Shown here one piece after another: positions 1 to 64,000 of a stretch of 64,000 nucleotides of DNA (positions are counted from its first letter, which is position 1; every line of letters starts with the position of its first letter). This DNA comes from Cellvibrio sp. 79. Its GTDB lineage: Bacteria; Pseudomonadota; Gammaproteobacteria; Pseudomonadales; Cellvibrionaceae. The notes beneath the pieces are model-generated. The model was not told the DNA's origin, did not search any database, and worked only from the letters and a program-made list of their open reading frames with translations. The stretch is from the NCBI GenBank assembly GCA_003056245.1, contig MVDH01000001.1:62001-126000 (forward strand). Direction: 5' to 3'. The position numbers were made by a program, and so were the translations under genes.

Positions 1-135
1 AGTAATAAGGACGGATATGGGTTCTGGCGCATGTTTGTCTTCTTGTGGATTTGTACTACCTTTAAAGTCCACTTAACCATTACTACACGCTATTACTACC
101 GTCACTAGTTATAACAATAATTGGGGTTTGGCCTG

Positions 136-1821
136 ATGCGCTCCTTATCTATGAAATACAAATTGATCCTGTTGGGGTTGGTGCCTGGCATCGTCATCTT
201 GCTGGTGTTACTCATTCTGGTCAGTTCGAGGATGAACAAGATCCTCAACAAAGATATGGAAGTGGTCCGTGCGACCTTGTTGGAAGCGCATAAAACAGAG
301 CTTAGTCATTCGCTCGACGTAGCGAGTTCACTGATCAAACCGCTATACGATGCCGCAAGCGGCAATGAGGCCCTGGAAAAAGCCCAGGCCATTGAATTGC
401 TCAAACGCCTGAAATACGGAAAAGATGGTTATTTCTTTGGTTATGACGGCAATTCCGTGCGCGTTTTCTCCGGCAGTGACAGCGCCAAAATTGGCGAGAG
501 CTTCCAGGGTTACAAAGATGTAAACGGGGTCTACCTGATCAACGAGTTGGTCAAACAAGGCAAGGCGGGAGGCGGCTTTGTGACTTACCATTTTCCACGG
601 CAGGGGCAGGGCGATACCGCATATCCCAAACTCAGCTACGCCATCTGGTTGGAAAAATGGAACCTGATGATTGGTACCGGCTTTTATATCGACGATATCG
701 ATGCAGCTGTTGCTGAAGCGCGCGCGCAAAGCGAGTCATTTATTCACTCTACATTGATGATGGTTTTTGGGGTGGCATTAGTATTGTTAGCGGTCATCGC
801 TTTTGTTGCCGTCTTTATTGCTAACAAAACCCTGGCGCCATTAAACGGCCTGGTGCGCAGCCTGGAAGATATTGCCCGCGGTGGCGGCGATTTAACCCGG
901 CGCCTGACGCGCACCGGCGACGATGAAATCGGTGCGGTAATCACCGCGTTTAATACCTTTGTGGATTCCATTCACGGCATGATCCAGCGTATCCAGCAGC
1001 TGACCCGCCAAGTGGCCGATATCGGTCAACAAGTTTCGCAAAACACCACCGCGACCTTTCAAACGCTGGATCTCCAGCGCGAGCAAACATTGCAAGTTGC
1101 CAGCGCGATGAATGAAATGGCCGCGTCAGCCGTGGAAGTGGCGCGCAGCACGCAAGATGCTGCCGAAGCGGCAAGCGTGACTGAGGCTGCCACCAAAGAC
1201 GCACAAAAGACCGCGACCAGATCTATCGACAATATCCATCAGCTCTCGGATGAAGTGCGTTTGAATACCGATGGTTTACAACAGTTGCAGCAGGACGTAA
1301 ACGGCATTGGTGCCGTGTCCGATGTTATTCGCGGCATTGCCGAACAAACCAATTTGCTCGCGCTTAACGCCTCCATCGAAGCAGCGCGCGCGGGTGAACA
1401 AGGGCGCGGTTTTGCGGTAGTGGCAGATGAAGTGCGCGCACTTGCTGCAAGAACGCAAACTTCAACTCAGGAAATCCAGGGCATGATCCAGCGCTTGCAA
1501 GCGAGCACTACCGCAGCGAGCGATTCGATTAAGCGCAGCCTGGTAAAAGGGGATGTTTCAGTGCAAATGGTGACGGAAACTTCGGCCGCACTTAAATCGA
1601 TTGATGATCAGGTCAGCACTATTAACCAGCGCGGTTTGCAAATCGCTACGGCAGCAGAAGAGCAAACCCAGGTGATTGAATCCATCAACAAAAATATGCA
1701 TGCAATTGCTGATGCAACGGAATCGGCAAGCGAATACGCGGCGCGCTCCAATGAGTCGGGTGAGAGGCTTGCCAAGGTGGGTTCGGAGTTACAGCAATTG
1801 GTGGGGCAATTCCGCACCTGA
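136..1821 (+). CDS. Methyl-accepting chemotaxis protein with periplasmic Cache-type sensor, HAMP and MCP signalling domain
   Basis: ORF 121..1821; N-terminal TM, sCache-like '[11 protein letters not shown]...[15 protein letters not shown]', HAMP, and MCP hairpin '[40 protein letters not shown]'. ATG at 136 is the likely start. Confidence 0.93.
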
Positions 1822-2155
1822 GGTTTTATGGTGTTGTGCGCAGGTTTGGTGCAATTTTAATAAGTGGCTCATTAACTGTTTTTGCTGCACTTTTTAAAAT
1901 TGCACCACTAAAAAACAAATCTGTGCCCGTGCCCCTGAAAATTGCTTTTATCTGGGGCGAAAAAATTTATTCTCTTTCCGATAATCCTCCCGGTAATTTG
2001 TTCCTTCATTTAATCGCGATATAAAAAACAGTTAAAAATCAAATCGTTAAGGTTGATTTTCCGGCTCCGGTCATTGGTGTTCACGAAAACAAAACCCTTC
2101 TCCGGCCACTGGCATAGCGCTTGCTAAACCCCTCGTATTGAGGAGTTGCAGCCCT

Positions 2156-5100
2156 ATGTCGAGTTCTGTTGTTAAATCTGTCCGTTCTGTGTGCCCTTAC
2201 TGCGGTGTGGGTTGCGGTATGGTTCTTGAAACCGATGGCAAAAAAGTTATCAAGGTATCGGGCGATAAAAATCACCCTTCCAATTTCGGGCGCTTGTGCA
2301 CCAAGGGCCAAACCAGCGCCCAGGCATTGGTGAATTCCGGCCGCATGGAATCGGCATTTGTGCGCACCGAGCGCAATCGCGATCCCGTAAAAACACCAAT
2401 TGCACAAGCAATAAGTTTCACCGCAAAACGCCTGCGTGAAATTCTGGATCAATACGGCCCTGACGCACTCAGCTTTTATGTGTCCGGACAAATGTCTATT
2501 GAATCCCAATACCTGGTGAACAAACTCTGCAAAGGTTTTGTGCGCACCAATAACATCGAATCCAATTCGCGCTTGTGTATGGCGAGCGCGGGAATGGGGT
2601 ACAAACTATCACTGGGTTCTGATGCACCGCCCGGTTCCTACCAGGATTTTGACCACACCGATTTATTTTTTGTGATCGGTGCAAATATGGCGGATTGCCA
2701 TCCGATTTTATATTTGCGCATGATGGATCGTGTCAAAGCCGGGGCAAAATTAATTGTCGCTGATCCACGTCGCACAACCACCGCCGAAAAAGCCGATTTA
2801 TTTTTACCCATCAAGCCCGGCACTGATCTCGCGTTGTTAAATGGCTTGTTATTTTTACTGCACAAAAATGGTAAAACCGATTCCGAATTTATCGCGCAAT
2901 ACACTCAGGGCTGGGAAAATTTTCCGGCGTTTCTTGCCGATTACACACCGGAAAATGTAAGCGCAATTACCGGGCTTTCTGTTGATTCTATTACCAAGGC
3001 CGCAGAATTAATTGGCGCCGCGCCAGAATTTATGACGTGTTGGACTATGGGGCTTAATCAAAGCACCCACGGTACCTGGAACACCAACGCCATTTGCAAT
3101 TTACATTTAGCGACTGGAAAAATTTGTCGTTTGGGGAGCGGGCCTTTTTCACTCACCGGCCAGCCCAATGCGATGGGCGGCCGTGAGATGGGTTATATGG
3201 GGCCGGGGTTGCCGGGCCAGCGCACTTTGTTGGTAGAAAAAGATCGCGATTTTATTGAAAACCTGTGGGGCATTCCGCAAGGTTCCATCAGTACCAAATT
3301 AGGCAAAGGTACGGTGGATATGTTTGAGCGCATGGCGGCGGGCGAAATAAAAGCCTGCTGGATTATTTGTACCAACCCCGTTGCTTCTGTACCTAATCGC
3401 AAAATGGTGATCGAAGGTTTGCAAAAAGCCGAGCTGGTTATTGCGCAAGATGCATTTCTCGATACCGAAACCAATCGCTACGCCGATATTTTATTGCCCG
3501 GCGCATTATGGGCAGAAGCGGAAGGCGTAATGATTAATTCCGAACGCAATATCACGCTGATGCAGGAAGCGGTAAATCCTCCCGGTGATGCCATGGCGGA
3601 TTGGGAAATTGTTGCGCGCGTTGCGCGTGAAATGGGTTTTAGTGAAGGATTTAATTTTACCTCTGCCGCAGAAGTGTTTGAGGAAATAAAACGGAGCTAT
3701 AACCCCAAAACCGGGTACGATTTGCGCGGCGTTAGCTACGAACGCTTACGCAAAGATCCGTTGCAATGGCCATGTGCCGATGACAATTCCAAGCGCAATC
3801 CAATTCGCTATTTAAATACCGGTGTTAATCAGCCATTAAAAACTACGGATGATGGTTCGGTTCCGAAATTCCAATTTGCCACTGAATCCGGCAAAGCAAT
3901 TTTCCTGCCGCGTCCACACGTCAATCCCGCTGAAATGCCCGATGCAGAATTTCCCATGGTGCTCAATACCGGGCGCGTACAACACCAATGGCACACGCTT
4001 ACCAAAACCGGAAAAATCCCCACACTCAATAAATTAAATCCCGGTACTTTTGTGGAAATAAATCCGCAAGACGCCGCTGAGTTGGAAATTAAAAACAACG
4101 ATAAAGTGGAAGTCCGCTCCCGTCGTGGTTACGCAATCTTGCCCGCCGTTGTTACTGATCGAGTGCTTCCGGGAAATTGTTTCGCGCCGATACATTGGAA
4201 CGATGTATATGGCGATAATCTCTGCATCAATGCCGTGACCAGCGATAAGGTCGATGCAATTTCCCAGCAACCGGAATTAAAAGTGGCCGCGGTGGCTTTA
4301 ACGCGTGTGGAGGTTTTTGCAGAAGAATCTGCAAGCTTTAACGATTATGAATCTGCGTCTACCAGCGCGCCGGATTTGATAAGCAGCCAATGGGCATATG
4401 CACCGGTGGCTGAGGAAACCAGTATGACTTTAATTAAAACCTTTGCTGAAAAAGTTGGTGTGGTTGAAGCGGTTGCGCCACAATTTTCGGCGGATGAAAA
4501 AACCTATCTCGCCGGCTTTGTCGGCGGCTTGCAGGCTAGCGCCAAATTTATTCAAGCTGTGCCCGCGTTGCCCGGCGATGCACCGATCAGTGCTGAATAT
4601 CGACATTGGGTGAATGGCTTGCTCGCTGGCATGTTCAGCCGTGTTTTGCCCTTGGGGGTGAGTGCTGCATCTGCGGAAAATAAACCGGCATTGACACTGT
4701 TGTGGGCTTCACAAACCGGTAATGCAGAAACGCTTGCGCAACGGTTTATGCAGGAGTTATCGGCGCAGGGGTGGGCAGTGAGTCTGCAATCCATGAATGA
4801 TTACTCGGTCGCAAAACTTGCTGCGGACAAATTTGTTGTTTTTGTTACCAGCACGTTTGGCGATGGCGATGCTCCGGATAACGGCGGCGACTTCTGGAGT
4901 CAATTAAATGATGGTGCGGCCACCACCTTAAATGAATTGCAATTCGGTTTACTGGCATTAGGTGACTCCAACTACGATCAATTCTGTGGCCACGGCAAAA
5001 AACTATTTGCGCGCTTGCAAGCGCTGGGAGCTAAAGCGTTAGTAGAGCGTGTGGACTGCGACACGGATTTTGAAGCGCCCGCGGCAGAATGGTTTGCTAA

Positions 5101-6316
5101 GCTCAAGGAACAATTAGCGCCGCATGTAGCCTCACAAGCGGCCTCGACTGTTTCTACGAGTGCCACATCACCCATGACTGCAAGTGCAACAGGTTTCACC
5201 AAAGCCAATCCCTACGCATCGCGTTTGGTGGTGAATAATCGTTTGAGCGGTGAAGGCTCCGGTAAAGATGTCCGTCAATTTGGTTTTGATCTGGGCGATT
5301 CCGGTATTGTTTATGAAGCGGGTGATGCGCTTGGGGTGTGGCCAAAAAATTGCCCGGATTATGTGTTTGAGCTTGAGCAAGCGCTCAATCTAAATTCTGA
5401 TGCGCCGGTGATCGTTGATACGCACGAAAAATCACTGCACAAAGCATTGATCGAAAACTATGAAATCTGTCGCCCCAGTCTGGAAGCGCTGCAATTTATT
5501 GCTGATCGTTCCAAAAGTAGTGAGTTGAAAAAGTTATTGGACACAGAGCATAAGCAGGAATTACAGGAGTGGCTTTACGGCCGCCAATTGGTAGACATCC
5601 TGCAAGAATTTCCCGTTCGCGCGAGTGTGGAAGAGTTTATCGCTGTATTAAAACGCATCCAGCCGCGCTTATATTCCATCGCCTCCAGCTCAAAAGCACA
5701 ACCATCACGAATTGATTTAACGGTATCTGCCGTGCGCTACACTCGCTTTCGCGAGAGCAAAAAAATTCGCAAGGGTGTTGCGTCCACATTCCTCGCAGAT
5801 CGCGCCAGCAATGTGGATGTGCCCATCTTTGTTCAACCGAGTAAACATTTCCATGTGCCGGAAAAAGGCGATACGCCATTAATCATGGTTGGCCCGGGTA
5901 CCGGTGTAGCGCCATTCCGTGGTTTCCTGCAAGAACGCCAGGCGCGCGGTGATGCCGGAAAAAACTGGTTGTTCTTTGGTGAACAACATGCGGCGACCGA
6001 TTTTTATTATCAGGATGAATTACAGCAATTCCAGAAAGACGGTGTGCTCAATGAATTAAGTCTGGCGTTCTCGCGCGATCAATCACAAAAAATTTATGTG
6101 CAGGATCGCATGCGTGAACGCGGCGCTGATATCTGGGAATGGTTGGAACAGGGCGCTTACTTTTGTGTTTGCGGGGATGCCAGCCGTATGGCAAAAGACG
6201 TAGACCAGGCATTGCGCGATATCATCCAGCAATATGGAAAATTCGACGAAGCGGAAACCGTAAACTACATTCGCAAGCTGAATATGGATAAACGTTATCT
6301 ACGCGATGTTTATTAA
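2156..6316 (+). CDS. Assimilatory nitrate reductase catalytic subunit (4Fe-4S, molybdopterin) fused to a CysJ-like flavodoxin/FAD/NAD(P)H reductase
   Basis: N-terminus 'CPYCGVGCGMVLE...GRLCTKGQT' 4Fe-4S/MGD domain; C-terminal flavodoxin 'LLWASQTGNAETLAQRF' and 'PRLYSIASS...MVGPGTGVAPFRGFLQER' FAD/NADPH domain. ATG at 2156 preceded by AGGAG. Confidence 0.93.
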   Translation: MSSSVVKSVRSVCPYCGVGCGMVLETDGKKVIKVSGDKNHPSNFGRLCTKGQTSAQALVNSGRMESAFVRTERNRDPVKTPIAQAISFTAKRLREILDQYGPDALSFYVSGQMSIESQYLVNKLCKGFVRTNNIESNSRLCMASAGMGYKLSLGSDAPPGSYQDFDHTDLFFVIGANMADCHPILYLRMMDRVKAGAKLIVADPRRTTTAEKADLFLPIKPGTDLALLNGLLFLLHKNGKTDSEFIAQYTQGWENFPAFLADYTPENVSAITGLSVDSITKAAELIGAAPEFMTCWTMGLNQSTHGTWNTNAICNLHLATGKICRLGSGPFSLTGQPNAMGGREMGYMGPGLPGQRTLLVEKDRDFIENLWGIPQGSISTKLGKGTVDMFERMAAGEIKACWIICTNPVASVPNRKMVIEGLQKAELVIAQDAFLDTETNRYADILLPGALWAEAEGVMINSERNITLMQEAVNPPGDAMADWEIVARVAREMGFSEGFNFTSAAEVFEEIKRSYNPKTGYDLRGVSYERLRKDPLQWPCADDNSKRNPIRYLNTGVNQPLKTTDDGSVPKFQFATESGKAIFLPRPHVNPAEMPDAEFPMVLNTGRVQHQWHTLTKTGKIPTLNKLNPGTFVEINPQDAAELEIKNNDKVEVRSRRGYAILPAVVTDRVLPGNCFAPIHWNDVYGDNLCINAVTSDKVDAISQQPELKVAAVALTRVEVFAEESASFNDYESASTSAPDLISSQWAYAPVAEETSMTLIKTFAEKVGVVEAVAPQFSADEKTYLAGFVGGLQASAKFIQAVPALPGDAPISAEYRHWVNGLLAGMFSRVLPLGVSAASAENKPALTLLWASQTGNAETLAQRFMQELSAQGWAVSLQSMNDYSVAKLAADKFVVFVTSTFGDGDAPDNGGDFWSQLNDGAATTLNELQFGLLALGDSNYDQFCGHGKKLFARLQALGAKALVERVDCDTDFEAPAAEWFAKLKEQLAPHVASQAASTVSTSATSPMTASATGFTKANPYASRLVVNNRLSGEGSGKDVRQFGFDLGDSGIVYEAGDALGVWPKNCPDYVFELEQALNLNSDAPVIVDTHEKSLHKALIENYEICRPSLEALQFIADRSKSSELKKLLDTEHKQELQEWLYGRQLVDILQEFPVRASVEEFIAVLKRIQPRLYSIASSSKAQPSRIDLTVSAVRYTRFRESKKIRKGVASTFLADRASNVDVPIFVQPSKHFHVPEKGDTPLIMVGPGTGVAPFRGFLQERQARGDAGKNWLFFGEQHAATDFYYQDELQQFQKDGVLNELSLAFSRDQSQKIYVQDRMRERGADIWEWLEQGAYFCVCGDASRMAKDVDQALRDIIQQYGKFDEAETVNYIRKLNMDKRYLRDVY

Positions 6317-6482
6317 GTAAAAATGGGCCACCTTGTGGCCCTTGCGTACTCCTCCGGGTTTTGGTTAACTTCGCATCTCCTTACCTTCCCCCCTGTAAAC
6401 CCGGAATCCTTGCCTATGAAAGCCAAACATTTGATCGTTGCTAATTCATCTTTCAACAATCGATTATTTCATAGGTATTCCC

Positions 6483-6932
6483 ATGGTTTTTTTACCGATT
6501 ACCACCGCGCTGGTTAATTCATCGCGTGTAGCATCCTCGGATTTTCTTACTCAAATTTGCACTGCAACACTGGCTATTTATCCTGATTCTGGCCCCGTTT
6601 TTCCCTGGATGGGATATCTGGTTGAAGAGCAAGGTGTGTTTACAGGAGCATGCGCATTTAAATCACTCCCTGTAGATGGCACCGTTGAAATTGCGTACTT
6701 TACTTTCCCGGAGTACGAAGGAAATGGTAACGCTACGAATATGGCAAAACATTTAATCCGTATAGCCAGCGCCCATGGCGCAAGAAGAGTCACGGCGCAA
6801 ACATTGCCCGAACACAATGCTTCAACACATATTCTTCAAAAGCTACAATTTGTTTTTGCTGGTGTGGTACAGCATCCGGAAGATGGCGAAGTTTGGGAAT
6901 GGGGTTATCCTGTAGTGGAAAAAATAAAATAG
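6483..6932 (+). CDS. GNAT-family N-acetyltransferase
   Basis: ORF 6438..6932, probable ATG 6483; 'GTVEIAYFTFPEYEGNGNATNMAKHLIRIA...GARRVTAQTLPEHNASTHILQKLQFVFAG' acetyl-CoA-binding pattern. Confidence 0.82.
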   Translation: MVFLPITTALVNSSRVASSDFLTQICTATLAIYPDSGPVFPWMGYLVEEQGVFTGACAFKSLPVDGTVEIAYFTFPEYEGNGNATNMAKHLIRIASAHGARRVTAQTLPEHNASTHILQKLQFVFAGVVQHPEDGEVWEWGYPVVEKIK

Positions 6933-7040
6933 TAGCGGGATAAATCGAAATACTGCCAGAGTTTTCTGGCAGTATAACCCACTGATAATTAGGTACTGGC
7001 GAGCTGCTGGTATCGCGACATTCATTCAATAATTTTTAAG

Positions 7041-7529
7041 ATGGGCCGATCCATGGAAAACCAAATAAAAGTAAATGCGGAAAAATTATTAGAGGATGGA
7101 GAGCTTGATGCGTTGTATGAACTGTTATCTCCTTATCTTGAAAAAGATGACCCTTACGCACAGTTTTTATATTCCAGTTTCAGCCTTGAAAGCACCAATG
7201 AAATGGAGGAGGAATTTGAAGAGCGCAGTATGAGATTGCTGATAAAAGCTTCGGAAGGTGGTGTTGCCGAGGCTTCCTATCGGTTAGGTGTGATTTATCT
7301 GTATGGTGATTTTGTTGATACAAACTCAACCAGCTCAAGCGAATATTTTGAGCGCGCTATCAAACAGGGGCATTCCCATTCCAAATTCACCTATGGTTTC
7401 AGTTTATATTATGGGTCCAGTGGTGTAAGCCAGGATAAAACAAGAGGATTAATGTTGTTGGAAGAGGCCGCAAAAGAGGGTATTTCATTAGCTGCAGAAG
7501 AGTTAAAAATAATTTACTCCAAAAGATAA
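7041..7529 (+). CDS. Sel1-like repeat protein
   Basis: 'ASEGGVAEASYRLGVIYLYGDFVDTNSTSSSEYFERAIKQGHSHSKFTYGFSLYYG' Sel1/TPR-like repeats. Start could be ATG 7053. Confidence 0.7.
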   Translation: MGRSMENQIKVNAEKLLEDGELDALYELLSPYLEKDDPYAQFLYSSFSLESTNEMEEEFEERSMRLLIKASEGGVAEASYRLGVIYLYGDFVDTNSTSSSEYFERAIKQGHSHSKFTYGFSLYYGSSGVSQDKTRGLMLLEEAAKEGISLAAEELKIIYSKR

Positions 7530-7593
7530 TCGTGTTTGCAGTTATCTAATTTTCTTTGCCGTGCGCTGTTTTTATTAATCATTTATAAAAACA

Positions 7594-9573
7594 TCAAAAC
7601 TGCCAGGTAATTCTGGCAAAAACACTTCGTTCAATTTCCCCATAATTAATATCGGCGGCGCTACCAAATTCCGGGTGTGCGCTATCGCCAAGGTTTTCTC
7701 CCACTATATTAAGCCGCAAATTTTTCCCCAGTTGTTTTCCAATATTTAAATCCCAACGAATATAAGACGGCGTAAAGGCGATCTGGCTGACATAAGTGAC
7801 AGTGGTATCCAGAGTCCACTGATTACCTGGGTTATAAAAAAATGCCAGCCCGGCTTGATGGCGCGGATACAACAGTTCGGCACTTTTTTGTGATGCATCT
7901 TGTGCATCCAGCTGCAAATCCAGATAAGAATAATTTGCAGTCAATTTCATGTTTTCGGTAGCAGACCAATGGCTCGCTAGTTCAGCGCCGCGTGTTTTTC
8001 CTTGCATGTTGTTGGTGAATTGCACCGGAATAAATACATGCGGCGGATCGATATTATTTATCACCAGGCGCGGTGTCTGGATGCTGGTTGTCATCAGATG
8101 TTGGTAATCGTTATAAAAAGTGGTGAGGTCGATTGAGAGATTGGGTTTGATTTGATGGCGATAACCTAATTCGTAAGCAACCAGCTCCTCGGGCTGAAAA
8201 TTGTCGTTGGGTTCTATCGCAAGGCGCGCGTTGGCTGCCGTGCCGAGTGTGCTGGTTAGGTCTTCTTCAACGGCAGTCGGTGTACGTACCGCGCGTGATA
8301 CAGCGGTCCATAATGTTTGCATGGAATTCGGTTGCCATTGCAAACGGATATTGGGTTGGGTTTCAGAACCGGAAAAATTATTGTGCTCGAATTTGGAACC
8401 CAGTGTTAAAAACCAGGTATCAGGTTGCAGCGTGATTTTGTCTTGAATAAAAAAACTGTATAACTCATCGCGGCTTTTCTGTGGTGAGAAAGAAACATTG
8501 CGATTGCCTTGCTTGTCCTCGCTAAGGAACCGCAAGCCCCCGCCGATAATAAACTCATGAATGTTATAAGGTGCAACGTTATATTGCGTATCCAGATCGT
8601 AAATAATTCGATCATCGATAAAATTAAAGGGCTCGTCGCGTTTTGCCCAATCAATATAAGCCTGCAAGGAAAATTGCGAGCTGTCCTGTTGTACTTCTGT
8701 CCAGCGGCCAAGCAGGTGTGCACCTTCATAGTTAATTGTTTGTTGTTTCACTGGCATGTACGGCGGTGTTAATGCGTAATCCACACGCAATTGCTCGGTA
8801 TCGGTACGGTACGCATCACCTTGGAGGGTAAATGTATCGGCCCAGTCAGTACGGAAGCCCGTGCGGAATCCATCCCACTTATCAAACGTGTCATCGCCAT
8901 TGCGTTTGCGTGATGCATCGCGCTGGAAGTGTTTGGCATACACCCGATAGCTGCCATCATTGTCCATGTGCCCACCATGACGCACATTAAATGTTCCTTG
9001 CTCTTCATTACCGTAAAGCGCGCTCGCTAACGTTCCCTGGGTATCGCGGCTGTGTTTGGTGATGATGTTGATTACCCCGTTCACCGCATTCGCTCCCCAG
9101 ATAGTACCGCCGGGACCGCGGACGACTTCAATGCGTTCTATATCTTCCAGCATCAAATCATGGGCTTCCCACAAGGTTCCGCCAAACACCGGGTTATAAA
9201 TACTGCGTCCATCCACCAGCACCAGTAATTTATTGGCAAGGGTACTATTGAAACCGCGAATGCTGATTGCCCAGCTATTGGAGTCGGCGCGCGCTACCTG
9301 AACACCGGGCACCATGCGCAATGCATCTGCAATAGTGGTGACGCCGGAACGTTGGATATCTTCTCCGGTTACTACGTAGGCCGCTGCGGCGGTGTGGGCG
9401 ATGGGCTCGTTTTTTTTGGATACGCTAAGGATTTTGACCTCCATCAACTGTTCCAGGCTGAGGTCAAAAATATCGTTGGCAAAACTATGGGATATTCCTA
9501 ATAGCCCTGTTAGCAACACAAGGCTTTTGGTTCGGTGGGCACGGAATCTGCCCCGCGCTGTCTGGATAGGCAT
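7594..9573 (-). CDS. TonB-dependent outer membrane receptor
   Basis: Plug 'AAAAYVVTGEDIQRSGVTTIADALRMVPGVQVAR...IERIEVVRGPGGTIWGANAVNGVINIITK'; C-terminal beta-barrel ending in aromatic F. Confidence 0.92.
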   Translation of the reverse strand: MPIQTARGRFRAHRTKSLVLLTGLLGISHSFANDIFDLSLEQLMEVKILSVSKKNEPIAHTAAAAYVVTGEDIQRSGVTTIADALRMVPGVQVARADSNSWAISIRGFNSTLANKLLVLVDGRSIYNPVFGGTLWEAHDLMLEDIERIEVVRGPGGTIWGANAVNGVINIITKHSRDTQGTLASALYGNEEQGTFNVRHGGHMDNDGSYRVYAKHFQRDASRKRNGDDTFDKWDGFRTGFRTDWADTFTLQGDAYRTDTEQLRVDYALTPPYMPVKQQTINYEGAHLLGRWTEVQQDSSQFSLQAYIDWAKRDEPFNFIDDRIIYDLDTQYNVAPYNIHEFIIGGGLRFLSEDKQGNRNVSFSPQKSRDELYSFFIQDKITLQPDTWFLTLGSKFEHNNFSGSETQPNIRLQWQPNSMQTLWTAVSRAVRTPTAVEEDLTSTLGTAANARLAIEPNDNFQPEELVAYELGYRHQIKPNLSIDLTTFYNDYQHLMTTSIQTPRLVINNIDPPHVFIPVQFTNNMQGKTRGAELASHWSATENMKLTANYSYLDLQLDAQDASQKSAELLYPRHQAGLAFFYNPGNQWTLDTTVTYVSQIAFTPSYIRWDLNIGKQLGKNLRLNIVGENLGDSAHPEFGSAADINYGEIERSVFARITWQF

Positions 9574-9914
9574 TAACAATCTCCCTCTCATGCAAGCGGT
9601 GCATTCGTGCTGGTTACAAACTATTCGTTGATAAATGTATTGCTCATAATAGACGATATTTTCATTTCTGCTTTGATGTTAGCCAAACTGCATCACAATG
9701 CTGGAGGTCAGCAAAAACAATTAAGGCTCTTTACATTTCTTAAAAATAAATACGACTGGATGAGTAAACGTTGCCGAGGTATTAACGGTTGCTTTTTAAG
9801 AGTGGTAATAAAGTTAAACGGGATCGATTACCTGAGCTCAAATTAACCAATCTGCCTCAAACGTTAACCAGTTGGCCTGCTTACGGTTTTCTCCCTGTTT
9901 TTATATTAACCAAT

Positions 9915-9947
9915 GCTACAAAGCCCATATTCCATGGGCTTTGTAGC
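9915..9947. terminator. 14-bp perfect inverted repeat (GCTACAAAGCCCAT / ATGGGCTTTGTAGC), possible terminator of the minus-strand creBCD-VanZ operon
   Basis: Stem 9915-9928 and 9934-9947, 5-nt loop; located downstream of the 10007..10219 ORF; weak T-run only. Confidence 0.45.
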
Positions 9948-9949
9948 GC

Positions 9950-9993
9950 TTACCAAAAGAGCATCCACAAACTTATCCACAAGTTCTGTGGAT
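9950..9993. repeat. 44-bp element, copy 1: cluster of three DnaA-box-like sequences
   Basis: TTACCAAAAGAGCATCCACAAACTTATCCACAAGTTCTGTGGAT; perfect TTATCCACA at 9973-9981 flanked by ATCCACA and inverted TGTGGAT; second copy at 50806..50849. Confidence 0.7.
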
Positions 9994-10006
9994 AGCTGCA
10001 TGAATA

Positions 10007-10219
10007 TTATGGCGATGTTTTCAGCATAGTGTTCGCGTAACGATCTTTTAGCGGTTTTGCTGGAAAATAATACGCATGTGTATGCAAGCTGATCAACGCG
10101 GCACAAACAAACAGCGCAATGCGCGCGGACCAACCTTGCCTCCAGCAATAAATGACGACAATACCTGCGACGAAAACCGGAACGAATAAAATAATGATTG
10201 AACTGATAACATTAATCAT
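10007..10219 (-). CDS. Small membrane protein
   Basis: 70 aa, two hydrophobic segments, 6 nt downstream of the VanZ-like ORF on the same strand. Confidence 0.5.
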   Translation of the reverse strand: MINVISSIIILFVPVFVAGIVVIYCWRQGWSARIALFVCAALISLHTHAYYFPAKPLKDRYANTMLKTSP

Positions 10220-10225
10220 TTGAAT

Positions 10226-10612
10226 TTATTCCTGTGCGGGTTTGCGGCGTAATAAAAATTCAGCGATAGCAATACCGATTGCATCAGCAATTAAGTCACC
10301 TGCATCCAATGTCCGTGTGACGAAAAATTGTTGGCTTAATTCTTCGGCTATCGCAAACACCAGCACGAATAGACTGCCGCGATAAATGCTTAAATAATGG
10401 AAGTGATACTTGCGCAGTTTTAAACTCAAATTAAGTAAAAAGGCGAGAGCGCCGTAAAGCCAGAGGTGGCCAAGTTTATCGCCCAGCGGAAAACTTTCTA
10501 CCAACAGGAACAGGCGGATTTTCTCGCCTGTGTCTGCCTGATAAATAATCCAGCCGATAAAACCGGCAAGCATTGCAAATGCCAGCCAATAACAACGCGT
10601 GCTTATTCCCAT
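10226..10612 (-). CDS. VanZ-like family membrane protein
   Basis: 128 aa, several TMs, 'DKLGHLWLYGALAFLLNL...VFAIAEELSQQFFVTRTLDAGDLIADAIGIAIAEFLL' typical VanZ-like pattern; overlaps the end of creD. Confidence 0.8.
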   Translation of the reverse strand: MGISTRCYWLAFAMLAGFIGWIIYQADTGEKIRLFLLVESFPLGDKLGHLWLYGALAFLLNLSLKLRKYHFHYLSIYRGSLFVLVFAIAEELSQQFFVTRTLDAGDLIADAIGIAIAEFLLRRKPAQE

Positions 10613-11991
10613 GTTGCACCTGCAGTGTCGCCACTATTTTTACGTGCGCTGGAGTCATTACTGTTACTTCCCGAATTACCCAGGCTGTACCAATCCACGT
10701 TGCGTGTGAGCGCCATAAATACACCGAGCATTGCAAACAACAGAATTGATCCCATCAACAATGCATAGTCTTCCGCGCTTAACAGGCCGTAGAGCAACGC
10801 ATAGAGCAGCGCGAGGGCAGAGGTAAAACCCAATGCGCGAACCACACTTTGCAGTACGAAACTGACATAAAAACCAATCAGGCCTACACAGGCTGCGGCG
10901 GAAATACCATAGGCGAGTGCAAAACCAATATGTTCAGACAAAGCAATTAATAACAGATAGAAAAATGCCAATGCCAAACCAACCAATGCATATTGGATCG
11001 GGTGAACTTGCAGGCGTTTAAGAATTTCGAACAGGAAAAATCCGGCAAATGTCAGGGCGATAAACAGCAGTGCGTATTTTATTGCACGATCACTCTTTAC
11101 ATAATGATTGATCGGATCGATTAAATTCACACCCAATTTACTTTGTTCAAAGGAAGCGCATTCCTGTTTTTGTGTGCATCGGTAAAATTGTTCACGCATA
11201 TTGGTGGAGAAATAACTGGTTTGCCAGCGAGCGGAAAAACCGTGTTCAGTGATACCGTGTTCAATGGGTAAATAGTCGCCGATGAAGCTCGGGTGTGGCC
11301 AGTTGGATCTCATACTCAGGTGCGTTTCTTTACCTAAGGGAGCTAGGTTAAATTGGTTGGTGCCTTTCAGTTGCAAGTTAAGTGAAAAGTTATAGCTTTT
11401 TCCCGCCTCAACAGTATCCAGTTTTATGTGGACGCCACTGTGAAACAATGACACCTGGCTACCAGGCTCGGCATTAAAGGTGGATTTATCCCATTGCAGC
11501 GCCAGCGAATTTTCTATGCCGCGGATATCGCTGATTCCCAGGGCAATATAGGCTGGCTTAAATGTGTAATCAGCAATCTTTTCACCCACGCCAAAATCGG
11601 CCGGCACCGAAAATTTTCCATCGATTTTATTTTTGGTATGGTAAAGGTGGGCACTGTAAATTCCACGGCTGCGCGCTTTCATATCCATCTCGGAATCCAC
11701 CCGCAGTAGCTCCGGCAAAAAATACAGCTTGCCATTTACTTCGCGGGTTTCAGTAATTTTTTCCTTCAATTCGTTAAACGTGGTGGTGTATTCAATTCTA
11801 CTGTAAGGCACAACCAATACTGGTCCGGTCAAGGTTTGGCTGTGGCTGGAACTTTTAGCAATATCTTGCAAAACCGATTCACTGTAGCGTTGACGCTCTT
11901 CAATAGAGTTGCCGATCATTGCGATGGGAATGAGCAGTAGCAGTATCAACGCACCAATAGTGATTAACTTGACGAGCAGCGATTTTTTCAT
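10603..11991 (-). CDS. creD: CreD-like inner membrane protein
   Basis: 'RQRYSESVLQDIAKSSSHSQTLTGPVLVVPY...', C-terminal multi-TM 'HPIQYALVGLALAFFYLLLIALSEHIGFALAY' characteristic of CreD; downstream of CreB/CreC pair. Confidence 0.9.
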   Translation of the reverse strand: MKKSLLVKLITIGALILLLLIPIAMIGNSIEERQRYSESVLQDIAKSSSHSQTLTGPVLVVPYSRIEYTTTFNELKEKITETREVNGKLYFLPELLRVDSEMDMKARSRGIYSAHLYHTKNKIDGKFSVPADFGVGEKIADYTFKPAYIALGISDIRGIENSLALQWDKSTFNAEPGSQVSLFHSGVHIKLDTVEAGKSYNFSLNLQLKGTNQFNLAPLGKETHLSMRSNWPHPSFIGDYLPIEHGITEHGFSARWQTSYFSTNMREQFYRCTQKQECASFEQSKLGVNLIDPINHYVKSDRAIKYALLFIALTFAGFFLFEILKRLQVHPIQYALVGLALAFFYLLLIALSEHIGFALAYGISAAACVGLIGFYVSFVLQSVVRALGFTSALALLYALLYGLLSAEDYALLMGSILLFAMLGVFMALTRNVDWYSLGNSGSNSNDSSARKNSGDTAGATWE

Positions 11992-12093
11992 AAGGTTCTT
12001 CCTGTGAATTGTGTGAACCTATGGTCGCTGCGTCCTGTGCGGTTTGTATGGCGGGAATGTGGAGTTTGTGTGGAGTTTGCTTAATAAAAGGGC

Positions 12094-13521
12094 CTAGCGT
12101 GGAAAGCGAAGGCTCGCACTAACGCCATCTTGTGTATTTTGAAGCTGTAATTCTCCCTGGTGCAACTTCATAACCTCTTGTACAAAACTTAATCCAAGGC
12201 CGGTGCTTTTGCGGCCGGTATCAGGGCGTGGCAGGGAAAAGAATCGTTCCGTCAAGCGCGGTACCGCAAAGTCTGGTACCGGTTCTCCCTGGTTGATAAC
12301 CGTTATTGTGCAGGTCTCATCGGTAAGCAGGGTGATTATTTGAATCGTACCGCCAGCAGGGGTGAAGTCCAGTGCATTGTCTATGAGGTTTAAGAGCGCT
12401 TGTTCAATTAAAAATTTTTCGCCATAAATTTCTGCATCGTTATCCAGCGTTAGTTGTAATCGAATATCTTTGCGGGCGATGCGCGCAGAACGCGTGTCCA
12501 CTAATGATTCGATTAATGGTTTTAGTGACATATTGTGCGGCGCTTGTAAACTCTGTTGCTGTTCAACCAATGCCAGATTTAGCAAGCGTTCAATCAATTG
12601 TTGCAGGCGCAAACTTTCTGATTCGATATTGGCAAGAAATTTTTGTTGTTGCGATTCACTCATAGGCGATTGCAATAATTCACTTGCAGCGCGGATGCCA
12701 GCGAGCGGACTTTTCAATTCGTGTGTTAACGTTTGTACGTATTGTTCAATATACGTTTTGCCATCTAACTGGTTGCGCATGGATTCAAGCGCTTTGGCCA
12801 GTTGCCCCAGTTCCCCACTGTGAATTAATCCCGGCGTTAATATCGCGCGTTGCCCCTGGCTGACATTGAGTGCATATTCACGCAAACGGCGCAGTTCGCG
12901 ACTAAACCACCAGGAAAAAACCGCACCGGAAATTAGCCCCGATAAAATCAACCCTGCGCCGAGCAATCCCAGTCGGCGCTGGGTTCGGTCTATATAAGGT
13001 TGCAAACTGCGGTTGGGTTTTGCTACGGATACAACGCCAATAATTTTTCCGGCGTGCATGATGGGTGCTGCGACATACATGATGCTGGAGCTTTCATCGC
13101 CCAGTGTTTCCTGGGTGGAGCGAGCTCCATATTTTCCCTGAAGTGTTAAATGAACATCATTCCAACGCGAATAATCCTGCCCCGCTGCAATATCACTGGA
13201 ATCGAGTAAAACTATGCCCTTGTTGTCGGTCACATAAATACGGTGATTGACCTGTAATTTATTTACACCCCAGATGTTGGCATTGGGCTGGCGCTGGCCA
13301 TAGGCTTTTAGAATTTCGCGAATACGCGGCGACTGCAACTGATTTTCCAATAGCGGTTCACGCAAAAATTCAGCGAGCAAATTGGCAGTGTCAACCAGGG
13401 TTTCTTCTGTTGATTGGCGTACGCCGGGACGAATTTCATCCATTACCGTACGCAACACAAAATAACTGCAGAAAGCGACGAAGATAAGGTAAACGATAAA
13501 AATCCGTGCACTCAAACTCAT
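12094..13521 (-). CDS. creC: CreC-like sensor histidine kinase
   Basis: HAMP, 'LTHELKSPLAGIRAASELLQ' H-box, HATPase 'STGLGLSFVQEVMKLHQG'; next to creB and creD. Confidence 0.88.
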   Translation of the reverse strand: MSLSARIFIVYLIFVAFCSYFVLRTVMDEIRPGVRQSTEETLVDTANLLAEFLREPLLENQLQSPRIREILKAYGQRQPNANIWGVNKLQVNHRIYVTDNKGIVLLDSSDIAAGQDYSRWNDVHLTLQGKYGARSTQETLGDESSSIMYVAAPIMHAGKIIGVVSVAKPNRSLQPYIDRTQRRLGLLGAGLILSGLISGAVFSWWFSRELRRLREYALNVSQGQRAILTPGLIHSGELGQLAKALESMRNQLDGKTYIEQYVQTLTHELKSPLAGIRAASELLQSPMSESQQQKFLANIESESLRLQQLIERLLNLALVEQQQSLQAPHNMSLKPLIESLVDTRSARIARKDIRLQLTLDNDAEIYGEKFLIEQALLNLIDNALDFTPAGGTIQIITLLTDETCTITVINQGEPVPDFAVPRLTERFFSLPRPDTGRKSTGLGLSFVQEVMKLHQGELQLQNTQDGVSASLRFPR

Positions 13522-13576
13522 AGTGTTCTCCTTGGTTTCATTATTTTATTTTTTCTACTGTTTACGATATCTATTT

Positions 13577-14314
13577 TCAACTATTTTTTGTTTGTGGTTG
13601 ATAGGCATAACCAAAACCGCGTTGGGTTTTAATAGGCTCAGCCTCAGGAGCAATTGCACGCAATTTAGCGCGTAGGGTTTTGATATGACCATCGATATTG
13701 CGATCATATCCCGCATCAGGATTAATCCCGAGTGCATCCAGTAATTGATCGCGACTAAGCACGCGTCCTGGTTGGGTAACCAATGTTTGTAGTAATGAAA
13801 ATTCCAGGCGGGTGAGACTCAGGGGCTGCTGCCGGTAAAGAATGGTTTTGCGTTCATCGTCAATAATAAATTCCCGTTCATGGTTTTCTGCAACCGCCGT
13901 GTCAGTTCCTGCGATGTAGGGTATTGCAGCCTCCGCGACAGCAGCCAATAACGGACGCGTGCGTTTGAGGATAGCTTTGACGCGAGCCGCCAGTTCCCGT
14001 GGGCTAAAAGGCTTGACTACATAATCATCGGCACCTATTTCCAGGCCGATAACACGGTCAAGTTCAGCACCGCGTGCGGTTAAAAAAATCACCGGCACTT
14101 CAGAAAATTTACGCAATTGTTTGCAGGCTTCAAAACCGGTGGTATCCGGTAAACCAATATCCATTACCACCAAATCCACTGGATTAACTTTTATATACGC
14201 TAATGCTTTATGGGCGAGTGTTTCCCAATGGGTAGTAAAACTCTCTGCCTGAAGTACAAAGACCAGACTTTCAGCGATAGAGGGTTCATCTTCAAGAATC
14301 AATATGTGGGGCAT
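13577..14314 (-). CDS. creB: CreB-like OmpR-family response regulator
   Basis: REC 'LILEDEPSIAESLVFVLQ...DLVVMDIGLPDTTGFEACKQLR' and winged-helix DNA-binding domain. Confidence 0.88.
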   Translation of the reverse strand: MPHILILEDEPSIAESLVFVLQAESFTTHWETLAHKALAYIKVNPVDLVVMDIGLPDTTGFEACKQLRKFSEVPVIFLTARGAELDRVIGLEIGADDYVVKPFSPRELAARVKAILKRTRPLLAAVAEAAIPYIAGTDTAVAENHEREFIIDDERKTILYRQQPLSLTRLEFSLLQTLVTQPGRVLSRDQLLDALGINPDAGYDRNIDGHIKTLRAKLRAIAPEAEPIKTQRGFGYAYQPQTKNS

Positions 14315-14414
14315 TTGGCCTGTGTTCCTGCATTTTTCACAGGCATGTTAAAGCCTTGATCAGCCAGTAATCAAGTATTTCGGTGGCGGGATTTTAGTTA
14401 ATAACGCACTCGTG

Positions 14415-14819
14415 CTAGCGCATAAAAAGATTGGCAAGTGCAATAAAAAATAAATAGAAGCATGCAACTATTGCGACTAAAAACGATAAGGTTCGAAGCT
14501 TGTCCAGATTTACAAGGTAGAAAAATCCATGAGCCACGCGCGCAATCAGGACAATAATAGCTGCGAGAGCAATATTAGGAACATCCACTCGTGCTGCAAC
14601 CACGGCAAGTAGCGCTGCGCTATAAATTATTAATGCTTCCCACGCGTTTTGTTGGGCGGCTACTGCGCGTGCACCCGGTCCCTCCAATTGAGCATATTGC
14701 TCGCGCGGTTTTTTATTATCTATTGTCCCTAACTGTTTGCGGCGATAGTACCCTGAAATACAAGCCATGATATAGGGCAGTATGCACAGGCAAACTAAAA
14801 CAATAATGGCGATTCTCAT
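14415..14819 (-). CDS. MAPEG-family membrane protein
   Basis: 'KPREQYAQLEGPGARAVAAQQNAWEALIIYSAALLAVVAARV' MAPEG-type pattern; multi-TM, 134 aa. Confidence 0.8.
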   Translation of the reverse strand: MRIAIIVLVCLCILPYIMACISGYYRRKQLGTIDNKKPREQYAQLEGPGARAVAAQQNAWEALIIYSAALLAVVAARVDVPNIALAAIIVLIARVAHGFFYLVNLDKLRTLSFLVAIVACFYLFFIALANLFMR

Positions 14820-15077
14820 TTTTTGCCCTCTGTAATTTCAGGATTCTCGGATAAAGTCTGCACATCCGGGCTTGTGCCGACCCGTTTAAGTATTGGTGAG
14901 GATTAGATTCATTTCAATTAAGTGGACTACGATGTCTGATAAAGGTTGCATTGTCATATTAAGCAACCTGAAAAAATTTCCTCGCTTTAATTCCCTGATT
15001 TTATAAACGAATCCAGTGAACAAAATGACCTTGATTGTCGTCCAATCGCTAATAGGAATTGGATCTGGGGGTATCAG

Positions 15078-17051
15078 ATGTCTTTTGTTCGTGTTCGCCA
15101 GCACAAACTATTATCCGCCCTTGGCGCGATAATTCTTTTGTTATTAATTGCTATTGTCGGCGTTATTGTATTTTCAGAACCACTAACGCGCTGGGTAATT
15201 GAAGATAAAGGAAGCAAAGCAACTGGCCGTCCACTAACAATAGATGGACCACTCGTTATCGATTGGCATTGGACTTACACGAGTATCCACGCCAAAAATA
15301 TTCGCCTCGGTAATGCGGCCGGCTATCGCGAGCCGGATATGGTTTCAGTCGATACACTGGAATTTACATTGAAGCCGCTAAAATTATTCTGGGGAAAATT
15401 GGAACTGGGTTCAGTAACCCTGGAAAAACCGGTTGTCATTCTTGAGCGAAAAACCTTTGAGGATGCCAATTGGAACTTTCCATCATTATCCGGCGATAAG
15501 GAAAAAAATAGTGAAGATAATGTTAGTGATAAATTGCAAATAAATGACCGCTTGGCAATCAGGCAAGGTCGTATTATTTTTCGCGATGCGGTGCGTAATT
15601 TATCCCTTGATTTAAAGGTGGATTCGATTGGTGATACTCCGAAACAGGAAAAAGAGTACGAGTTTAAATTGTCTGGCACAGGCAAATTGCAAGGTCGTCC
15701 CCTTTCGCTGGATGCGGTTGCCGGCTCATTGCAATCCCTGCGTGACCCTGCGACGGATTTTCCGCTACATTTCAAAATTAATATGGGAAAAACCCGGGTG
15801 GAAATGAATGGTGTTTTTAATGATCCATTCAATTTCAGTGGTGTGAATGTAAACCTGAAAATTGTTGGCGATAATCTTGCCGATTTGTTTTATCTAACCG
15901 CTATTCCTTTGCCACCAACACCGCCTTACCGCCTCAATGGGCAGCTCACTAAAAATGGCGATGTATGGGGATATAGCGATTTTACCGGTGAGGTTGGCAA
16001 GAGTGATTTATCGGGAAGTTTATCTTACGATGTTGGCGGCCCGCGCGGATTCCTCAAGGCAACCCTGTTTTCCAATGTGCTGGATAGTGCAGATTTAGGC
16101 GGATTCATTGGTTTGCCACCTTCACTGGATGCTGAAAATACCACTAATGAACAACAACAAGCCGCCGCTGCAAAAAAAGAAAGTGCAAAACTAATTCCTG
16201 ATGTTCCATTAAATGTTGAGCGTCTGCGCACAACGGATCTGGATGTAACGCTTACAGCAAAGGAAATCAATGCGCCTAATTTGCCATTTAAAGGTATGGA
16301 AGTTCGTTTCCTGTTAAAGGATGGGCAATTAACGCTGGACCCATTCAGTGTGGTGTTGGCCGATGGCACTGTCGATGGTGTTATTAAAGTCGACGCGCGT
16401 CAGGATATTCCGCCGATGGATATGAAATTAAATTTTCGCAAATTAAGCCTCAATAAATTTTTTGAAAACACGCGTTTCGCTACTACCACCCAAGGCTTTT
16501 TTGGTGGCAATCTCACGCTTGCCGGGACAGGAGCATCCCTTGCAGATGTACTGGGAAGTAGCAGTGGGAAAACTGCCATTATTATTTCCGGAGGACAAAT
16601 CAGTTTATTGTTAATCGAAGCATCTGATGTTGATCTCGGTGAAGCTATTCCATTATTCCTTGGGAAAGATAAAGCTACAAAAATTCGCTGCGGCGTAGCT
16701 GATTTCGATGTGAAAGATGGTCAGCTCACTTCCAAAACGTTTGTATTGGATACTAATGATTCAACATTGGTTGGCAGGATTGGAATCGATCTGAAGCAAG
16801 AAAAAATTGACGCCCGGCTGGATGCCAAGCCGAAGGACAACAGCGTACTTTCCGCACGAATCCCCATCACGTTGTCCGGTAATTTAAAATCTCCCCGCAT
16901 TGGTCTGGATGCGGAAAAAACAGGCGCGCGCGGCGCTGCAGCAATCGCGTTGGGAACCCTGTTAACGCCATTTGCAGCGCTCCTGGCATTTATTGATAGT
17001 GGGGATGCAAAAGATACTGACTGCCATGCATTGATCTCGGCCGCTAAATAA
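15078..17051 (+). CDS. AsmA-family protein
   Basis: N-terminal TM then 'PLTRWVIEDKGSKATGRPLTIDGPLVIDWHWTYTSIHAKNIRLGNA'; AsmA C-terminal pattern 'DFDVKDGQLTSKTFVLDTNDSTLVGRIGIDLKQEKIDARL'. Confidence 0.88.
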   Translation: MSFVRVRQHKLLSALGAIILLLLIAIVGVIVFSEPLTRWVIEDKGSKATGRPLTIDGPLVIDWHWTYTSIHAKNIRLGNAAGYREPDMVSVDTLEFTLKPLKLFWGKLELGSVTLEKPVVILERKTFEDANWNFPSLSGDKEKNSEDNVSDKLQINDRLAIRQGRIIFRDAVRNLSLDLKVDSIGDTPKQEKEYEFKLSGTGKLQGRPLSLDAVAGSLQSLRDPATDFPLHFKINMGKTRVEMNGVFNDPFNFSGVNVNLKIVGDNLADLFYLTAIPLPPTPPYRLNGQLTKNGDVWGYSDFTGEVGKSDLSGSLSYDVGGPRGFLKATLFSNVLDSADLGGFIGLPPSLDAENTTNEQQQAAAAKKESAKLIPDVPLNVERLRTTDLDVTLTAKEINAPNLPFKGMEVRFLLKDGQLTLDPFSVVLADGTVDGVIKVDARQDIPPMDMKLNFRKLSLNKFFENTRFATTTQGFFGGNLTLAGTGASLADVLGSSSGKTAIIISGGQISLLLIEASDVDLGEAIPLFLGKDKATKIRCGVADFDVKDGQLTSKTFVLDTNDSTLVGRIGIDLKQEKIDARLDAKPKDNSVLSARIPITLSGNLKSPRIGLDAEKTGARGAAAIALGTLLTPFAALLAFIDSGDAKDTDCHALISAAK

Positions 17052-17208
17052 TTAATGTGTTGTTTAAAATCACATAGCGTTGAGCCATATAAAATTTTAT
17101 TGTCAGAACTGGTTTTATTTTTTGGTGAGGAACATAAAAGGTTTAATGAAGGTCAATATTGTCATTAGCTGTTGTAGAGAAGCGATATACATTATTGGAG
17201 TGCTTTAT

Positions 17209-17382
17209 ATGTCACCAAAATCCCCTGTACAGAAAATTATTATTTATTCTTCCACACTTATATTAACGTTTTTGGTCGGATTCGTTACCGGTGGAATTCA
17301 GAAAACCTATGATCCCGAAGATTGCAATAACACATTGCGCGAGGGTAGTGGCGCGCCAGATATTGAAAATAGTGAACAGTGA
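17209..17382 (+). CDS. Small single-pass membrane protein (57 aa)
   Basis: ATG 17209 with GGAG upstream; 'MSPKSPVQKIIIYSSTLILTFLVGFVTGGIQKTYDPEDCNNTLREGSGAPDIENSEQ'. Confidence 0.5.
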   Translation: MSPKSPVQKIIIYSSTLILTFLVGFVTGGIQKTYDPEDCNNTLREGSGAPDIENSEQ

Positions 17383-17537
17383 AATTATTTTGTTATAGCT
17401 TGCGCCAATCTATACGGCTTTATTCATGAAATTGCAGCACTAGATCTCTGGCGATTTTCTTCTAGAATTTTTAACAGACTATCAAAAGTCTTTATGAGTG
17501 AAATGTTGGTATGTAGTTCTTATCAAGGATAATGATT

Positions 17538-17708
17538 ATGAAGCAGTTATTTATGTGCCTTTCAATAGTATTAATGCTATTGGCGTTAGATAGTGATGCA
17601 TTACCGCCACTGGAATTCATGCTGCACCAGTTTATTTATATAAGTATATTTTTAGCAGGGATAATGTATTTGGGGCGAAGTTTTCGTCGTGCCTGCATTG
17701 ATAAATGA
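17538..17708 (+). CDS. Small membrane protein (56 aa), below the ORF-track length cut-off
   Basis: Read directly: ATG 17538 to TGA 17706-17708, 'MKQLFMCLSIVLMLLALDSDALPPLEFMLHQFIYISIFLAGIMYLGRSFRRACIDK', AAGGAT upstream, perfect terminator 7 nt after the stop. Confidence 0.5.
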   Translation: MKQLFMCLSIVLMLLALDSDALPPLEFMLHQFIYISIFLAGIMYLGRSFRRACIDK

Positions 17709-17714
17709 CGGAGT

Positions 17715-17748
17715 AAAAGTTAAGGCGGCAGTGGCCGCCTTAACTTTT
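17715..17748. terminator. Bidirectional rho-independent terminator, perfect 15-bp stem
   Basis: AAAAGTTAAGGCGGC (17715-17729) AGTG GCCGCCTTAACTTTT (17734-17748). Confidence 0.85.
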
Positions 17749-17829
17749 CATGAAACTCGGCTAATTAAACCTTGTCTTTAAAATATGGTTGGAATTTCGA
17801 AATTGCTCCCCTGAAAATCAGGGCTGACT

Positions 17830-19506
17830 ATGAACAATTACATCCTCTACCCTGTGTGCCTTGCAATGCAAATATTAGGTGTTAGTTGTACTCATATTGA
17901 GATGGCGGACCCTGAAAAATCAATTGTTAATTCTATTGATGCCTCTGCTGTTGACTTGCTCAGTCCCGCGATTAGTCCCGCGCTTAGTCCCGCGCTTAGT
18001 CCCGTGCTTGGTCCCGCACTTATTAGCCCTGATGATCGTTTCGGTGAGTTATTTATTGCCGTGCAAACTTCCGGAATGTTTAGTGATTCCAAGACATTTG
18101 TCGACGCGATTCCCCTATACCCTGATGCAGAAATTCTGGCTAACTACCAACATAGAAAAAACCAACCCGGTTTTAGATTGAATGATTTTGTGATCGAACA
18201 TTTTGCGGTGCCATTGGATAGCCCGACACATTTTGTAACTGACACGTCTAAAAGCGCTGTTGAACATATAAATATTTTATGGGATGTATTAACCCGTCAA
18301 CCGGGCACTGTGACAAATAGCGGAACCCTGATTCCTATTCCCATGCCTTATGTTGTGCCGGGTGGACGTTTCCGCGAGATTTATTACTGGGACAGCTATT
18401 TCACCATGTTGGGATTGCAAACATCTGATCGCTGGGATCTGATTGAAAATATGGTGGATAATTTTTCTTATCTTATTGATACCCTCGGTTTCATTCCCAA
18501 TGGTAATCGCACCTATTATCTTTCCCGCTCACAACCACCGTTCTATTCATTGATGGTGAAATTGCTGGAGCAGAAAAAGGGTGGTGCAGTTCTGGAAAAA
18601 TACAGCGCGCAATTGCAAAAAGAATACGATTTCTGGATGGCGGGGGCTGCAGAGCTATCGCATGAGAGACCGGCAATTAAACGCGTCGTCTTATTGCCTG
18701 ACGGCTCGATCATGAATCGTTACTGGGATGAGCGCGCAACTCCGCGTCCTGAATCCTATATAGAAGATATTGAATTGGTAAAAGCGCATCGCTTGCCGGT
18801 TGAACGGTATCGCGATATTCGTGCTGCTGCAGAATCCGGTTGGGATTTTAGTGGGCGCTGGTTTAAGGATCACGGCAATATGTCCAGTATCCATACCACG
18901 GAGATTATTCCCATTGATCTTAACGCGTTGCTTTATCACCACGAAATATTGCTTGCAGAGGTATATCTGCAAACCGGTAATTCTGTGCTACAGAAAAAAT
19001 ATTTAGCACTGGCAGAAAAAAGAAAACAGGCTTTGCAGCGTTATATGTGGGATGAGCGTGACGGTTTTTTTCATGATTATGATTTTATATCCAAACGGCA
19101 GACCCACAACAAATCGCTCGCCGCTATGTTTCCTTTGTATTTCAATATGGCGGAACCCTTGCAGGCATATCGTGTAGCAGGTGTTATCCAACGTGATTTT
19201 TTAAAGCCGGGCGGTGTGACGACTACGTTAAATAATACTCATCAACAATGGGATGCCCCTAATGGATGGGCACCATTGCATTGGATAACTATCAAAGGAT
19301 TGGAAAATTATCAGCAGAATGAATTGGCTGCTTCAATTCGGCAACGCTGGATTGATGTCAATCTTGATGTATATAAAAACAGTGGCAAGATGGTCGAGAA
19401 ATACAATGTGTATGACCTGGAGTTGGAAGCCGGTGGCGGCGAGTATCCTGTGCAGGATGGATTTGGCTGGACTAACGGTGTGTTATTGAAATTGCTGGAT
19501 AAATAA
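17830..19506 (+). CDS. treA: Periplasmic alpha,alpha-trehalase (GH37) with Ser-Pro-Ala-Leu repeat near the N-terminus
   Basis: GH37 signatures 'PGGRFREIYYWDSYFTMLGL' and 'QWDAPNGWAPLHWITIKGL'; signal-peptide-like N-terminus. Confidence 0.93.
   Translation: MNNYILYPVCLAMQILGVSCTHIEMADPEKSIVNSIDASAVDLLSPAISPALSPALSPVLGPALISPDDRFGELFIAVQTSGMFSDSKTFVDAIPLYPDAEILANYQHRKNQPGFRLNDFVIEHFAVPLDSPTHFVTDTSKSAVEHINILWDVLTRQPGTVTNSGTLIPIPMPYVVPGGRFREIYYWDSYFTMLGLQTSDRWDLIENMVDNFSYLIDTLGFIPNGNRTYYLSRSQPPFYSLMVKLLEQKKGGAVLEKYSAQLQKEYDFWMAGAAELSHERPAIKRVVLLPDGSIMNRYWDERATPRPESYIEDIELVKAHRLPVERYRDIRAAAESGWDFSGRWFKDHGNMSSIHTTEIIPIDLNALLYHHEILLAEVYLQTGNSVLQKKYLALAEKRKQALQRYMWDERDGFFHDYDFISKRQTHNKSLAAMFPLYFNMAEPLQAYRVAGVIQRDFLKPGGVTTTLNNTHQQWDAPNGWAPLHWITIKGLENYQQNELAASIRQRWIDVNLDVYKNSGKMVEKYNVYDLELEAGGGEYPVQDGFGWTNGVLLKLLDK
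17962..18021 (+). repeat. Five 12-bp tandem repeats (agtcccgcgctt) encoding (SPAL)n-like tetrapeptides
   Basis: agtcccgcgatt agtcccgcgctt agtcccgcgctt agtcccgtgctt ggtcccgcactt, translates SPAI SPAL SPAL SPVL GPAL. Confidence 0.9.
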
Positions 19507-19557
19507 TTTTCCCATCACCTGAAAGTATTTTCATTCGATGGGAAAATTTTTAAAAAT

Positions 19558-19962
19558 TTATTTTTTGTGAGCACCATTTTTGCTGTTTCTTTTTCCTTTA
19601 TTCAAGGGCTCGGCCCTTGCCAATTCTGCTTCATCCAATCCGCTTCCCGCTCCGATTTCGTCGTCGTGCACAATAGAAAGTGTTTTATCAGCGGGTTCGA
19701 CATTGCCTTGTTGCGGTTCGTGCGGGGAGCGTGCGCCATCTTCCAGAATGAGTGTTTCCTGTGTGAGATCATCGTTGGTAGGGCCTTCGCCCGGTTGTGA
19801 TGCCTCCGTTAAACCCGCCGTGCGAATTGTAGGGTCAATGGTCTCTTCCTCTGCTGTTTCATCAAGATCTCGCGTCGGCGCGTCGTCTTCAAAATTCAAT
19901 TCATCGGCTTCCGCCGGGCGATCCGTGGCAGGCTTGGAATGGTAGTTACGTTTGTTCATCAT
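19558..19962 (-). CDS. Small acidic hydrophilic hypothetical protein
   Basis: 134 aa, D/E-rich, low complexity; flanked by intergenic space. Confidence 0.55.
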   Translation of the reverse strand: MMNKRNYHSKPATDRPAEADELNFEDDAPTRDLDETAEEETIDPTIRTAGLTEASQPGEGPTNDDLTQETLILEDGARSPHEPQQGNVEPADKTLSIVHDDEIGAGSGLDEAELARAEPLNKGKRNSKNGAHKK

Positions 19963-20125
19963 TTATGCTCCTGACAGTTGTTAATCAGTTGACGATTTTC
20001 CAGCGCAATAATTCCCCTCTATTTTTTATGATTAGCGCCCAAATAAGTGACAGTTTGTTCCGGGCAGTTATTAGTGATTTACTGCTAAGCTACTTTCTAT
20101 TGCAAACACTTCAGAGTTAGTACCG

Positions 20126-22120
20126 ATGAATCAAAATCTGCATTCCCATATCTTTTTATCTGGCGGTGGAGAGATGGGGCAGCGTATCCGTGAGTATGAT
20201 TGGAATAATTCCCCTTTAGGTAATCCTTCTACGTGGCCGCAAAGTCTTAAAACAGCAGTACGCTTGATGCTTTCATCGGGTCATCCGATGTTTATCTGGT
20301 GGGGGCCAACTCTGGTCCAGTTTTACAATGACCGATTTCGGTCTTACATCGGATCCGAACGTCACCCCAGTGCATTGGGGCAAGAAGGTGAAATTTGCTG
20401 GGCAGAAATATGGCCAACAATAGGACCACAAATTGAACAGGTGATGAGCGGTTCTGGCAGCGTTTGGCGACAGGATCATTTAGTTCCGGTTACGCTGAAT
20501 GGTCAATTGAAATATGGATATTGGACCTACTCCTACGATCCTATCTATGACGAGAATGCGGCTAATCAAGTTGGCGGTGTGTTGGTGATTGTTTCTGAAA
20601 CGACACATCATGTGCTTGAGCGACAACGGCAGGACGCTATTGAGGCGCGCTGGCAAAATCTGTTTAACAATGCACCGGCATTCATGTGTATTTATTCGGG
20701 ACCTGATCACGTCTATGAATATGCAAACACGCGTTACCATGAATTGGTAGGGAAGACGGATGTAGTTAATAGAACATTGAAAGACGTTGTGCCTGAAGTA
20801 TTCGAACAAGGTTTCGGCGATTTACTGGATTATATTTATGCGACCGGCCAGTCCCATGTCGGGCTTGCAACACCGGTAACATTTAGAAGTTTTGATGGTG
20901 TCGAGCGCAATGTTTATCTTGATTATGTTTTGCAGCCTATTCTCAATACCGAAAATGAAGTAACCGGCATCTTTGCCAATGGTTACGATGTCACTGAACG
21001 TGTGCTTTCACAGCAATCCCTGGAAGAGCAGGATCGTCGTAAAGATGAATTTCTGGCAATGCTTGCACACGAATTACGCAATCCATTAGCGCCTATAAGT
21101 AACGCCAGTGAATTGCTTATGCAGATTACCCCCTACGGTTCTACACCTCATTCATTGGGTGAACTTGTTAAACGCCAGGTCATTCAATTAACGCGCTTGA
21201 TTGATGATTTGCTGGAAGTATCGCGCATATCACAAGGACGGATGGAGTTGCAGTGCGGCCCCGTATTACTGGATCAGGTAATACGTTTTGCCGTTGAATC
21301 GACCAGCATGGTGATGTTGGAAAAAAGCCTTCGCCTCACTTACAACTGCGATGAATTACAACTGTTGGTGAATGGCGATTACGCTCGCCTGGTGCAAAGC
21401 ATTGTCAATATTCTTATCAATGCAACCAAATACACTGAAGTCGGCGGCAGTATTAGTATTAAACTTCACAGCAATAATGGACAAGCAATTCTCGACATTG
21501 CCGACTCTGGCATTGGTATTGAAGCAAGTATGCTGGAAAAAATATTTGACCTGTTTATGCAGGTTGATAAATCGATTGATCGTAGCCAGGGTGGCTTGGG
21601 AATCGGATTGTCTGTAGTTAATACCATTATTAAAATGCACGGCGGTACGATTACGGCACACAGCGAAGGCTTGGGTCACGGTTCTATATTTTCAATTCGC
21701 CTCCCGCTGATTGAGTCAAAAGAAACTGCATTGGCTACCGAAAAAAATAAAATTGTTTCTCCCCTGCATTTTTTATTGGTCGATGATAATGAAGATGCAA
21801 CCAATTCACTCGCTATGCTCTTGAATATGTTGGGGCATGAAACTGTCGCGGTGTACCGTGGTGCAGACGCATTGGCGTTGCTGGAAAAAGAAAAGTTTGA
21901 TGTGGTGTTGCTGGATATCGGTTTGCCCGATATTGATGGCTATAAAGTTGTACAGCAAATCCGGCAGACGCATAAGGATCTCGTTGTTGTTGCTGTTTCC
22001 GGCTACGGTCAGGCGGAAGATATTCGCAAGGCATTGGCATCCGGTTTCAGCGGGCATCTAACCAAACCGGTTTCGCTTGATGCGTTTGAAAATACTCTTA
22101 ATCGATTGCTCGCTGAATAA
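20126..22120 (+). CDS. PAS-containing hybrid sensor histidine kinase with C-terminal receiver
   Basis: PAS-like N-terminus, 'FLAMLAHELRNPLAPISNASELL' H-box, HATPase 'QGGLGIGLSVVNTIIKMHGG', REC 'FDVVLLDIGLPDIDGYKVVQQIR'. Confidence 0.93.
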   Translation: MNQNLHSHIFLSGGGEMGQRIREYDWNNSPLGNPSTWPQSLKTAVRLMLSSGHPMFIWWGPTLVQFYNDRFRSYIGSERHPSALGQEGEICWAEIWPTIGPQIEQVMSGSGSVWRQDHLVPVTLNGQLKYGYWTYSYDPIYDENAANQVGGVLVIVSETTHHVLERQRQDAIEARWQNLFNNAPAFMCIYSGPDHVYEYANTRYHELVGKTDVVNRTLKDVVPEVFEQGFGDLLDYIYATGQSHVGLATPVTFRSFDGVERNVYLDYVLQPILNTENEVTGIFANGYDVTERVLSQQSLEEQDRRKDEFLAMLAHELRNPLAPISNASELLMQITPYGSTPHSLGELVKRQVIQLTRLIDDLLEVSRISQGRMELQCGPVLLDQVIRFAVESTSMVMLEKSLRLTYNCDELQLLVNGDYARLVQSIVNILINATKYTEVGGSISIKLHSNNGQAILDIADSGIGIEASMLEKIFDLFMQVDKSIDRSQGGLGIGLSVVNTIIKMHGGTITAHSEGLGHGSIFSIRLPLIESKETALATEKNKIVSPLHFLLVDDNEDATNSLAMLLNMLGHETVAVYRGADALALLEKEKFDVVLLDIGLPDIDGYKVVQQIRQTHKDLVVVAVSGYGQAEDIRKALASGFSGHLTKPVSLDAFENTLNRLLAE

Positions 22121-22168
22121 ATCGTAATAGAAAATAATGCAGAAATAAAAAAATTACGGCCGATAAAA

Positions 22169-22190
22169 AGGGCGCAATTTTTTGCGCCCT
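22169..22190. terminator. Rho-independent terminator-like hairpin
   Basis: AGGGCGCAA tttt TTGCGCCCT between convergent genes. Confidence 0.7.
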
Positions 22191-22202
22191 CCGGGTTGAT
22201 AA

Positions 22203-22757
22203 TTATTTTGCACTATAGGGGAGGGATGAATGATGCAGCACTATGCGAATTTTTCCATCATCACCTTTTTTGAAGCCCCAGGTTTTATCGACTGTAGTCG
22301 CTTTCCCTTTTTTATCAATGACGGTTACGTGACCCATGGTTAGCGCAATATCACCATTGATGTAAACCGCTGCGTTGTTGTAGGAATATTTCGTCCAGCT
22401 TTTTAATGCAAAACCTTTATCCTGCGGGTATTTTTTATCATCGCCGACAAAATACGATAAGGCTCCCTGATAATCGGTGCGAAATGTTTGCTCGCCACCA
22501 CTCAACGTTGGTTTAAACAGAACCGGCCCCGCGTTGTAACCATAAGCGGAATCCAGAACAGCTTTGGCTGTTGCCTTCGCCTTTTCCAAACCGGATGTAT
22601 CGTAATCCGTGCTAATTTGAATTAACGCCTTGCCCCATGCGTCCTGTGCTGCCTTTACTTCGGCTTCGGTGATATTGGTATTAACTGTCTGTGCAAAAGC
22701 CAACGGAGCGCTCAGCGCAATAATGGCGAGGGTTGTTCGGGTAACGATGGTGCTCAT
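22203..22757 (-). CDS. Secreted SnoaL/NTF2-like protein
   Basis: Signal peptide; 'VLFKPTLSGGEQTFRTDYQGALSYFVGDDKKYPQDKGFALKSWTKYSYNNAAVYINGDIALTMGHVTVIDKKGKATTVDKTWGFKKGDDGKIRIVLHHSSLPY', NTF2-like layout. Confidence 0.65.
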   Translation of the reverse strand: MSTIVTRTTLAIIALSAPLAFAQTVNTNITEAEVKAAQDAWGKALIQISTDYDTSGLEKAKATAKAVLDSAYGYNAGPVLFKPTLSGGEQTFRTDYQGALSYFVGDDKKYPQDKGFALKSWTKYSYNNAAVYINGDIALTMGHVTVIDKKGKATTVDKTWGFKKGDDGKIRIVLHHSSLPYSAK

Positions 22758-22867
22758 AGGTTATTCCTCATCTGAAAGGTCGTAGTGACGCGCCTATTCT
22801 TCTGACGGGACATAGCCTGGAGCGTGGCTACCAGATGAAGTTTTTACCTATACAACATTAACATTGG

Positions 22868-24538
22868 ATGAATAACGCGGTTTATCGCCAACAGATGCAT
22901 TACTCTATATCTACTTATCCATCGGCTAAAAAAGCGGGAGTGAATGTGTTTCGAAGCAAACTATATTTGGCCTTCTTTTTGTTATTGGCAATTACATTAG
23001 TGCAGGCTGGCCTGGCAATTTGGGCCTCCAGTGTTGCCAGTTACCATGTAGAACGCAGCCGTGTTGCGAATCAAATGCTTGCCGAATTTATCACCCTGGG
23101 TGCTGATAAGCAGCGGTTAAAAGTGTGGCTTGCGCAATCGTTGTTGGTTAAAGACACAACGGTCGAGCAGCGGGAAAAATATTTGGGACAAATGCAACAA
23201 AGCCTGATTAATCTGAATCATTTGTTGCAACACGACCAGCGCTTGTCTGAACATCCGGAAGATTTTTCGGCGATAGGCCAACAGCTAAAATCACTGTCGA
23301 TTTTAGAAACCAATGTGGCGGCACTTAAGCAGAGCTTGAGAAATAAACAGGTAAAACCTGAGCACGAAGCAGAGATCTGGCGTTTACTTATCCAGACTTT
23401 TGATAATCTCGAAGGGCTTGATTTAAAACATTTGATTTCAGATTCAATCGAGTTGCAACGCAAACGTTCGGCCGAGGCTGAAGCAAAAGCAGCCAGCGCA
23501 TTACAGCGAGTAAAATTATTGGTCATTGCCGTCGCGTTATTTGGCGCTGCCTGCGCAGTCATGCTTGCGCTGGTTTTATCGCGAGCGTTGTATCAACCTA
23601 TCCAGCAATTATTAACAGGGACCTCGGCGTTATCCAATGGCCAATTGAATTACCGTTTGCCAGAACAGGACCATTCCGAATTCAGTACCCTGGCGCGCAG
23701 CTTTAATCAAATGGCGGCGGGATTGGAGCGCGCCCGGCAACAAGAAGAGGATCACACTCGCCGGGTAGAACAGGAAGTGACCGAGCGCACGCGCCAGCTG
23801 CAACATGCATTGGAACAATTGCAACAAGCAGAGCAGCAACAACAGCGATTTTTAGCGGATGTTAGTCACGAGTTGCGCACACCGGCTACCGCCATTCGCG
23901 GTGAAGCAGAAATCAGTTTGCGCGGCGGCGATAAAACTCCCGATTTTTATAAAGATAGTCTGCTCCGCATTGCCGATACCAGCGCACAACTTTCCCGTCG
24001 TATTGATGATTTGCTAATGCTGGTCCGTGGCAGCCAGCAATTGCAGTTGAGGTTCCGTACGGTATCGCTTGCAGATTTATGGCAGCAATTGCAGATGCTG
24101 ACGCAGCGTTTGTCATCCAGCGAGTCTGTGCGGATTAATTGCAGCGCATTGCCAGCGACCATCAATGCAACATTATGGATTGACCCTGACAAATTTTTTC
24201 AAGCGCTCCAAATTATCCTCGATAATGCAATACGTTATTCAAATCCATGCCATCCGATCAATGTGGATGTGCATGTGGGGGAGCAATGCAGAATTTCAGT
24301 GAATGATTGCGGAATAGGGATAGCGCCGGAAGATTTACCGTTGGTATTTAACCGTTATTTTCGCACAAGCAATGCGCGCAATCTCCGCCCGGACGGTTTG
24401 GGTATAGGTTTGTCATTGTGCGAAACATTAATTCAGGGCTTGCATGGAACTATTGAGTTAGCCAGCGAGCCGCAAAAAGGTACAACAGTTACTGTGACTT
24501 TACCCTTGATTGAAGAAGACGATGAATGCAAATCCTGA
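22868..24538 (+). CDS. Sensor histidine kinase with HAMP
   Basis: Two TMs, HAMP, 'FLADVSHELRTPATAIRGEAEI' H-box, 'DGLGIGLSLCETLIQGLHG' ATPase. Confidence 0.92.
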   Translation: MNNAVYRQQMHYSISTYPSAKKAGVNVFRSKLYLAFFLLLAITLVQAGLAIWASSVASYHVERSRVANQMLAEFITLGADKQRLKVWLAQSLLVKDTTVEQREKYLGQMQQSLINLNHLLQHDQRLSEHPEDFSAIGQQLKSLSILETNVAALKQSLRNKQVKPEHEAEIWRLLIQTFDNLEGLDLKHLISDSIELQRKRSAEAEAKAASALQRVKLLVIAVALFGAACAVMLALVLSRALYQPIQQLLTGTSALSNGQLNYRLPEQDHSEFSTLARSFNQMAAGLERARQQEEDHTRRVEQEVTERTRQLQHALEQLQQAEQQQQRFLADVSHELRTPATAIRGEAEISLRGGDKTPDFYKDSLLRIADTSAQLSRRIDDLLMLVRGSQQLQLRFRTVSLADLWQQLQMLTQRLSSSESVRINCSALPATINATLWIDPDKFFQALQIILDNAIRYSNPCHPINVDVHVGEQCRISVNDCGIGIAPEDLPLVFNRYFRTSNARNLRPDGLGIGLSLCETLIQGLHGTIELASEPQKGTTVTVTLPLIEEDDECKS

Positions 24539-25203
24539 TTGTAGAAGATGAAAAAAAAGTAGCGGATTTTCTCGTCAGGGGATTGCGCGCCGAAGGTTAT
24601 TTTATTGATTGGATTGCTGATGGCAGTGAAGCGATGGGCGCGTTGATTGAACAAAAACCGGATTTGGTCATACTGGATCGAATGCTACCCAAAATGGATG
24701 GTTTACAAATTTGCCGCTTGATTCGTGCACAGCAATTGCCGGTGCGCGTGTTGATGTTATCCGCATTGGCGGAAGTCTCTGATCGGGTTGATGGATTGAG
24801 GGCAGGGGCAGATGATTATCTGGTAAAGCCATTTGCTTTTGAGGAACTCCTCGCAAGAATTGAAGCATTATCCAAACGTAATCCATTTACCCATATCGAG
24901 CGCAAGTTAATAGTGGGTGAGCTGGAACTGGATCTGGATACCATGCAGGTTAAACGATCTGGCAATTTATTATCGCTTACGGCGAAAGAACTGGCTGTGC
25001 TTGAATTGCTAATGTCCAGCCCGCAAAAAGTGTTTAGTCGTGAACGGATATTGGCAACGGTGTGGGGTATTAATGAAGATCCACTGACAAATGTGGTGGA
25101 CGTTTATATAAGACGCTTGCGCAAAAAAGTAGATGCTCCCTTTAATCAAAACTACATAAAAACATTGCGCGGCATTGGTTATTGTTTATCGGCTGAAATA
25201 TAA
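24526..25203 (+). CDS. OmpR-family response regulator
   Basis: REC 'ILIVEDEKKVADFLVRGLRAEGYFIDW' and wHTH; overlaps the kinase ORF by 13 nt. Confidence 0.93.
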   Translation: MQILIVEDEKKVADFLVRGLRAEGYFIDWIADGSEAMGALIEQKPDLVILDRMLPKMDGLQICRLIRAQQLPVRVLMLSALAEVSDRVDGLRAGADDYLVKPFAFEELLARIEALSKRNPFTHIERKLIVGELELDLDTMQVKRSGNLLSLTAKELAVLELLMSSPQKVFSRERILATVWGINEDPLTNVVDVYIRRLRKKVDAPFNQNYIKTLRGIGYCLSAEI

Positions 25204-25233
25204 AACTGCATAATGATCGTTAATTCGCTGTGT

Positions 25234-25264
25234 AAAAAACCGCCCGGACAACGGGCGGTTTTTT
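25234..25264. terminator. Bidirectional rho-independent terminator
   Basis: aaaaaaCCGCCCGgacaaCGGGCGGtttttt between convergent genes. Confidence 0.88.
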
Positions 25265-25284
25265 ATGCGGTCATTCAATCAGGT

Positions 25285-28200
25285 TTATTCAACCAGTCTC
25301 ATTGAACCGAATACACTTGCATCCAGATAACCCTGGTTATTTTTATGTCCCTGGGTATCTACAGAGCCCATCATGCTTTCGCGTTGCTGGCTGCCGTCGT
25401 TATCGATGTAGCTGGCGGAGAATCCCATCAGTTTGCCAGCCGTTAACTTGAGCGGTGTATTGGCTTGCGAGTCGGAATAATTCTCGCCGTAAATACGCAC
25501 GCGCATTTCCCATACGTGTTTATCGCCCATGCTGACCAAACGCACATCGATGTGATCGTTCAGCAATTTTGGACCGGAGGTGGTGTAGTCCACTACGTCA
25601 CCATAAGTGCTGACGTGATAAGCCCAGGCACTGGTATTGTATTGATGTTGACCACCATTTTTATTTTCGTCGATAAACAATTCTACGGTGTCATCTTCCC
25701 AATAATTGCTCAGTGGATCGCGGGTGCGATCGTAGATGCGGTCATCGGTAACATCGAATAACAAGTAGAGATAATTTTCATCCCACAGCGCTTTGTATTG
25801 GCCGGTGTAATCCGCCGCGCTTGGGTTGGATTGCGTACCGAGCCAGAATACATTGATCGGCGCCCAGCTTGCTTGTTCCCATACTGCATCAACGGTGCCA
25901 TCAATTACCGGTGCGACTTGCGCTTTGCGCGCGGTATAAAGATTGCGGTCAGCAATGCTTGAACTCGACGATGATCTTGCTATTGATGAAGAACTTCTTG
26001 AAGAAGAAACAACAATCACTGAGCTTGATGAGCGGCTTGATGAAATAATTGAAGAAGAGCTGGATGATCGGCTGCTACTCAGCACGCTACTCAATTGCGA
26101 AACATTTGAGCGTGCGCTGGACGACGAACGTGAGCTGCTAATTACGCCGGTGTGGGCACGTTTGATAGAGAAAACGTAATCCCATAATTGCGGATTCAGA
26201 TAGCCACGCATCCACACAGTGTGCAGCAAATCATTACCGTTTGGTGGATCACCCGGATCAAGTTCCTGCGTGTTGCCACGTGGGAATTTGTTCATGGTGG
26301 CACAACCACCCGCAGTGCGAATGGCATTCACGGTGTTTTCGGTATCGTTCACAGAATTATTTTCATCACCATCACCTTGCTGCGGCCAAATAACCACTTT
26401 GGAATTGGCAACCGCTTGCGCATGGTTGCTGCTTACCGGATGGCCAGACATTGGAACTGCCGCGGCAATTAAATCCGGACGACGCGCCGCCAATTCCCAT
26501 GAACCGCCACCACCCATGGAAATACCGGTGACGTAAATACGGTCGCGATCAATTTGATAGGTTGCCGCTAAGTGCTCGATCAAATCGGTGAGTGCTTTAC
26601 CGTAACGTGAAGGGCTACCGCTGATTGAAAACGGCGCACCGCCACCGGAGGACCATTCATTGCTGTAGAACTCGCAATTACATTGCGGTGCAACAATGTA
26701 AGTGGGTTTGTTAGCCAGATTTTGCGGTGTCAGCAATGAATTGCTGGACGCAAAAAATGGCAACGCATGGCGCGAACTTAAATGCTCTTCGTTGCTGCCG
26801 CGCTCACCACCACCGTGCAAATAAATTACTAGCGGATATTTTGCTTGTGGATTCGCTGCGGCTTGCGCGGGTTGATGCAAGTTGTACGGCAATGGAATAA
26901 CACCATTGTTAAATACCGGCATTTTCACCATCAAATCGCGATAATTTTTTACCACTTTTTGATTTTCATCATTGGTGTTGTACGGCGCCCATGAACCAAA
27001 TTGCGTAGTCGGTGGTGCCGCCGGGCAATCAGTGCGCACTACATCCGGTACAGAACTGCTGGATGATGAAATCGCAATGCTTGAAGAGCTGCTGATTGCA
27101 GAAGAGCTAATGATTGATGAGCTGGATGAAGACCGGCTGGAGCTAATCACCGAGCTTGAGCTTCTAATTGAACTGGATGCAATTGAGCTCGACGGAATAG
27201 AGCTCGAAATCGCCGAGCTTGATGGCACGATCACCAAAGAACTACTGGAACTGGATACAAGGCTTGATGACGCACTTGAAGAGGATTCTTCCAGCGCCGG
27301 GTACGCATTTCTTACCAGCAATTTGAAACCTTCCGCGAACCAGCGGCCAGCAACCGGCGCATTTGCCAATGCACCAGTACCGAGGTTGGTATTATTGCCT
27401 TCGTTGAAGGTATAGGTTGGATCACACATGCGATCAAAACCTTTTGCAGGATCAAGCGGATCGTAAGACAACTCCAGTGATGCCGCACCGTCGGACTCGC
27501 CCGGTGGTTTCACCCACACGTACGCATCAATACCCGGTGCCGGAGTAGCACGTGGACGCTCGCCAATGCCGCCGGGTTGGTTGCACCAGTTACCACGATG
27601 CAAGCGACGGTCAACGCGTGAATCGTTCACAAACGTATCGAGCACCGTGCTGGTCGATTGCGCAGTTGGACGACCTGCACCGCCCCAGCCATTGCGCGAG
27701 GTATCAATCAACATACCGATGCTTTGCGGGAAACCGGCCGCGATCATTTTGGTGCGCCACGCTTGAACGAAAGAGACTTCACTGAATTGCGGGTTCCATT
27801 CATAGAATTTCGCTTGACGCACTTGCGTGCCGCCACCGCTGCCCGGTAATGGGCTGCTTGCTAATGAATCCAGGAAGGGTTCGTAAATCGGCGTATAACC
27901 GGATGTATTGGAAACAAAACCGGCAATCGAACCAACACCGGCGGTGGTGCCTTTAATGGCATTACCAATTAAAGTCACTGCCTTGCTGAAATTATCATCC
28001 CAACCTAACCAGCCTGAATGGCCGATATCGACGTAGCTGTACACGTTTGGAATCGGTGCAAACTTGTTGAGTGTGTATTGGGTGTTGGCGACATAACCGT
28101 GAGTTGCATCGGTTGCCAATTGGCACTCGGGATCATTCAGATTGGTAACGAGGTTGGGCAATGAATCCGGTTCAATGATCGCAATAATACGCAGTCTGCT

Positions 28201-29451
28201 GTATTTGCTATCGGAGAAAATTGCCGCAAGTGCATCAACATATTCGGTGCGATAACGCACGGTACCGTTAGGACCTTGTGCGAGTTCACCATTCGACGCC
28301 AGCGCATGGCAGTCGCGGTTAGGTAAATCGTAAACCACCACCTGGATCAGGTTCGCTCCTTGTTCCAATGCTGCATCAAGGTGATCGCGCAAGCCGAAAC
28401 CTTCTGCCGGATCTATCGCGCCGATGCGATCCATCCATACCGCGGTATTAAAGCGTGCAACTTTATCGCCGCCGACTTCTGCACGGGCTTTTGCTGACCA
28501 GATCGGGTCGACATACCAGCGTGCGCCGTTGAAGGGATTATCAATCGGTTGGGTGTCGGTAGGGATTGAGCTTGAAGAGCTCGATGAGCTGCTCGGGCGT
28601 AAACTCGAACTACTGGAGCTGCTGGAAGACAGAACCGAGCTGGAACTTTTTGATGATGCCCTCGGGCACAAGCCTGGGCCAAGCAGTTGGCAATATTCAT
28701 CGCTCCAGGTTTCGTACGGGCAATCTGGCCAGCTATTGCCTTGCGGGCAACTTAATGCGGAGCGGCTTACAGAACTGCTGCTGGAGGGGCGCACAGAGCT
28801 GGAGCTGCTGGCATAACTTGAAAAGTTCCTATCGCAAGTTGGAGGGCCAACTAACGCACAATAGGCATCGCTCCAGGTATTGGGTGGACAATCGGGCCAG
28901 CTGTTGCCCTGTGGACAAAGCAACGGCGTGCTGCTTATTGAACTGCTTGTTGAAATGCGGCTGCTTGAGCTGCTAGGTATTATTGAACTGGATGAAATAC
29001 TGCTCGGGCGAATAGAACTACTACTGACAACACTGCTACTGGCCGGGCTGCTTGAGGTAACGCCGCTGCAAACTGCGCCGGTAACAACAGGGCGTTGCGC
29101 GGGGCTATTGGCCACACCTTTGTTTCCTTGCACACCGAATTCCACGGTGTTACCGGGGTTAATGCGATCATTCCAGCCTACACCGGTAGCGGTAAATGGA
29201 TTGTTACCGGAAATAGTCGCGTTCCAGCCACCGGTGCGCGTTGTGCCATCGGTGTAACGCCAGTTAACCGACCAGCCATTAATTGCTGTACTTGTGTCGT
29301 TGGTAATGCGCACGGCGGCTACAAAACCGTTACCCCATTCATTTTGAATTACATATTCGCAACGCGCCGCATGGCTGGCTGCGGAATGTAATGCAAACAT
29401 TCCTATTAGCATTGCAGCGGATCGCCGCAACAAACGATTTGAGATTTTCAT
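25285..29451 (-). CDS. Multimodular secreted cellulase: CBM2 - Ser linker - two Cys-rich micro-modules - GH6 - Ser linker - alpha/beta-hydrolase esterase - Ser linker - CBM9-like
   Basis: CBM2 '[39 protein letters not shown]'; GH6 '[21 protein letters not shown]...[15 protein letters not shown]...[14 protein letters not shown]'; esterase 'YPLVIYLHGGGERG...VTGISMGGGGSWELA'; CBM9-like 'APVIDGTVDAVWEQA...LFDVTDDRIYD'. Start set to ATG 29451 (MKISNRLL) with GAGGGA upstream. Confidence 0.93.
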   Translation of the reverse strand: MKISNRLLRRSAAMLIGMFALHSAASHAARCEYVIQNEWGNGFVAAVRITNDTSTAINGWSVNWRYTDGTTRTGGWNATISGNNPFTATGVGWNDRINPGNTVEFGVQGNKGVANSPAQRPVVTGAVCSGVTSSSPASSSVVSSSSIRPSSISSSSIIPSSSSSRISTSSSISSTPLLCPQGNSWPDCPPNTWSDAYCALVGPPTCDRNFSSYASSSSSVRPSSSSSVSRSALSCPQGNSWPDCPYETWSDEYCQLLGPGLCPRASSKSSSSVLSSSSSSSSSLRPSSSSSSSSSIPTDTQPIDNPFNGARWYVDPIWSAKARAEVGGDKVARFNTAVWMDRIGAIDPAEGFGLRDHLDAALEQGANLIQVVVYDLPNRDCHALASNGELAQGPNGTVRYRTEYVDALAAIFSDSKYSRLRIIAIIEPDSLPNLVTNLNDPECQLATDATHGYVANTQYTLNKFAPIPNVYSYVDIGHSGWLGWDDNFSKAVTLIGNAIKGTTAGVGSIAGFVSNTSGYTPIYEPFLDSLASSPLPGSGGGTQVRQAKFYEWNPQFSEVSFVQAWRTKMIAAGFPQSIGMLIDTSRNGWGGAGRPTAQSTSTVLDTFVNDSRVDRRLHRGNWCNQPGGIGERPRATPAPGIDAYVWVKPPGESDGAASLELSYDPLDPAKGFDRMCDPTYTFNEGNNTNLGTGALANAPVAGRWFAEGFKLLVRNAYPALEESSSSASSSLVSSSSSSLVIVPSSSAISSSIPSSSIASSSIRSSSSVISSSRSSSSSSIISSSAISSSSSIAISSSSSSVPDVVRTDCPAAPPTTQFGSWAPYNTNDENQKVVKNYRDLMVKMPVFNNGVIPLPYNLHQPAQAAANPQAKYPLVIYLHGGGERGSNEEHLSSRHALPFFASSNSLLTPQNLANKPTYIVAPQCNCEFYSNEWSSGGGAPFSISGSPSRYGKALTDLIEHLAATYQIDRDRIYVTGISMGGGGSWELAARRPDLIAAAVPMSGHPVSSNHAQAVANSKVVIWPQQGDGDENNSVNDTENTVNAIRTAGGCATMNKFPRGNTQELDPGDPPNGNDLLHTVWMRGYLNPQLWDYVFSIKRAHTGVISSSRSSSSARSNVSQLSSVLSSSRSSSSSSIISSSRSSSSVIVVSSSRSSSSIARSSSSSSIADRNLYTARKAQVAPVIDGTVDAVWEQASWAPINVFWLGTQSNPSAADYTGQYKALWDENYLYLLFDVTDDRIYDRTRDPLSNYWEDDTVELFIDENKNGGQHQYNTSAWAYHVSTYGDVVDYTTSGPKLLNDHIDVRLVSMGDKHVWEMRVRIYGENYSDSQANTPLKLTAGKLMGFSASYIDNDGSQQRESMMGSVDTQGHKNNQGYLDASVFGSMRLVE
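28666..28749 (-). repeat. Cys-rich 28-aa micro-module copy 2 (CX8CX9CX7C)
   Basis: CPQGNSWPDCPYETWSDEYCQLLGPGLC, flanked by Ser linkers. Confidence 0.8.
28834..28917 (-). repeat. Cys-rich 28-aa micro-module copy 1 (CX8CX9CX7C)
   Basis: CPQGNSWPDCPPNTWSDAYCALVGPPTC, flanked by Ser linkers. Confidence 0.8.
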
Positions 29452-29561
29452 TATTCCCTCGATAAGAATAAAAGATGAGTCATTCAAGAGCTGGTTATTG
29501 TGGGAGGAGCATAGCGATATCTATGCAGCGCGAATTATCGGCATCTGCGTAAAAAAAAAGC

Positions 29562-29585
29562 GGTAATAGATCAAGCTAATGAAAA
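29562..29585 (-). promoter_or_regulatory. Conserved upstream motif shared by the two GH6 genes (copy A)
   Basis: GGTAATAGATCAAGCTAATGAAAA, 21/24 identical to 36716..36739 and at nearly the same distance from the start codon (111 vs 108 nt). Confidence 0.5.
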
Positions 29586-30072
29586 ACAGCAGCAATAAAA
29601 TTCATTAAAAGTTTTATAAAAAATTTGATTATCATTTTTTATAGCAACGCCAATCATTAATTGATGAGTACCAACATTTTGTACCAAAAAATAACATTAC
29701 TTTTCACTGGCTAACAAATGTTGGAAATGCAAAATATCGGTTGTTTTTGCACATTATTTTTTGTGGATAAAACTCCGTTTAAGTATTGAATTTCGGCGCC
29801 ACATTAAAAGCTTGGAAAAAATCAGGTGCGGGTAACTTTTTTCATCTTTGGGTACTATCGATTAACATCCTTTTGTAGCCATAGATTTAACGCCCAATTA
29901 ATGCATAAATTGTGTATTGGTCTACACTGTGAACGAGATAAGCCTTATTATTTTTTATAGTTAAAAAAACCAGGGCTCATCGATAACTATAAAGACTGAT
30001 AACTACAAAGGTTCATTAGAGGAAATAGTTTATAAGACTACCAGGATATCCAATAAAAAAAGGTGAAGTAGT

Positions 30073-30306
30073 ATGAATAACTTTCAGATTGCATTGGCGG
30101 AATCAAAATTAAAGATAATCCTTGAAGCGCTCACCGAGCTGGAATCACGCAAAAAATCTATCTGCGAAACATCCAGTAATGAAGATGAGAAAGCTGATGT
30201 CGGCAACGAGCTGACCGAGCTGCGCCTGCTATTAAAACCCCTTAGAGAAAGGGCCATTAGAGAATATGGCTACAAGATAATAAATTTCTCGCGCGCACTT
30301 ACATAG
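30073..30306 (+). CDS. Hypothetical small protein
   Basis: 77 aa, AGGTGAAG-type RBS upstream, helical charged composition. Confidence 0.55.
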   Translation: MNNFQIALAESKLKIILEALTELESRKKSICETSSNEDEKADVGNELTELRLLLKPLRERAIREYGYKIINFSRALT

Positions 30307-30482
30307 CATAGTTTATTTGCAAAAAAGCCGGTGTAATTGCCGTTGTTGCTGTTCTCTATCTTTTGCTTACCCGGAATTTGTGGGCGAGCGCTACTCCATA
30401 TTTTAAAATTTTCCGGCTGATCTGAAACTAAAACACCACCATTCTGGTCGATTGTTAATACACATCCCGGAGAAACATATAT

Positions 30483-31280
30483 ATGTCATTGGCTTTTTCC
30501 GAGCAGGATAGAAAAGAACTGCAAGTTGCAAAAAATCTTTTGGAAAATCCTGGTGTTGCGGCAAAGATAACTAATTTTATTGGTTCCCCGATAGAAAAAG
30601 GCTTGGCTTTATTGCCGGAGAACTGGAATAAAAATATTGGTGAGGTTACGCAAAAGGCCTTACTAAAAGCCTCCGAAGCCGCCATTTTCACAATGAAAGA
30701 TATTCCCGGCGAAGCATCATCCAACATTTGGCATAAGCTTGGCGTTGCGGTGAGCGGCGGTGTAGGCGGTTTTTTTGGCATTGCAGCCCTATCAATTGAA
30801 TTACCGGTATCCACCTCGATAATGTTGCGTTCAATTGCTGATGTCGCGCGGAGCGAGGGTGAATCTATCTCGGCGATAGAAACCAAACTGGCTTGCCTGG
30901 AAGTCTTTGCATTTGGCGGTAACAGCAAATCTGATGATGGTTCAGATAGTGGTTATTATGCGGTGAGAGCAACATTGGCGAGATCTGTTGCTGCAGCGTC
31001 GGAATTCGTCGTGAACAACACATTAACCAGCGAGGGGGCGCCGTTATTAATCAAATTCATCGCCACTATCGCACAACGATTTGGAATTCAGGTAACAGAA
31101 AAGGCCGCCGCCCAAGCTGTACCGGCAATTGGTGCTGCCGGAGGAGCAATAATCAATACGATATTTATTGATCACTTTCAGGATATGGCAAGAGGGCATT
31201 TTATCGTAAGAAAACTGGAGCGCAAATACGGTAAGGAGCTGGTAGAGCGTGTGTATCTATCACTGCCTAAACTGGGATGA
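30483..31280 (+). CDS. EcsC-family protein
   Basis: 'GGVGGFFGIAALSIELPVSTSIMLRSIADVARSEGESI...KLACLEVFAFGG' EcsC pattern. Confidence 0.85.
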   Translation: MSLAFSEQDRKELQVAKNLLENPGVAAKITNFIGSPIEKGLALLPENWNKNIGEVTQKALLKASEAAIFTMKDIPGEASSNIWHKLGVAVSGGVGGFFGIAALSIELPVSTSIMLRSIADVARSEGESISAIETKLACLEVFAFGGNSKSDDGSDSGYYAVRATLARSVAAASEFVVNNTLTSEGAPLLIKFIATIAQRFGIQVTEKAAAQAVPAIGAAGGAIINTIFIDHFQDMARGHFIVRKLERKYGKELVERVYLSLPKLG

Positions 31281-31432
31281 TTTATCCACTGTAAGAAGTT
31301 TAAATGCGCTCTTTTAAGCTGTACTGCTTTCTGTTTTTTTAATATTGATTGGCTTCTGTTAAATCTGGCAAGCAACATTCATCAGCGTTTTTCATCGTTA
31401 GCGAAAATCAATGCGATTCAAACACTGCCTTA

Positions 31433-31461
31433 GCAAAAAAAACCGCCCATTCAGGGCGGTT
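31433..31461 (-). terminator. Rho-independent terminator of the GH6-GH6 gene
   Basis: Minus strand AACCGCCCTGAATGGGCGGTTTTTTTT, 20 nt past the stop codon. Confidence 0.85.
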
Positions 31462-31481
31462 ATCAAAAGCGTGAATTAAAG

Positions 31482-34400
31482 TTATTCAACAAGTTTCAAT
31501 GATCCAAATACACTCGCATCAATATACCCCTGATTGTTTTTATGCCCGGCAGTGTCCACAGATCCCATCATACTTTCACGTTGCTGGCCGCCGTCATTGT
31601 CGATGTAACTCGCAGAGAACCCCAGCTCTTTTCCGGCAGTGAGTGTGAGTGGTGTATTGGCTTGTGAATCGGAATAATCTTCACCGTAAATACGCACGCG
31701 CATTTCCCACACATGTTTATCCCCTAAGCTTACTAACCGCACATCAATGTGGTCATTCAATAATTTCGGCCCCGAGGTGGTGTAATCCACAATGTCACCG
31801 TACGTACTGATGTGATAGGCCCAGGCTGAAGTATTGTATTGGTGCTGGCCACCGTTTTTATTTTCGTCGATAAAAATTTCCACGGTGTCATCTTCCCAGT
31901 AAGCATCCAATGCGGAGCGCGTATTGTCGTAGAGGCGGTCGTCGGTAATATCAAATAACAAGTAGAGATAATTTTCATCCCATAATGCTTTGTATTGACC
32001 GCTGTAATCCTGCGCATCCGGATTGGCTTGCGTGCCCAGCCAGAAAACATTTATCGGTGTCCAGGGCGCCTGGTCCCACACTGAATCGATAGTCCCGTCA
32101 ATTTCCGGTGCAGTTTGCGCTTTGGGCGCGATGTAAGTATTGGGTTCTGCGCTAACAGAGCTTGACGAACTGGATGAGCTGGATGCTGATGATTCCACTG
32201 AGCTTGATGAACTGCTTGCAGTTTCGCCAACAATAATGTCCACCGTTTTTGTAGCGGCAATGTCAGGACCATATGCCGTTAATGTGACGGTGTAAGTGCC
32301 AGGTTCGTTGTAGGTGTGTGAGCTGATGAGGCCGGATGCATTACTGTTATCACCAAAATCCCACGCAAGATAAACCGCGTCGCTCGATTCGCGCCCATCA
32401 ACATAAACGGTATTATCCTGCAGTCGCCAATTAAATTCGGCGACCGTTATTTTGGGTTCGAACACACCGCAAGGCTGATTAAAAGTAGCTTGTTGTGTAT
32501 CCGCCAGTTCGCCATCAAAAACTGTCAGCGTAACCGTGCGTGCTGTAGCAATTGATGTTGCCGATTCGCAATCGTTAAAAACTTGCGTGCTATCACCGGG
32601 CGCATCGCCATTTCCAAAATCCCACAAAAAAGACAGCGAATCGCCATCAACATCGAACGATGTTGAACCGAACGCGACAATGTTCAAACCGCTACGCGCA
32701 ACGCTCAATCGTGCAATCGGCGCGTTATTTTCGGTAGCCGTTTGCGCTTCAATAATTTCACTGGTGCTGGTGGAATTTATCCCATCAGAAACCGTGAGCG
32801 TTACTGTGTAATTGCCGCTGGCCGCATAGGTGTGCCACGCCTCGGGATACTGGATAGTGCTGCCATCACCGAAATCAATCACGTAAGTGAGGTTATCGTT
32901 TTCTGCATCGGTCGACGCGCGACCATTTACGTGAATGGTCGAACCGGTTGCGGTTATCGCCACATTTGCAATAGGCGGTTCATTCGCATTGCTCGATGAA
33001 CTTTGTTCAGATGAAGATACAGAGCTTTCTACCGAACTTGAACTTTCTACCGAGCTGGAGCTTTCCACCGAACTGGATATATCAACACTTGAAGCTACAG
33101 AGCTTGAAGTTTCAACACTCGATTCTTCCGAGCTTGATTCTGAACTCACCACAACCGAACTACTAGATTCAGCTTCCACACTTGATGATGAGCTGGAAGA
33201 ACTTGAAGGCGGAACATCATCCAATGCCGGATACGCATTTTGTACCAGCAACTGGAATGCTTCGGGGAACCAGCGGCCAGCAACCGGAGCATTGGCTAAT
33301 GAACCAGTTGCAACACTGCCATTATTTCCTTCACTGCGCGTGTAAGTCGGATCGCACATGCGATCAAAACCTTTGGCGGGATCGAGCGGATCAAAAGACA
33401 ATTCCAGCGATGAAGCGCCATCCGATTCACCCGGCGGTTTCACCCACACATACGCATCAATGCCCGGTGCCGGAGTTGCTTGCGGACGCTCGCCGATTCC
33501 ACCCGGTTGGTTACACCAGTTACCGCGATGGTGGCGGCGATCTACACGCGACTCATCAATAAAGGTATCCAGCACTGTGCTTGTCGATTGCGCCGTCGGA
33601 CGATTCGCGCCGCCCCAGCCATTGCGTGAAGTATCCACCAGCATACCGATGCTGCTTGGGAAACCCGCAGCAATCATGCGCGTGCGCCAGGCTTGCACAA
33701 AGGCGACTTCACTGAAATACGGATTCCATTCATAGAACTTCGCTTGACGTACTTGCGTGCCGCCACCGCTGCCGGGGAACGCACTGTTCGCGAGTGAATC
33801 CAGGAATGGTTCATGAACCGGTGTGTAGCCCGCGGTGTTGGAAACAAAACCGGCGATAGAACGCACACCGTTAGTTGTTCCTTTAATCGCATCGCCAATT
33901 AATGTAATAGCCTTGCCGAAATTATCGTCCCAACCCAGCCAACCGGAATGACCGATATCGACGTAGCTGTACACATTGGGAATTTGCGACAATTTATTTA
34001 ATGTGTAACGCGTGTTCGCAACATAACCATCGGTTGCATCGGTGGCCAATTGGCAATCGGCATCGCTCAAATTGGTGACGAGGTTGGGCAACGAATCCGG
34101 TTCAATAATCGCAACGATACGCAAATTCCGATATTTACTATCGGAAAAAATTTCCGCGATCACATCAATATATTCAGTGCGATAACGCAGCGTGCCTTCA
34201 GGTCCTTGCGTTAATTCACCGTTTGATGCGAGCGCATGGCAATCGCGATTGGGTAAGTCGTAAACCACAATCTGGATTAAATTAGCGTTTTGTTGCAGCG
34301 CTGCATCAAGGTGATCGCGCAAACCAAAACCATCGGCGGGATCAATCGCACCAATGCGATCCATCCACACCGCCGTATTAAAACGCGCAACTTTATCGCC

Positions 34401-36608
34401 ACCAATTTCTGCACGCGCTTTACCGGACCACACCGGGTCTACGTACCAACGCGCGCCGACGAATGGATTATCCAATGGGTGATCGTCGATTGGGTCGTCG
34501 GAGCTGAAACTGCTCGAACTGCTTGACGATAACGCAATACTGGATGGAGCGGAACTTGACGGTACTGAGCTGATAACAGGTTCCGAGCTTGAAGTTTCCG
34601 AACTGGATTGCGCTGAACTTGATGGCTCGGAACTCACCACAACTGAACTGCTCGATTCCGCTTCCACGCTTGATGATGAGCTGGAAGAACTCGAAGGCGG
34701 AACATCATCCAGTGCCGGATACGCATTTTGCACCAGCAACTGGAATGCTTCGGGGAACCAGCGGCCAGCAACCGGAGCATTGGCTAATGAACCAGTTGCA
34801 ACATTGCCATTATTCCCTTCGCTGCGCGTGTAAGTTGGGTCGCACATGCGATCAAACCCTTTGGCCGGATCGAGTGGATCAAAAGACAATTCCAGCGATG
34901 AAGCGCCATCTGATTCACCCGGCGGTTTCACCCACACATATGCATCAATACCCGGTGCCGGAGTTGCTTGCGGACGCTCGCCGATTCCACCCGGTTGGTT
35001 ACACCAGTTACCGCGATGGTGGCGGCGATCTACGCGCGACTGATCAATAAATGTATCCAGTACTGTGCTTGTCGATTGCGCCGTCGGACGGTTTGCTCCT
35101 CCCCAGCCATTGCGTGAAGTATCCACCAGCATACCGATGCTGCTTGGGAAACCCGCAGCGATCATGCGTGTGCGCCACGCCTGCACAAAGGCGACTTCAC
35201 TGAAATACGGATTCCATTCATAAAATTTCGCTTGACGAACTTGCGTGCCGCCACCGCTACCGGGGAACGCACTGTTCGCGAGTGAATCTAGGAATGGTTC
35301 GTGAACCGGTGTGTAGCCCGCGGTGTTGGAAACAAAACCGGCGATAGAACGCACACCGTTAGTGGTTCCTTTAATCGCATCGCCAATTAATGTAATAGCC
35401 TTGCCGAAATTATCGTCCCAACCCAGCCAACCGGAATGACCGATATCAACGTAGCTGTACACATTGGGAATTTGCGACAATTTATTTAATGTGTAACGCG
35501 TGTTCGCAACATAACCATCGGTTGCATCGGTTGCCAATTGGCAATCGGCATCGCTCAAATTGGTGACGAGGTTTGGCAACGAATCCGGTTCAATAATCGC
35601 AACGATACGCAAATTCCGGTATTTGCTGTCAGAAAAAATTTCCGCAATCACATCAATATATTCGGTGCGATAACGGAGCGTGCCTTCAGGTCCTTGCGTT
35701 AATTCACCATTCGATGCGAGCGCGTGGCAATCGCGATTGGGTAAGTCGTAAACCACAATCTGGATTAAATTAGCGTTCTGTTGCAACGCCGCATCGAGGT
35801 GATCACGCAAACCAAAACCATCGGCGGGGTCAATTGCGCCGATACGATCCATCCACACCGCCGTATTAAAACGCGCAACTTTATCGCCACCAATTTCTGC
35901 ACGTGCTTTACCGGACCACACCGGGTCTACATACCAGCGTGCACCGACGAATGGATTATCCAATGGGTGATCGTCAATTGCGCCGTCGGAGCTGATGCTG
36001 CTGGCAATACTTGATGATGACGGAACTGATGAGCTTGAGGATTCAATTGCAATTGAAGATTCACTATTTGAACTGCTGGAAATAATCAGTTCTGACGAAC
36101 TGCTGCTCGATTCAATTGAACTATTTGATTCAACGGAACTTGATTCAACGGAACTGGAATCTACCGAGCTGCTTGTTTCAATCGAACTTTCAACACTGCT
36201 ACTCTCACTTGATGTTGAATTGCTGCATATAGCGCCGGTCACCGTCGGGCGCTGTGCAGGGCTACCAGCGGTTCCCTTATTTCCTTGCACACCAAATTCA
36301 ATCGTTTGCCCCGGATTAATCCGGTCATTCCAACCGACTCCTGTCGCAGTGTAAGGATTACTCCCGGAAATATTGGCATTCCAACCACCGGTGCGTGTCG
36401 TGCTATCGGTGTAACTCCAGCTTACAGACCAGCCATTAATTGCTGTGCTGGCGTCATTGGTTATGCGCACGGCGGCGACAAAACCGTTACCCCATTCATT
36501 CTGGATAACATAGTCGCAACGGGCTGCATGGCTGGATACAGAATGTAATGCCAGCATTCCTATAAGTGTGGCGGCAGAGCGCCGTAGAAAAATAGATGAG
36601 ATTTTCAT
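31482..36608 (-). CDS. Multimodular secreted cellulase: CBM2 - Ser linker - GH6 - Ser linker - GH6 - Ser linker - three PKD - Ser linker - CBM9-like
   Basis: CBM2 '[22 protein letters not shown]'; two near-identical GH6 domains '[25 protein letters not shown]...[16 protein letters not shown]'; PKD '[35 protein letters not shown]'; CBM9-like C-terminus. Confidence 0.94.
33142..34507 (-). repeat. GH6 domain duplication, copy B (offset 1488 bp from copy A)
   Basis: Aligned by eye at both ends to 34630..35995 with identical 1488-bp offset; protein nearly identical, with scattered synonymous differences. Confidence 0.93.
34630..35995 (-). repeat. GH6 domain duplication, copy A
   Basis: See copy B. 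Confidence 0.93.
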
Positions 36609-36715
36609 TATTCCCTCGATAAAAAAATTGAGTCAATCGGAGCTGCAATTTCGCAAAAATGCATCGTGAGATATATGCGGAGCCGGATTATCAACGTCGA
36701 GGAAAAATAAAAAAT

Positions 36716-36739
36716 GGTATTAGATCAAGTTAATGGAAA
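36716..36739 (-). promoter_or_regulatory. Conserved upstream motif shared by the two GH6 genes (copy B)
   Basis: GGTATTAGATCAAGTTAATGGAAA; see 29562..29585. Confidence 0.5.
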
Positions 36740-37348
36740 TGTGAAAAAAATAAATTGCATCTAAATAATTAAAAAAATGATTATTAATTTTCTCTACCAA
36801 AAATTTATCAATAAATATGGTTGATTGGTGTTTTTAATCAATGCCAATCATTTTGTTTCAATAACTAACAGTAAATTTAGGCGAAAATAATAATGCAATT
36901 TTTTGAAGATAGATTACCAGTGAGTGCATCTTGAGTTGAAATAAAACAGCAACAGCAGTGGCCTTCTTTTTATAGGTGGAATTTTTTTAATAATTTCGGT
37001 TCGCCCGAAAGTCGACTTCGATAGTTACCAAACCAGTAAGTAATGTTATCTGAGTATGCAGGCACACGCTGAACGCCGCACGGAAAAATGCGCAAGAATA
37101 TTAAGAAAAAAGTAAAGATGATTGCGTATGCGCAGGAGACGTTTGGAAACAGAGCTAACTATTAGGTTGCGAATAGCCTCAACCAAGTCAGATTTTAGAT
37201 TCGCGGATAGCGATAAGCGGGCGCTGTTCAATAGCGCTCAACAATTAGTAAATTATTTTAAAAATATATAAAAAATATCTTCGTTATTAGAAAGTCAGCT
37301 TTTCTTGCTAGTAGTGGATTATCAGGTAAATGCTGAATTAATTTTCAA

Positions 37349-37531
37349 TCAAACCATAAACTCTTCTGTAAGATAGTGATTCGGTCTACGGTTACTTCTA
37401 AGGAAATTGGCACTGCGGCGACTTGCATCTCCTGCGTCATCCCCATCGCGTTTGAAATGTTTTCCGTTTCTACCAAAAAGCTTTGCCGATCTGGATTTAC
37501 CTTGCGATTTTTCTCTTTGTGTTCTGGACAT
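37349..37531 (-). CDS. Possible small basic protein
   Basis: 60 aa 'MSRTQREKSQGKSRSAKLFGRNGKHFKRDGDDAGDASRRSANFLRSNRRPNHYLTEEFMV'; composition looks protein-like but there is no strong RBS. Confidence 0.3.
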   Translation of the reverse strand: MSRTQREKSQGKSRSAKLFGRNGKHFKRDGDDAGDASRRSANFLRSNRRPNHYLTEEFMV

Positions 37532-37933
37532 GACTTACATCTCAATCTCTGTGATTATGATTTTTTGAATATTGCAATAACGGGGCCAGTTATCTTTTGG
37601 GTTGTAGGCGCATGATTTTATTGGGAAAAATATGCGTGGGAAAAGCTCTTGCTTAATCGTTTGAATTATTTGCAGGATTGGGAGCCATTACCTGGAAAGT
37701 TTTACATTTCTTATGTGGTTATGCATTTTTGTTTATTAGCCAATGCCATTTTTATCTATGTCTGGCAGTGCTCACTTCCACGTTAAGTTTTGTTTATTGC
37801 TTTTTTTGACGCCTGAATTTTAATAGGTGATGGTGATAAGTTCTTGCCAAGCGTATATGGTTGAATGGCATCTTTTTTGTATATCTTTTTTCTATAAATA
37901 AACATTCAGCGGCTTAAAAACGGGAACTTTATT

Positions 37934-38680
37934 ATGAATGCAAAGAAATTATTCTTCTCTGCTTGTTCGGGTCTAATGCTGGCGCTTCCATTAAGTGCAC
38001 AGGCGGTCATCGTTGATGGTACATTTAAAGCAACGGTGATTGGTTCCGAGGCAACGGAAAACCTGTGGGGTGATATTTACGGTGATACGATATCGGGAAC
38101 ATTTTCTTACAAAACAGATACGTTTGACTCAAGCCTTGCCGACAACGAAAGCCACACCAGATATTTCAACGGTCGTAACAATTTTGTTTACCTGACTTTT
38201 AATATCGCCGGGCAAATTTTCGATATTTCCCGTGATTACGCCCAATCACTTGAGCTCGAGACGTCAACCGATGTAGTGGAACTGCGTGATGGCAATTTCG
38301 GAACACCGGGCAATAAACACGATTATTTTCACTTATTGGATATCGTTTATCTTGGTTCGGAAAACACGGGGTATGTGCACACCATGGGCGAAATCCATTT
38401 CTTCGATAACGTTGCGAATGTAATTAATGGCACAGGTCTTGAGCAAGAGTTCAAATGGGTGAGTACTGGTACCAACGACTCTGGCGGTTATGGTACGTTT
38501 CAGTACACCAGAGGCGTGAATGCGTCCTATGCGGCAGCTTATGTTTCTTTGGATATTACAGAAGTCACCGCATCAATACGCAGGGCGGTGCCAGAGCCTG
38601 CGCCTTTATTATTGCTAGGTACTACACTATTGGGATTTGCGGTGCGCTCACGTAAAAATTTCCTGAAATCGAATAAATAA
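37934..38680 (+). CDS. PEP-CTERM sorting-domain exported protein
   Basis: Signal peptide and C-terminal 'VPEPAPLLLLGTTLLGFAVRSRKN' (PEP motif, TM, basic tail). Confidence 0.88.
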   Translation: MNAKKLFFSACSGLMLALPLSAQAVIVDGTFKATVIGSEATENLWGDIYGDTISGTFSYKTDTFDSSLADNESHTRYFNGRNNFVYLTFNIAGQIFDISRDYAQSLELETSTDVVELRDGNFGTPGNKHDYFHLLDIVYLGSENTGYVHTMGEIHFFDNVANVINGTGLEQEFKWVSTGTNDSGGYGTFQYTRGVNASYAAAYVSLDITEVTASIRRAVPEPAPLLLLGTTLLGFAVRSRKNFLKSNK

Positions 38681-38763
38681 AACTCTCTGCGCAGATAACG
38701 TTGTTCTCTGCGCAGAATTTTTAATAGATTATTTACCTCCAAAAAAATAATTTTTTTACAGGA

Positions 38764-39489
38764 TTAATCGATTGGCTTACCAAACTCTTCAATCACCTGG
38801 GTTAACGGAACATGACCGTGGAACGCCCCTGAACCTTCTGGTGTCTCCCCTCGTTCAATTGCAGTAGCAAATTGCACTGCCGGAGTTGTTTCAAGCGTAC
38901 GCCGTAATTTTTCAATTTTTGGCCACCTCGAAGAGTTTTCTACCTCGTGGAAATCAAGCCACCGCGCCACACCGATAAAAACAGCATCGGCAAGTGATGG
39001 TTTGTTACCAATAAGAAATTCAGTAGTCCCAATTTGCTCTTCAAGGCGATCGTGACGTTCGATCACGCTTTCGCGTCCATACTTGCGCAAAATTTCCAGC
39101 GTAAGTGGATCAGGTGATTCCATTTCAAGTGCTGTCCATAGAGGGCTAAATGCGCCGGTAAAGCCAGTGTTGAGGAATGCCATTATTTGATGCATTCGAT
39201 CAGCATCATAAGTTATTGGAGAAAAACTTATGCGGCGTTCTTTATCGCGTGCTTCTAACCATAATGCGATAGCCATAGTCTCGGTTAACAGCTGCCCCTC
39301 ATCTGTTATCAACGCTGGCGTTTCCAGTCGGCGGTTAATGCGTGCGTACGCATTATTTTTCATTTCAGATAACATGTCTACGCGGCATAACATATAAGGT
39401 TGACCTAACCATTCCAGTGCAGACACAAGGCCCATCGAACTACCCAGTGGATGGCCGTATACTAATATTGGTTTCATTTTTTTCTCCAC
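38764..39489 (-). CDS. Glutathione S-transferase family protein
   Basis: Thioredoxin-like N-terminus, 'RRLETPALITDEGQLLTETMAIALWLEA', C-terminal helical GST domain. Confidence 0.85.
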   Translation of the reverse strand: MEKKMKPILVYGHPLGSSMGLVSALEWLGQPYMLCRVDMLSEMKNNAYARINRRLETPALITDEGQLLTETMAIALWLEARDKERRISFSPITYDADRMHQIMAFLNTGFTGAFSPLWTALEMESPDPLTLEILRKYGRESVIERHDRLEEQIGTTEFLIGNKPSLADAVFIGVARWLDFHEVENSSRWPKIEKLRRTLETTPAVQFATAIERGETPEGSGAFHGHVPLTQVIEEFGKPID

Positions 39490-39591
39490 AATTAAGTAAA
39501 GGATGTTACATAGCGAAGCTTGACGTTACGCTGCTCACGGGCAGCTGTAAATTACGCACATTTTTGTAACCATGATATTTGGAAAAGTTGT

Positions 39592-39960
39592 ATGAAAAAT
39601 ACAGTCTCGTTTTGTCCGATTGAAGAAGCAATGCTGGTACTCAGTGGGCGTTGGCCCGCACTGCTACTTTATTATCTAAAAGATGGTGCCAAACGCTTTA
39701 GTGATTTGCAGCGCGACAACCCGAGCGTTTCGCACCGTATTCTCACATTGGAATTGCGAAAGCTTGAGCACGCGGGAATTGTGTTGCGCACGCCTTATGA
39801 GGGGTATCCGTTGCGTGTTGATTATTCCCTGACCCCATTCGGATTAAAATTGATTCCATTGATTGATGCGATAGGTGATTGGTGGGAAGAGGGAATGAAA
39901 TCGTTAGAGAAAGACATTAGCGATGGTGAGGGAGAGCTATCCAGGAAAAGTAGTTTGTGA
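39592..39960 (+). CDS. HxlR-family winged-helix transcriptional regulator
   Basis: 'CPIEEAMLVLSGRWPALLLYYLKDGAKRFSDLQRDNPSVSHRILTLELRKLEHAGIVLR'. Confidence 0.9.
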   Translation: MKNTVSFCPIEEAMLVLSGRWPALLLYYLKDGAKRFSDLQRDNPSVSHRILTLELRKLEHAGIVLRTPYEGYPLRVDYSLTPFGLKLIPLIDAIGDWWEEGMKSLEKDISDGEGELSRKSSL

Positions 39961-40026
39961 GACACTTTTGGCGCGGTGTTTGTCCCACAATTTAATTCAC
40001 GAACTACTTGGAAAAAGGATCTGTTT

Positions 40027-40338
40027 ATGATTTCAAAAGTAAAATTATCAACTGGATTATTATTGGTTGCATTAACTCAATCTCATGCCTATGCAGACAT
40101 CTCCGTGAACGGCTTGCCACTTAACGGTCTTCAGCTAAATGGCTTGGAACTTAATGGTCTACCACTGAATGGATTGAACATTAATGGTCTGCCACTCAAT
40201 GGATTGAACTATAACGGCGCCAGGCTAAATGGTCTGGACCTGAATGGTATGAAAACGCTTAATAACGTTGAAACAAGCGTGGAAAGCGTTACAGTAAATC
40301 CATTGGTTAGCCTGGCTGACGAATCCTTGGCTAAATAA
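40027..40338 (+). CDS. Secreted LxLNG pentapeptide-like repeat protein
   Basis: Probable ATG 40027 ([23 protein letters not shown] signal peptide) then consecutive pentads [45 protein letters not shown]. Confidence 0.75.
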
Positions 40339-40342
40339 TTTT

Positions 40343-41020
40343 ATGATGTTTATAATTTGTCGCCAGCTCTCAAAAGCTGGCGTTTTTTTTCTTGTTTTTA
40401 TTGCTTCAATCGCGGCTGCCACAGAGCATCCGTTGCGAAATGAATCACTGGCGCAAACCGAACAAGGGCGGCAATTGCTTAAATATCTGGTTAGTTGCGC
40501 ATTGCCGGAAACGGATGGTGTATTTGTTGTTGTCGACGGGAAAAGGTATGTCTTCCCCGGAAACCTGGGTTGGGTTCCTGACTGGATTGATCGTCCAATG
40601 ACTGTCGCAGAGAAGCGCAGAATGTCTGCATGTATCGCTGCACATACCAACTTTTTTGGAAAAACAGTGCGGATTTCAGTGCGTAGTGATAATCCGGCGG
40701 CACCGAAAGGTTTTCAAACAACGGCTGCTGAGCGCAAGAATTATTCTTTTTTTGAAGCCGGATTTTTTGGCAACCTTTTTGTATCAAATCCGGTAAGTTA
40801 TGTGTGTTTGGGGAATGATTTTGCAGAACGTGAAAAGCATTTGGAGAATTTGTATCGTGTTTGCTCTCTTGAGCATAAAAATGTAACAGGATTTAGTCGC
40901 TGTAACTTTAAAATTGTCGGGCTTTGTAAGGATAAGCCTTTTGTACAGGATGGCGTTGATTATTCCCGTGAAATTTTAAAGGTGTACTTGCCGGCTCCAT
41001 CACGAAGTAACGCAAAATAA
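40343..41020 (+). CDS. Secreted hypothetical protein, Cys-containing
   Basis: 225 aa with signal peptide 'MMFIICRQLSKAGVFFLVFIASIAAATEHP'; 4 nt after the LxLNG ORF stop. Confidence 0.75.
   Translation: MMFIICRQLSKAGVFFLVFIASIAAATEHPLRNESLAQTEQGRQLLKYLVSCALPETDGVFVVVDGKRYVFPGNLGWVPDWIDRPMTVAEKRRMSACIAAHTNFFGKTVRISVRSDNPAAPKGFQTTAAERKNYSFFEAGFFGNLFVSNPVSYVCLGNDFAEREKHLENLYRVCSLEHKNVTGFSRCNFKIVGLCKDKPFVQDGVDYSREILKVYLPAPSRSNAK
40361..40390 (+). terminator. Rho-independent terminator-like hairpin inside the 5' end of the 40343 CDS
   Basis: CGCCAGCT (40361-40368) CTCAAA AGCTGGCG (40375-40382) TTTTTTTT (40383-40390). Confidence 0.75.
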
Positions 41021-41074
41021 CTTTTACTATCCAGATGGCGGATTCCGTTAGATATAAATAATTATTTTTTTTCT

Positions 41075-41599
41075 ATGAAAAAACTAGCAGAAATAATGCA
41101 ATCCGATCATCCGAGAATGAATTTGTTATTCACAGTTTCTGCCCTGGATTTGCCGGATTGCTATATTGCTGCTGGCTTTATACGCAATATGGTATGGGAT
41201 TATTTGCACGGTTTTTCATGCACACCCTTGAGCGATGTTGATGTTATCTACTTTTCCCAAGCAGTTGTAAATGAGCAGGTTATACTTGCGCGATTATCAA
41301 AAGCTCATCCGGACATTAATTGGCAGGTAAAAAATCAAGCTTATATGCATATCCGAAATGGCGACCAGCCTTATTTGAACAGCGTTCATGCGATGGAATA
41401 TTGGCCGGAAATTGAAACGGCAATCGGTGTTCGATTGAGTCGGCAGGGTGAATTGGTTTTCGTATCTCCATTTGATCTTTCTACTATATTTGACGGCTTT
41501 ATTACCCATAATAAAAAGCGAAGCCAATCGATATTCATAAAACGGATTGAGCAAAAGCAGTGGTTGAAAATTTGGCCAAAGCTAGAGGTTAAATTTTAA
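41075..41599 (+). CDS. Nucleotidyltransferase-like protein (COG3575-type)
   Basis: 'DCYIAAGFIRNMVWDYLHGF...LSDVDVIYF' with D-x-D and 'PFDLSTIFDGFITHN'. Confidence 0.82.
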   Translation: MKKLAEIMQSDHPRMNLLFTVSALDLPDCYIAAGFIRNMVWDYLHGFSCTPLSDVDVIYFSQAVVNEQVILARLSKAHPDINWQVKNQAYMHIRNGDQPYLNSVHAMEYWPEIETAIGVRLSRQGELVFVSPFDLSTIFDGFITHNKKRSQSIFIKRIEQKQWLKIWPKLEVKF

Positions 41600-41863
41600 A
41601 ATTTAGCTGCGGATTGATATATAGCAACGGAAACGGAAGGTGACGATAGATCTACTCCTTTGCATAAAATCAGGTATGTAATTTTTTCGAAAGTAATTAT
41701 GTGGCTAAATATAAATACAAAATGTACTTATCTTCCTGATGGCATTTAAGCTCCCAAAAGAATGACCCCTGAATAACGGGATGCGTTTGCATAAAACTTT
41801 ATCGCCAATCCTGATGTCGGAGTCAATGTACTTTGTCAATCGACTTCACTGAGGATTTTTATA

Positions 41864-43228
41864 ATGAGTAATGTCGAAGCTATCCGTTTAATTAGACACA
41901 TTGCCCTTGGAATCATGATGTCAATTGCAGCGATAGATGTAGTTGCGCAAAGCAGCAGTTCTTCATCATCATTCGCCGGTTATGGCATCAGTCCGGTATT
42001 GCCAAAGCCGGAGAAAAAAATTCTTCCAACAGTAAATGTTGCACCCGCTAAGGGCTGGCCAGAAAACGCCCGGCCAACCCCGACAGCAGGGACAAGCGTA
42101 AATATTTTTGCGAAGGATTTGCAGCATCCGCGGTGGTTATATTTGTTACCCAATGGTGACGTTCTTGTTGCTGAAACCAATGCACCGCCACGGCCGGAAG
42201 ATAACAAAGGCTTACGCGGCTGGTTTACGGGGTTGTTTATGAAGAAAGCCGGTTCAACAGGTGAAAGTGCCAATCGTATTACCTTGTTGCGTGATACGGA
42301 TAATGACGGCATTGCTGATTTTCGTTCGTCATTACTGGAAGGGTTGAACTCTCCTTTCGGCATTGCATTGGTGAGTGATGACGTGGCTGGCAGAAATGAT
42401 TTGTATGTCGCCAATACCGATGCGATTGTGCATTTTGAATATAATTCAGGTGATACGAAAATAAATACACCAGGAACCCGCTTGGTGGATTTGCCTGCGG
42501 GTCCGATTAATCATCATTGGACTAAAAATATTATTGCAAGTATTGATGGCAAAACGTTATACGCAACAGTGGGCTCCAATAGTAATGTTGGCGAAGCGGG
42601 GATGGCTGCGGAGGAAGACCGTGCAGCAATATTGGCAATTGATATTCGCACTGGCAAGCACGAAATTTTTGCTTCCGGATTGCGTAATCCCAATGGCCTT
42701 GCATGGCATCCGCACACTGGAGAACTATGGACCGTGGTAAATGAACGCGATGAATTAGGTAATGATCTGGTGCCTGACTATTTAACGTCGGTTAAACAGG
42801 GTGGATTTTACGGCTGGCCCTATAGTTATTTTGGGCAGCATGTTGATGAAAGAGTCAAACCACAACAACCGGAATTGGTGCGGCGTGCCATTGTGCCGGA
42901 TTATGCATTAGGTGCGCATACGGCATCATTGGGGTTAGCGTGGTCTGCAGGTAACAGTTTGCCGCCGCAGTTCGCGCAGGGAATGTTTATCGGCCAACAC
43001 GGTTCATGGAACCGTAAACCCCATAGTGGTTATAAAGTGATTTTTATTCCTTTCGAAAACGGTAAGCCTTCCGATGTGCCGCCTGTGGATGTTCTCAGTG
43101 GTTTTTTAAGTGAAGATGGCGATGCATATGGTCGCCCGGTTGGTGTCATTCTGGACAGCAAAGGCGCCTTGCTTGTTGCTGATGATGTTGGCAATGTTAT
43201 TTGGCGAGTAAGCTCCGTGTCACCTTGA
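41864..43228 (+). CDS. PQQ-dependent sorbosone dehydrogenase-like protein, secreted
   Basis: Signal peptide, short Ser tract, '[28 protein letters not shown]', '[37 protein letters not shown]', '[23 protein letters not shown]'. Confidence 0.9.
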
Positions 43229-43277
43229 TTGCTAATTATTTTTAATGGGTTTACTGAAACGAAATTTTTATACATTG

Positions 43278-43306
43278 AAAGCCGACAAAAGTCGGCTTTT
43301 ATTTTT
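43278..43306 (+). terminator. Rho-independent terminator
   Basis: AAAGCCGAC aaaa GTCGGCTTTtattttt. Confidence 0.85.
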
Positions 43307-43577
43307 ATAAGGCTTTATTTCTATCGCATTGAAATTTTTTCAAAAACGTAGAGTTTAATATCGAAAAAATAAATTTATTTGCAGTAGTCGCCCCTAATGC
43401 CATATTAAATTTATAAATGTCGTATGCGGGTTATTTTTGATGAACTAACAGATTTCCATTTGGTCATGATTATGTGACTTAAAAATCGCGTATTAATCAG
43501 GCGTGTATGTTTGATTGTTTTTGAACTTTGAGCATCACAGCTTGAAACATAAACTGATAAATAGGAAAGGTGTTCTT

Positions 43578-44009
43578 ATGAGCTATGAAACCCGTGATAC
43601 TTATGGCATTTATAAAACCAATCTTGTTCGCGATGATAGTGCAGGTCCCGGACCGCGCTTGATGGGCGCGGATACCTTGATTGGGAACGATGTTTACAAC
43701 CGCGCAGAAGAAGATCTTGGTGATATCAAGGAAATTATGCTTGATGTGGCTAGCGGTACTATTTCTTACGCTGTGTTGTCTTTTGGTTCATTCCTTGGCT
43801 TTGGCGAGAAATTATTTGCGGTGCCCTGGAGTGCATTGACGCTTGATACTATTAACAAGCGTTTCATTCTGGATATCGATAAACAGCGCCTGGAAAATGC
43901 GCCGGGTTTTGATAAGGATAATTGGCCTGATATGGCGGATGAGACTTGGGCGAGAAGCGTCCATAATTATTATGGAAGCCAATATCGGGATTTGAATATC
44001 AATAATTAA
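43578..44009 (+). CDS. PRC-barrel domain protein
   Basis: 'LMGADTLIGNDVYNRAEEDLGDIKEIMLDVASGTISYAVLSFGSFLGFGEKLFAVPWSAL'; ATG 43578 after AGGAAAGG. Confidence 0.9.
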   Translation: MSYETRDTYGIYKTNLVRDDSAGPGPRLMGADTLIGNDVYNRAEEDLGDIKEIMLDVASGTISYAVLSFGSFLGFGEKLFAVPWSALTLDTINKRFILDIDKQRLENAPGFDKDNWPDMADETWARSVHNYYGSQYRDLNINN

Positions 44010-44043
44010 CGATAAAATATAAGCAGGATGCATTACTTTCCGC

Positions 44044-44079
44044 AAAAAATAAAGATGGATGTTTCCATCTTTATTTTTT
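44044..44079. terminator. Bidirectional rho-independent terminator
   Basis: AAAAAATAAAGATGGA tgtt TCCATCTTTATTTTTT. Confidence 0.88.
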
Positions 44080-44151
44080 TTGCAATTTACTTTCATGCCG
44101 AGTCTGCCTCATATTATTACTTTCCTGCCTATATAATTAAGCAAGCCTTTA

Positions 44152-44394
44152 TTAAAGCATGACCCCATCAGCATAAATAACTCTCCCGAAACTGGTGATT
44201 TCAGAGATTTGATCGAGCATTCTTTCTGCTGACATTTCGGCATCTTGTTCGCAGCCAAAATTGGGATCAATAACCCACAATATGTGGGCAAGACCATCTA
44301 CGTTTTTTCGCTGATAACCAATAATTCCCGCATACCCCAAACGGTATTTCATTGCATCGGTCCAGGCGATGTGGTGTTCAAATTCCTTAACCAT
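44152..44394 (-). CDS. Hypothetical small protein
   Basis: 80 aa 'MVKEFEHHIAWTDAMKYRLGYAGIIGYQRKNVDGLAHILWVIDPNFGCEQDAEMSAERMLDQISEITSFGRVIYADGVML', balanced composition. Confidence 0.45.
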   Translation of the reverse strand: MVKEFEHHIAWTDAMKYRLGYAGIIGYQRKNVDGLAHILWVIDPNFGCEQDAEMSAERMLDQISEITSFGRVIYADGVML

Positions 44395-44714
44395 AATATG
44401 CGGCCCTCATTAATATTGCATTCATTCTCAGGCTTTAGAGGGCTATATAAGCGACTGGTTCAGGTATTTTTTAGCGTGATAATTTTTCAAACCGAAAATT
44501 CGTTTATCGTCTTGTCTATTCCAAAACGGTTATTTTGCGCGTCGCTAATCAACCACCAACAGACAGATGTTCTAGTTTGAATAATGGAAGGGGCGGTGTT
44601 GTTTGTTGAATTAATTTTATTGTCGTTTGGTACGGTGCTGTATTGCCGTAGAAATTATTTGCATGAATTAAAAAAGCAGTTATGAGCCAGCAGCTCATAA
44701 CTGCATCATAAACA

Positions 44715-46202
44715 TTATTGAATGAGTTCCACTTTGATTGAATGTACATTGTCATTCAATGCGCCTACATATGAAATGTCGGATGTATATTGCACACCGG
44801 CACCGGAAAGATCGCTGCTGGTATAGAGCGTTACGCGATAGCCTGCGGGTACAGTTATCGATGACACACCCGAGTTAGCACTGTTTGGATCAAACCAGGA
44901 ACCGGGCGCGCCGCGTACCGTTAAATCGGACGGGCGATATTCACCTACATCCAGCTTGAGTGCCAAACCACCAAAATTCGCGTGCTCATAAACAACAATT
45001 CCTTGCGTTGCAGGTAGTGGAGCTGGTTGTTCATTATAAAGTGCACCTTTTTCAACTGAATAGAAATACCATAGGTGGTCTACGTCATAACCTGTCCATT
45101 GCACCCAAATATTGTTGGTGTATTGTCCACTGCGAAGTAATTGATCCAATTGATCGACGCGAGAACTGCCTCCACCGGCATAATTAGCTTCAATCCATTG
45201 CAGGAAGCTCGCTGCCACGCCGTAACCATTCGAATAGTGTTGTCCATAGCGATATTGCTGCAATGACCAGCCAATGTTACTCAAACCATATTCGTTTCGT
45301 ACAAAATCGGCGATCCCTTCCGTTAACCAACCGGGAACATTTCCAAACGAATATCCCTGAATAATATGCATGCCTTCGTGCACCATAATATCGGTGTCGT
45401 GCGGGTTATTCAGCATCCATTGCCTTTGCACGGTGATGCGATCACCACCGGCGTAGGCGGGGGGATCAATATCGCGTATATCCAGATATACCGTTTGCGG
45501 TGCATTTTGATTAAAGCGTGCAAATAATTGCGGGTACACGGTGTGAAATGTGCACACCAAATTATTCAGGGTGTCATTGTTAAATGCACCTTCAACACTG
45601 ACGACCAGATTAATATTGCTTTGGCATCCACTCACTGGCTGACCGGAAAAACGTAAATTATCAACAATGACGGCGTTGCTGGTGGTGGGCACACTCAGCA
45701 CCAGTTTAATCACCAGATCAGAATAATTTTGCTTCAATGCTGTTTCGATATTGGCGGGAATAGGGATGGTTAGTTTGTGAAAGGTATTTGCGGATAAGTT
45801 CGACAGATTTGCAGAACCTACCCATGTGCTATAAAAACCGAGTGTTGGGCTTGAAACAGAAAGTTGAACTTGGCCCCAGGAAAATACTGCTGGAAGTTGA
45901 ACATCAATTTCAAACTCCTGCGAAACATTTGACAATGTGGATAATGGCGCAGAACTTAATTGCACATAGGAAAAATTGCCAATGGCTATAGCATTGTTTC
46001 CTTGTGAATGTACATTTGTACTCGCCACAGTTCCTGCATTAGCTGACCAATATTGAGTGGATTCAAAACCCAATATATCGGTTTGGGTTTGCGCTGTTAC
46101 AACGGGTGTCAGGCCAGTTGTGAGCACTAAACCCAATAATGATTTTAATAATCGATTTTTTGAAAATAACTTGCGAATGGGGTAAATCATACCGCTCTCC
46201 AT
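44715..46202 (-). CDS. Secreted BSP-family (plant basic secretory protein-like) putative metallopeptidase with C-terminal beta/gamma-crystallin-like domain
   Basis: 'DIMVHEGMHIIQGYSFGNVPGWLTEGIADFVRNEYG' zinc-peptidase-like motif; C-terminus 'IVVYEHANFGGLALKLDVGEYRPSDL'. Confidence 0.8.
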   Translation of the reverse strand: MESGMIYPIRKLFSKNRLLKSLLGLVLTTGLTPVVTAQTQTDILGFESTQYWSANAGTVASTNVHSQGNNAIAIGNFSYVQLSSAPLSTLSNVSQEFEIDVQLPAVFSWGQVQLSVSSPTLGFYSTWVGSANLSNLSANTFHKLTIPIPANIETALKQNYSDLVIKLVLSVPTTSNAVIVDNLRFSGQPVSGCQSNINLVVSVEGAFNNDTLNNLVCTFHTVYPQLFARFNQNAPQTVYLDIRDIDPPAYAGGDRITVQRQWMLNNPHDTDIMVHEGMHIIQGYSFGNVPGWLTEGIADFVRNEYGLSNIGWSLQQYRYGQHYSNGYGVAASFLQWIEANYAGGGSSRVDQLDQLLRSGQYTNNIWVQWTGYDVDHLWYFYSVEKGALYNEQPAPLPATQGIVVYEHANFGGLALKLDVGEYRPSDLTVRGAPGSWFDPNSANSGVSSITVPAGYRVTLYTSSDLSGAGVQYTSDISYVGALNDNVHSIKVELIQ

Positions 46203-46523
46203 TGTTCACATATTAGTTACTAATAAGATATTAATTATGTGCCGTGCGCGGAGAAAACTCCGTTTAACGGGCGGGAGTGATAATCGGATAGCTGTGTGAC
46301 AAAGAGAAGATTAAAAATAAGGTAATAAAAAATTTTGTCGGCTTAATTTGTGTGTGATGTATTTATTTTGAACTGTTTTTTTTCAAGTGTTTTTTTGCGC
46401 AGATGAGAATCACAAAAATACAAAATTTTACAAAGGTCACATTAATAAAAATCGGCAGGATTATTTGTGATGGGGATACGCAACTAAGCGGTGTAAATCG
46501 AGGAAAGATTGGACTAAAAGACG

Positions 46524-46790
46524 TTATCGCAATTGACTATCTTTACTGCCCCGGCGATTGATTGGGGAGTAAATTGTCTCTTCCCTGTCATGTTCTTCCT
46601 GGCATTTCATGCACAAGCGAACACCGGGAATCGCTTTCCTGCGACCTTCCGGAATAGGCGCTTCGCACTCTTCACAATATGAAAGGCTTTCTCCTTCGGG
46701 AATACGACTACGTGCTTGTTGCACTGCATCTTCAATACTGGCGTCTATCTGATCCTGGACTGCGCCGTCACGTGTCCAACCACCGGCCAT
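46524..46790 (-). CDS. DksA/TraR C4-type zinc-finger protein (YbiI-like)
   Basis: 'YCEECEAPIPEGRRKAIPGVRLCMKCQEEHD'. Confidence 0.9.
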   Translation of the reverse strand: MAGGWTRDGAVQDQIDASIEDAVQQARSRIPEGESLSYCEECEAPIPEGRRKAIPGVRLCMKCQEEHDREETIYSPINRRGSKDSQLR

Positions 46791-47009
46791 AGGATAATCC
46801 TCAATAAACTTAAATCTATTCGTGATAATTTATGAAAGGCTAGCACCTGTCATATAAATTGGGTTGCTGGCATGAATTAAAGTTCAACCCGATTTTATTT
46901 AGGGGGAAAAGGTGAGAGCGGCGACGTATTTGCGGCAAGAGGGAATTTAACGTAGTGGCTTCCCTCAAAGAATTCTCTTCCCGTATCTCCCTTTATAAGG
47001 CGGTTGCTG

Positions 47010-48827
47010 ATGAAATATATTCCCTCTTTATTAATAGCATTCGGTGCCACAAGTCTTTTGGCGACGCAAACTTCTGCATTTGACCACGCGCACAAAAATC
47101 CTCAGGAATCCCAAAGTGTTCGGATTGTCGGTCATGTATTGAAGCCTGAGCCGATAGCAAGTAAACATTTGCTAAAAAAATTAGCTGTACCCAAAGGTTT
47201 TGAAGTAAATGTTTTCGCTAAAAACCTAATTAACCCGCGCATGATTGCCGTTGCCGATAATGGTGTTGTGTATGTTACGCGCCGTGAAGTGGGCGATGTA
47301 ATCAGGCTGGTTGATGCAAATAACGATGGTGTTGCTGAACAGCAGGATGTTGTCGCTAATCGCCCCGGTATGCACGGTATTGCGATTGCAGGCGATAAGG
47401 TTTTTCTCGCTACCGTTAATGATGTCTATTCCACTGGATTGGATGCGGACGGAAAATTCGGACCATTGATTCGTATTGTTGATGACTTGCCCGATGGTGG
47501 CCAGCATCCGAACCGTACGCTTGCTGTCGGGCCAGATGGAAAATTATATGTATCAGTAGGGTCTACATGTAATGCTTGTGATGAAACCAATCCCGAAAGT
47601 GCAACTTTATTACAAATGAATATTGACGGTACCGGGCGAAAAATTTTTGCATCCGGCTTGCGTAATACTATCGGTTTTGATTTTGAGCCGGGAACCGGTG
47701 AAATTTTCGGGATGGATCATGGAATTGATTGGCTCGGTGATAATGAACAATACGAAGAATTAAACCATCTTGTGAAGGGTAAACAATATGGCTGGCCGTA
47801 TATTTACGGTGACGGAAAATTTAATCCGCAAGATGAACCACCTGGCGATATTACTTTGCAAGAGTGGGCGGCGCGAAGTGTTGATCCTTTAGGCTTTTAC
47901 ACGCCGCATGCGGCACCGATGCAAATGACATTTTATACCGGCACACAATTTCCGGCGGAGTATTACGGCGATGCATTTATTGCTATGCGCGGTTCGTGGA
48001 ACAGGAAACCACCGGCGGGTTATGAGGTGGTGCGCATTCAATTTGCGGGTGGCAAGCCGGTTAAGTTTGAACCGTTTATGCAAGGATTCTTATCGCGCAA
48101 AGGTGAACGCTGGGTTCATCACGGTAGAATTTCCGGACTTGCGCAAGCGAAAGACGGGGCTTTGTTAGTTGCAGATGACACTAATGGAATTATTTATCGC
48201 ATCGCTTATACAGGAACAAAAAAAAGGACGGAACCACTCGGTCCGCCAACAAATTCATTCAATGTTGATGTGCGTATTACCAATGCAGATTCTCCTCCTC
48301 CTGATGATGTGCATACTCAGAATCTAGCTATGCATTTGTTAAACGGTGCAGGCGTTACATTGGATATTTCATCTCCTGCATTTCAAGCAGGGGCTCCGAT
48401 TCCTCCGTTATTTGCATTGGAGGGTGAAAATATTTCACCTCCACTAGTGTGGAGCAAAGGACCTGAAGGAACAAAAAGTTATGCAATTATTATGGAAGAT
48501 CCGGATGTAGCGCAGAATCCCCCATTCGTTCACTGGTTGTTATTTAACTTGCCGGCCGATGTAGTGAGTTTGCCACAAGGTATTCCGCCGCTGCCTGAGC
48601 TGGCAAAACCTGATGGTGCGTTACAAGGTAAAAATGATCGTGGTTCTATTGGATACATTGGTCCAAATCCCCCAACGCAAGATTCAGCTCATCATTACTA
48701 CTTTCAAATATTTGCACTGGATAAAAAATTAAATTTACCTGTCGGGACAACGCGTGAAGAATTGCTAGCGGCGATGCAAGGGCATGTATTGGCGAATGGT
48801 TTTATCATTGGCACCTATGATCGATAA
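47010..48827 (+). CDS. PQQ-dependent sorbosone dehydrogenase-like domain fused to a PEBP (YbhB/YbcL-like) domain
   Basis: N-terminal 'KGFEVNVFAKNLINPRMIAVADNGVVYVTRREVGDVIRLVD', 'FIAMRGSWNRKPPAGYEVVRIQF'; C-terminal 'ISSPAFQAGAPIPPLFALEGENISPPLVWSKGPEGTKSYAIIMEDPD...FVHWLLFNLPADV...HHYYFQIFALD'. Confidence 0.92.
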   Translation: MKYIPSLLIAFGATSLLATQTSAFDHAHKNPQESQSVRIVGHVLKPEPIASKHLLKKLAVPKGFEVNVFAKNLINPRMIAVADNGVVYVTRREVGDVIRLVDANNDGVAEQQDVVANRPGMHGIAIAGDKVFLATVNDVYSTGLDADGKFGPLIRIVDDLPDGGQHPNRTLAVGPDGKLYVSVGSTCNACDETNPESATLLQMNIDGTGRKIFASGLRNTIGFDFEPGTGEIFGMDHGIDWLGDNEQYEELNHLVKGKQYGWPYIYGDGKFNPQDEPPGDITLQEWAARSVDPLGFYTPHAAPMQMTFYTGTQFPAEYYGDAFIAMRGSWNRKPPAGYEVVRIQFAGGKPVKFEPFMQGFLSRKGERWVHHGRISGLAQAKDGALLVADDTNGIIYRIAYTGTKKRTEPLGPPTNSFNVDVRITNADSPPPDDVHTQNLAMHLLNGAGVTLDISSPAFQAGAPIPPLFALEGENISPPLVWSKGPEGTKSYAIIMEDPDVAQNPPFVHWLLFNLPADVVSLPQGIPPLPELAKPDGALQGKNDRGSIGYIGPNPPTQDSAHHYYFQIFALDKKLNLPVGTTREELLAAMQGHVLANGFIIGTYDR

Positions 48828-48870
48828 CATGATGATCGATAACCTGTAAAAAATTAAAATCAGAAATAAG

Positions 48871-48897
48871 AAACGGCAACTCGCGTTGCCGTTTTTT
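48871..48897. terminator. Rho-independent terminator between convergent genes
   Basis: AAACGGCAAC tcgc GTTGCCGTTTtttt. Confidence 0.88.
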
Positions 48898-48929
48898 TGG
48901 TTATGTAAAATCCTTTTTGCCATTAATTT

Positions 48930-50123
48930 TTATTGGCAGCTGCGAACCAGAGCCCATGCATTAGTCCATGCCCAACCTGTGCCTGGTGCATAAGCTCCGC
49001 CTTGTGAACACCAGCCACTTACGGTGCAACGATATTCACTACCACCATTTTGTACCAGCGCATTATTCGCATAACTTGCGCCGCTAACGTACGCAGGTGA
49101 TGTGCAATTACCGGTAGAAACAGATGATGATGAACGGGAGCTGCTGGTTGCTACAACCGATGAGTTTGCAACGCTGGAAGAAACGCTTGAACCACCTTCG
49201 CTACATGCACCTAAATCCAACCAGTAGTTGTATTGGCCGGAAGTGAGTGCCGGGTCATTACCTTGCGTCCAATAGTTTGCAGAGTAGCGACGATTATTGT
49301 GTTGAACTTGTTGTGGTGCTGTGTACGAGGTGTTTGCATTCCAGGTTGGTAAACCGGCGCAAGTATTATTGGAAATACTTGAGCTGGTGGTTGTTGTGCT
49401 TGAAGTCGTAGCGGTTGAAGAACTTGATACTGCTACTGAAGACGAACTGGTTGATGGACCGTAAACCACGTCGATACATTGATAGAAAGCTTCCGGTGCA
49501 TCAGCGACGGGATCGCGTTGCCAAATACTAAAAACAATATGGCGACCAGTGCGTTGCGGTAAATTCACAACATGCGTGGATGTTTGTTCGCGATCTGCAG
49601 GTGCTGATTGATGGATTTGTTCAAGGTCAGACCACTTCAATGGTGCTGCGCCTGGATTAAATCCTTGCTTGGTAATGTAATAGCGGAAGTATTTGGTTTT
49701 GTGTGCGGCAGTATTGGTCCAGATGAATGGACGTGGGCCTGCGCTAACGCTTGTTGCACCCCAATCATTACGGGCAAGGTTTAATCCGTTCATGCTACCA
49801 ATATTAGCGCCGCATAATTTGCCATCGGGAATCAGGTTTTGGTGATTGTCGTTAGCACCGCCAATACCAATTGATTGTGGTTCATATTGACTTGAATTAC
49901 CGGCTGCAGAAGCAGCGACACACGCAGGAGAACTGCCGCCGCCTTGTGCTGATGTACACAGGAATGCACGGCTTTTGGGGCTGGAAACATAGCCGTGTGC
50001 ACTCACTTCTACTGCGCTTATCAAAGCTGCAGCACCAAATAATGCAGACAAACCAAGTGCTTTAAATGATTGAACACGCGAAACGGGTTGATTATTAGTT
50101 ATGGCCACTTTCACTCTCCACAT
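48930..50123 (-). CDS. Lytic polysaccharide monooxygenase AA10 - Ser linker - CBM5-like - Ser linker - CBM73-like
   Basis: Mature N-terminus 'HGYVSSPKSRAFLC'; 'CAGLPTWNANTSYTAPQQVQHNNRRYSANYWTQGNDP' CBM5/12-like; C-terminal 'CTSPAYVSGASYANNALVQNGGSEYRCTVSGWCSQGGAYAPGTGWAWTNAW'. Same order as I recall for Cellvibrio japonicus LPMO10A. Confidence 0.92.
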   Translation of the reverse strand: MWRVKVAITNNQPVSRVQSFKALGLSALFGAAALISAVEVSAHGYVSSPKSRAFLCTSAQGGGSSPACVAASAAGNSSQYEPQSIGIGGANDNHQNLIPDGKLCGANIGSMNGLNLARNDWGATSVSAGPRPFIWTNTAAHKTKYFRYYITKQGFNPGAAPLKWSDLEQIHQSAPADREQTSTHVVNLPQRTGRHIVFSIWQRDPVADAPEAFYQCIDVVYGPSTSSSSVAVSSSSTATTSSTTTTSSSISNNTCAGLPTWNANTSYTAPQQVQHNNRRYSANYWTQGNDPALTSGQYNYWLDLGACSEGGSSVSSSVANSSVVATSSSRSSSSVSTGNCTSPAYVSGASYANNALVQNGGSEYRCTVSGWCSQGGAYAPGTGWAWTNAWALVRSCQ

Positions 50124-50486
50124 TTTTCAAAATGATGTGTTAATGGATTTGTCGATTGGCAAAAAAATTACCAAAAGAAATTGCAGTGTTGCGCGAATAA
50201 TTATTTCATTGGTGTACTACAAGGTCATTGATGTAACACAAGTGAAATTTTCATTCGGACCATGAGTCTACGGTGCTCGAAATAAAACACCAGTCTGACT
50301 TTTCGCTTTTGCCGGTTTTTTGCGTTCGACTTTAGGAGGGAAAAAAACGCACCCGCGTGAATGAAATTTTATGTGCCACAAGAGGAGATAAGGTTCACAA
50401 TGTTCTTGGTGGTGTGCACTCTGCTTTCTTCCGAACTTCCGGTTTTTGCGAGCATCACAGACAAGAGACCTGTTAGGAGGTGTGTT

Positions 50487-50738
50487 ATGTCATCATCAAT
50501 TCATTCCACTGAGCCTTCAGTGAATTTACCCACCCGTCACGAACATCATCTTGAGGATCGCCAAACGGGTGGAGATCAGACTGATGAACTCTTTATTAAT
50601 AATCCTGATCACCCTTTAAAGGCGAAGGAGCGTGGTAATCAGGTGCAAGAGGTAGAGTATGTTGAAGGTCAGGATAATAAGCCTCGACAAAACCCTGCCG
50701 AGCACATTCCCGATGATGTAAATAGCCGGCCACGGTAG
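50487..50738 (+). CDS. Small hydrophilic hypothetical protein
   Basis: ATG 50487 with strong AGGAGG RBS; 'MSSSIHSTEPSVNLPTRHEHHLEDRQTGGDQTDELF...'. Confidence 0.65.
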   Translation: MSSSIHSTEPSVNLPTRHEHHLEDRQTGGDQTDELFINNPDHPLKAKERGNQVQEVEYVEGQDNKPRQNPAEHIPDDVNSRPR

Positions 50739-50805
50739 TGTTGGTTTAGACGCCCATGAATTGAACAGCTATGCGTGAGGCAGGCCATATCTAGGTGTGG
50801 AATGT

Positions 50806-50849
50806 TTACCAAAATGACATCCACAGAGTTATCCACAGGTTCTGTGGAT
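50806..50849. repeat. 44-bp element, copy 2: cluster of three DnaA-box-like sequences
   Basis: TTACCAAAATGACATCCACAGAGTTATCCACAGGTTCTGTGGAT; perfect TTATCCACA 50829-50837; 38/44 identical to 9950..9993. Confidence 0.7.
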
Positions 50850-51298
50850 GGTGTCTGCCATCCAGGGTTACACAAATATTTCACCTTTTTGGAGTAAAAA
50901 GAGGTGGGCACGCTATTTGCTCTTTCTTTATCAGCCCTTTTTAATCGGCGGTGGAGATTAACTCTCGATCAATGTGTGGTTGACGGGAATCTGACGCCAG
51001 AGCGTTAATTTGCTCCCGGGAGGGAAGAAACGGCATTAAATTTACGATTTTTATCGTTTACGTGGGGTTGCATTGCTTCTGTGCGCTTGCATAGATCCTT
51101 GCACCTTTGTAATCTGCGCGGCCGCCCGAAAGCCCGAATAATCCTAATGATGTGAATAACGCTTTTAGGTTCGGGCCAATTGATAGTGATCCAATCGTCA
51201 TTTTCTACCCATTGGCCGGAGCGATGGCGTAGAATGCCGCCCGCTTTTGGTAATTCGCTTGTGCGTTTTTTAATCCCTCGATTTGTTGGAGAAGCCTA

Positions 51299-53914
51299 AT
51301 GTTAAAGCTGCCTGAAACCCTGCGCGAAAATGTCCGCCTGCTGGGAGAACTTCTGGGTGAAACAATTCACGCCCATGAAGGCGAAGAGCTGTTTTCCAAG
51401 GTTGAAGGTATTCGCAAACTGGGTAAGGCAATTACCAAAGCTGAGCATGGCGATTCTGCTTCCCTGGTTACTATGCTGAGCAGCTTGAATGATCAGGATA
51501 TTCTCCCGATTGTCCGTGCGTTTAACCAATTCCTGAATCTGGCTAATATTGCTGACCAGGAATACTTCTCCAGCGCTGAGGCGGAGCGTGAAGACAGCCT
51601 GCAAACCATGATTCAGGAGTTTGCCCTGGCGCATGGTAAAGATGCGCTAACCGAAATTATCAATAAATTGCGTATTGAACTGGTTCTGACCGCGCACCCG
51701 ACCGAGGTGACCCGTCGCACCCTGATTCGCAAATATGACCAGATCGTAGATACCTTGGCGGACCGCCAGAACGGTAGCCTGCTCACCTTCGAACAAGACA
51801 AGTTGCGTGGCCGCTTGCACCGTTTGGTGGAAGAGATCTGGTCTACCGACGAAATCCGTACGACTCGCCCGACTGCTGTTGATGAGGCTAAATGGGGTTT
51901 CGCGGTAATTGAAAACAGCCTGTGGCAGGCAGTTCCCGACTTTATTCGCCATCTTGATCGTATGTGTTCCCGCCATTTGGGCGAATCTTTACCGGTGGAC
52001 ATCCGCCCCATCAAGTTTTATTCATGGATGGGGGGGGATCGTGACGGCAATCCTAATGTGACCCACAAAATCACCCGCGAAGTATTGTTGTTAGGCCGCT
52101 GGATGGCTGCCGAACTCTACTCGCGCGATATCTACAGCTTGGGTGGTGACCTGAGCATGAGCGATGCGAGCGATGAGCTGCGTGCGCTTTATCCGGACAG
52201 TGTCACTCCTTATCGTGATGCGATGTACGATTTACGTCGCCGTATCCAATCTACCCTGGAGTGGGCTGAAGCTCGCTTGCAAGGCCGTGCAGTGGAAGTA
52301 CCTGCCGACCTGATTACCAGCCGCGAAGATTTATTATCGCCATTAATGTTGTGTTTCCGCTCCCTGAATGCTGTTGGTTTGCCGCATATTGCTAATGGAC
52401 CGTTGGTCGACACTATCCGTCGTATTCACTGTTTTGGCATTAATTTGGTGCCATTGGATATCCGCCAGGACGGTGATCGTCATGTGCAGGCGATCGATGA
52501 ACTCGTTCAGTACCTTGGCTTGGGCGATTATCGTGCCTGGTCTGAAGAGGAACGTCAGGCTTTCCTGCTGGAATCATTGACCAGCAAACGCCCGTTGCTC
52601 CCAACCGTATGGCCAATGAGTGATGAAACCGCTGAAGTATTGGCAACTTGTCGTATCGTGGCGCAAGAACCGCGCGAGATTCTTTCCCATTACATTATTT
52701 CCATGGCCCAGCAACCGTCAGATGTATTGGCTGTTGCGCTGCTGCTAAAAGAATGTGGATTGACCTGGAACATGCCGATTGTTCCATTGTTTGAAACCCT
52801 GGACGACCTGGATCGTGCTCCTATCGTGATGGAGCGTTTGTGGGATCTGGAGTGGTACCAACAATATTCTGCTCATCAGCAAACAGTGATGATCGGCTAT
52901 TCGGATTCAGCCAAAGACGCCGGCAAACTCGCTGCAACCTGGGCGCAATACAAAGCGCAGGAAAAACTGGTAGCTCTGGCCGATAAGTTTGGGGTGTCGC
53001 TGGTATTGTTCCATGGTCGTGGAGGTACTGTTGGTCGCGGTGGTGGCCCGGTTGAGAAGGCAATGGCATCGCAGCCGCCCGGGTCGGTAAAAGGCCGTAT
53101 CCGCGTAACTGAACAGGGCGAAATGATTCGCTATAAATTTGGTTTGCCACGTGTAGCGTTTAGCAGCCTATCTTCTTATGTAGTAGCAACATTACGCGCA
53201 ACTATGTCGCCTAACGCTGCACCAAAAGATGAGTGGCGTGATTTGATTGAGCGAATGGGTAAAGCCAGCCTTGAGGCATACCGCAGTGTGGTACGTGGCC
53301 ACAAAGACTTCGTGCCTTACTTCCGCAACCTGACTCCGGAACAGGAATTGAGTTTGTTGGCACTGGGCAGTCGTCCGGCTAAACGTAAGTCGACGGGTGG
53401 TGTAGAAAGCTTGCGGGCAATCCCTTGGGTATTTGCCTGGACACAAGTTCGTTTGAATTTGCCTGCATGGTTGGGCACCCGCCAATCGTTTGAGTATGCG
53501 CTGGAAAACGACCCTGCGTTGCTGGAAGACATGGTTAGCAACTGGCCGTTTTTCTCCAGCTTCCTCGATCTGTTAGAAATGGTAATCGGTAAAGCTGATG
53601 GCCCTATCTGCACTTACTACGAAGAGCAATTGGTTCCTGTTGAATACCGTGGGTTGGGGCAGGAATTGCGGGGTGATCTGAAAGCATTGGAAGGCTTGAT
53701 CAATAAAATGAAAAAGCAAGACACCTTGCTGGCAGATGATCCAATGTTGCGTCAGTCGCTGGAAGTGCGTAAGCCTTATGTGGACCCGCTGAACTATTTA
53801 CAAGCGGAATTGCTCAAGCGTTATCGCAGCAGTGAAACTATTAGTCCTGATCTGGAGCGCGCCCTCAAGGTTACTATGGCAGGTATTGCAGCGGGAATGC
53901 GTAATACAGGTTGA
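51299..53914 (+). CDS. ppc: Phosphoenolpyruvate carboxylase
   Basis: 'VLTAHPTEVTRRTL', 'SWMGGDRDGNPNVT', 'MIGYSDSAKDAG', 'FHGRGGTVGRGGGP', C-terminal 'GIAAGMRNTG'. Confidence 0.98.
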   Translation: MLKLPETLRENVRLLGELLGETIHAHEGEELFSKVEGIRKLGKAITKAEHGDSASLVTMLSSLNDQDILPIVRAFNQFLNLANIADQEYFSSAEAEREDSLQTMIQEFALAHGKDALTEIINKLRIELVLTAHPTEVTRRTLIRKYDQIVDTLADRQNGSLLTFEQDKLRGRLHRLVEEIWSTDEIRTTRPTAVDEAKWGFAVIENSLWQAVPDFIRHLDRMCSRHLGESLPVDIRPIKFYSWMGGDRDGNPNVTHKITREVLLLGRWMAAELYSRDIYSLGGDLSMSDASDELRALYPDSVTPYRDAMYDLRRRIQSTLEWAEARLQGRAVEVPADLITSREDLLSPLMLCFRSLNAVGLPHIANGPLVDTIRRIHCFGINLVPLDIRQDGDRHVQAIDELVQYLGLGDYRAWSEEERQAFLLESLTSKRPLLPTVWPMSDETAEVLATCRIVAQEPREILSHYIISMAQQPSDVLAVALLLKECGLTWNMPIVPLFETLDDLDRAPIVMERLWDLEWYQQYSAHQQTVMIGYSDSAKDAGKLAATWAQYKAQEKLVALADKFGVSLVLFHGRGGTVGRGGGPVEKAMASQPPGSVKGRIRVTEQGEMIRYKFGLPRVAFSSLSSYVVATLRATMSPNAAPKDEWRDLIERMGKASLEAYRSVVRGHKDFVPYFRNLTPEQELSLLALGSRPAKRKSTGGVESLRAIPWVFAWTQVRLNLPAWLGTRQSFEYALENDPALLEDMVSNWPFFSSFLDLLEMVIGKADGPICTYYEEQLVPVEYRGLGQELRGDLKALEGLINKMKKQDTLLADDPMLRQSLEVRKPYVDPLNYLQAELLKRYRSSETISPDLERALKVTMAGIAAGMRNTG

Positions 53915-54378
53915 TTCTTGATCGCTGCTGGTGGCCAATTTGCTGCCGCCAGCAGTTGTTACTCGCTGTTTCTTTTTTACCCGTACTTAAAAATCGCTTA
54001 TCACGAATTTTTCTATAGGTCGCCGATTTCAACCGGACTGAGTTGGCAGATCTTCTTAAAAAGCCATTCGGTATATTATTTGAACTGGTTATCGCAAAAA
54101 TACTTGGCTTTAGATTGTTTTGTCGTTAAAGTTTGTCTGAATGCGCGGCTGACAGCGCAGTCATAAAAAAAATCAATAAAAAATACCACACAAATAGCTT
54201 CGCTTTCAGAGGCAACACTACACGAAGTTCACTGGACTTTACGGTCACTTATGGATGGTGCTGCATTGGATTAATCCAAGCAGCGATTAGTCAGCTTTCT
54301 CGTTTTTAATAGCGAAAAAGCATAGGGATTGATTTTTTATACCCAAAATCAACAGATCGATAGAGGTTTTGTTTTACG

Positions 54379-54843
54379 ATGAAATCGGTTACCTCATTAA
54401 CGGCGGTGTCTTCAACGCAGCGCGGATTTACGCTGGTGGAAATTCTGATTGGCGTTGCAATAGCCGGAGTTCTTGCTGCGATTGCTATCCCCGCTTACAC
54501 CACCTTCATCTACAAAAGTGATGTGCGTGCTGCGCAATCAGACCTTTTGTCTTTGAGCCTGAAACTGGAAAGTCGGTACCAGCGCACCCTTGCCTACCCC
54601 ATTTTGGCTGATGATAAAAAAGATAATACCGATGGGATTAAAGAAAAATTGGAAGGTTGGAGCCCAAATTCCAATTCCAGGGATTTCAATTTCAAGTTTG
54701 AGGAAAATACTGAATCGACTTACAAGATAACTGCTGAAGGCAAAGCCGGCAGCCGTCAAAAGGATTGCAAGATTAGCCTTACCCATAACAACGAACGTAC
54801 TACGTCTAATTGCAAATATCTCGATGATGGAAAGTGGTTATGA
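54379..54843 (+). CDS. Type IV pilin-like protein, PilE-like
   Basis: 'QRGFTLVEILIGVAIAGVLAAIAIPAYTTFIYKSDVRAAQSDL' prepilin signature; C-terminal Cys pair. Confidence 0.92.
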   Translation: MKSVTSLTAVSSTQRGFTLVEILIGVAIAGVLAAIAIPAYTTFIYKSDVRAAQSDLLSLSLKLESRYQRTLAYPILADDKKDNTDGIKEKLEGWSPNSNSRDFNFKFEENTESTYKITAEGKAGSRQKDCKISLTHNNERTTSNCKYLDDGKWL

Positions 54844-55319
54844 AACAACACGGTCTGACATTGGTTGAGATGATGATTGTAGTGGTAATCCTCGGCATCC
54901 TGGCTGCTGCGGCATCTCCGCTTACCACAAGGTGGGTTGATAATGCCAAATTGAACGAAGGTGCCGCTGCCCTGGATGAGGCTATCGGCCGCGCAAAAGC
55001 AGCTGCAATGCGCAACACGGCGAGAATTAATAGTAGCGATCAGGCTGCCAGCCGGTTGTGCTTTTCCGCAGAAAAAATAAAGCTGGTTGTTCCTGCAAAC
55101 GCAACGGACCCCCTTACGTGTGACCTTACCCCGGTGTGGAGTGTGACCTTGTCGGACAGGGTAAAGATAAAAGTTGATGATGCTAATTGGCAGTGCAGCT
55201 GCTTTAACAACCGCGGCTTGATTACCAATCCCAAACCCGCTGTTTGCGATACTTGCAGCAGCAGCCTTATGTTCACATTTACGACTGGAGACCACAGTGA
55301 AGATCGAAGCTTCCACTAA
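54840..55319 (+). CDS. Minor pilin, FimT/GspH-like
   Basis: 'MKQHGLTLVEMMIVVVILGILAAAASPLT'; ATGA overlap with the previous stop. Confidence 0.88.
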   Translation: MKQHGLTLVEMMIVVVILGILAAAASPLTTRWVDNAKLNEGAAALDEAIGRAKAAAMRNTARINSSDQAASRLCFSAEKIKLVVPANATDPLTCDLTPVWSVTLSDRVKIKVDDANWQCSCFNNRGLITNPKPAVCDTCSSSLMFTFTTGDHSEDRSFH

Positions 55320-55773
55320 GCCTTCCCAGCCCAATTCGCCAGCTAGGTTCAAGCAGCTTGGCGGCATGATGATTGAATCGCTTATCGGCCTGCTCATATT
55401 AAGCGTGGTTGGTGGTGGCGTTATGCACGCATCGGCACGTATGTCCAAAATCCAGCAGCAGCAGACCGTAGACAACATTGCGGTAAATCAAATGCGCACT
55501 TTGTTAATGACTCGCACCTCGCCTACAGGGGCGGATTTGTGTGCTAATACCGGTGGACAAAGTCTGACGCTTCCCGGTGAGACTGTACCTGTTGCGATGT
55601 CGGTAAAGGGATGTGGCAATGCCAATTTCACTATCAATAATGTGCAGACTGGTGGCGCTACGCTCCCTGCCCAGCCAATTGCCAGCGTCCGTCCGGTAGT
55701 GTTGGAAATTGGCAGCGATACCAAAATGGTTCGTATCGGCGGTTCCGAGGTAAAAAGCATTGCGACTCCATAA
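55297..55773 (+). CDS. Minor pilin, PilV-like
   Basis: 'LGGMMIESLIGLLILSVVGGGVMHASARMSKIQQQQ'; GTG start, overlaps the preceding gene. Confidence 0.82.
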   Translation: MKIEASTKPSQPNSPARFKQLGGMMIESLIGLLILSVVGGGVMHASARMSKIQQQQTVDNIAVNQMRTLLMTRTSPTGADLCANTGGQSLTLPGETVPVAMSVKGCGNANFTINNVQTGGATLPAQPIASVRPVVLEIGSDTKMVRIGGSEVKSIATP

Positions 55774-56437
55774 CCTTCCTATTAACAGGCAACTGGGGGC
55801 CTCACTAATCAGCTTGATGGTGGGCGTGGTGCTAGCGATGATTGGTATCCTTGCCGCCATTAACCTCTATGAGAATATGATTCGCACCTCCATGCAGACA
55901 CGGAGCGATGCAGCACAAGATGGCCAGATTGCGTCATCAATGCTGACGTTGCAGTTGGAGTTGCAGAGTGCCGGTTTCGGTATTACCAAAGATCCCGCCA
56001 AGCAGCACATTGTTCGAACCGCTGATGGTACTTCACTCTACTGGCGCTACAAGACCAACGATTTTCAATGCAAAGGTTTTCGTATTGTCACCTCTGCTGA
56101 TAATACGCGCCGCGAGTTGCAGCTTCTCAAGCTGAAAGCTGGCTGTAACGATACGGCGATAATTACGACATTCGACTGGAGTCAGGCTGGTGTAGAAGTA
56201 ACTACCCTGGCGGAGTTTCGTAAATCTGACCCTGCTGTATCGGATATACCGGTGATAACCATCGCGCCAATAGCTACCCAGTCTTGTTTTCCCTATGGTA
56301 TGGGCACGAAGGCTAATCATCCGTTGGTCACCATTACCGCCGATAACGCGGCTATTACGGCAGCCAAAAAACTCGATGCTGCTGCGGTGGGACCGAATGC
56401 TCCCTATCGTTACGATATTTGTTTACCCAACCTTTAA
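55760..56437 (+). CDS. Minor pilin, PilW-like
   Basis: 'RQLGASLISLMVGVVLAMIGILAAINLYENMIRTSMQTRSDAAQDGQIASSMLTLQLELQSAGFGI'; TTG start, overlaps the preceding gene. Confidence 0.82.
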   Translation: MRLHNLPINRQLGASLISLMVGVVLAMIGILAAINLYENMIRTSMQTRSDAAQDGQIASSMLTLQLELQSAGFGITKDPAKQHIVRTADGTSLYWRYKTNDFQCKGFRIVTSADNTRRELQLLKLKAGCNDTAIITTFDWSQAGVEVTTLAEFRKSDPAVSDIPVITIAPIATQSCFPYGMGTKANHPLVTITADNAAITAAKKLDAAAVGPNAPYRYDICLPNL

Positions 56438-56460
56438 TCATCACATATCGAGCAAACGCT

Positions 56461-58632
56461 ATGAAATCGCTTAAAGCTGCAATAGGGATTGGTGTCCGTC
56501 GCGCAAGCCAACGCAAGCAAACCGGTGTGGCCACTATTCTGGTTATTTTAATGGTCGGCGTAGGTCTTGTTGCGGTCTCGGTGGGTACGCTGCACAGTAT
56601 GCGTAATACCCAGGAGCGCCAGTTGGCTGCCCATGCACAGGTAAACGCACAAGCAGGGGCTTGGGCTGCCGTAGAAGCGGTGCGCCAATTCCTGGGAAAA
56701 TTGACGGCGGATCAGTTGGCTGGTCTTGCGACAGGTAACAGTAACTCCTGGAATATTACAGGGGCAGATGGTTTAACCCAGACTGCAATTGTCAGGGATA
56801 TAGTTCCACCTGCCGGAACAGAAAAAGCCTACAAGATAAAGGCGGAAATTGGTGCGGTGGCTGCTGCAGGACAATCGTCATCCACTATAGAAGTTGTGTA
56901 TGAAGTAACACCGGGTGCGGCGCCTGCAAACTACAACATTAATGGTTTTCTGGATTTCTATAACGACCTCAATATGTCGGGCGGTATTGAGTTAAAGAGC
57001 ACCGAGGATCAGCGAATCAAAGGTCTGGATTTTAACGTCGATGGCGACTTTATCGCCGGTGGGACCGGAGTGATGGGCGATGGCATTAGAAATATTTCGG
57101 TCACTGGAAATATCTCCGTAGGCTCTGATATCAAAGCCAAACTGTTGAAAGGGCGCAATGTAAGCCTGACTGGTGGTTCTATGGCAGAGAAAATTGAAGC
57201 CTGGGGGATTCCGTTTGGTGAAACTGGTAGCAAGGGGAGTGAAACCTCTTCCCTTGGCGGTGATACCTGCTGCGGTGTTGTCCGCTTGGGTAGTTGGGAT
57301 TCCAAGGTAATGCCGGAAGTGCGAGCTAATGGTGAAGTCTATGGTAAGGGGTCAGGAGCTAAAACTATTCATGCCAGAAAAACTGTCGACTTGAATAGTG
57401 ACGGTGGTTATGAATCGGTAAATTCCCTGGTGGATATTCTTGTAAAGCAGATCAAGACTGTGCCGAGTGGCAAAACGCTCGATATCCATGCTGCAGGAAA
57501 TGTCACTTTGTCAGGGACTAAGGTAACCAGCGTTAAAGCCGGCGGCAATGTAAATTGCTCTGATAAAAACATTGAATTTTTGATCACTGCCGCAGGTAGC
57601 ATTACAAACTGTAAACTGGCGGCAGGCAGTTCGGCTCCAACTCCTGTGGCATTGCCAACGATTCCCGAGGTTTCAAGGGTGGAGCTAAAGCGACCAACGG
57701 TGGATTCCTGGAAATTAAAAGACGCTGCCAATTACGCTTTTGAACTTGTTGATGGCAAGGTTCAGGTGACTGTTAAAAATATCAACGGCCTGGACGATGG
57801 AATTTATTACATTGGTACTTATGCACCGGAACACCGGCGTGAATATCTATGCAAGGGTGTGAAAGCAACCAATAAAACACAATGTGACGAAACAATAACT
57901 GCAAAAGTAAGTGCATTTCCGTTTTGCACCAATGGCGATGATTACAACTATTGTTTTGCCTTTGATCATACTGCTAAAAAAATGACAATGCGCGGTACAA
58001 CTGGCAATTATGCATTGCCGCCTGGCGTGATCTGGTTTAACGGCGATCTGGTATTAGAGACCGGCCCTTACTTCAATACATTTGTTGCGACAAAAAACAT
58101 CACCAGCAGTGGTGATTTGGTGACCTACGCACTCAACTATGCGGCCGCCTATGACAATAAAAACCCACCATCCAACGCTGTATGTAAAAATCAGTACAAA
58201 TTGCCAATTGTTGATGCATATAAAGGTCGGTACCCTAAAAATTATTGTTCAGCTGACGGTACCTACACGCCGAATGCGTTGGGCAACATTGCGTTGATTG
58301 CGGGTGGTTATGATCCTGCTGATAATCCGGATCTGACAAAACCGACTAAATACTCAGGCGGCATGATTAATTTGACTGCTAAAAATGAAATTTTTGGAAC
58401 TCTTGTTGCCGGTGATCTATTAAAGACATCAGGTGATACCACAGTTCATGGTTATGTATCAGCGGCAGGATTGCAGTTAATCGATTCTGCTACCAACGTT
58501 GTGAGTGCAAAAACAACCATCGACCTTACCAATCTTCCGAGCACTTACAAGCCTAACGAGATTCCTAACATGGGCGGCGGCGGCACTGGTACCACTGCTG
58601 AATCCAAAGTGCTTTGGACCCGTTATCTGTAA
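56461..58632 (+). CDS. Large PilX-like minor pilin component with C-terminal beta-rich extension
   Basis: N-terminal 'KQTGVATILVILMVGVGLVAVSVGTLHSMRNTQERQLAAHAQVNAQAGAWAAVEAVRQFL' PilX/GspK-like; ~720 aa, with a G/V/N/T-rich middle and C-terminal half. Confidence 0.8.
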   Translation: MKSLKAAIGIGVRRASQRKQTGVATILVILMVGVGLVAVSVGTLHSMRNTQERQLAAHAQVNAQAGAWAAVEAVRQFLGKLTADQLAGLATGNSNSWNITGADGLTQTAIVRDIVPPAGTEKAYKIKAEIGAVAAAGQSSSTIEVVYEVTPGAAPANYNINGFLDFYNDLNMSGGIELKSTEDQRIKGLDFNVDGDFIAGGTGVMGDGIRNISVTGNISVGSDIKAKLLKGRNVSLTGGSMAEKIEAWGIPFGETGSKGSETSSLGGDTCCGVVRLGSWDSKVMPEVRANGEVYGKGSGAKTIHARKTVDLNSDGGYESVNSLVDILVKQIKTVPSGKTLDIHAAGNVTLSGTKVTSVKAGGNVNCSDKNIEFLITAAGSITNCKLAAGSSAPTPVALPTIPEVSRVELKRPTVDSWKLKDAANYAFELVDGKVQVTVKNINGLDDGIYYIGTYAPEHRREYLCKGVKATNKTQCDETITAKVSAFPFCTNGDDYNYCFAFDHTAKKMTMRGTTGNYALPPGVIWFNGDLVLETGPYFNTFVATKNITSSGDLVTYALNYAAAYDNKNPPSNAVCKNQYKLPIVDAYKGRYPKNYCSADGTYTPNALGNIALIAGGYDPADNPDLTKPTKYSGGMINLTAKNEIFGTLVAGDLLKTSGDTTVHGYVSAAGLQLIDSATNVVSAKTTIDLTNLPSTYKPNEIPNMGGGGTGTTAESKVLWTRYL

Positions 58633-58651
58633 ATAACGTCTTGTTCTACAT

Positions 58652-58690
58652 AAAACGCAAATTGATTCGCCAATCAATTTGCGTTTTTTT
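58652..58690 (+). terminator. Rho-independent terminator of the pilin operon
   Basis: AAAACGCAAATTGATT cgcc AATCAATTTGCGTTTT + T-run; perfect 16-bp stem. Confidence 0.9.
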
Positions 58691-58891
58691 ATTTAAGTTT
58701 CCCGCGCAAATTGTCGTCCTGAATTCCTGTATTTACAGCGAGTTAACGTTGAGTAATTTCACTCAACGGAGGGCTTTTGACACCTCCATAAACCCCGTCT
58801 ATACCTAGAGAACCCTCCTGAGAGCAAATTTCGCAGGGATTTCTACACAACTAACCTGTGTTTTTGCGTTTGATATTGACGGAATAAGCCA

Positions 58892-60145
58892 ATGAATAAT
58901 CGTTATTCCAGCGGGATTTCGCCCGCTTCCTATTCATCCCAAACAACTGCCGGAAACGTATCTGCACTGGGCGTTAGTGTTGCTATCGGTGCGCTCGGCT
59001 TGATTGCTCTTGGGGTAATTGTCAGCGGCTCGCTTTCAATTGTTTGGAAACTGGTGCTGGCCCTGGTGGTAATAGGCGCTGCAATTTTTACCTGGTTACA
59101 AGCGTCCACTGCAATAAAGCGTGCGGAGCTATTACAGGCTGAATTGGCTCAATCACAACTTTCCCAGCAACTTGCCAACACATACAAAACATTGCTGGAA
59201 AATTACCAGCAACTACTAAAAGATCTTTTGCCAACATGGCAGCGCCAAACTGAATTGGCACGTCATCAACTGGAATCCAGCATCACCGAATTGGTGGGGC
59301 GCTTTTCAGAAATCCATCAGCGTTTACAGGCTGCTGTTGCCAGTTCATCCACCACGGCGAGCAGTATGAAAGGTGATACCGGTTTAGGCGGTGTTATTCA
59401 ATTTGCAAATTCCGAACTTGGGCAAATTACCCAAACACTTCGCGCCGCTATGGAGCAGCGCGACGATTTGCTCACCGAAATTTCTGGCTTGTCAAAAATT
59501 ACTGTTGAGCTCAGCGGAATGAGTGCGGAGGTTGCAGGTATTGCATCGCAAACGAATTTGCTAGCGCTCAATGCTGCAATCGAAGCTGCGCGTGCCGGCG
59601 AATATGGTCGCGGTTTTGCCGTAGTTGCGGATGAGGTTCGCACCTTATCCACCCGTTCAGGAGAAACCGGTGCGCGCATCGGTAAACGTATTGAGCAAGT
59701 TAATTCCGCCTTGCAAACCACTCTGGATAGAACCACCGAATATGCCGCGCAAGATAGTAATCGCCTGAGCAAATCTGAAGGTTCTATCGCCCAGGTGCTC
59801 GAACAATTCCAACATTCAAGCGAAAGTATTTTGCAATCCGCACATATTCTTGAACAGGAAAGTGCAGCGGTGCAATCCAGTGTTGAAGAAGTATTGGTGA
59901 ATTTACAATTTCAGGATCGCGTAAGCCAGATCTTGAGTCACGTCACTGATGATATGGAAAAACTGGTAGGCGCGCTCGCTGATCAGGAAACACGTTTGCG
60001 CCATGGCGAATCGGTGACGCCTATTGATATTCAGGAATGGCTGCGTTCCATACAAAAAACTTATACCACGCTTGAGCAAGTTGATGTGCACCGCGGATCG
60101 CATCATTCCAAAACGCCGAGCAATTCTGAAATTACGTTCTTTTAG
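58892..60145 (+). CDS. Methyl-accepting chemotaxis protein without an obvious periplasmic sensor domain
   Basis: Two adjacent TM segments near the N-terminus, MCP core '[51 protein letters not shown]'. Confidence 0.9.
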
Positions 60146-60154
60146 GAGTAGTGA

Positions 60155-60517
60155 ATGTCTAAAGTTATTTTGGTTGTTGATGATTCAGCCAGTGTGCGCC
60201 AGGTTGTGGGAATTGCATTGCGCGGCGCCGGGTATACCGTAGTAGAGGCAAGCGATGGCAAAGATGCATTAACAAAATTGGATGGACAAAAAATCAATCT
60301 GGTTATTTCGGATGTGAACATGCCCAATATGGACGGCATCAGTTTTTTAAAAGAAATGAAACAAAAAGCCAATTACAAATTTACCCCCGTAATTATGCTC
60401 ACGACCGAAGGTGCGGAAGAGAAAAAGCGCGAAGGGCAGGCCGCTGGCGCTAAAGCCTGGATTGTAAAACCATTTCGCCCCGAGCAAATGCTCCAGGCTG
60501 TTTCCATGCTGATCTAA
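60155..60517 (+). CDS. CheY-like response regulator
   Basis: 'ILVVDDSASVRQVVGIALRGAGYTVVEASDG...LVISDVNMPNMDGISFLKEMK'. Confidence 0.95.
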   Translation: MSKVILVVDDSASVRQVVGIALRGAGYTVVEASDGKDALTKLDGQKINLVISDVNMPNMDGISFLKEMKQKANYKFTPVIMLTTEGAEEKKREGQAAGAKAWIVKPFRPEQMLQAVSMLI

Positions 60518-60530
60518 AGGCTGCACTGCT

Positions 60531-60830
60531 ATGAAAATCGAGCGCAAAAAAAGCAAGGATACCTCCACCCTTATTTTTGAAGGTGAATTGACTATTTATA
60601 ACGTCAGCCAATTGAAAGAGGAATTGTTTGCCGATTACGAAAAGCTCGCTGACAAAATTGCGTTGGATTTACATGCGGTCACAGAAATTGATACTGCTGG
60701 TGTGCAGTTATTGTTATTCGCAAAAAAATTCTTCAGTACAATTCATAAGTCCGTATTTATCACTAAAAGCAACGAATCAGTGGAGAGTGTACTGGTTGCG
60801 CTCGATGTGAATAGTCAATTCGCCCTCTAA
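60531..60830 (+). CDS. STAS-domain protein (anti-sigma factor antagonist-like)
   Basis: 'TSTLIFEGELTIYNVSQLKEELFADYEKLADKIALDLHAVTEIDTAGVQLLLFAKKFF'. Confidence 0.88.
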   Translation: MKIERKKSKDTSTLIFEGELTIYNVSQLKEELFADYEKLADKIALDLHAVTEIDTAGVQLLLFAKKFFSTIHKSVFITKSNESVESVLVALDVNSQFAL

Positions 60831-60841
60831 AGGAAACCCCT

Positions 60842-63037
60842 ATGAATCTTGATGGTGCCTTGCAGACATTCTTCGCTGAGGCGGAGGACTTATTGAATTC
60901 AATGGAAGCCGCCTTATTGCGTTTGGATGAAGGCGAGAAGGATATGGAAACCATCAACGAAATTTTTCGCGCAGCTCACACCATCAAAGGTTCGGCGGGT
61001 TTATTTGGTTTGAACGACATCGTGAGTTTTACTCATATTGTGGAGAATGTTCTTGACCGCGCGCGCGATGAAAAAATCACTTTAAGCAGCGACTTACTCA
61101 GTATTTTATTACCTTGTCGCGATCACATTGCGGTGTTGGTAGAAAATGCCATGCACGAACGCGTGAATGACGAAGCTTGCCTCGCACAGGGGCAAGCATT
61201 GCTCGACGCATTAAAACCCTGGCTCGACGCTGCTGTGCCGGTAGCCGCCAAACAAGGAAATAATGCAACTGCAGGTTTTTTTGATGGCAATACAGGCCTC
61301 GCGTCTGATCGCGATGCATGGCATATTTCCGTGCGCTTTGGTCCGGATTTATTACGCAATGGTATGGACCCATTTTCAATTCTTCGTTTTTTGCGCACAT
61401 TGGGCGAAATTACCCATATCACTACTATCACCGATCATCTGCCGGAATTTAACGATTTTGATCCTGAGCAATTGTATCTCGGTTTTGAAATTACCCTGAG
61501 TAGCAATGCCAGTCAGCAGCAAATTGAAGATGCTTTTATGTTTGTGCGCGAAGAATCTTCAATAAAAATTATTCCCCCGCGCAGCAACGTTAATGCCTTT
61601 GTCAATTTAATCCAGTCGCTACCGGAAAACGCGCAGCGGCTCGGTGAAATTCTAGTGAAGAGCCATGCAATTAGTTATCAGGAACTTGAGGCTGCGTTGG
61701 CTACGCAGAAAAACCAGGCCAAGGCACTCGGTAAAGTGGGGATGCTGGGCGATATTTTAATTGAAGAACAAGCGGTGGCGCCGGAAATTGTAAATGCTGC
61801 ACTGGATAAACAGAAAAAAAACAGTGAGAAAAAGTCCAGTCCCGAAAATCGTTTTATTCGCGTAGACGCTGAACGTCTCGATAAACTAATTAATTTAATT
61901 GGCGAGTTGGTTATCAATCGCCAGCGTGTAGATTTACTTGCTTCCAAAATGGGCAACCCAACCCTGATTGAAGCGGTGACATCCATGGGCAATTTTACCG
62001 AAGCCATTCGCGATGCGGCACTTACCCTGCGCATGGTTCCTATTGGGGATACTTTCCAGAAATTCAAACGCGTAGTGCGTGACACCGCTAAATCATTAAA
62101 CAAAGAAATTGAATTGGAAATTGAAGGTGCGGAAACTGAACTTGATCGTTCCATGGTGGAAAAATTAAATGACCCATTGATGCATATTGTGCGCAATGCA
62201 ATGGATCACGGTATTGAATCCATCGCGGTGCGCCAGGCGCGGAATAAACCGGACAGTGGCACTATCAAGCTCACCGCGCGTCACGATGCGGGCAATATCG
62301 TTATCGGCATCCATGACGATGGCGGTGGACTTGATGTGGAAAAAATTCGTAAGAAAGCGATTGCCAACGGTTTGATCGAAGAGGGCGTACATCTTTCTCG
62401 CCAGGAATTATTTCAATTGATTTTCCATCCGGGCTTATCAACCGCCGAGCAGGTTACTAACTTGTCGGGGCGTGGTGTAGGGATGGATGTTGTGAAACGC
62501 AATATTGAGGAGCTGCAAGGCGGTATTGAAATCGAAAGTGAAATGGGTGTGGGCACGAGCTTAAGTATTCGCTTGCCACTCACGCTCGCGATTATTGATG
62601 GGTTCCATGTTACCGCCGGCAATATTGATTTTATTGTGCCGCAAAACACGATTCTTGAGTGCGTGGATTTAAATTCGCTCAGTCATGTACAAGGTCAAAA
62701 TTGTGTAAACCTGCGTGGTGATCAGGTGCCTTACATTCGCTTGCGTGAAATTTTTTCACTGCAACCGGGCAGACACAGTCGTGAAAAAATTGTGGTGGTT
62801 CAATTTGGTGAAAAACGTGCGGGCATTGTTGTCGATGAATTGCACGGCGAAATCCAAACTGTCGTAAAACCCATGGGCCCCATTTTTCAGGCACTGAAAG
62901 GAATAGGAGGGTCAAGTCTTTTAGGCACAGGTGCGGTTGCGCTGATTCTGGATATCCAGCAATTAATCAGTTTTGCTATTAACCGCGAACATCTCCGTAA
63001 CAATGCCTTTTCAGTCAACATCCAGGAGCAGGAATAA
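60842..63037 (+). CDS. cheA: Chemotaxis histidine kinase CheA
   Basis: Hpt 'FRAAHTIKGSAGLFG', 'NPLD'-type dimerization/ATPase 'LNDPLMHIVRNAMDHGIE', 'LSGRGVGMDVVKRNIEELQGGIEI', CheW-like C-terminus. Confidence 0.95.
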   Translation: MNLDGALQTFFAEAEDLLNSMEAALLRLDEGEKDMETINEIFRAAHTIKGSAGLFGLNDIVSFTHIVENVLDRARDEKITLSSDLLSILLPCRDHIAVLVENAMHERVNDEACLAQGQALLDALKPWLDAAVPVAAKQGNNATAGFFDGNTGLASDRDAWHISVRFGPDLLRNGMDPFSILRFLRTLGEITHITTITDHLPEFNDFDPEQLYLGFEITLSSNASQQQIEDAFMFVREESSIKIIPPRSNVNAFVNLIQSLPENAQRLGEILVKSHAISYQELEAALATQKNQAKALGKVGMLGDILIEEQAVAPEIVNAALDKQKKNSEKKSSPENRFIRVDAERLDKLINLIGELVINRQRVDLLASKMGNPTLIEAVTSMGNFTEAIRDAALTLRMVPIGDTFQKFKRVVRDTAKSLNKEIELEIEGAETELDRSMVEKLNDPLMHIVRNAMDHGIESIAVRQARNKPDSGTIKLTARHDAGNIVIGIHDDGGGLDVEKIRKKAIANGLIEEGVHLSRQELFQLIFHPGLSTAEQVTNLSGRGVGMDVVKRNIEELQGGIEIESEMGVGTSLSIRLPLTLAIIDGFHVTAGNIDFIVPQNTILECVDLNSLSHVQGQNCVNLRGDQVPYIRLREIFSLQPGRHSREKIVVVQFGEKRAGIVVDELHGEIQTVVKPMGPIFQALKGIGGSSLLGTGAVALILDIQQLISFAINREHLRNNAFSVNIQEQE

Positions 63038-63547
63038 ATGAATCAGGCAAGTAAACAAAAAAAGACCGGTTCCCCGGAAGTGATTAAGCAATATTTAACA
63101 TTTCGTATTGGTAATGAGCATTACGGCCTGGAGTTATCGCAAACACGGGAAATTATTGAATACAGCGGCATCACCGAAGTGCCATTGATGCCTAATTTTT
63201 TGCGTGGCGTAATTAATTTACGCGGTGAAGTAGTGCCGGTTATTGATTTGGCTGTGCGTTTAGGACGCAAATCTATTGAAGTGCAAAAGCGTACCTGCAT
63301 TATTGTCGTGGAATTGCAAAACAACGAGCAAAACCATGTGCTGGGTTTGCTTGCGGATGCGGTGAGTGAAGTAATCGAAATGGATGATGAAAATATAGAA
63401 GATGCACCGTCTTTTGGAGCCAATATTCGCGCCGAGTTTATTCAAGGTATTGCCAAGCGCGAGGATGAATTTGTGGTATTGCTGGATGCAAATAATGCCT
63501 TGTCCATCCGCGAGCTGGCGCATTTGGTAGAAGCCCAGTTGCAATAA
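63038..63547 (+). CDS. cheW: CheW-like coupling protein
   Basis: 'YLTFRIGNEHYGLELSQTREIIEYSGITEVPLMPNFLRGVINLRGEVVPVIDLAVRLG'. Confidence 0.95.
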   Translation: MNQASKQKKTGSPEVIKQYLTFRIGNEHYGLELSQTREIIEYSGITEVPLMPNFLRGVINLRGEVVPVIDLAVRLGRKSIEVQKRTCIIVVELQNNEQNHVLGLLADAVSEVIEMDDENIEDAPSFGANIRAEFIQGIAKREDEFVVLLDANNALSIRELAHLVEAQLQ

Positions 63548-63575
63548 TCCACTTTATTGTTGTGAGGGAGTTACC

Positions 63576-64000
63576 GTGTTAGCTAATTTAACCTTGAAGT
63601 CCAAAATATTATTACTTAGCGCCATGATTATTTTAGGACTGTGCGTATTGGGTGGTTCCGCTTATTTACAAATTCGCCAATTCAATGCAATTGTCGATGA
63701 AACCAATCTGCATGTGCAGAGCCGCTCGGATATTTTGGACGAGATTCAGGGGTCCGCTATTGCGTTTAAAACCCAGGTGCAGGAATGGAAAAATATCCTT
63801 ATCCGCGGTAATGATCCTGAACAATTTGTTAAGTATGTCGATGGTTTTAACAGTGCCGAAAAAACGGTACAGAATCATCTTGCTAAAGCATTAGCGCTAC
63901 AAAAAACAGAAGGTATTGCCACTGAAGCCATAGAAAAACTCCAGGCGGAACATGCTGCATTGGGGAAAAATTATCGCAGCGCCCTGGGAAGTTTTGAACA
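63576..64000 (+). CDS. N-terminal part of a probable methyl-accepting chemotaxis protein, truncated by the window end
   Basis: GTG 63576 after GAGGGAG; open to 64000: 'VLANLTLKSKILLLSAMIILGLCVLGGSAYLQIRQFNAIVDETNLHVQSRSDILDEIQGSAIAFKTQVQEWKNILIRGNDPEQFVKYVDGF...', TM plus four-helix-bundle-like sensor. Not in the ORF track. Confidence 0.75.
   Translation, partial: MLANLTLKSKILLLSAMIILGLCVLGGSAYLQIRQFNAIVDETNLHVQSRSDILDEIQGSAIAFKTQVQEWKNILIRGNDPEQFVKYVDGFNSAEKTVQNHLAKALALQKTEGIATEAIEKLQAEHAALGKNYRSALGSFE

Follow-up and report, generated by a model that had tools for sequence, protein, structure and literature searches.

A terminator-like hairpin within the signal-peptide codons of a secreted-protein gene in Cellvibrio, and its parallel behind rpmE

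Partial terminators located inside operons set protein ratios; such terminators are leaky and lie between co-transcribed genes, usually in the intergenic gap. Terminators within coding regions, attenuation governed by leader peptides and terminators opened by ribosomes, as in S. gallolyticus pil1 (PMC3894217), are already known. Experiments in E. coli demonstrated that termination efficiency rises with the distance from a stop codon and is maximal beyond ~27-30 nt (~0.8 for W18, ~0.12 for R17), that a terminator placed 30 bp into an ORF loses ~10% of its efficiency when the ORF is translated, and that efficient termination is retained by terminators lying in the first 100 bp of a coding region (PMC4824070). 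In limited word searches of the literature we found no description of a terminator that also encodes the signal peptide of the following gene.

We analysed a window of 64,000 nucleotides from Cellvibrio sp. 79 (contig MVDH01000001.1, positions 62,001 to 126,000), where a gene for a small secreted protein with LxLNG repeats is followed by an ORF for a larger secreted protein, here called the partner (Table 1). An intrinsic terminator had been proposed to be built into the signal-peptide codons of the partner; the sequence and coordinates given for its hairpin and T tract (40361-40390, codons for RQLSKAGVFFL) proved to be exact. The stem is perfect, with GC in six of eight pairs and a loop of 6 nt, and the eight T residues follow immediately 3' of it, as expected for an intrinsic terminator; pair probabilities of the stem are 0.81-0.92 in a 116-nt context. 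It begins 22 nt past the LxLNG stop codon and at +18 nt from the first partner AUG. Position 40361 is the first of partner codon 7 (CGC), and RQLSKAGVFFL corresponds to codons 7-17; stem and T tract together code for RQLSKAG-VFF, followed by LVFIASIAAA, the core of the signal peptide as judged by eye. The frame is open throughout, both possible start codons (40343 and 40346) being upstream of the T tract. The LxLNG gene has no other strong terminator before 43276, to which its transcripts would run on if the hairpin did not stop them. A repeated element was rejected, the genome holding a single copy of the exact stem pattern.

Table 1. Features of the LxLNG-partner region and of the rpmE terminator (positions in the window, except for the last line)
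Feature	Position	Strand	Details
LxLNG-repeat gene, small secreted protein, 103 aa	40027..40338	+	AAGGA at 40015-40019 ahead of ATG
Partner ORF, secreted Cys-rich protein of an unnamed family, 225 aa	40343..41020	+	ATG 40343 or 40346
Partner signal-peptide codons MMFIICRQLSKAGVFFLVFIASIAAA	40343..40420	+	translation; cleavage point judged by eye
Hairpin CGCCAGCT (40361-40368) - CTCAAA - AGCTGGCG (40375-40382)	40361..40382	+	8 bp, -13.6 kcal/mol
T8 tract TTTTTTTT	40383..40390	+	encodes most of V14-F15-F16, start of hydrophobic core
Next strong intrinsic terminator, same strand	43276..43301	+	2.9 kb further downstream
rpmE terminator in nuclease frame, host	C9:200124-200151	-	loci L074-L103

The close junction and the missing Shine-Dalgarno sequence, both part of the original prediction, are borne out by the DNA. 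The TAA of the LxLNG gene occupies 40336-40338 and ATGATG begins at 40343, leaving a gap of 4 nt; none of AGGA, GGAG, GAGG and AAGG is present in the 20 nt upstream of the partner start. It had also been suggested, as the simpler alternative, that the true start is located further downstream. This alternative fails. After ATG 40346 the first in-frame ATG, GTG or TTG is the TTG at 40433, beyond the entire hydrophobic stretch; before it, ATT at 40355 and ATT at 40400, both in frame, would be the sole, non-standard, start options. Thus no start after the hairpin retains the signal peptide, and the partner start has to be upstream of the hairpin; a later start is also contradicted by homologous cassettes, in which the partner mostly starts beside the upstream stop.

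A sigma-70-like site at 40327-40356 was rejected as a partner promoter, as it would place the RNA start downstream of the start codon and within the hairpin; promoter-like sites were fewer than in shuffled sequence. Sequence searches with the partner protein gave no match in Pfam, NCBIfam or PDB, and its AlphaFold model (mean pLDDT 43) was too poor for use. Elsewhere in the window, a 1708-aa ORF (31482-36608) has two near-identical enzyme-like (cellulase-like) domains with serine-rich linkers, by eye an internal duplication.

To place the hairpin on the scale of the host's own terminators, one scan rule was used for 864 kb of sequence (800 kb of the host genome plus the window). Under its strict form (at least 7 T in 8 and dG <= -12) we observed 74 sites in intergenic regions or at 3' ends of genes, four in-gene sites in sense orientation and one antisense site deep inside a gene; with 74 sites against a single antisense one, the rule should produce few false positives. 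Several of the other in-gene sense terminator-like sites of the genome resemble, by eye, artefacts of choosing the longest ORF as the start. The stop-to-stem distance in the genome peaks at 20-29 nt, a range that includes the 22 nt seen here, and in dG the hairpin ranks 61 of 120 among the genome's terminator-like sites, i.e. mid-range. When synonymous codons were resampled for the first 32 residues of the partner, an equally strong terminator appeared in 0.4-0.9% of draws; this is unusual for the partner gene, though not impossible across the whole genome. Given the few false positives, the spacing, the mid-range dG and the rarity in resampling, the hairpin looks like an ordinary terminator of the LxLNG gene, in strength and in distance, by the genome's own yardstick.

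The cassette itself has a scattered distribution. None of 56 further genomes, drawn from genus, family and order, carried the cassette or the partner; the partner cassette was not found in 369 genomes sampled across the class and had no match in phage or viral collections, and a single-sequence scan of genome contigs with the partner gave no homologue. By tblastn, partner homologues were found on Sulfitobacter and Pseudosulfitobacter plasmids, and an alignment-based scan added Aquabacterium, Epibacterium, an Anammoxibacter MAG and myxobacterial/deltaproteobacterial MAGs, so that the family extends to other phyla. A gene of the LxLNG type precedes the partner at five loci (L010, L011, L012, L014 and L032), and in Roseobacteraceae and Aquabacterium the partner is directly behind it. 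Relative to the LxLNG-type stop the partner starts at -4 nt in L010, +10 nt in L011 and +8 nt in L012; the two genes overlap in L032, and the gap in L014 is ~86 nt, provided that its GTG start is correct. In the Anammoxibacter MAG the partner is present with no evident LxLNG gene. At L015, L016 and their paralogues an NRLAVN repeat and the partner domain form one protein. The adjacent or overlapping starts across loci, together with this fused protein, support the view that LxLNG gene and partner are a functional pair in which the partner start sits beside the upstream stop.

Fused NRLAVN-partner proteins (L015, L016, L025, L026, L028 and L029) are found in the myxobacterial/deltaproteobacterial MAGs and occur as several paralogues per genome; they belong to an unnamed family with conserved cysteines. 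The partner copy of L032, from a genome of Epibacterium's order, contains an in-frame stop and is probably a broken gene; the TAA is found within a 10-bp inverted repeat just past a CALP motif (~1980-2006, minus strand).

A T-tailed hairpin was absent from the distant junctions: L010 and L014 have strong stems lacking a T tract, and L011 has no stem. These T-less stems of two Roseobacteraceae (L010, 4007-4034; L014, ~3928-3954) are located one in early partner codons and the other before the start. Stems as stable as those at the junctions of the window, L010 and L014 are found in 3-7% of local blocks, and a junction hairpin conserved across LxLNG cassettes is only suggestive.

A survey of 2.06 Mb of host sequence, with 436 terminator-like sites (dG <= -11, at least 6 T in 8), revealed one other strong case, the terminator behind rpmE (ribosomal protein L31). 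This terminator, ACGCCGGTAAGGTTGCTTACCGGCGT-T6, falls in the codons that specify the signal peptide of a secreted nuclease (MQQSRKTPVRLLTGVFLCLLSSSFVLAECG), and its hairpin core begins at codon 7 of the nuclease MQQSRKTPVRLLTGVFLCLLSS. With the nuclease protein as query, 30 loci were collected in relatives, of which 29 were scored (L092 was left out; at L101, counted among the 29, the script picked a wrong hairpin and the locus is mis-scored). The nuclease frame is open through the rpmE terminator in 28 of the 29 scored loci including the host, or in 27 of the 28 others (genus, family and order); the exception is L094, where the nuclease begins after the hairpin. Several loci, L087, L091, L093 and L098 among them, have an ATG that precedes the stem and follows the rpmE stop by 4-28 nt. 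At other loci an ATG in the loop is a possible start, the 3' arm and T tract still encoding the signal-peptide core.

Among 14 distinct sequences of the genus, 97.8% of cells of the 13-bp rpmE stem pair, with 23 both-sided changes, and covariation was 0.387 versus at most 0.150 in slid controls. The residues encoded by the stem vary (TPVRLLTG, TPGMKIPG, TPSVQTLG). Since the stem is kept and covaries while the encoded residues change, selection preserves the RNA hairpin, with the frame staying open. On this comparative evidence the terminator-in-signal-peptide design is real at rpmE, and by analogy it gives support to the LxLNG pair. At both junctions terminator stem and T tract encode the core of a signal peptide, and at several rpmE-nuclease loci the start is near the upstream stop, as it is at the LxLNG junction. 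The rpmE-nuclease case differs in joining unrelated genes and in having an A tract that encodes lysines; moreover, its design is conserved across genus, family and order, whereas the same is not known of the LxLNG pair, which the 56 other genomes lack. One further site of the host, at C9:408622-408649 on the minus strand, has a strong hairpin with a T-rich tail directly ahead of the codons for the transmembrane segment in a HemX-like protein, ~30 codons into the gene.

We consider it probable that hairpin and T8 are the intrinsic terminator of the LxLNG gene, doubling as signal-peptide code, and that leaky read-through yields the partner. The DNA of this terminator also encodes the n-region of the partner signal peptide and the first part of its hydrophobic core. 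RNA polymerase would stop at ~40390 on most transcripts, producing a short mRNA for the repeat protein, while the read-through fraction would bear the full partner ORF, whose translation would depend on coupling to the stop 4 nt upstream or on reinitiation from it. The output would then be fixed and unequal, with the repeat protein abundant and the partner scarce. Since 22 nt separate the upstream stop from the stem, this output would also respond modestly to the distance at which a ribosome follows RNA polymerase; translation of the LxLNG gene may somewhat raise the leak. What the sequences themselves show is the anatomy of the terminator, its canonical distance from the stop, an ORF open across it, a conserved cassette and, at rpmE-nuclease, a recurrence of the design with covariation. 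From these features we infer termination, its efficiency, read-through, coupling and stoichiometry; by analogy with the E. coli measurements, a stem 22 nt past a stop and 18 nt past a start is expected to terminate most transcripts and to let some leak. The double use of the terminator is probably a way of obtaining the repeat protein in quantity with only a little of the partner. Against the leaky-terminator reading are the absence of the cassette from close relatives, the distant cassettes with no T-tailed hairpin and the comparable site in up to 0.9% of resampled draws. Also, the terminated mRNA would carry a partner start with no stop codon, and initiation there would trap ribosomes; a weak partner start would limit such stalling.

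The original prediction had gone further and proposed a translation-controlled attenuator: ribosomes finishing the LxLNG gene reinitiate at 40343/40346 and enter the stem, and the resulting read-through makes partner output follow LxLNG translation. What stands of this interpretation is a terminator-grade hairpin within the signal-peptide codons of a real conserved gene, at the usual distance past the upstream stop; that ribosomes switch it strongly is conceivable, but we rate such an attenuator as unlikely and as less probable than simple leakage. The partner start 4 nt past the stop, with its lack of a Shine-Dalgarno sequence, agrees with it, as do the ribosome-opened terminators proven in S. 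gallolyticus pil1 (PMC3894217), and a ribosome closely trailing on the LxLNG gene could lower terminator efficiency, since the 22 nt between stop and stem fall below the >27-30 nt needed for full efficiency. Yet in E. coli a terminator keeps its efficiency when it lies in the first 100 bp of a gene, which makes the attenuator less likely, and translation relieved a terminator 30 bp inside an ORF by just ~10% (PMC4824070). No antiterminator was found, the stretch 40027-40357 having no complement of at least 6 bp to the 5' arm, and the stem probability is ~0.9; the upstream ORF, a 103-aa secreted repeat protein, is no leader peptide and has no leader-peptide-like stall codons, and comparative support is missing at the LxLNG locus.

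The same resampling figure of 0.4-0.9% bears on pure coincidence, in which an inverted repeat arose by chance beside a U-rich signal-peptide core, with little or no termination and a partner merely co-expressed. In a genome with hundreds of secreted proteins a few such sites are expected, and there are further hairpins with T tracts ahead of hydrophobic segments, e.g. C9:408622; we hold this explanation to be quite unlikely in view of the canonical stop spacing, the mid-range strength and the near absence of antisense genic sites, and the LxLNG gene has no alternative terminator, while even an accidental site should terminate. The hairpin could instead act on translation or mRNA stability, the stem 18 nt past the AUG holding the ribosome or guarding the 3' end of the LxLNG mRNA. 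Its position relative to a start with no Shine-Dalgarno sequence would suit such a role, and so would the strong T-less stems at or near the junctions of L010 and L014; the T8, however, is left unexplained, L011 has no stem and stem positions vary between loci, all of which makes this role very unlikely. That T8, being a homopolymer inside a coding region, is a slippage site toggling the partner on and off by phase variation appears highly improbable: the tract is just 8 nt long, and there are no variant reads and no close relatives for comparison.

Along with the leaky-terminator reading of the LxLNG pair one could speculate, tentatively and with more doubt than confidence, that terminators have repeatedly served as the material from which signal peptides are made, with the partner of the LxLNG gene and the nuclease behind rpmE as two independent cases. 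Read in frame, an A tract, a GC stem and a U tract would translate into an n-region that bears lysines and, behind it, a core of Val/Phe/Leu; a gene extending its 5' end into an upstream terminator would become secreted and, at the same time, expressed solely via leaky read-through. Given the fused myxobacterial form, the split LxLNG pair with a terminator between its parts suggests a way to unequal amounts. If terminators do double as signal-peptide code, gene finders would misplace the starts of such genes or call them separate, leaky termination behind an unrelated or partner gene (e.g. that of ribosomal protein L31) could fix the level of a secreted protein, and there would be a simple evolutionary source for new signal peptides. 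The idea is directly testable at the junction of rpmE and the nuclease gene, which is conserved in over two dozen of the genomes sampled and has covarying stems in the genus.

Among described systems, the E. coli tR2 construct W48 (Li et al. 2015, PMC4824070) is similar in having an operon-internal terminator soon after the start of the next ORF, with efficiency expected to persist and with a terminated mRNA lacking a stop codon; W48 is an engineered reporter, whereas the LxLNG terminator is natural, begins 18 nt past the start and doubles as signal-peptide code. With ribosome-mediated attenuators (pyrBI, trp-type and S. gallolyticus pil1, PMC3894217) it shares the possibility that ribosome position relative to the terminator sets read-through. 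Unlike in those attenuators, the upstream ORF encodes a full secreted protein, there is no leader peptide, repeats or antiterminator, and the terminator is located inside the structural gene to be controlled. What the LxLNG junction would have in common with the partial terminators of operons is a leaky terminator between co-transcribed genes; it differs from them in being inside coding sequence.
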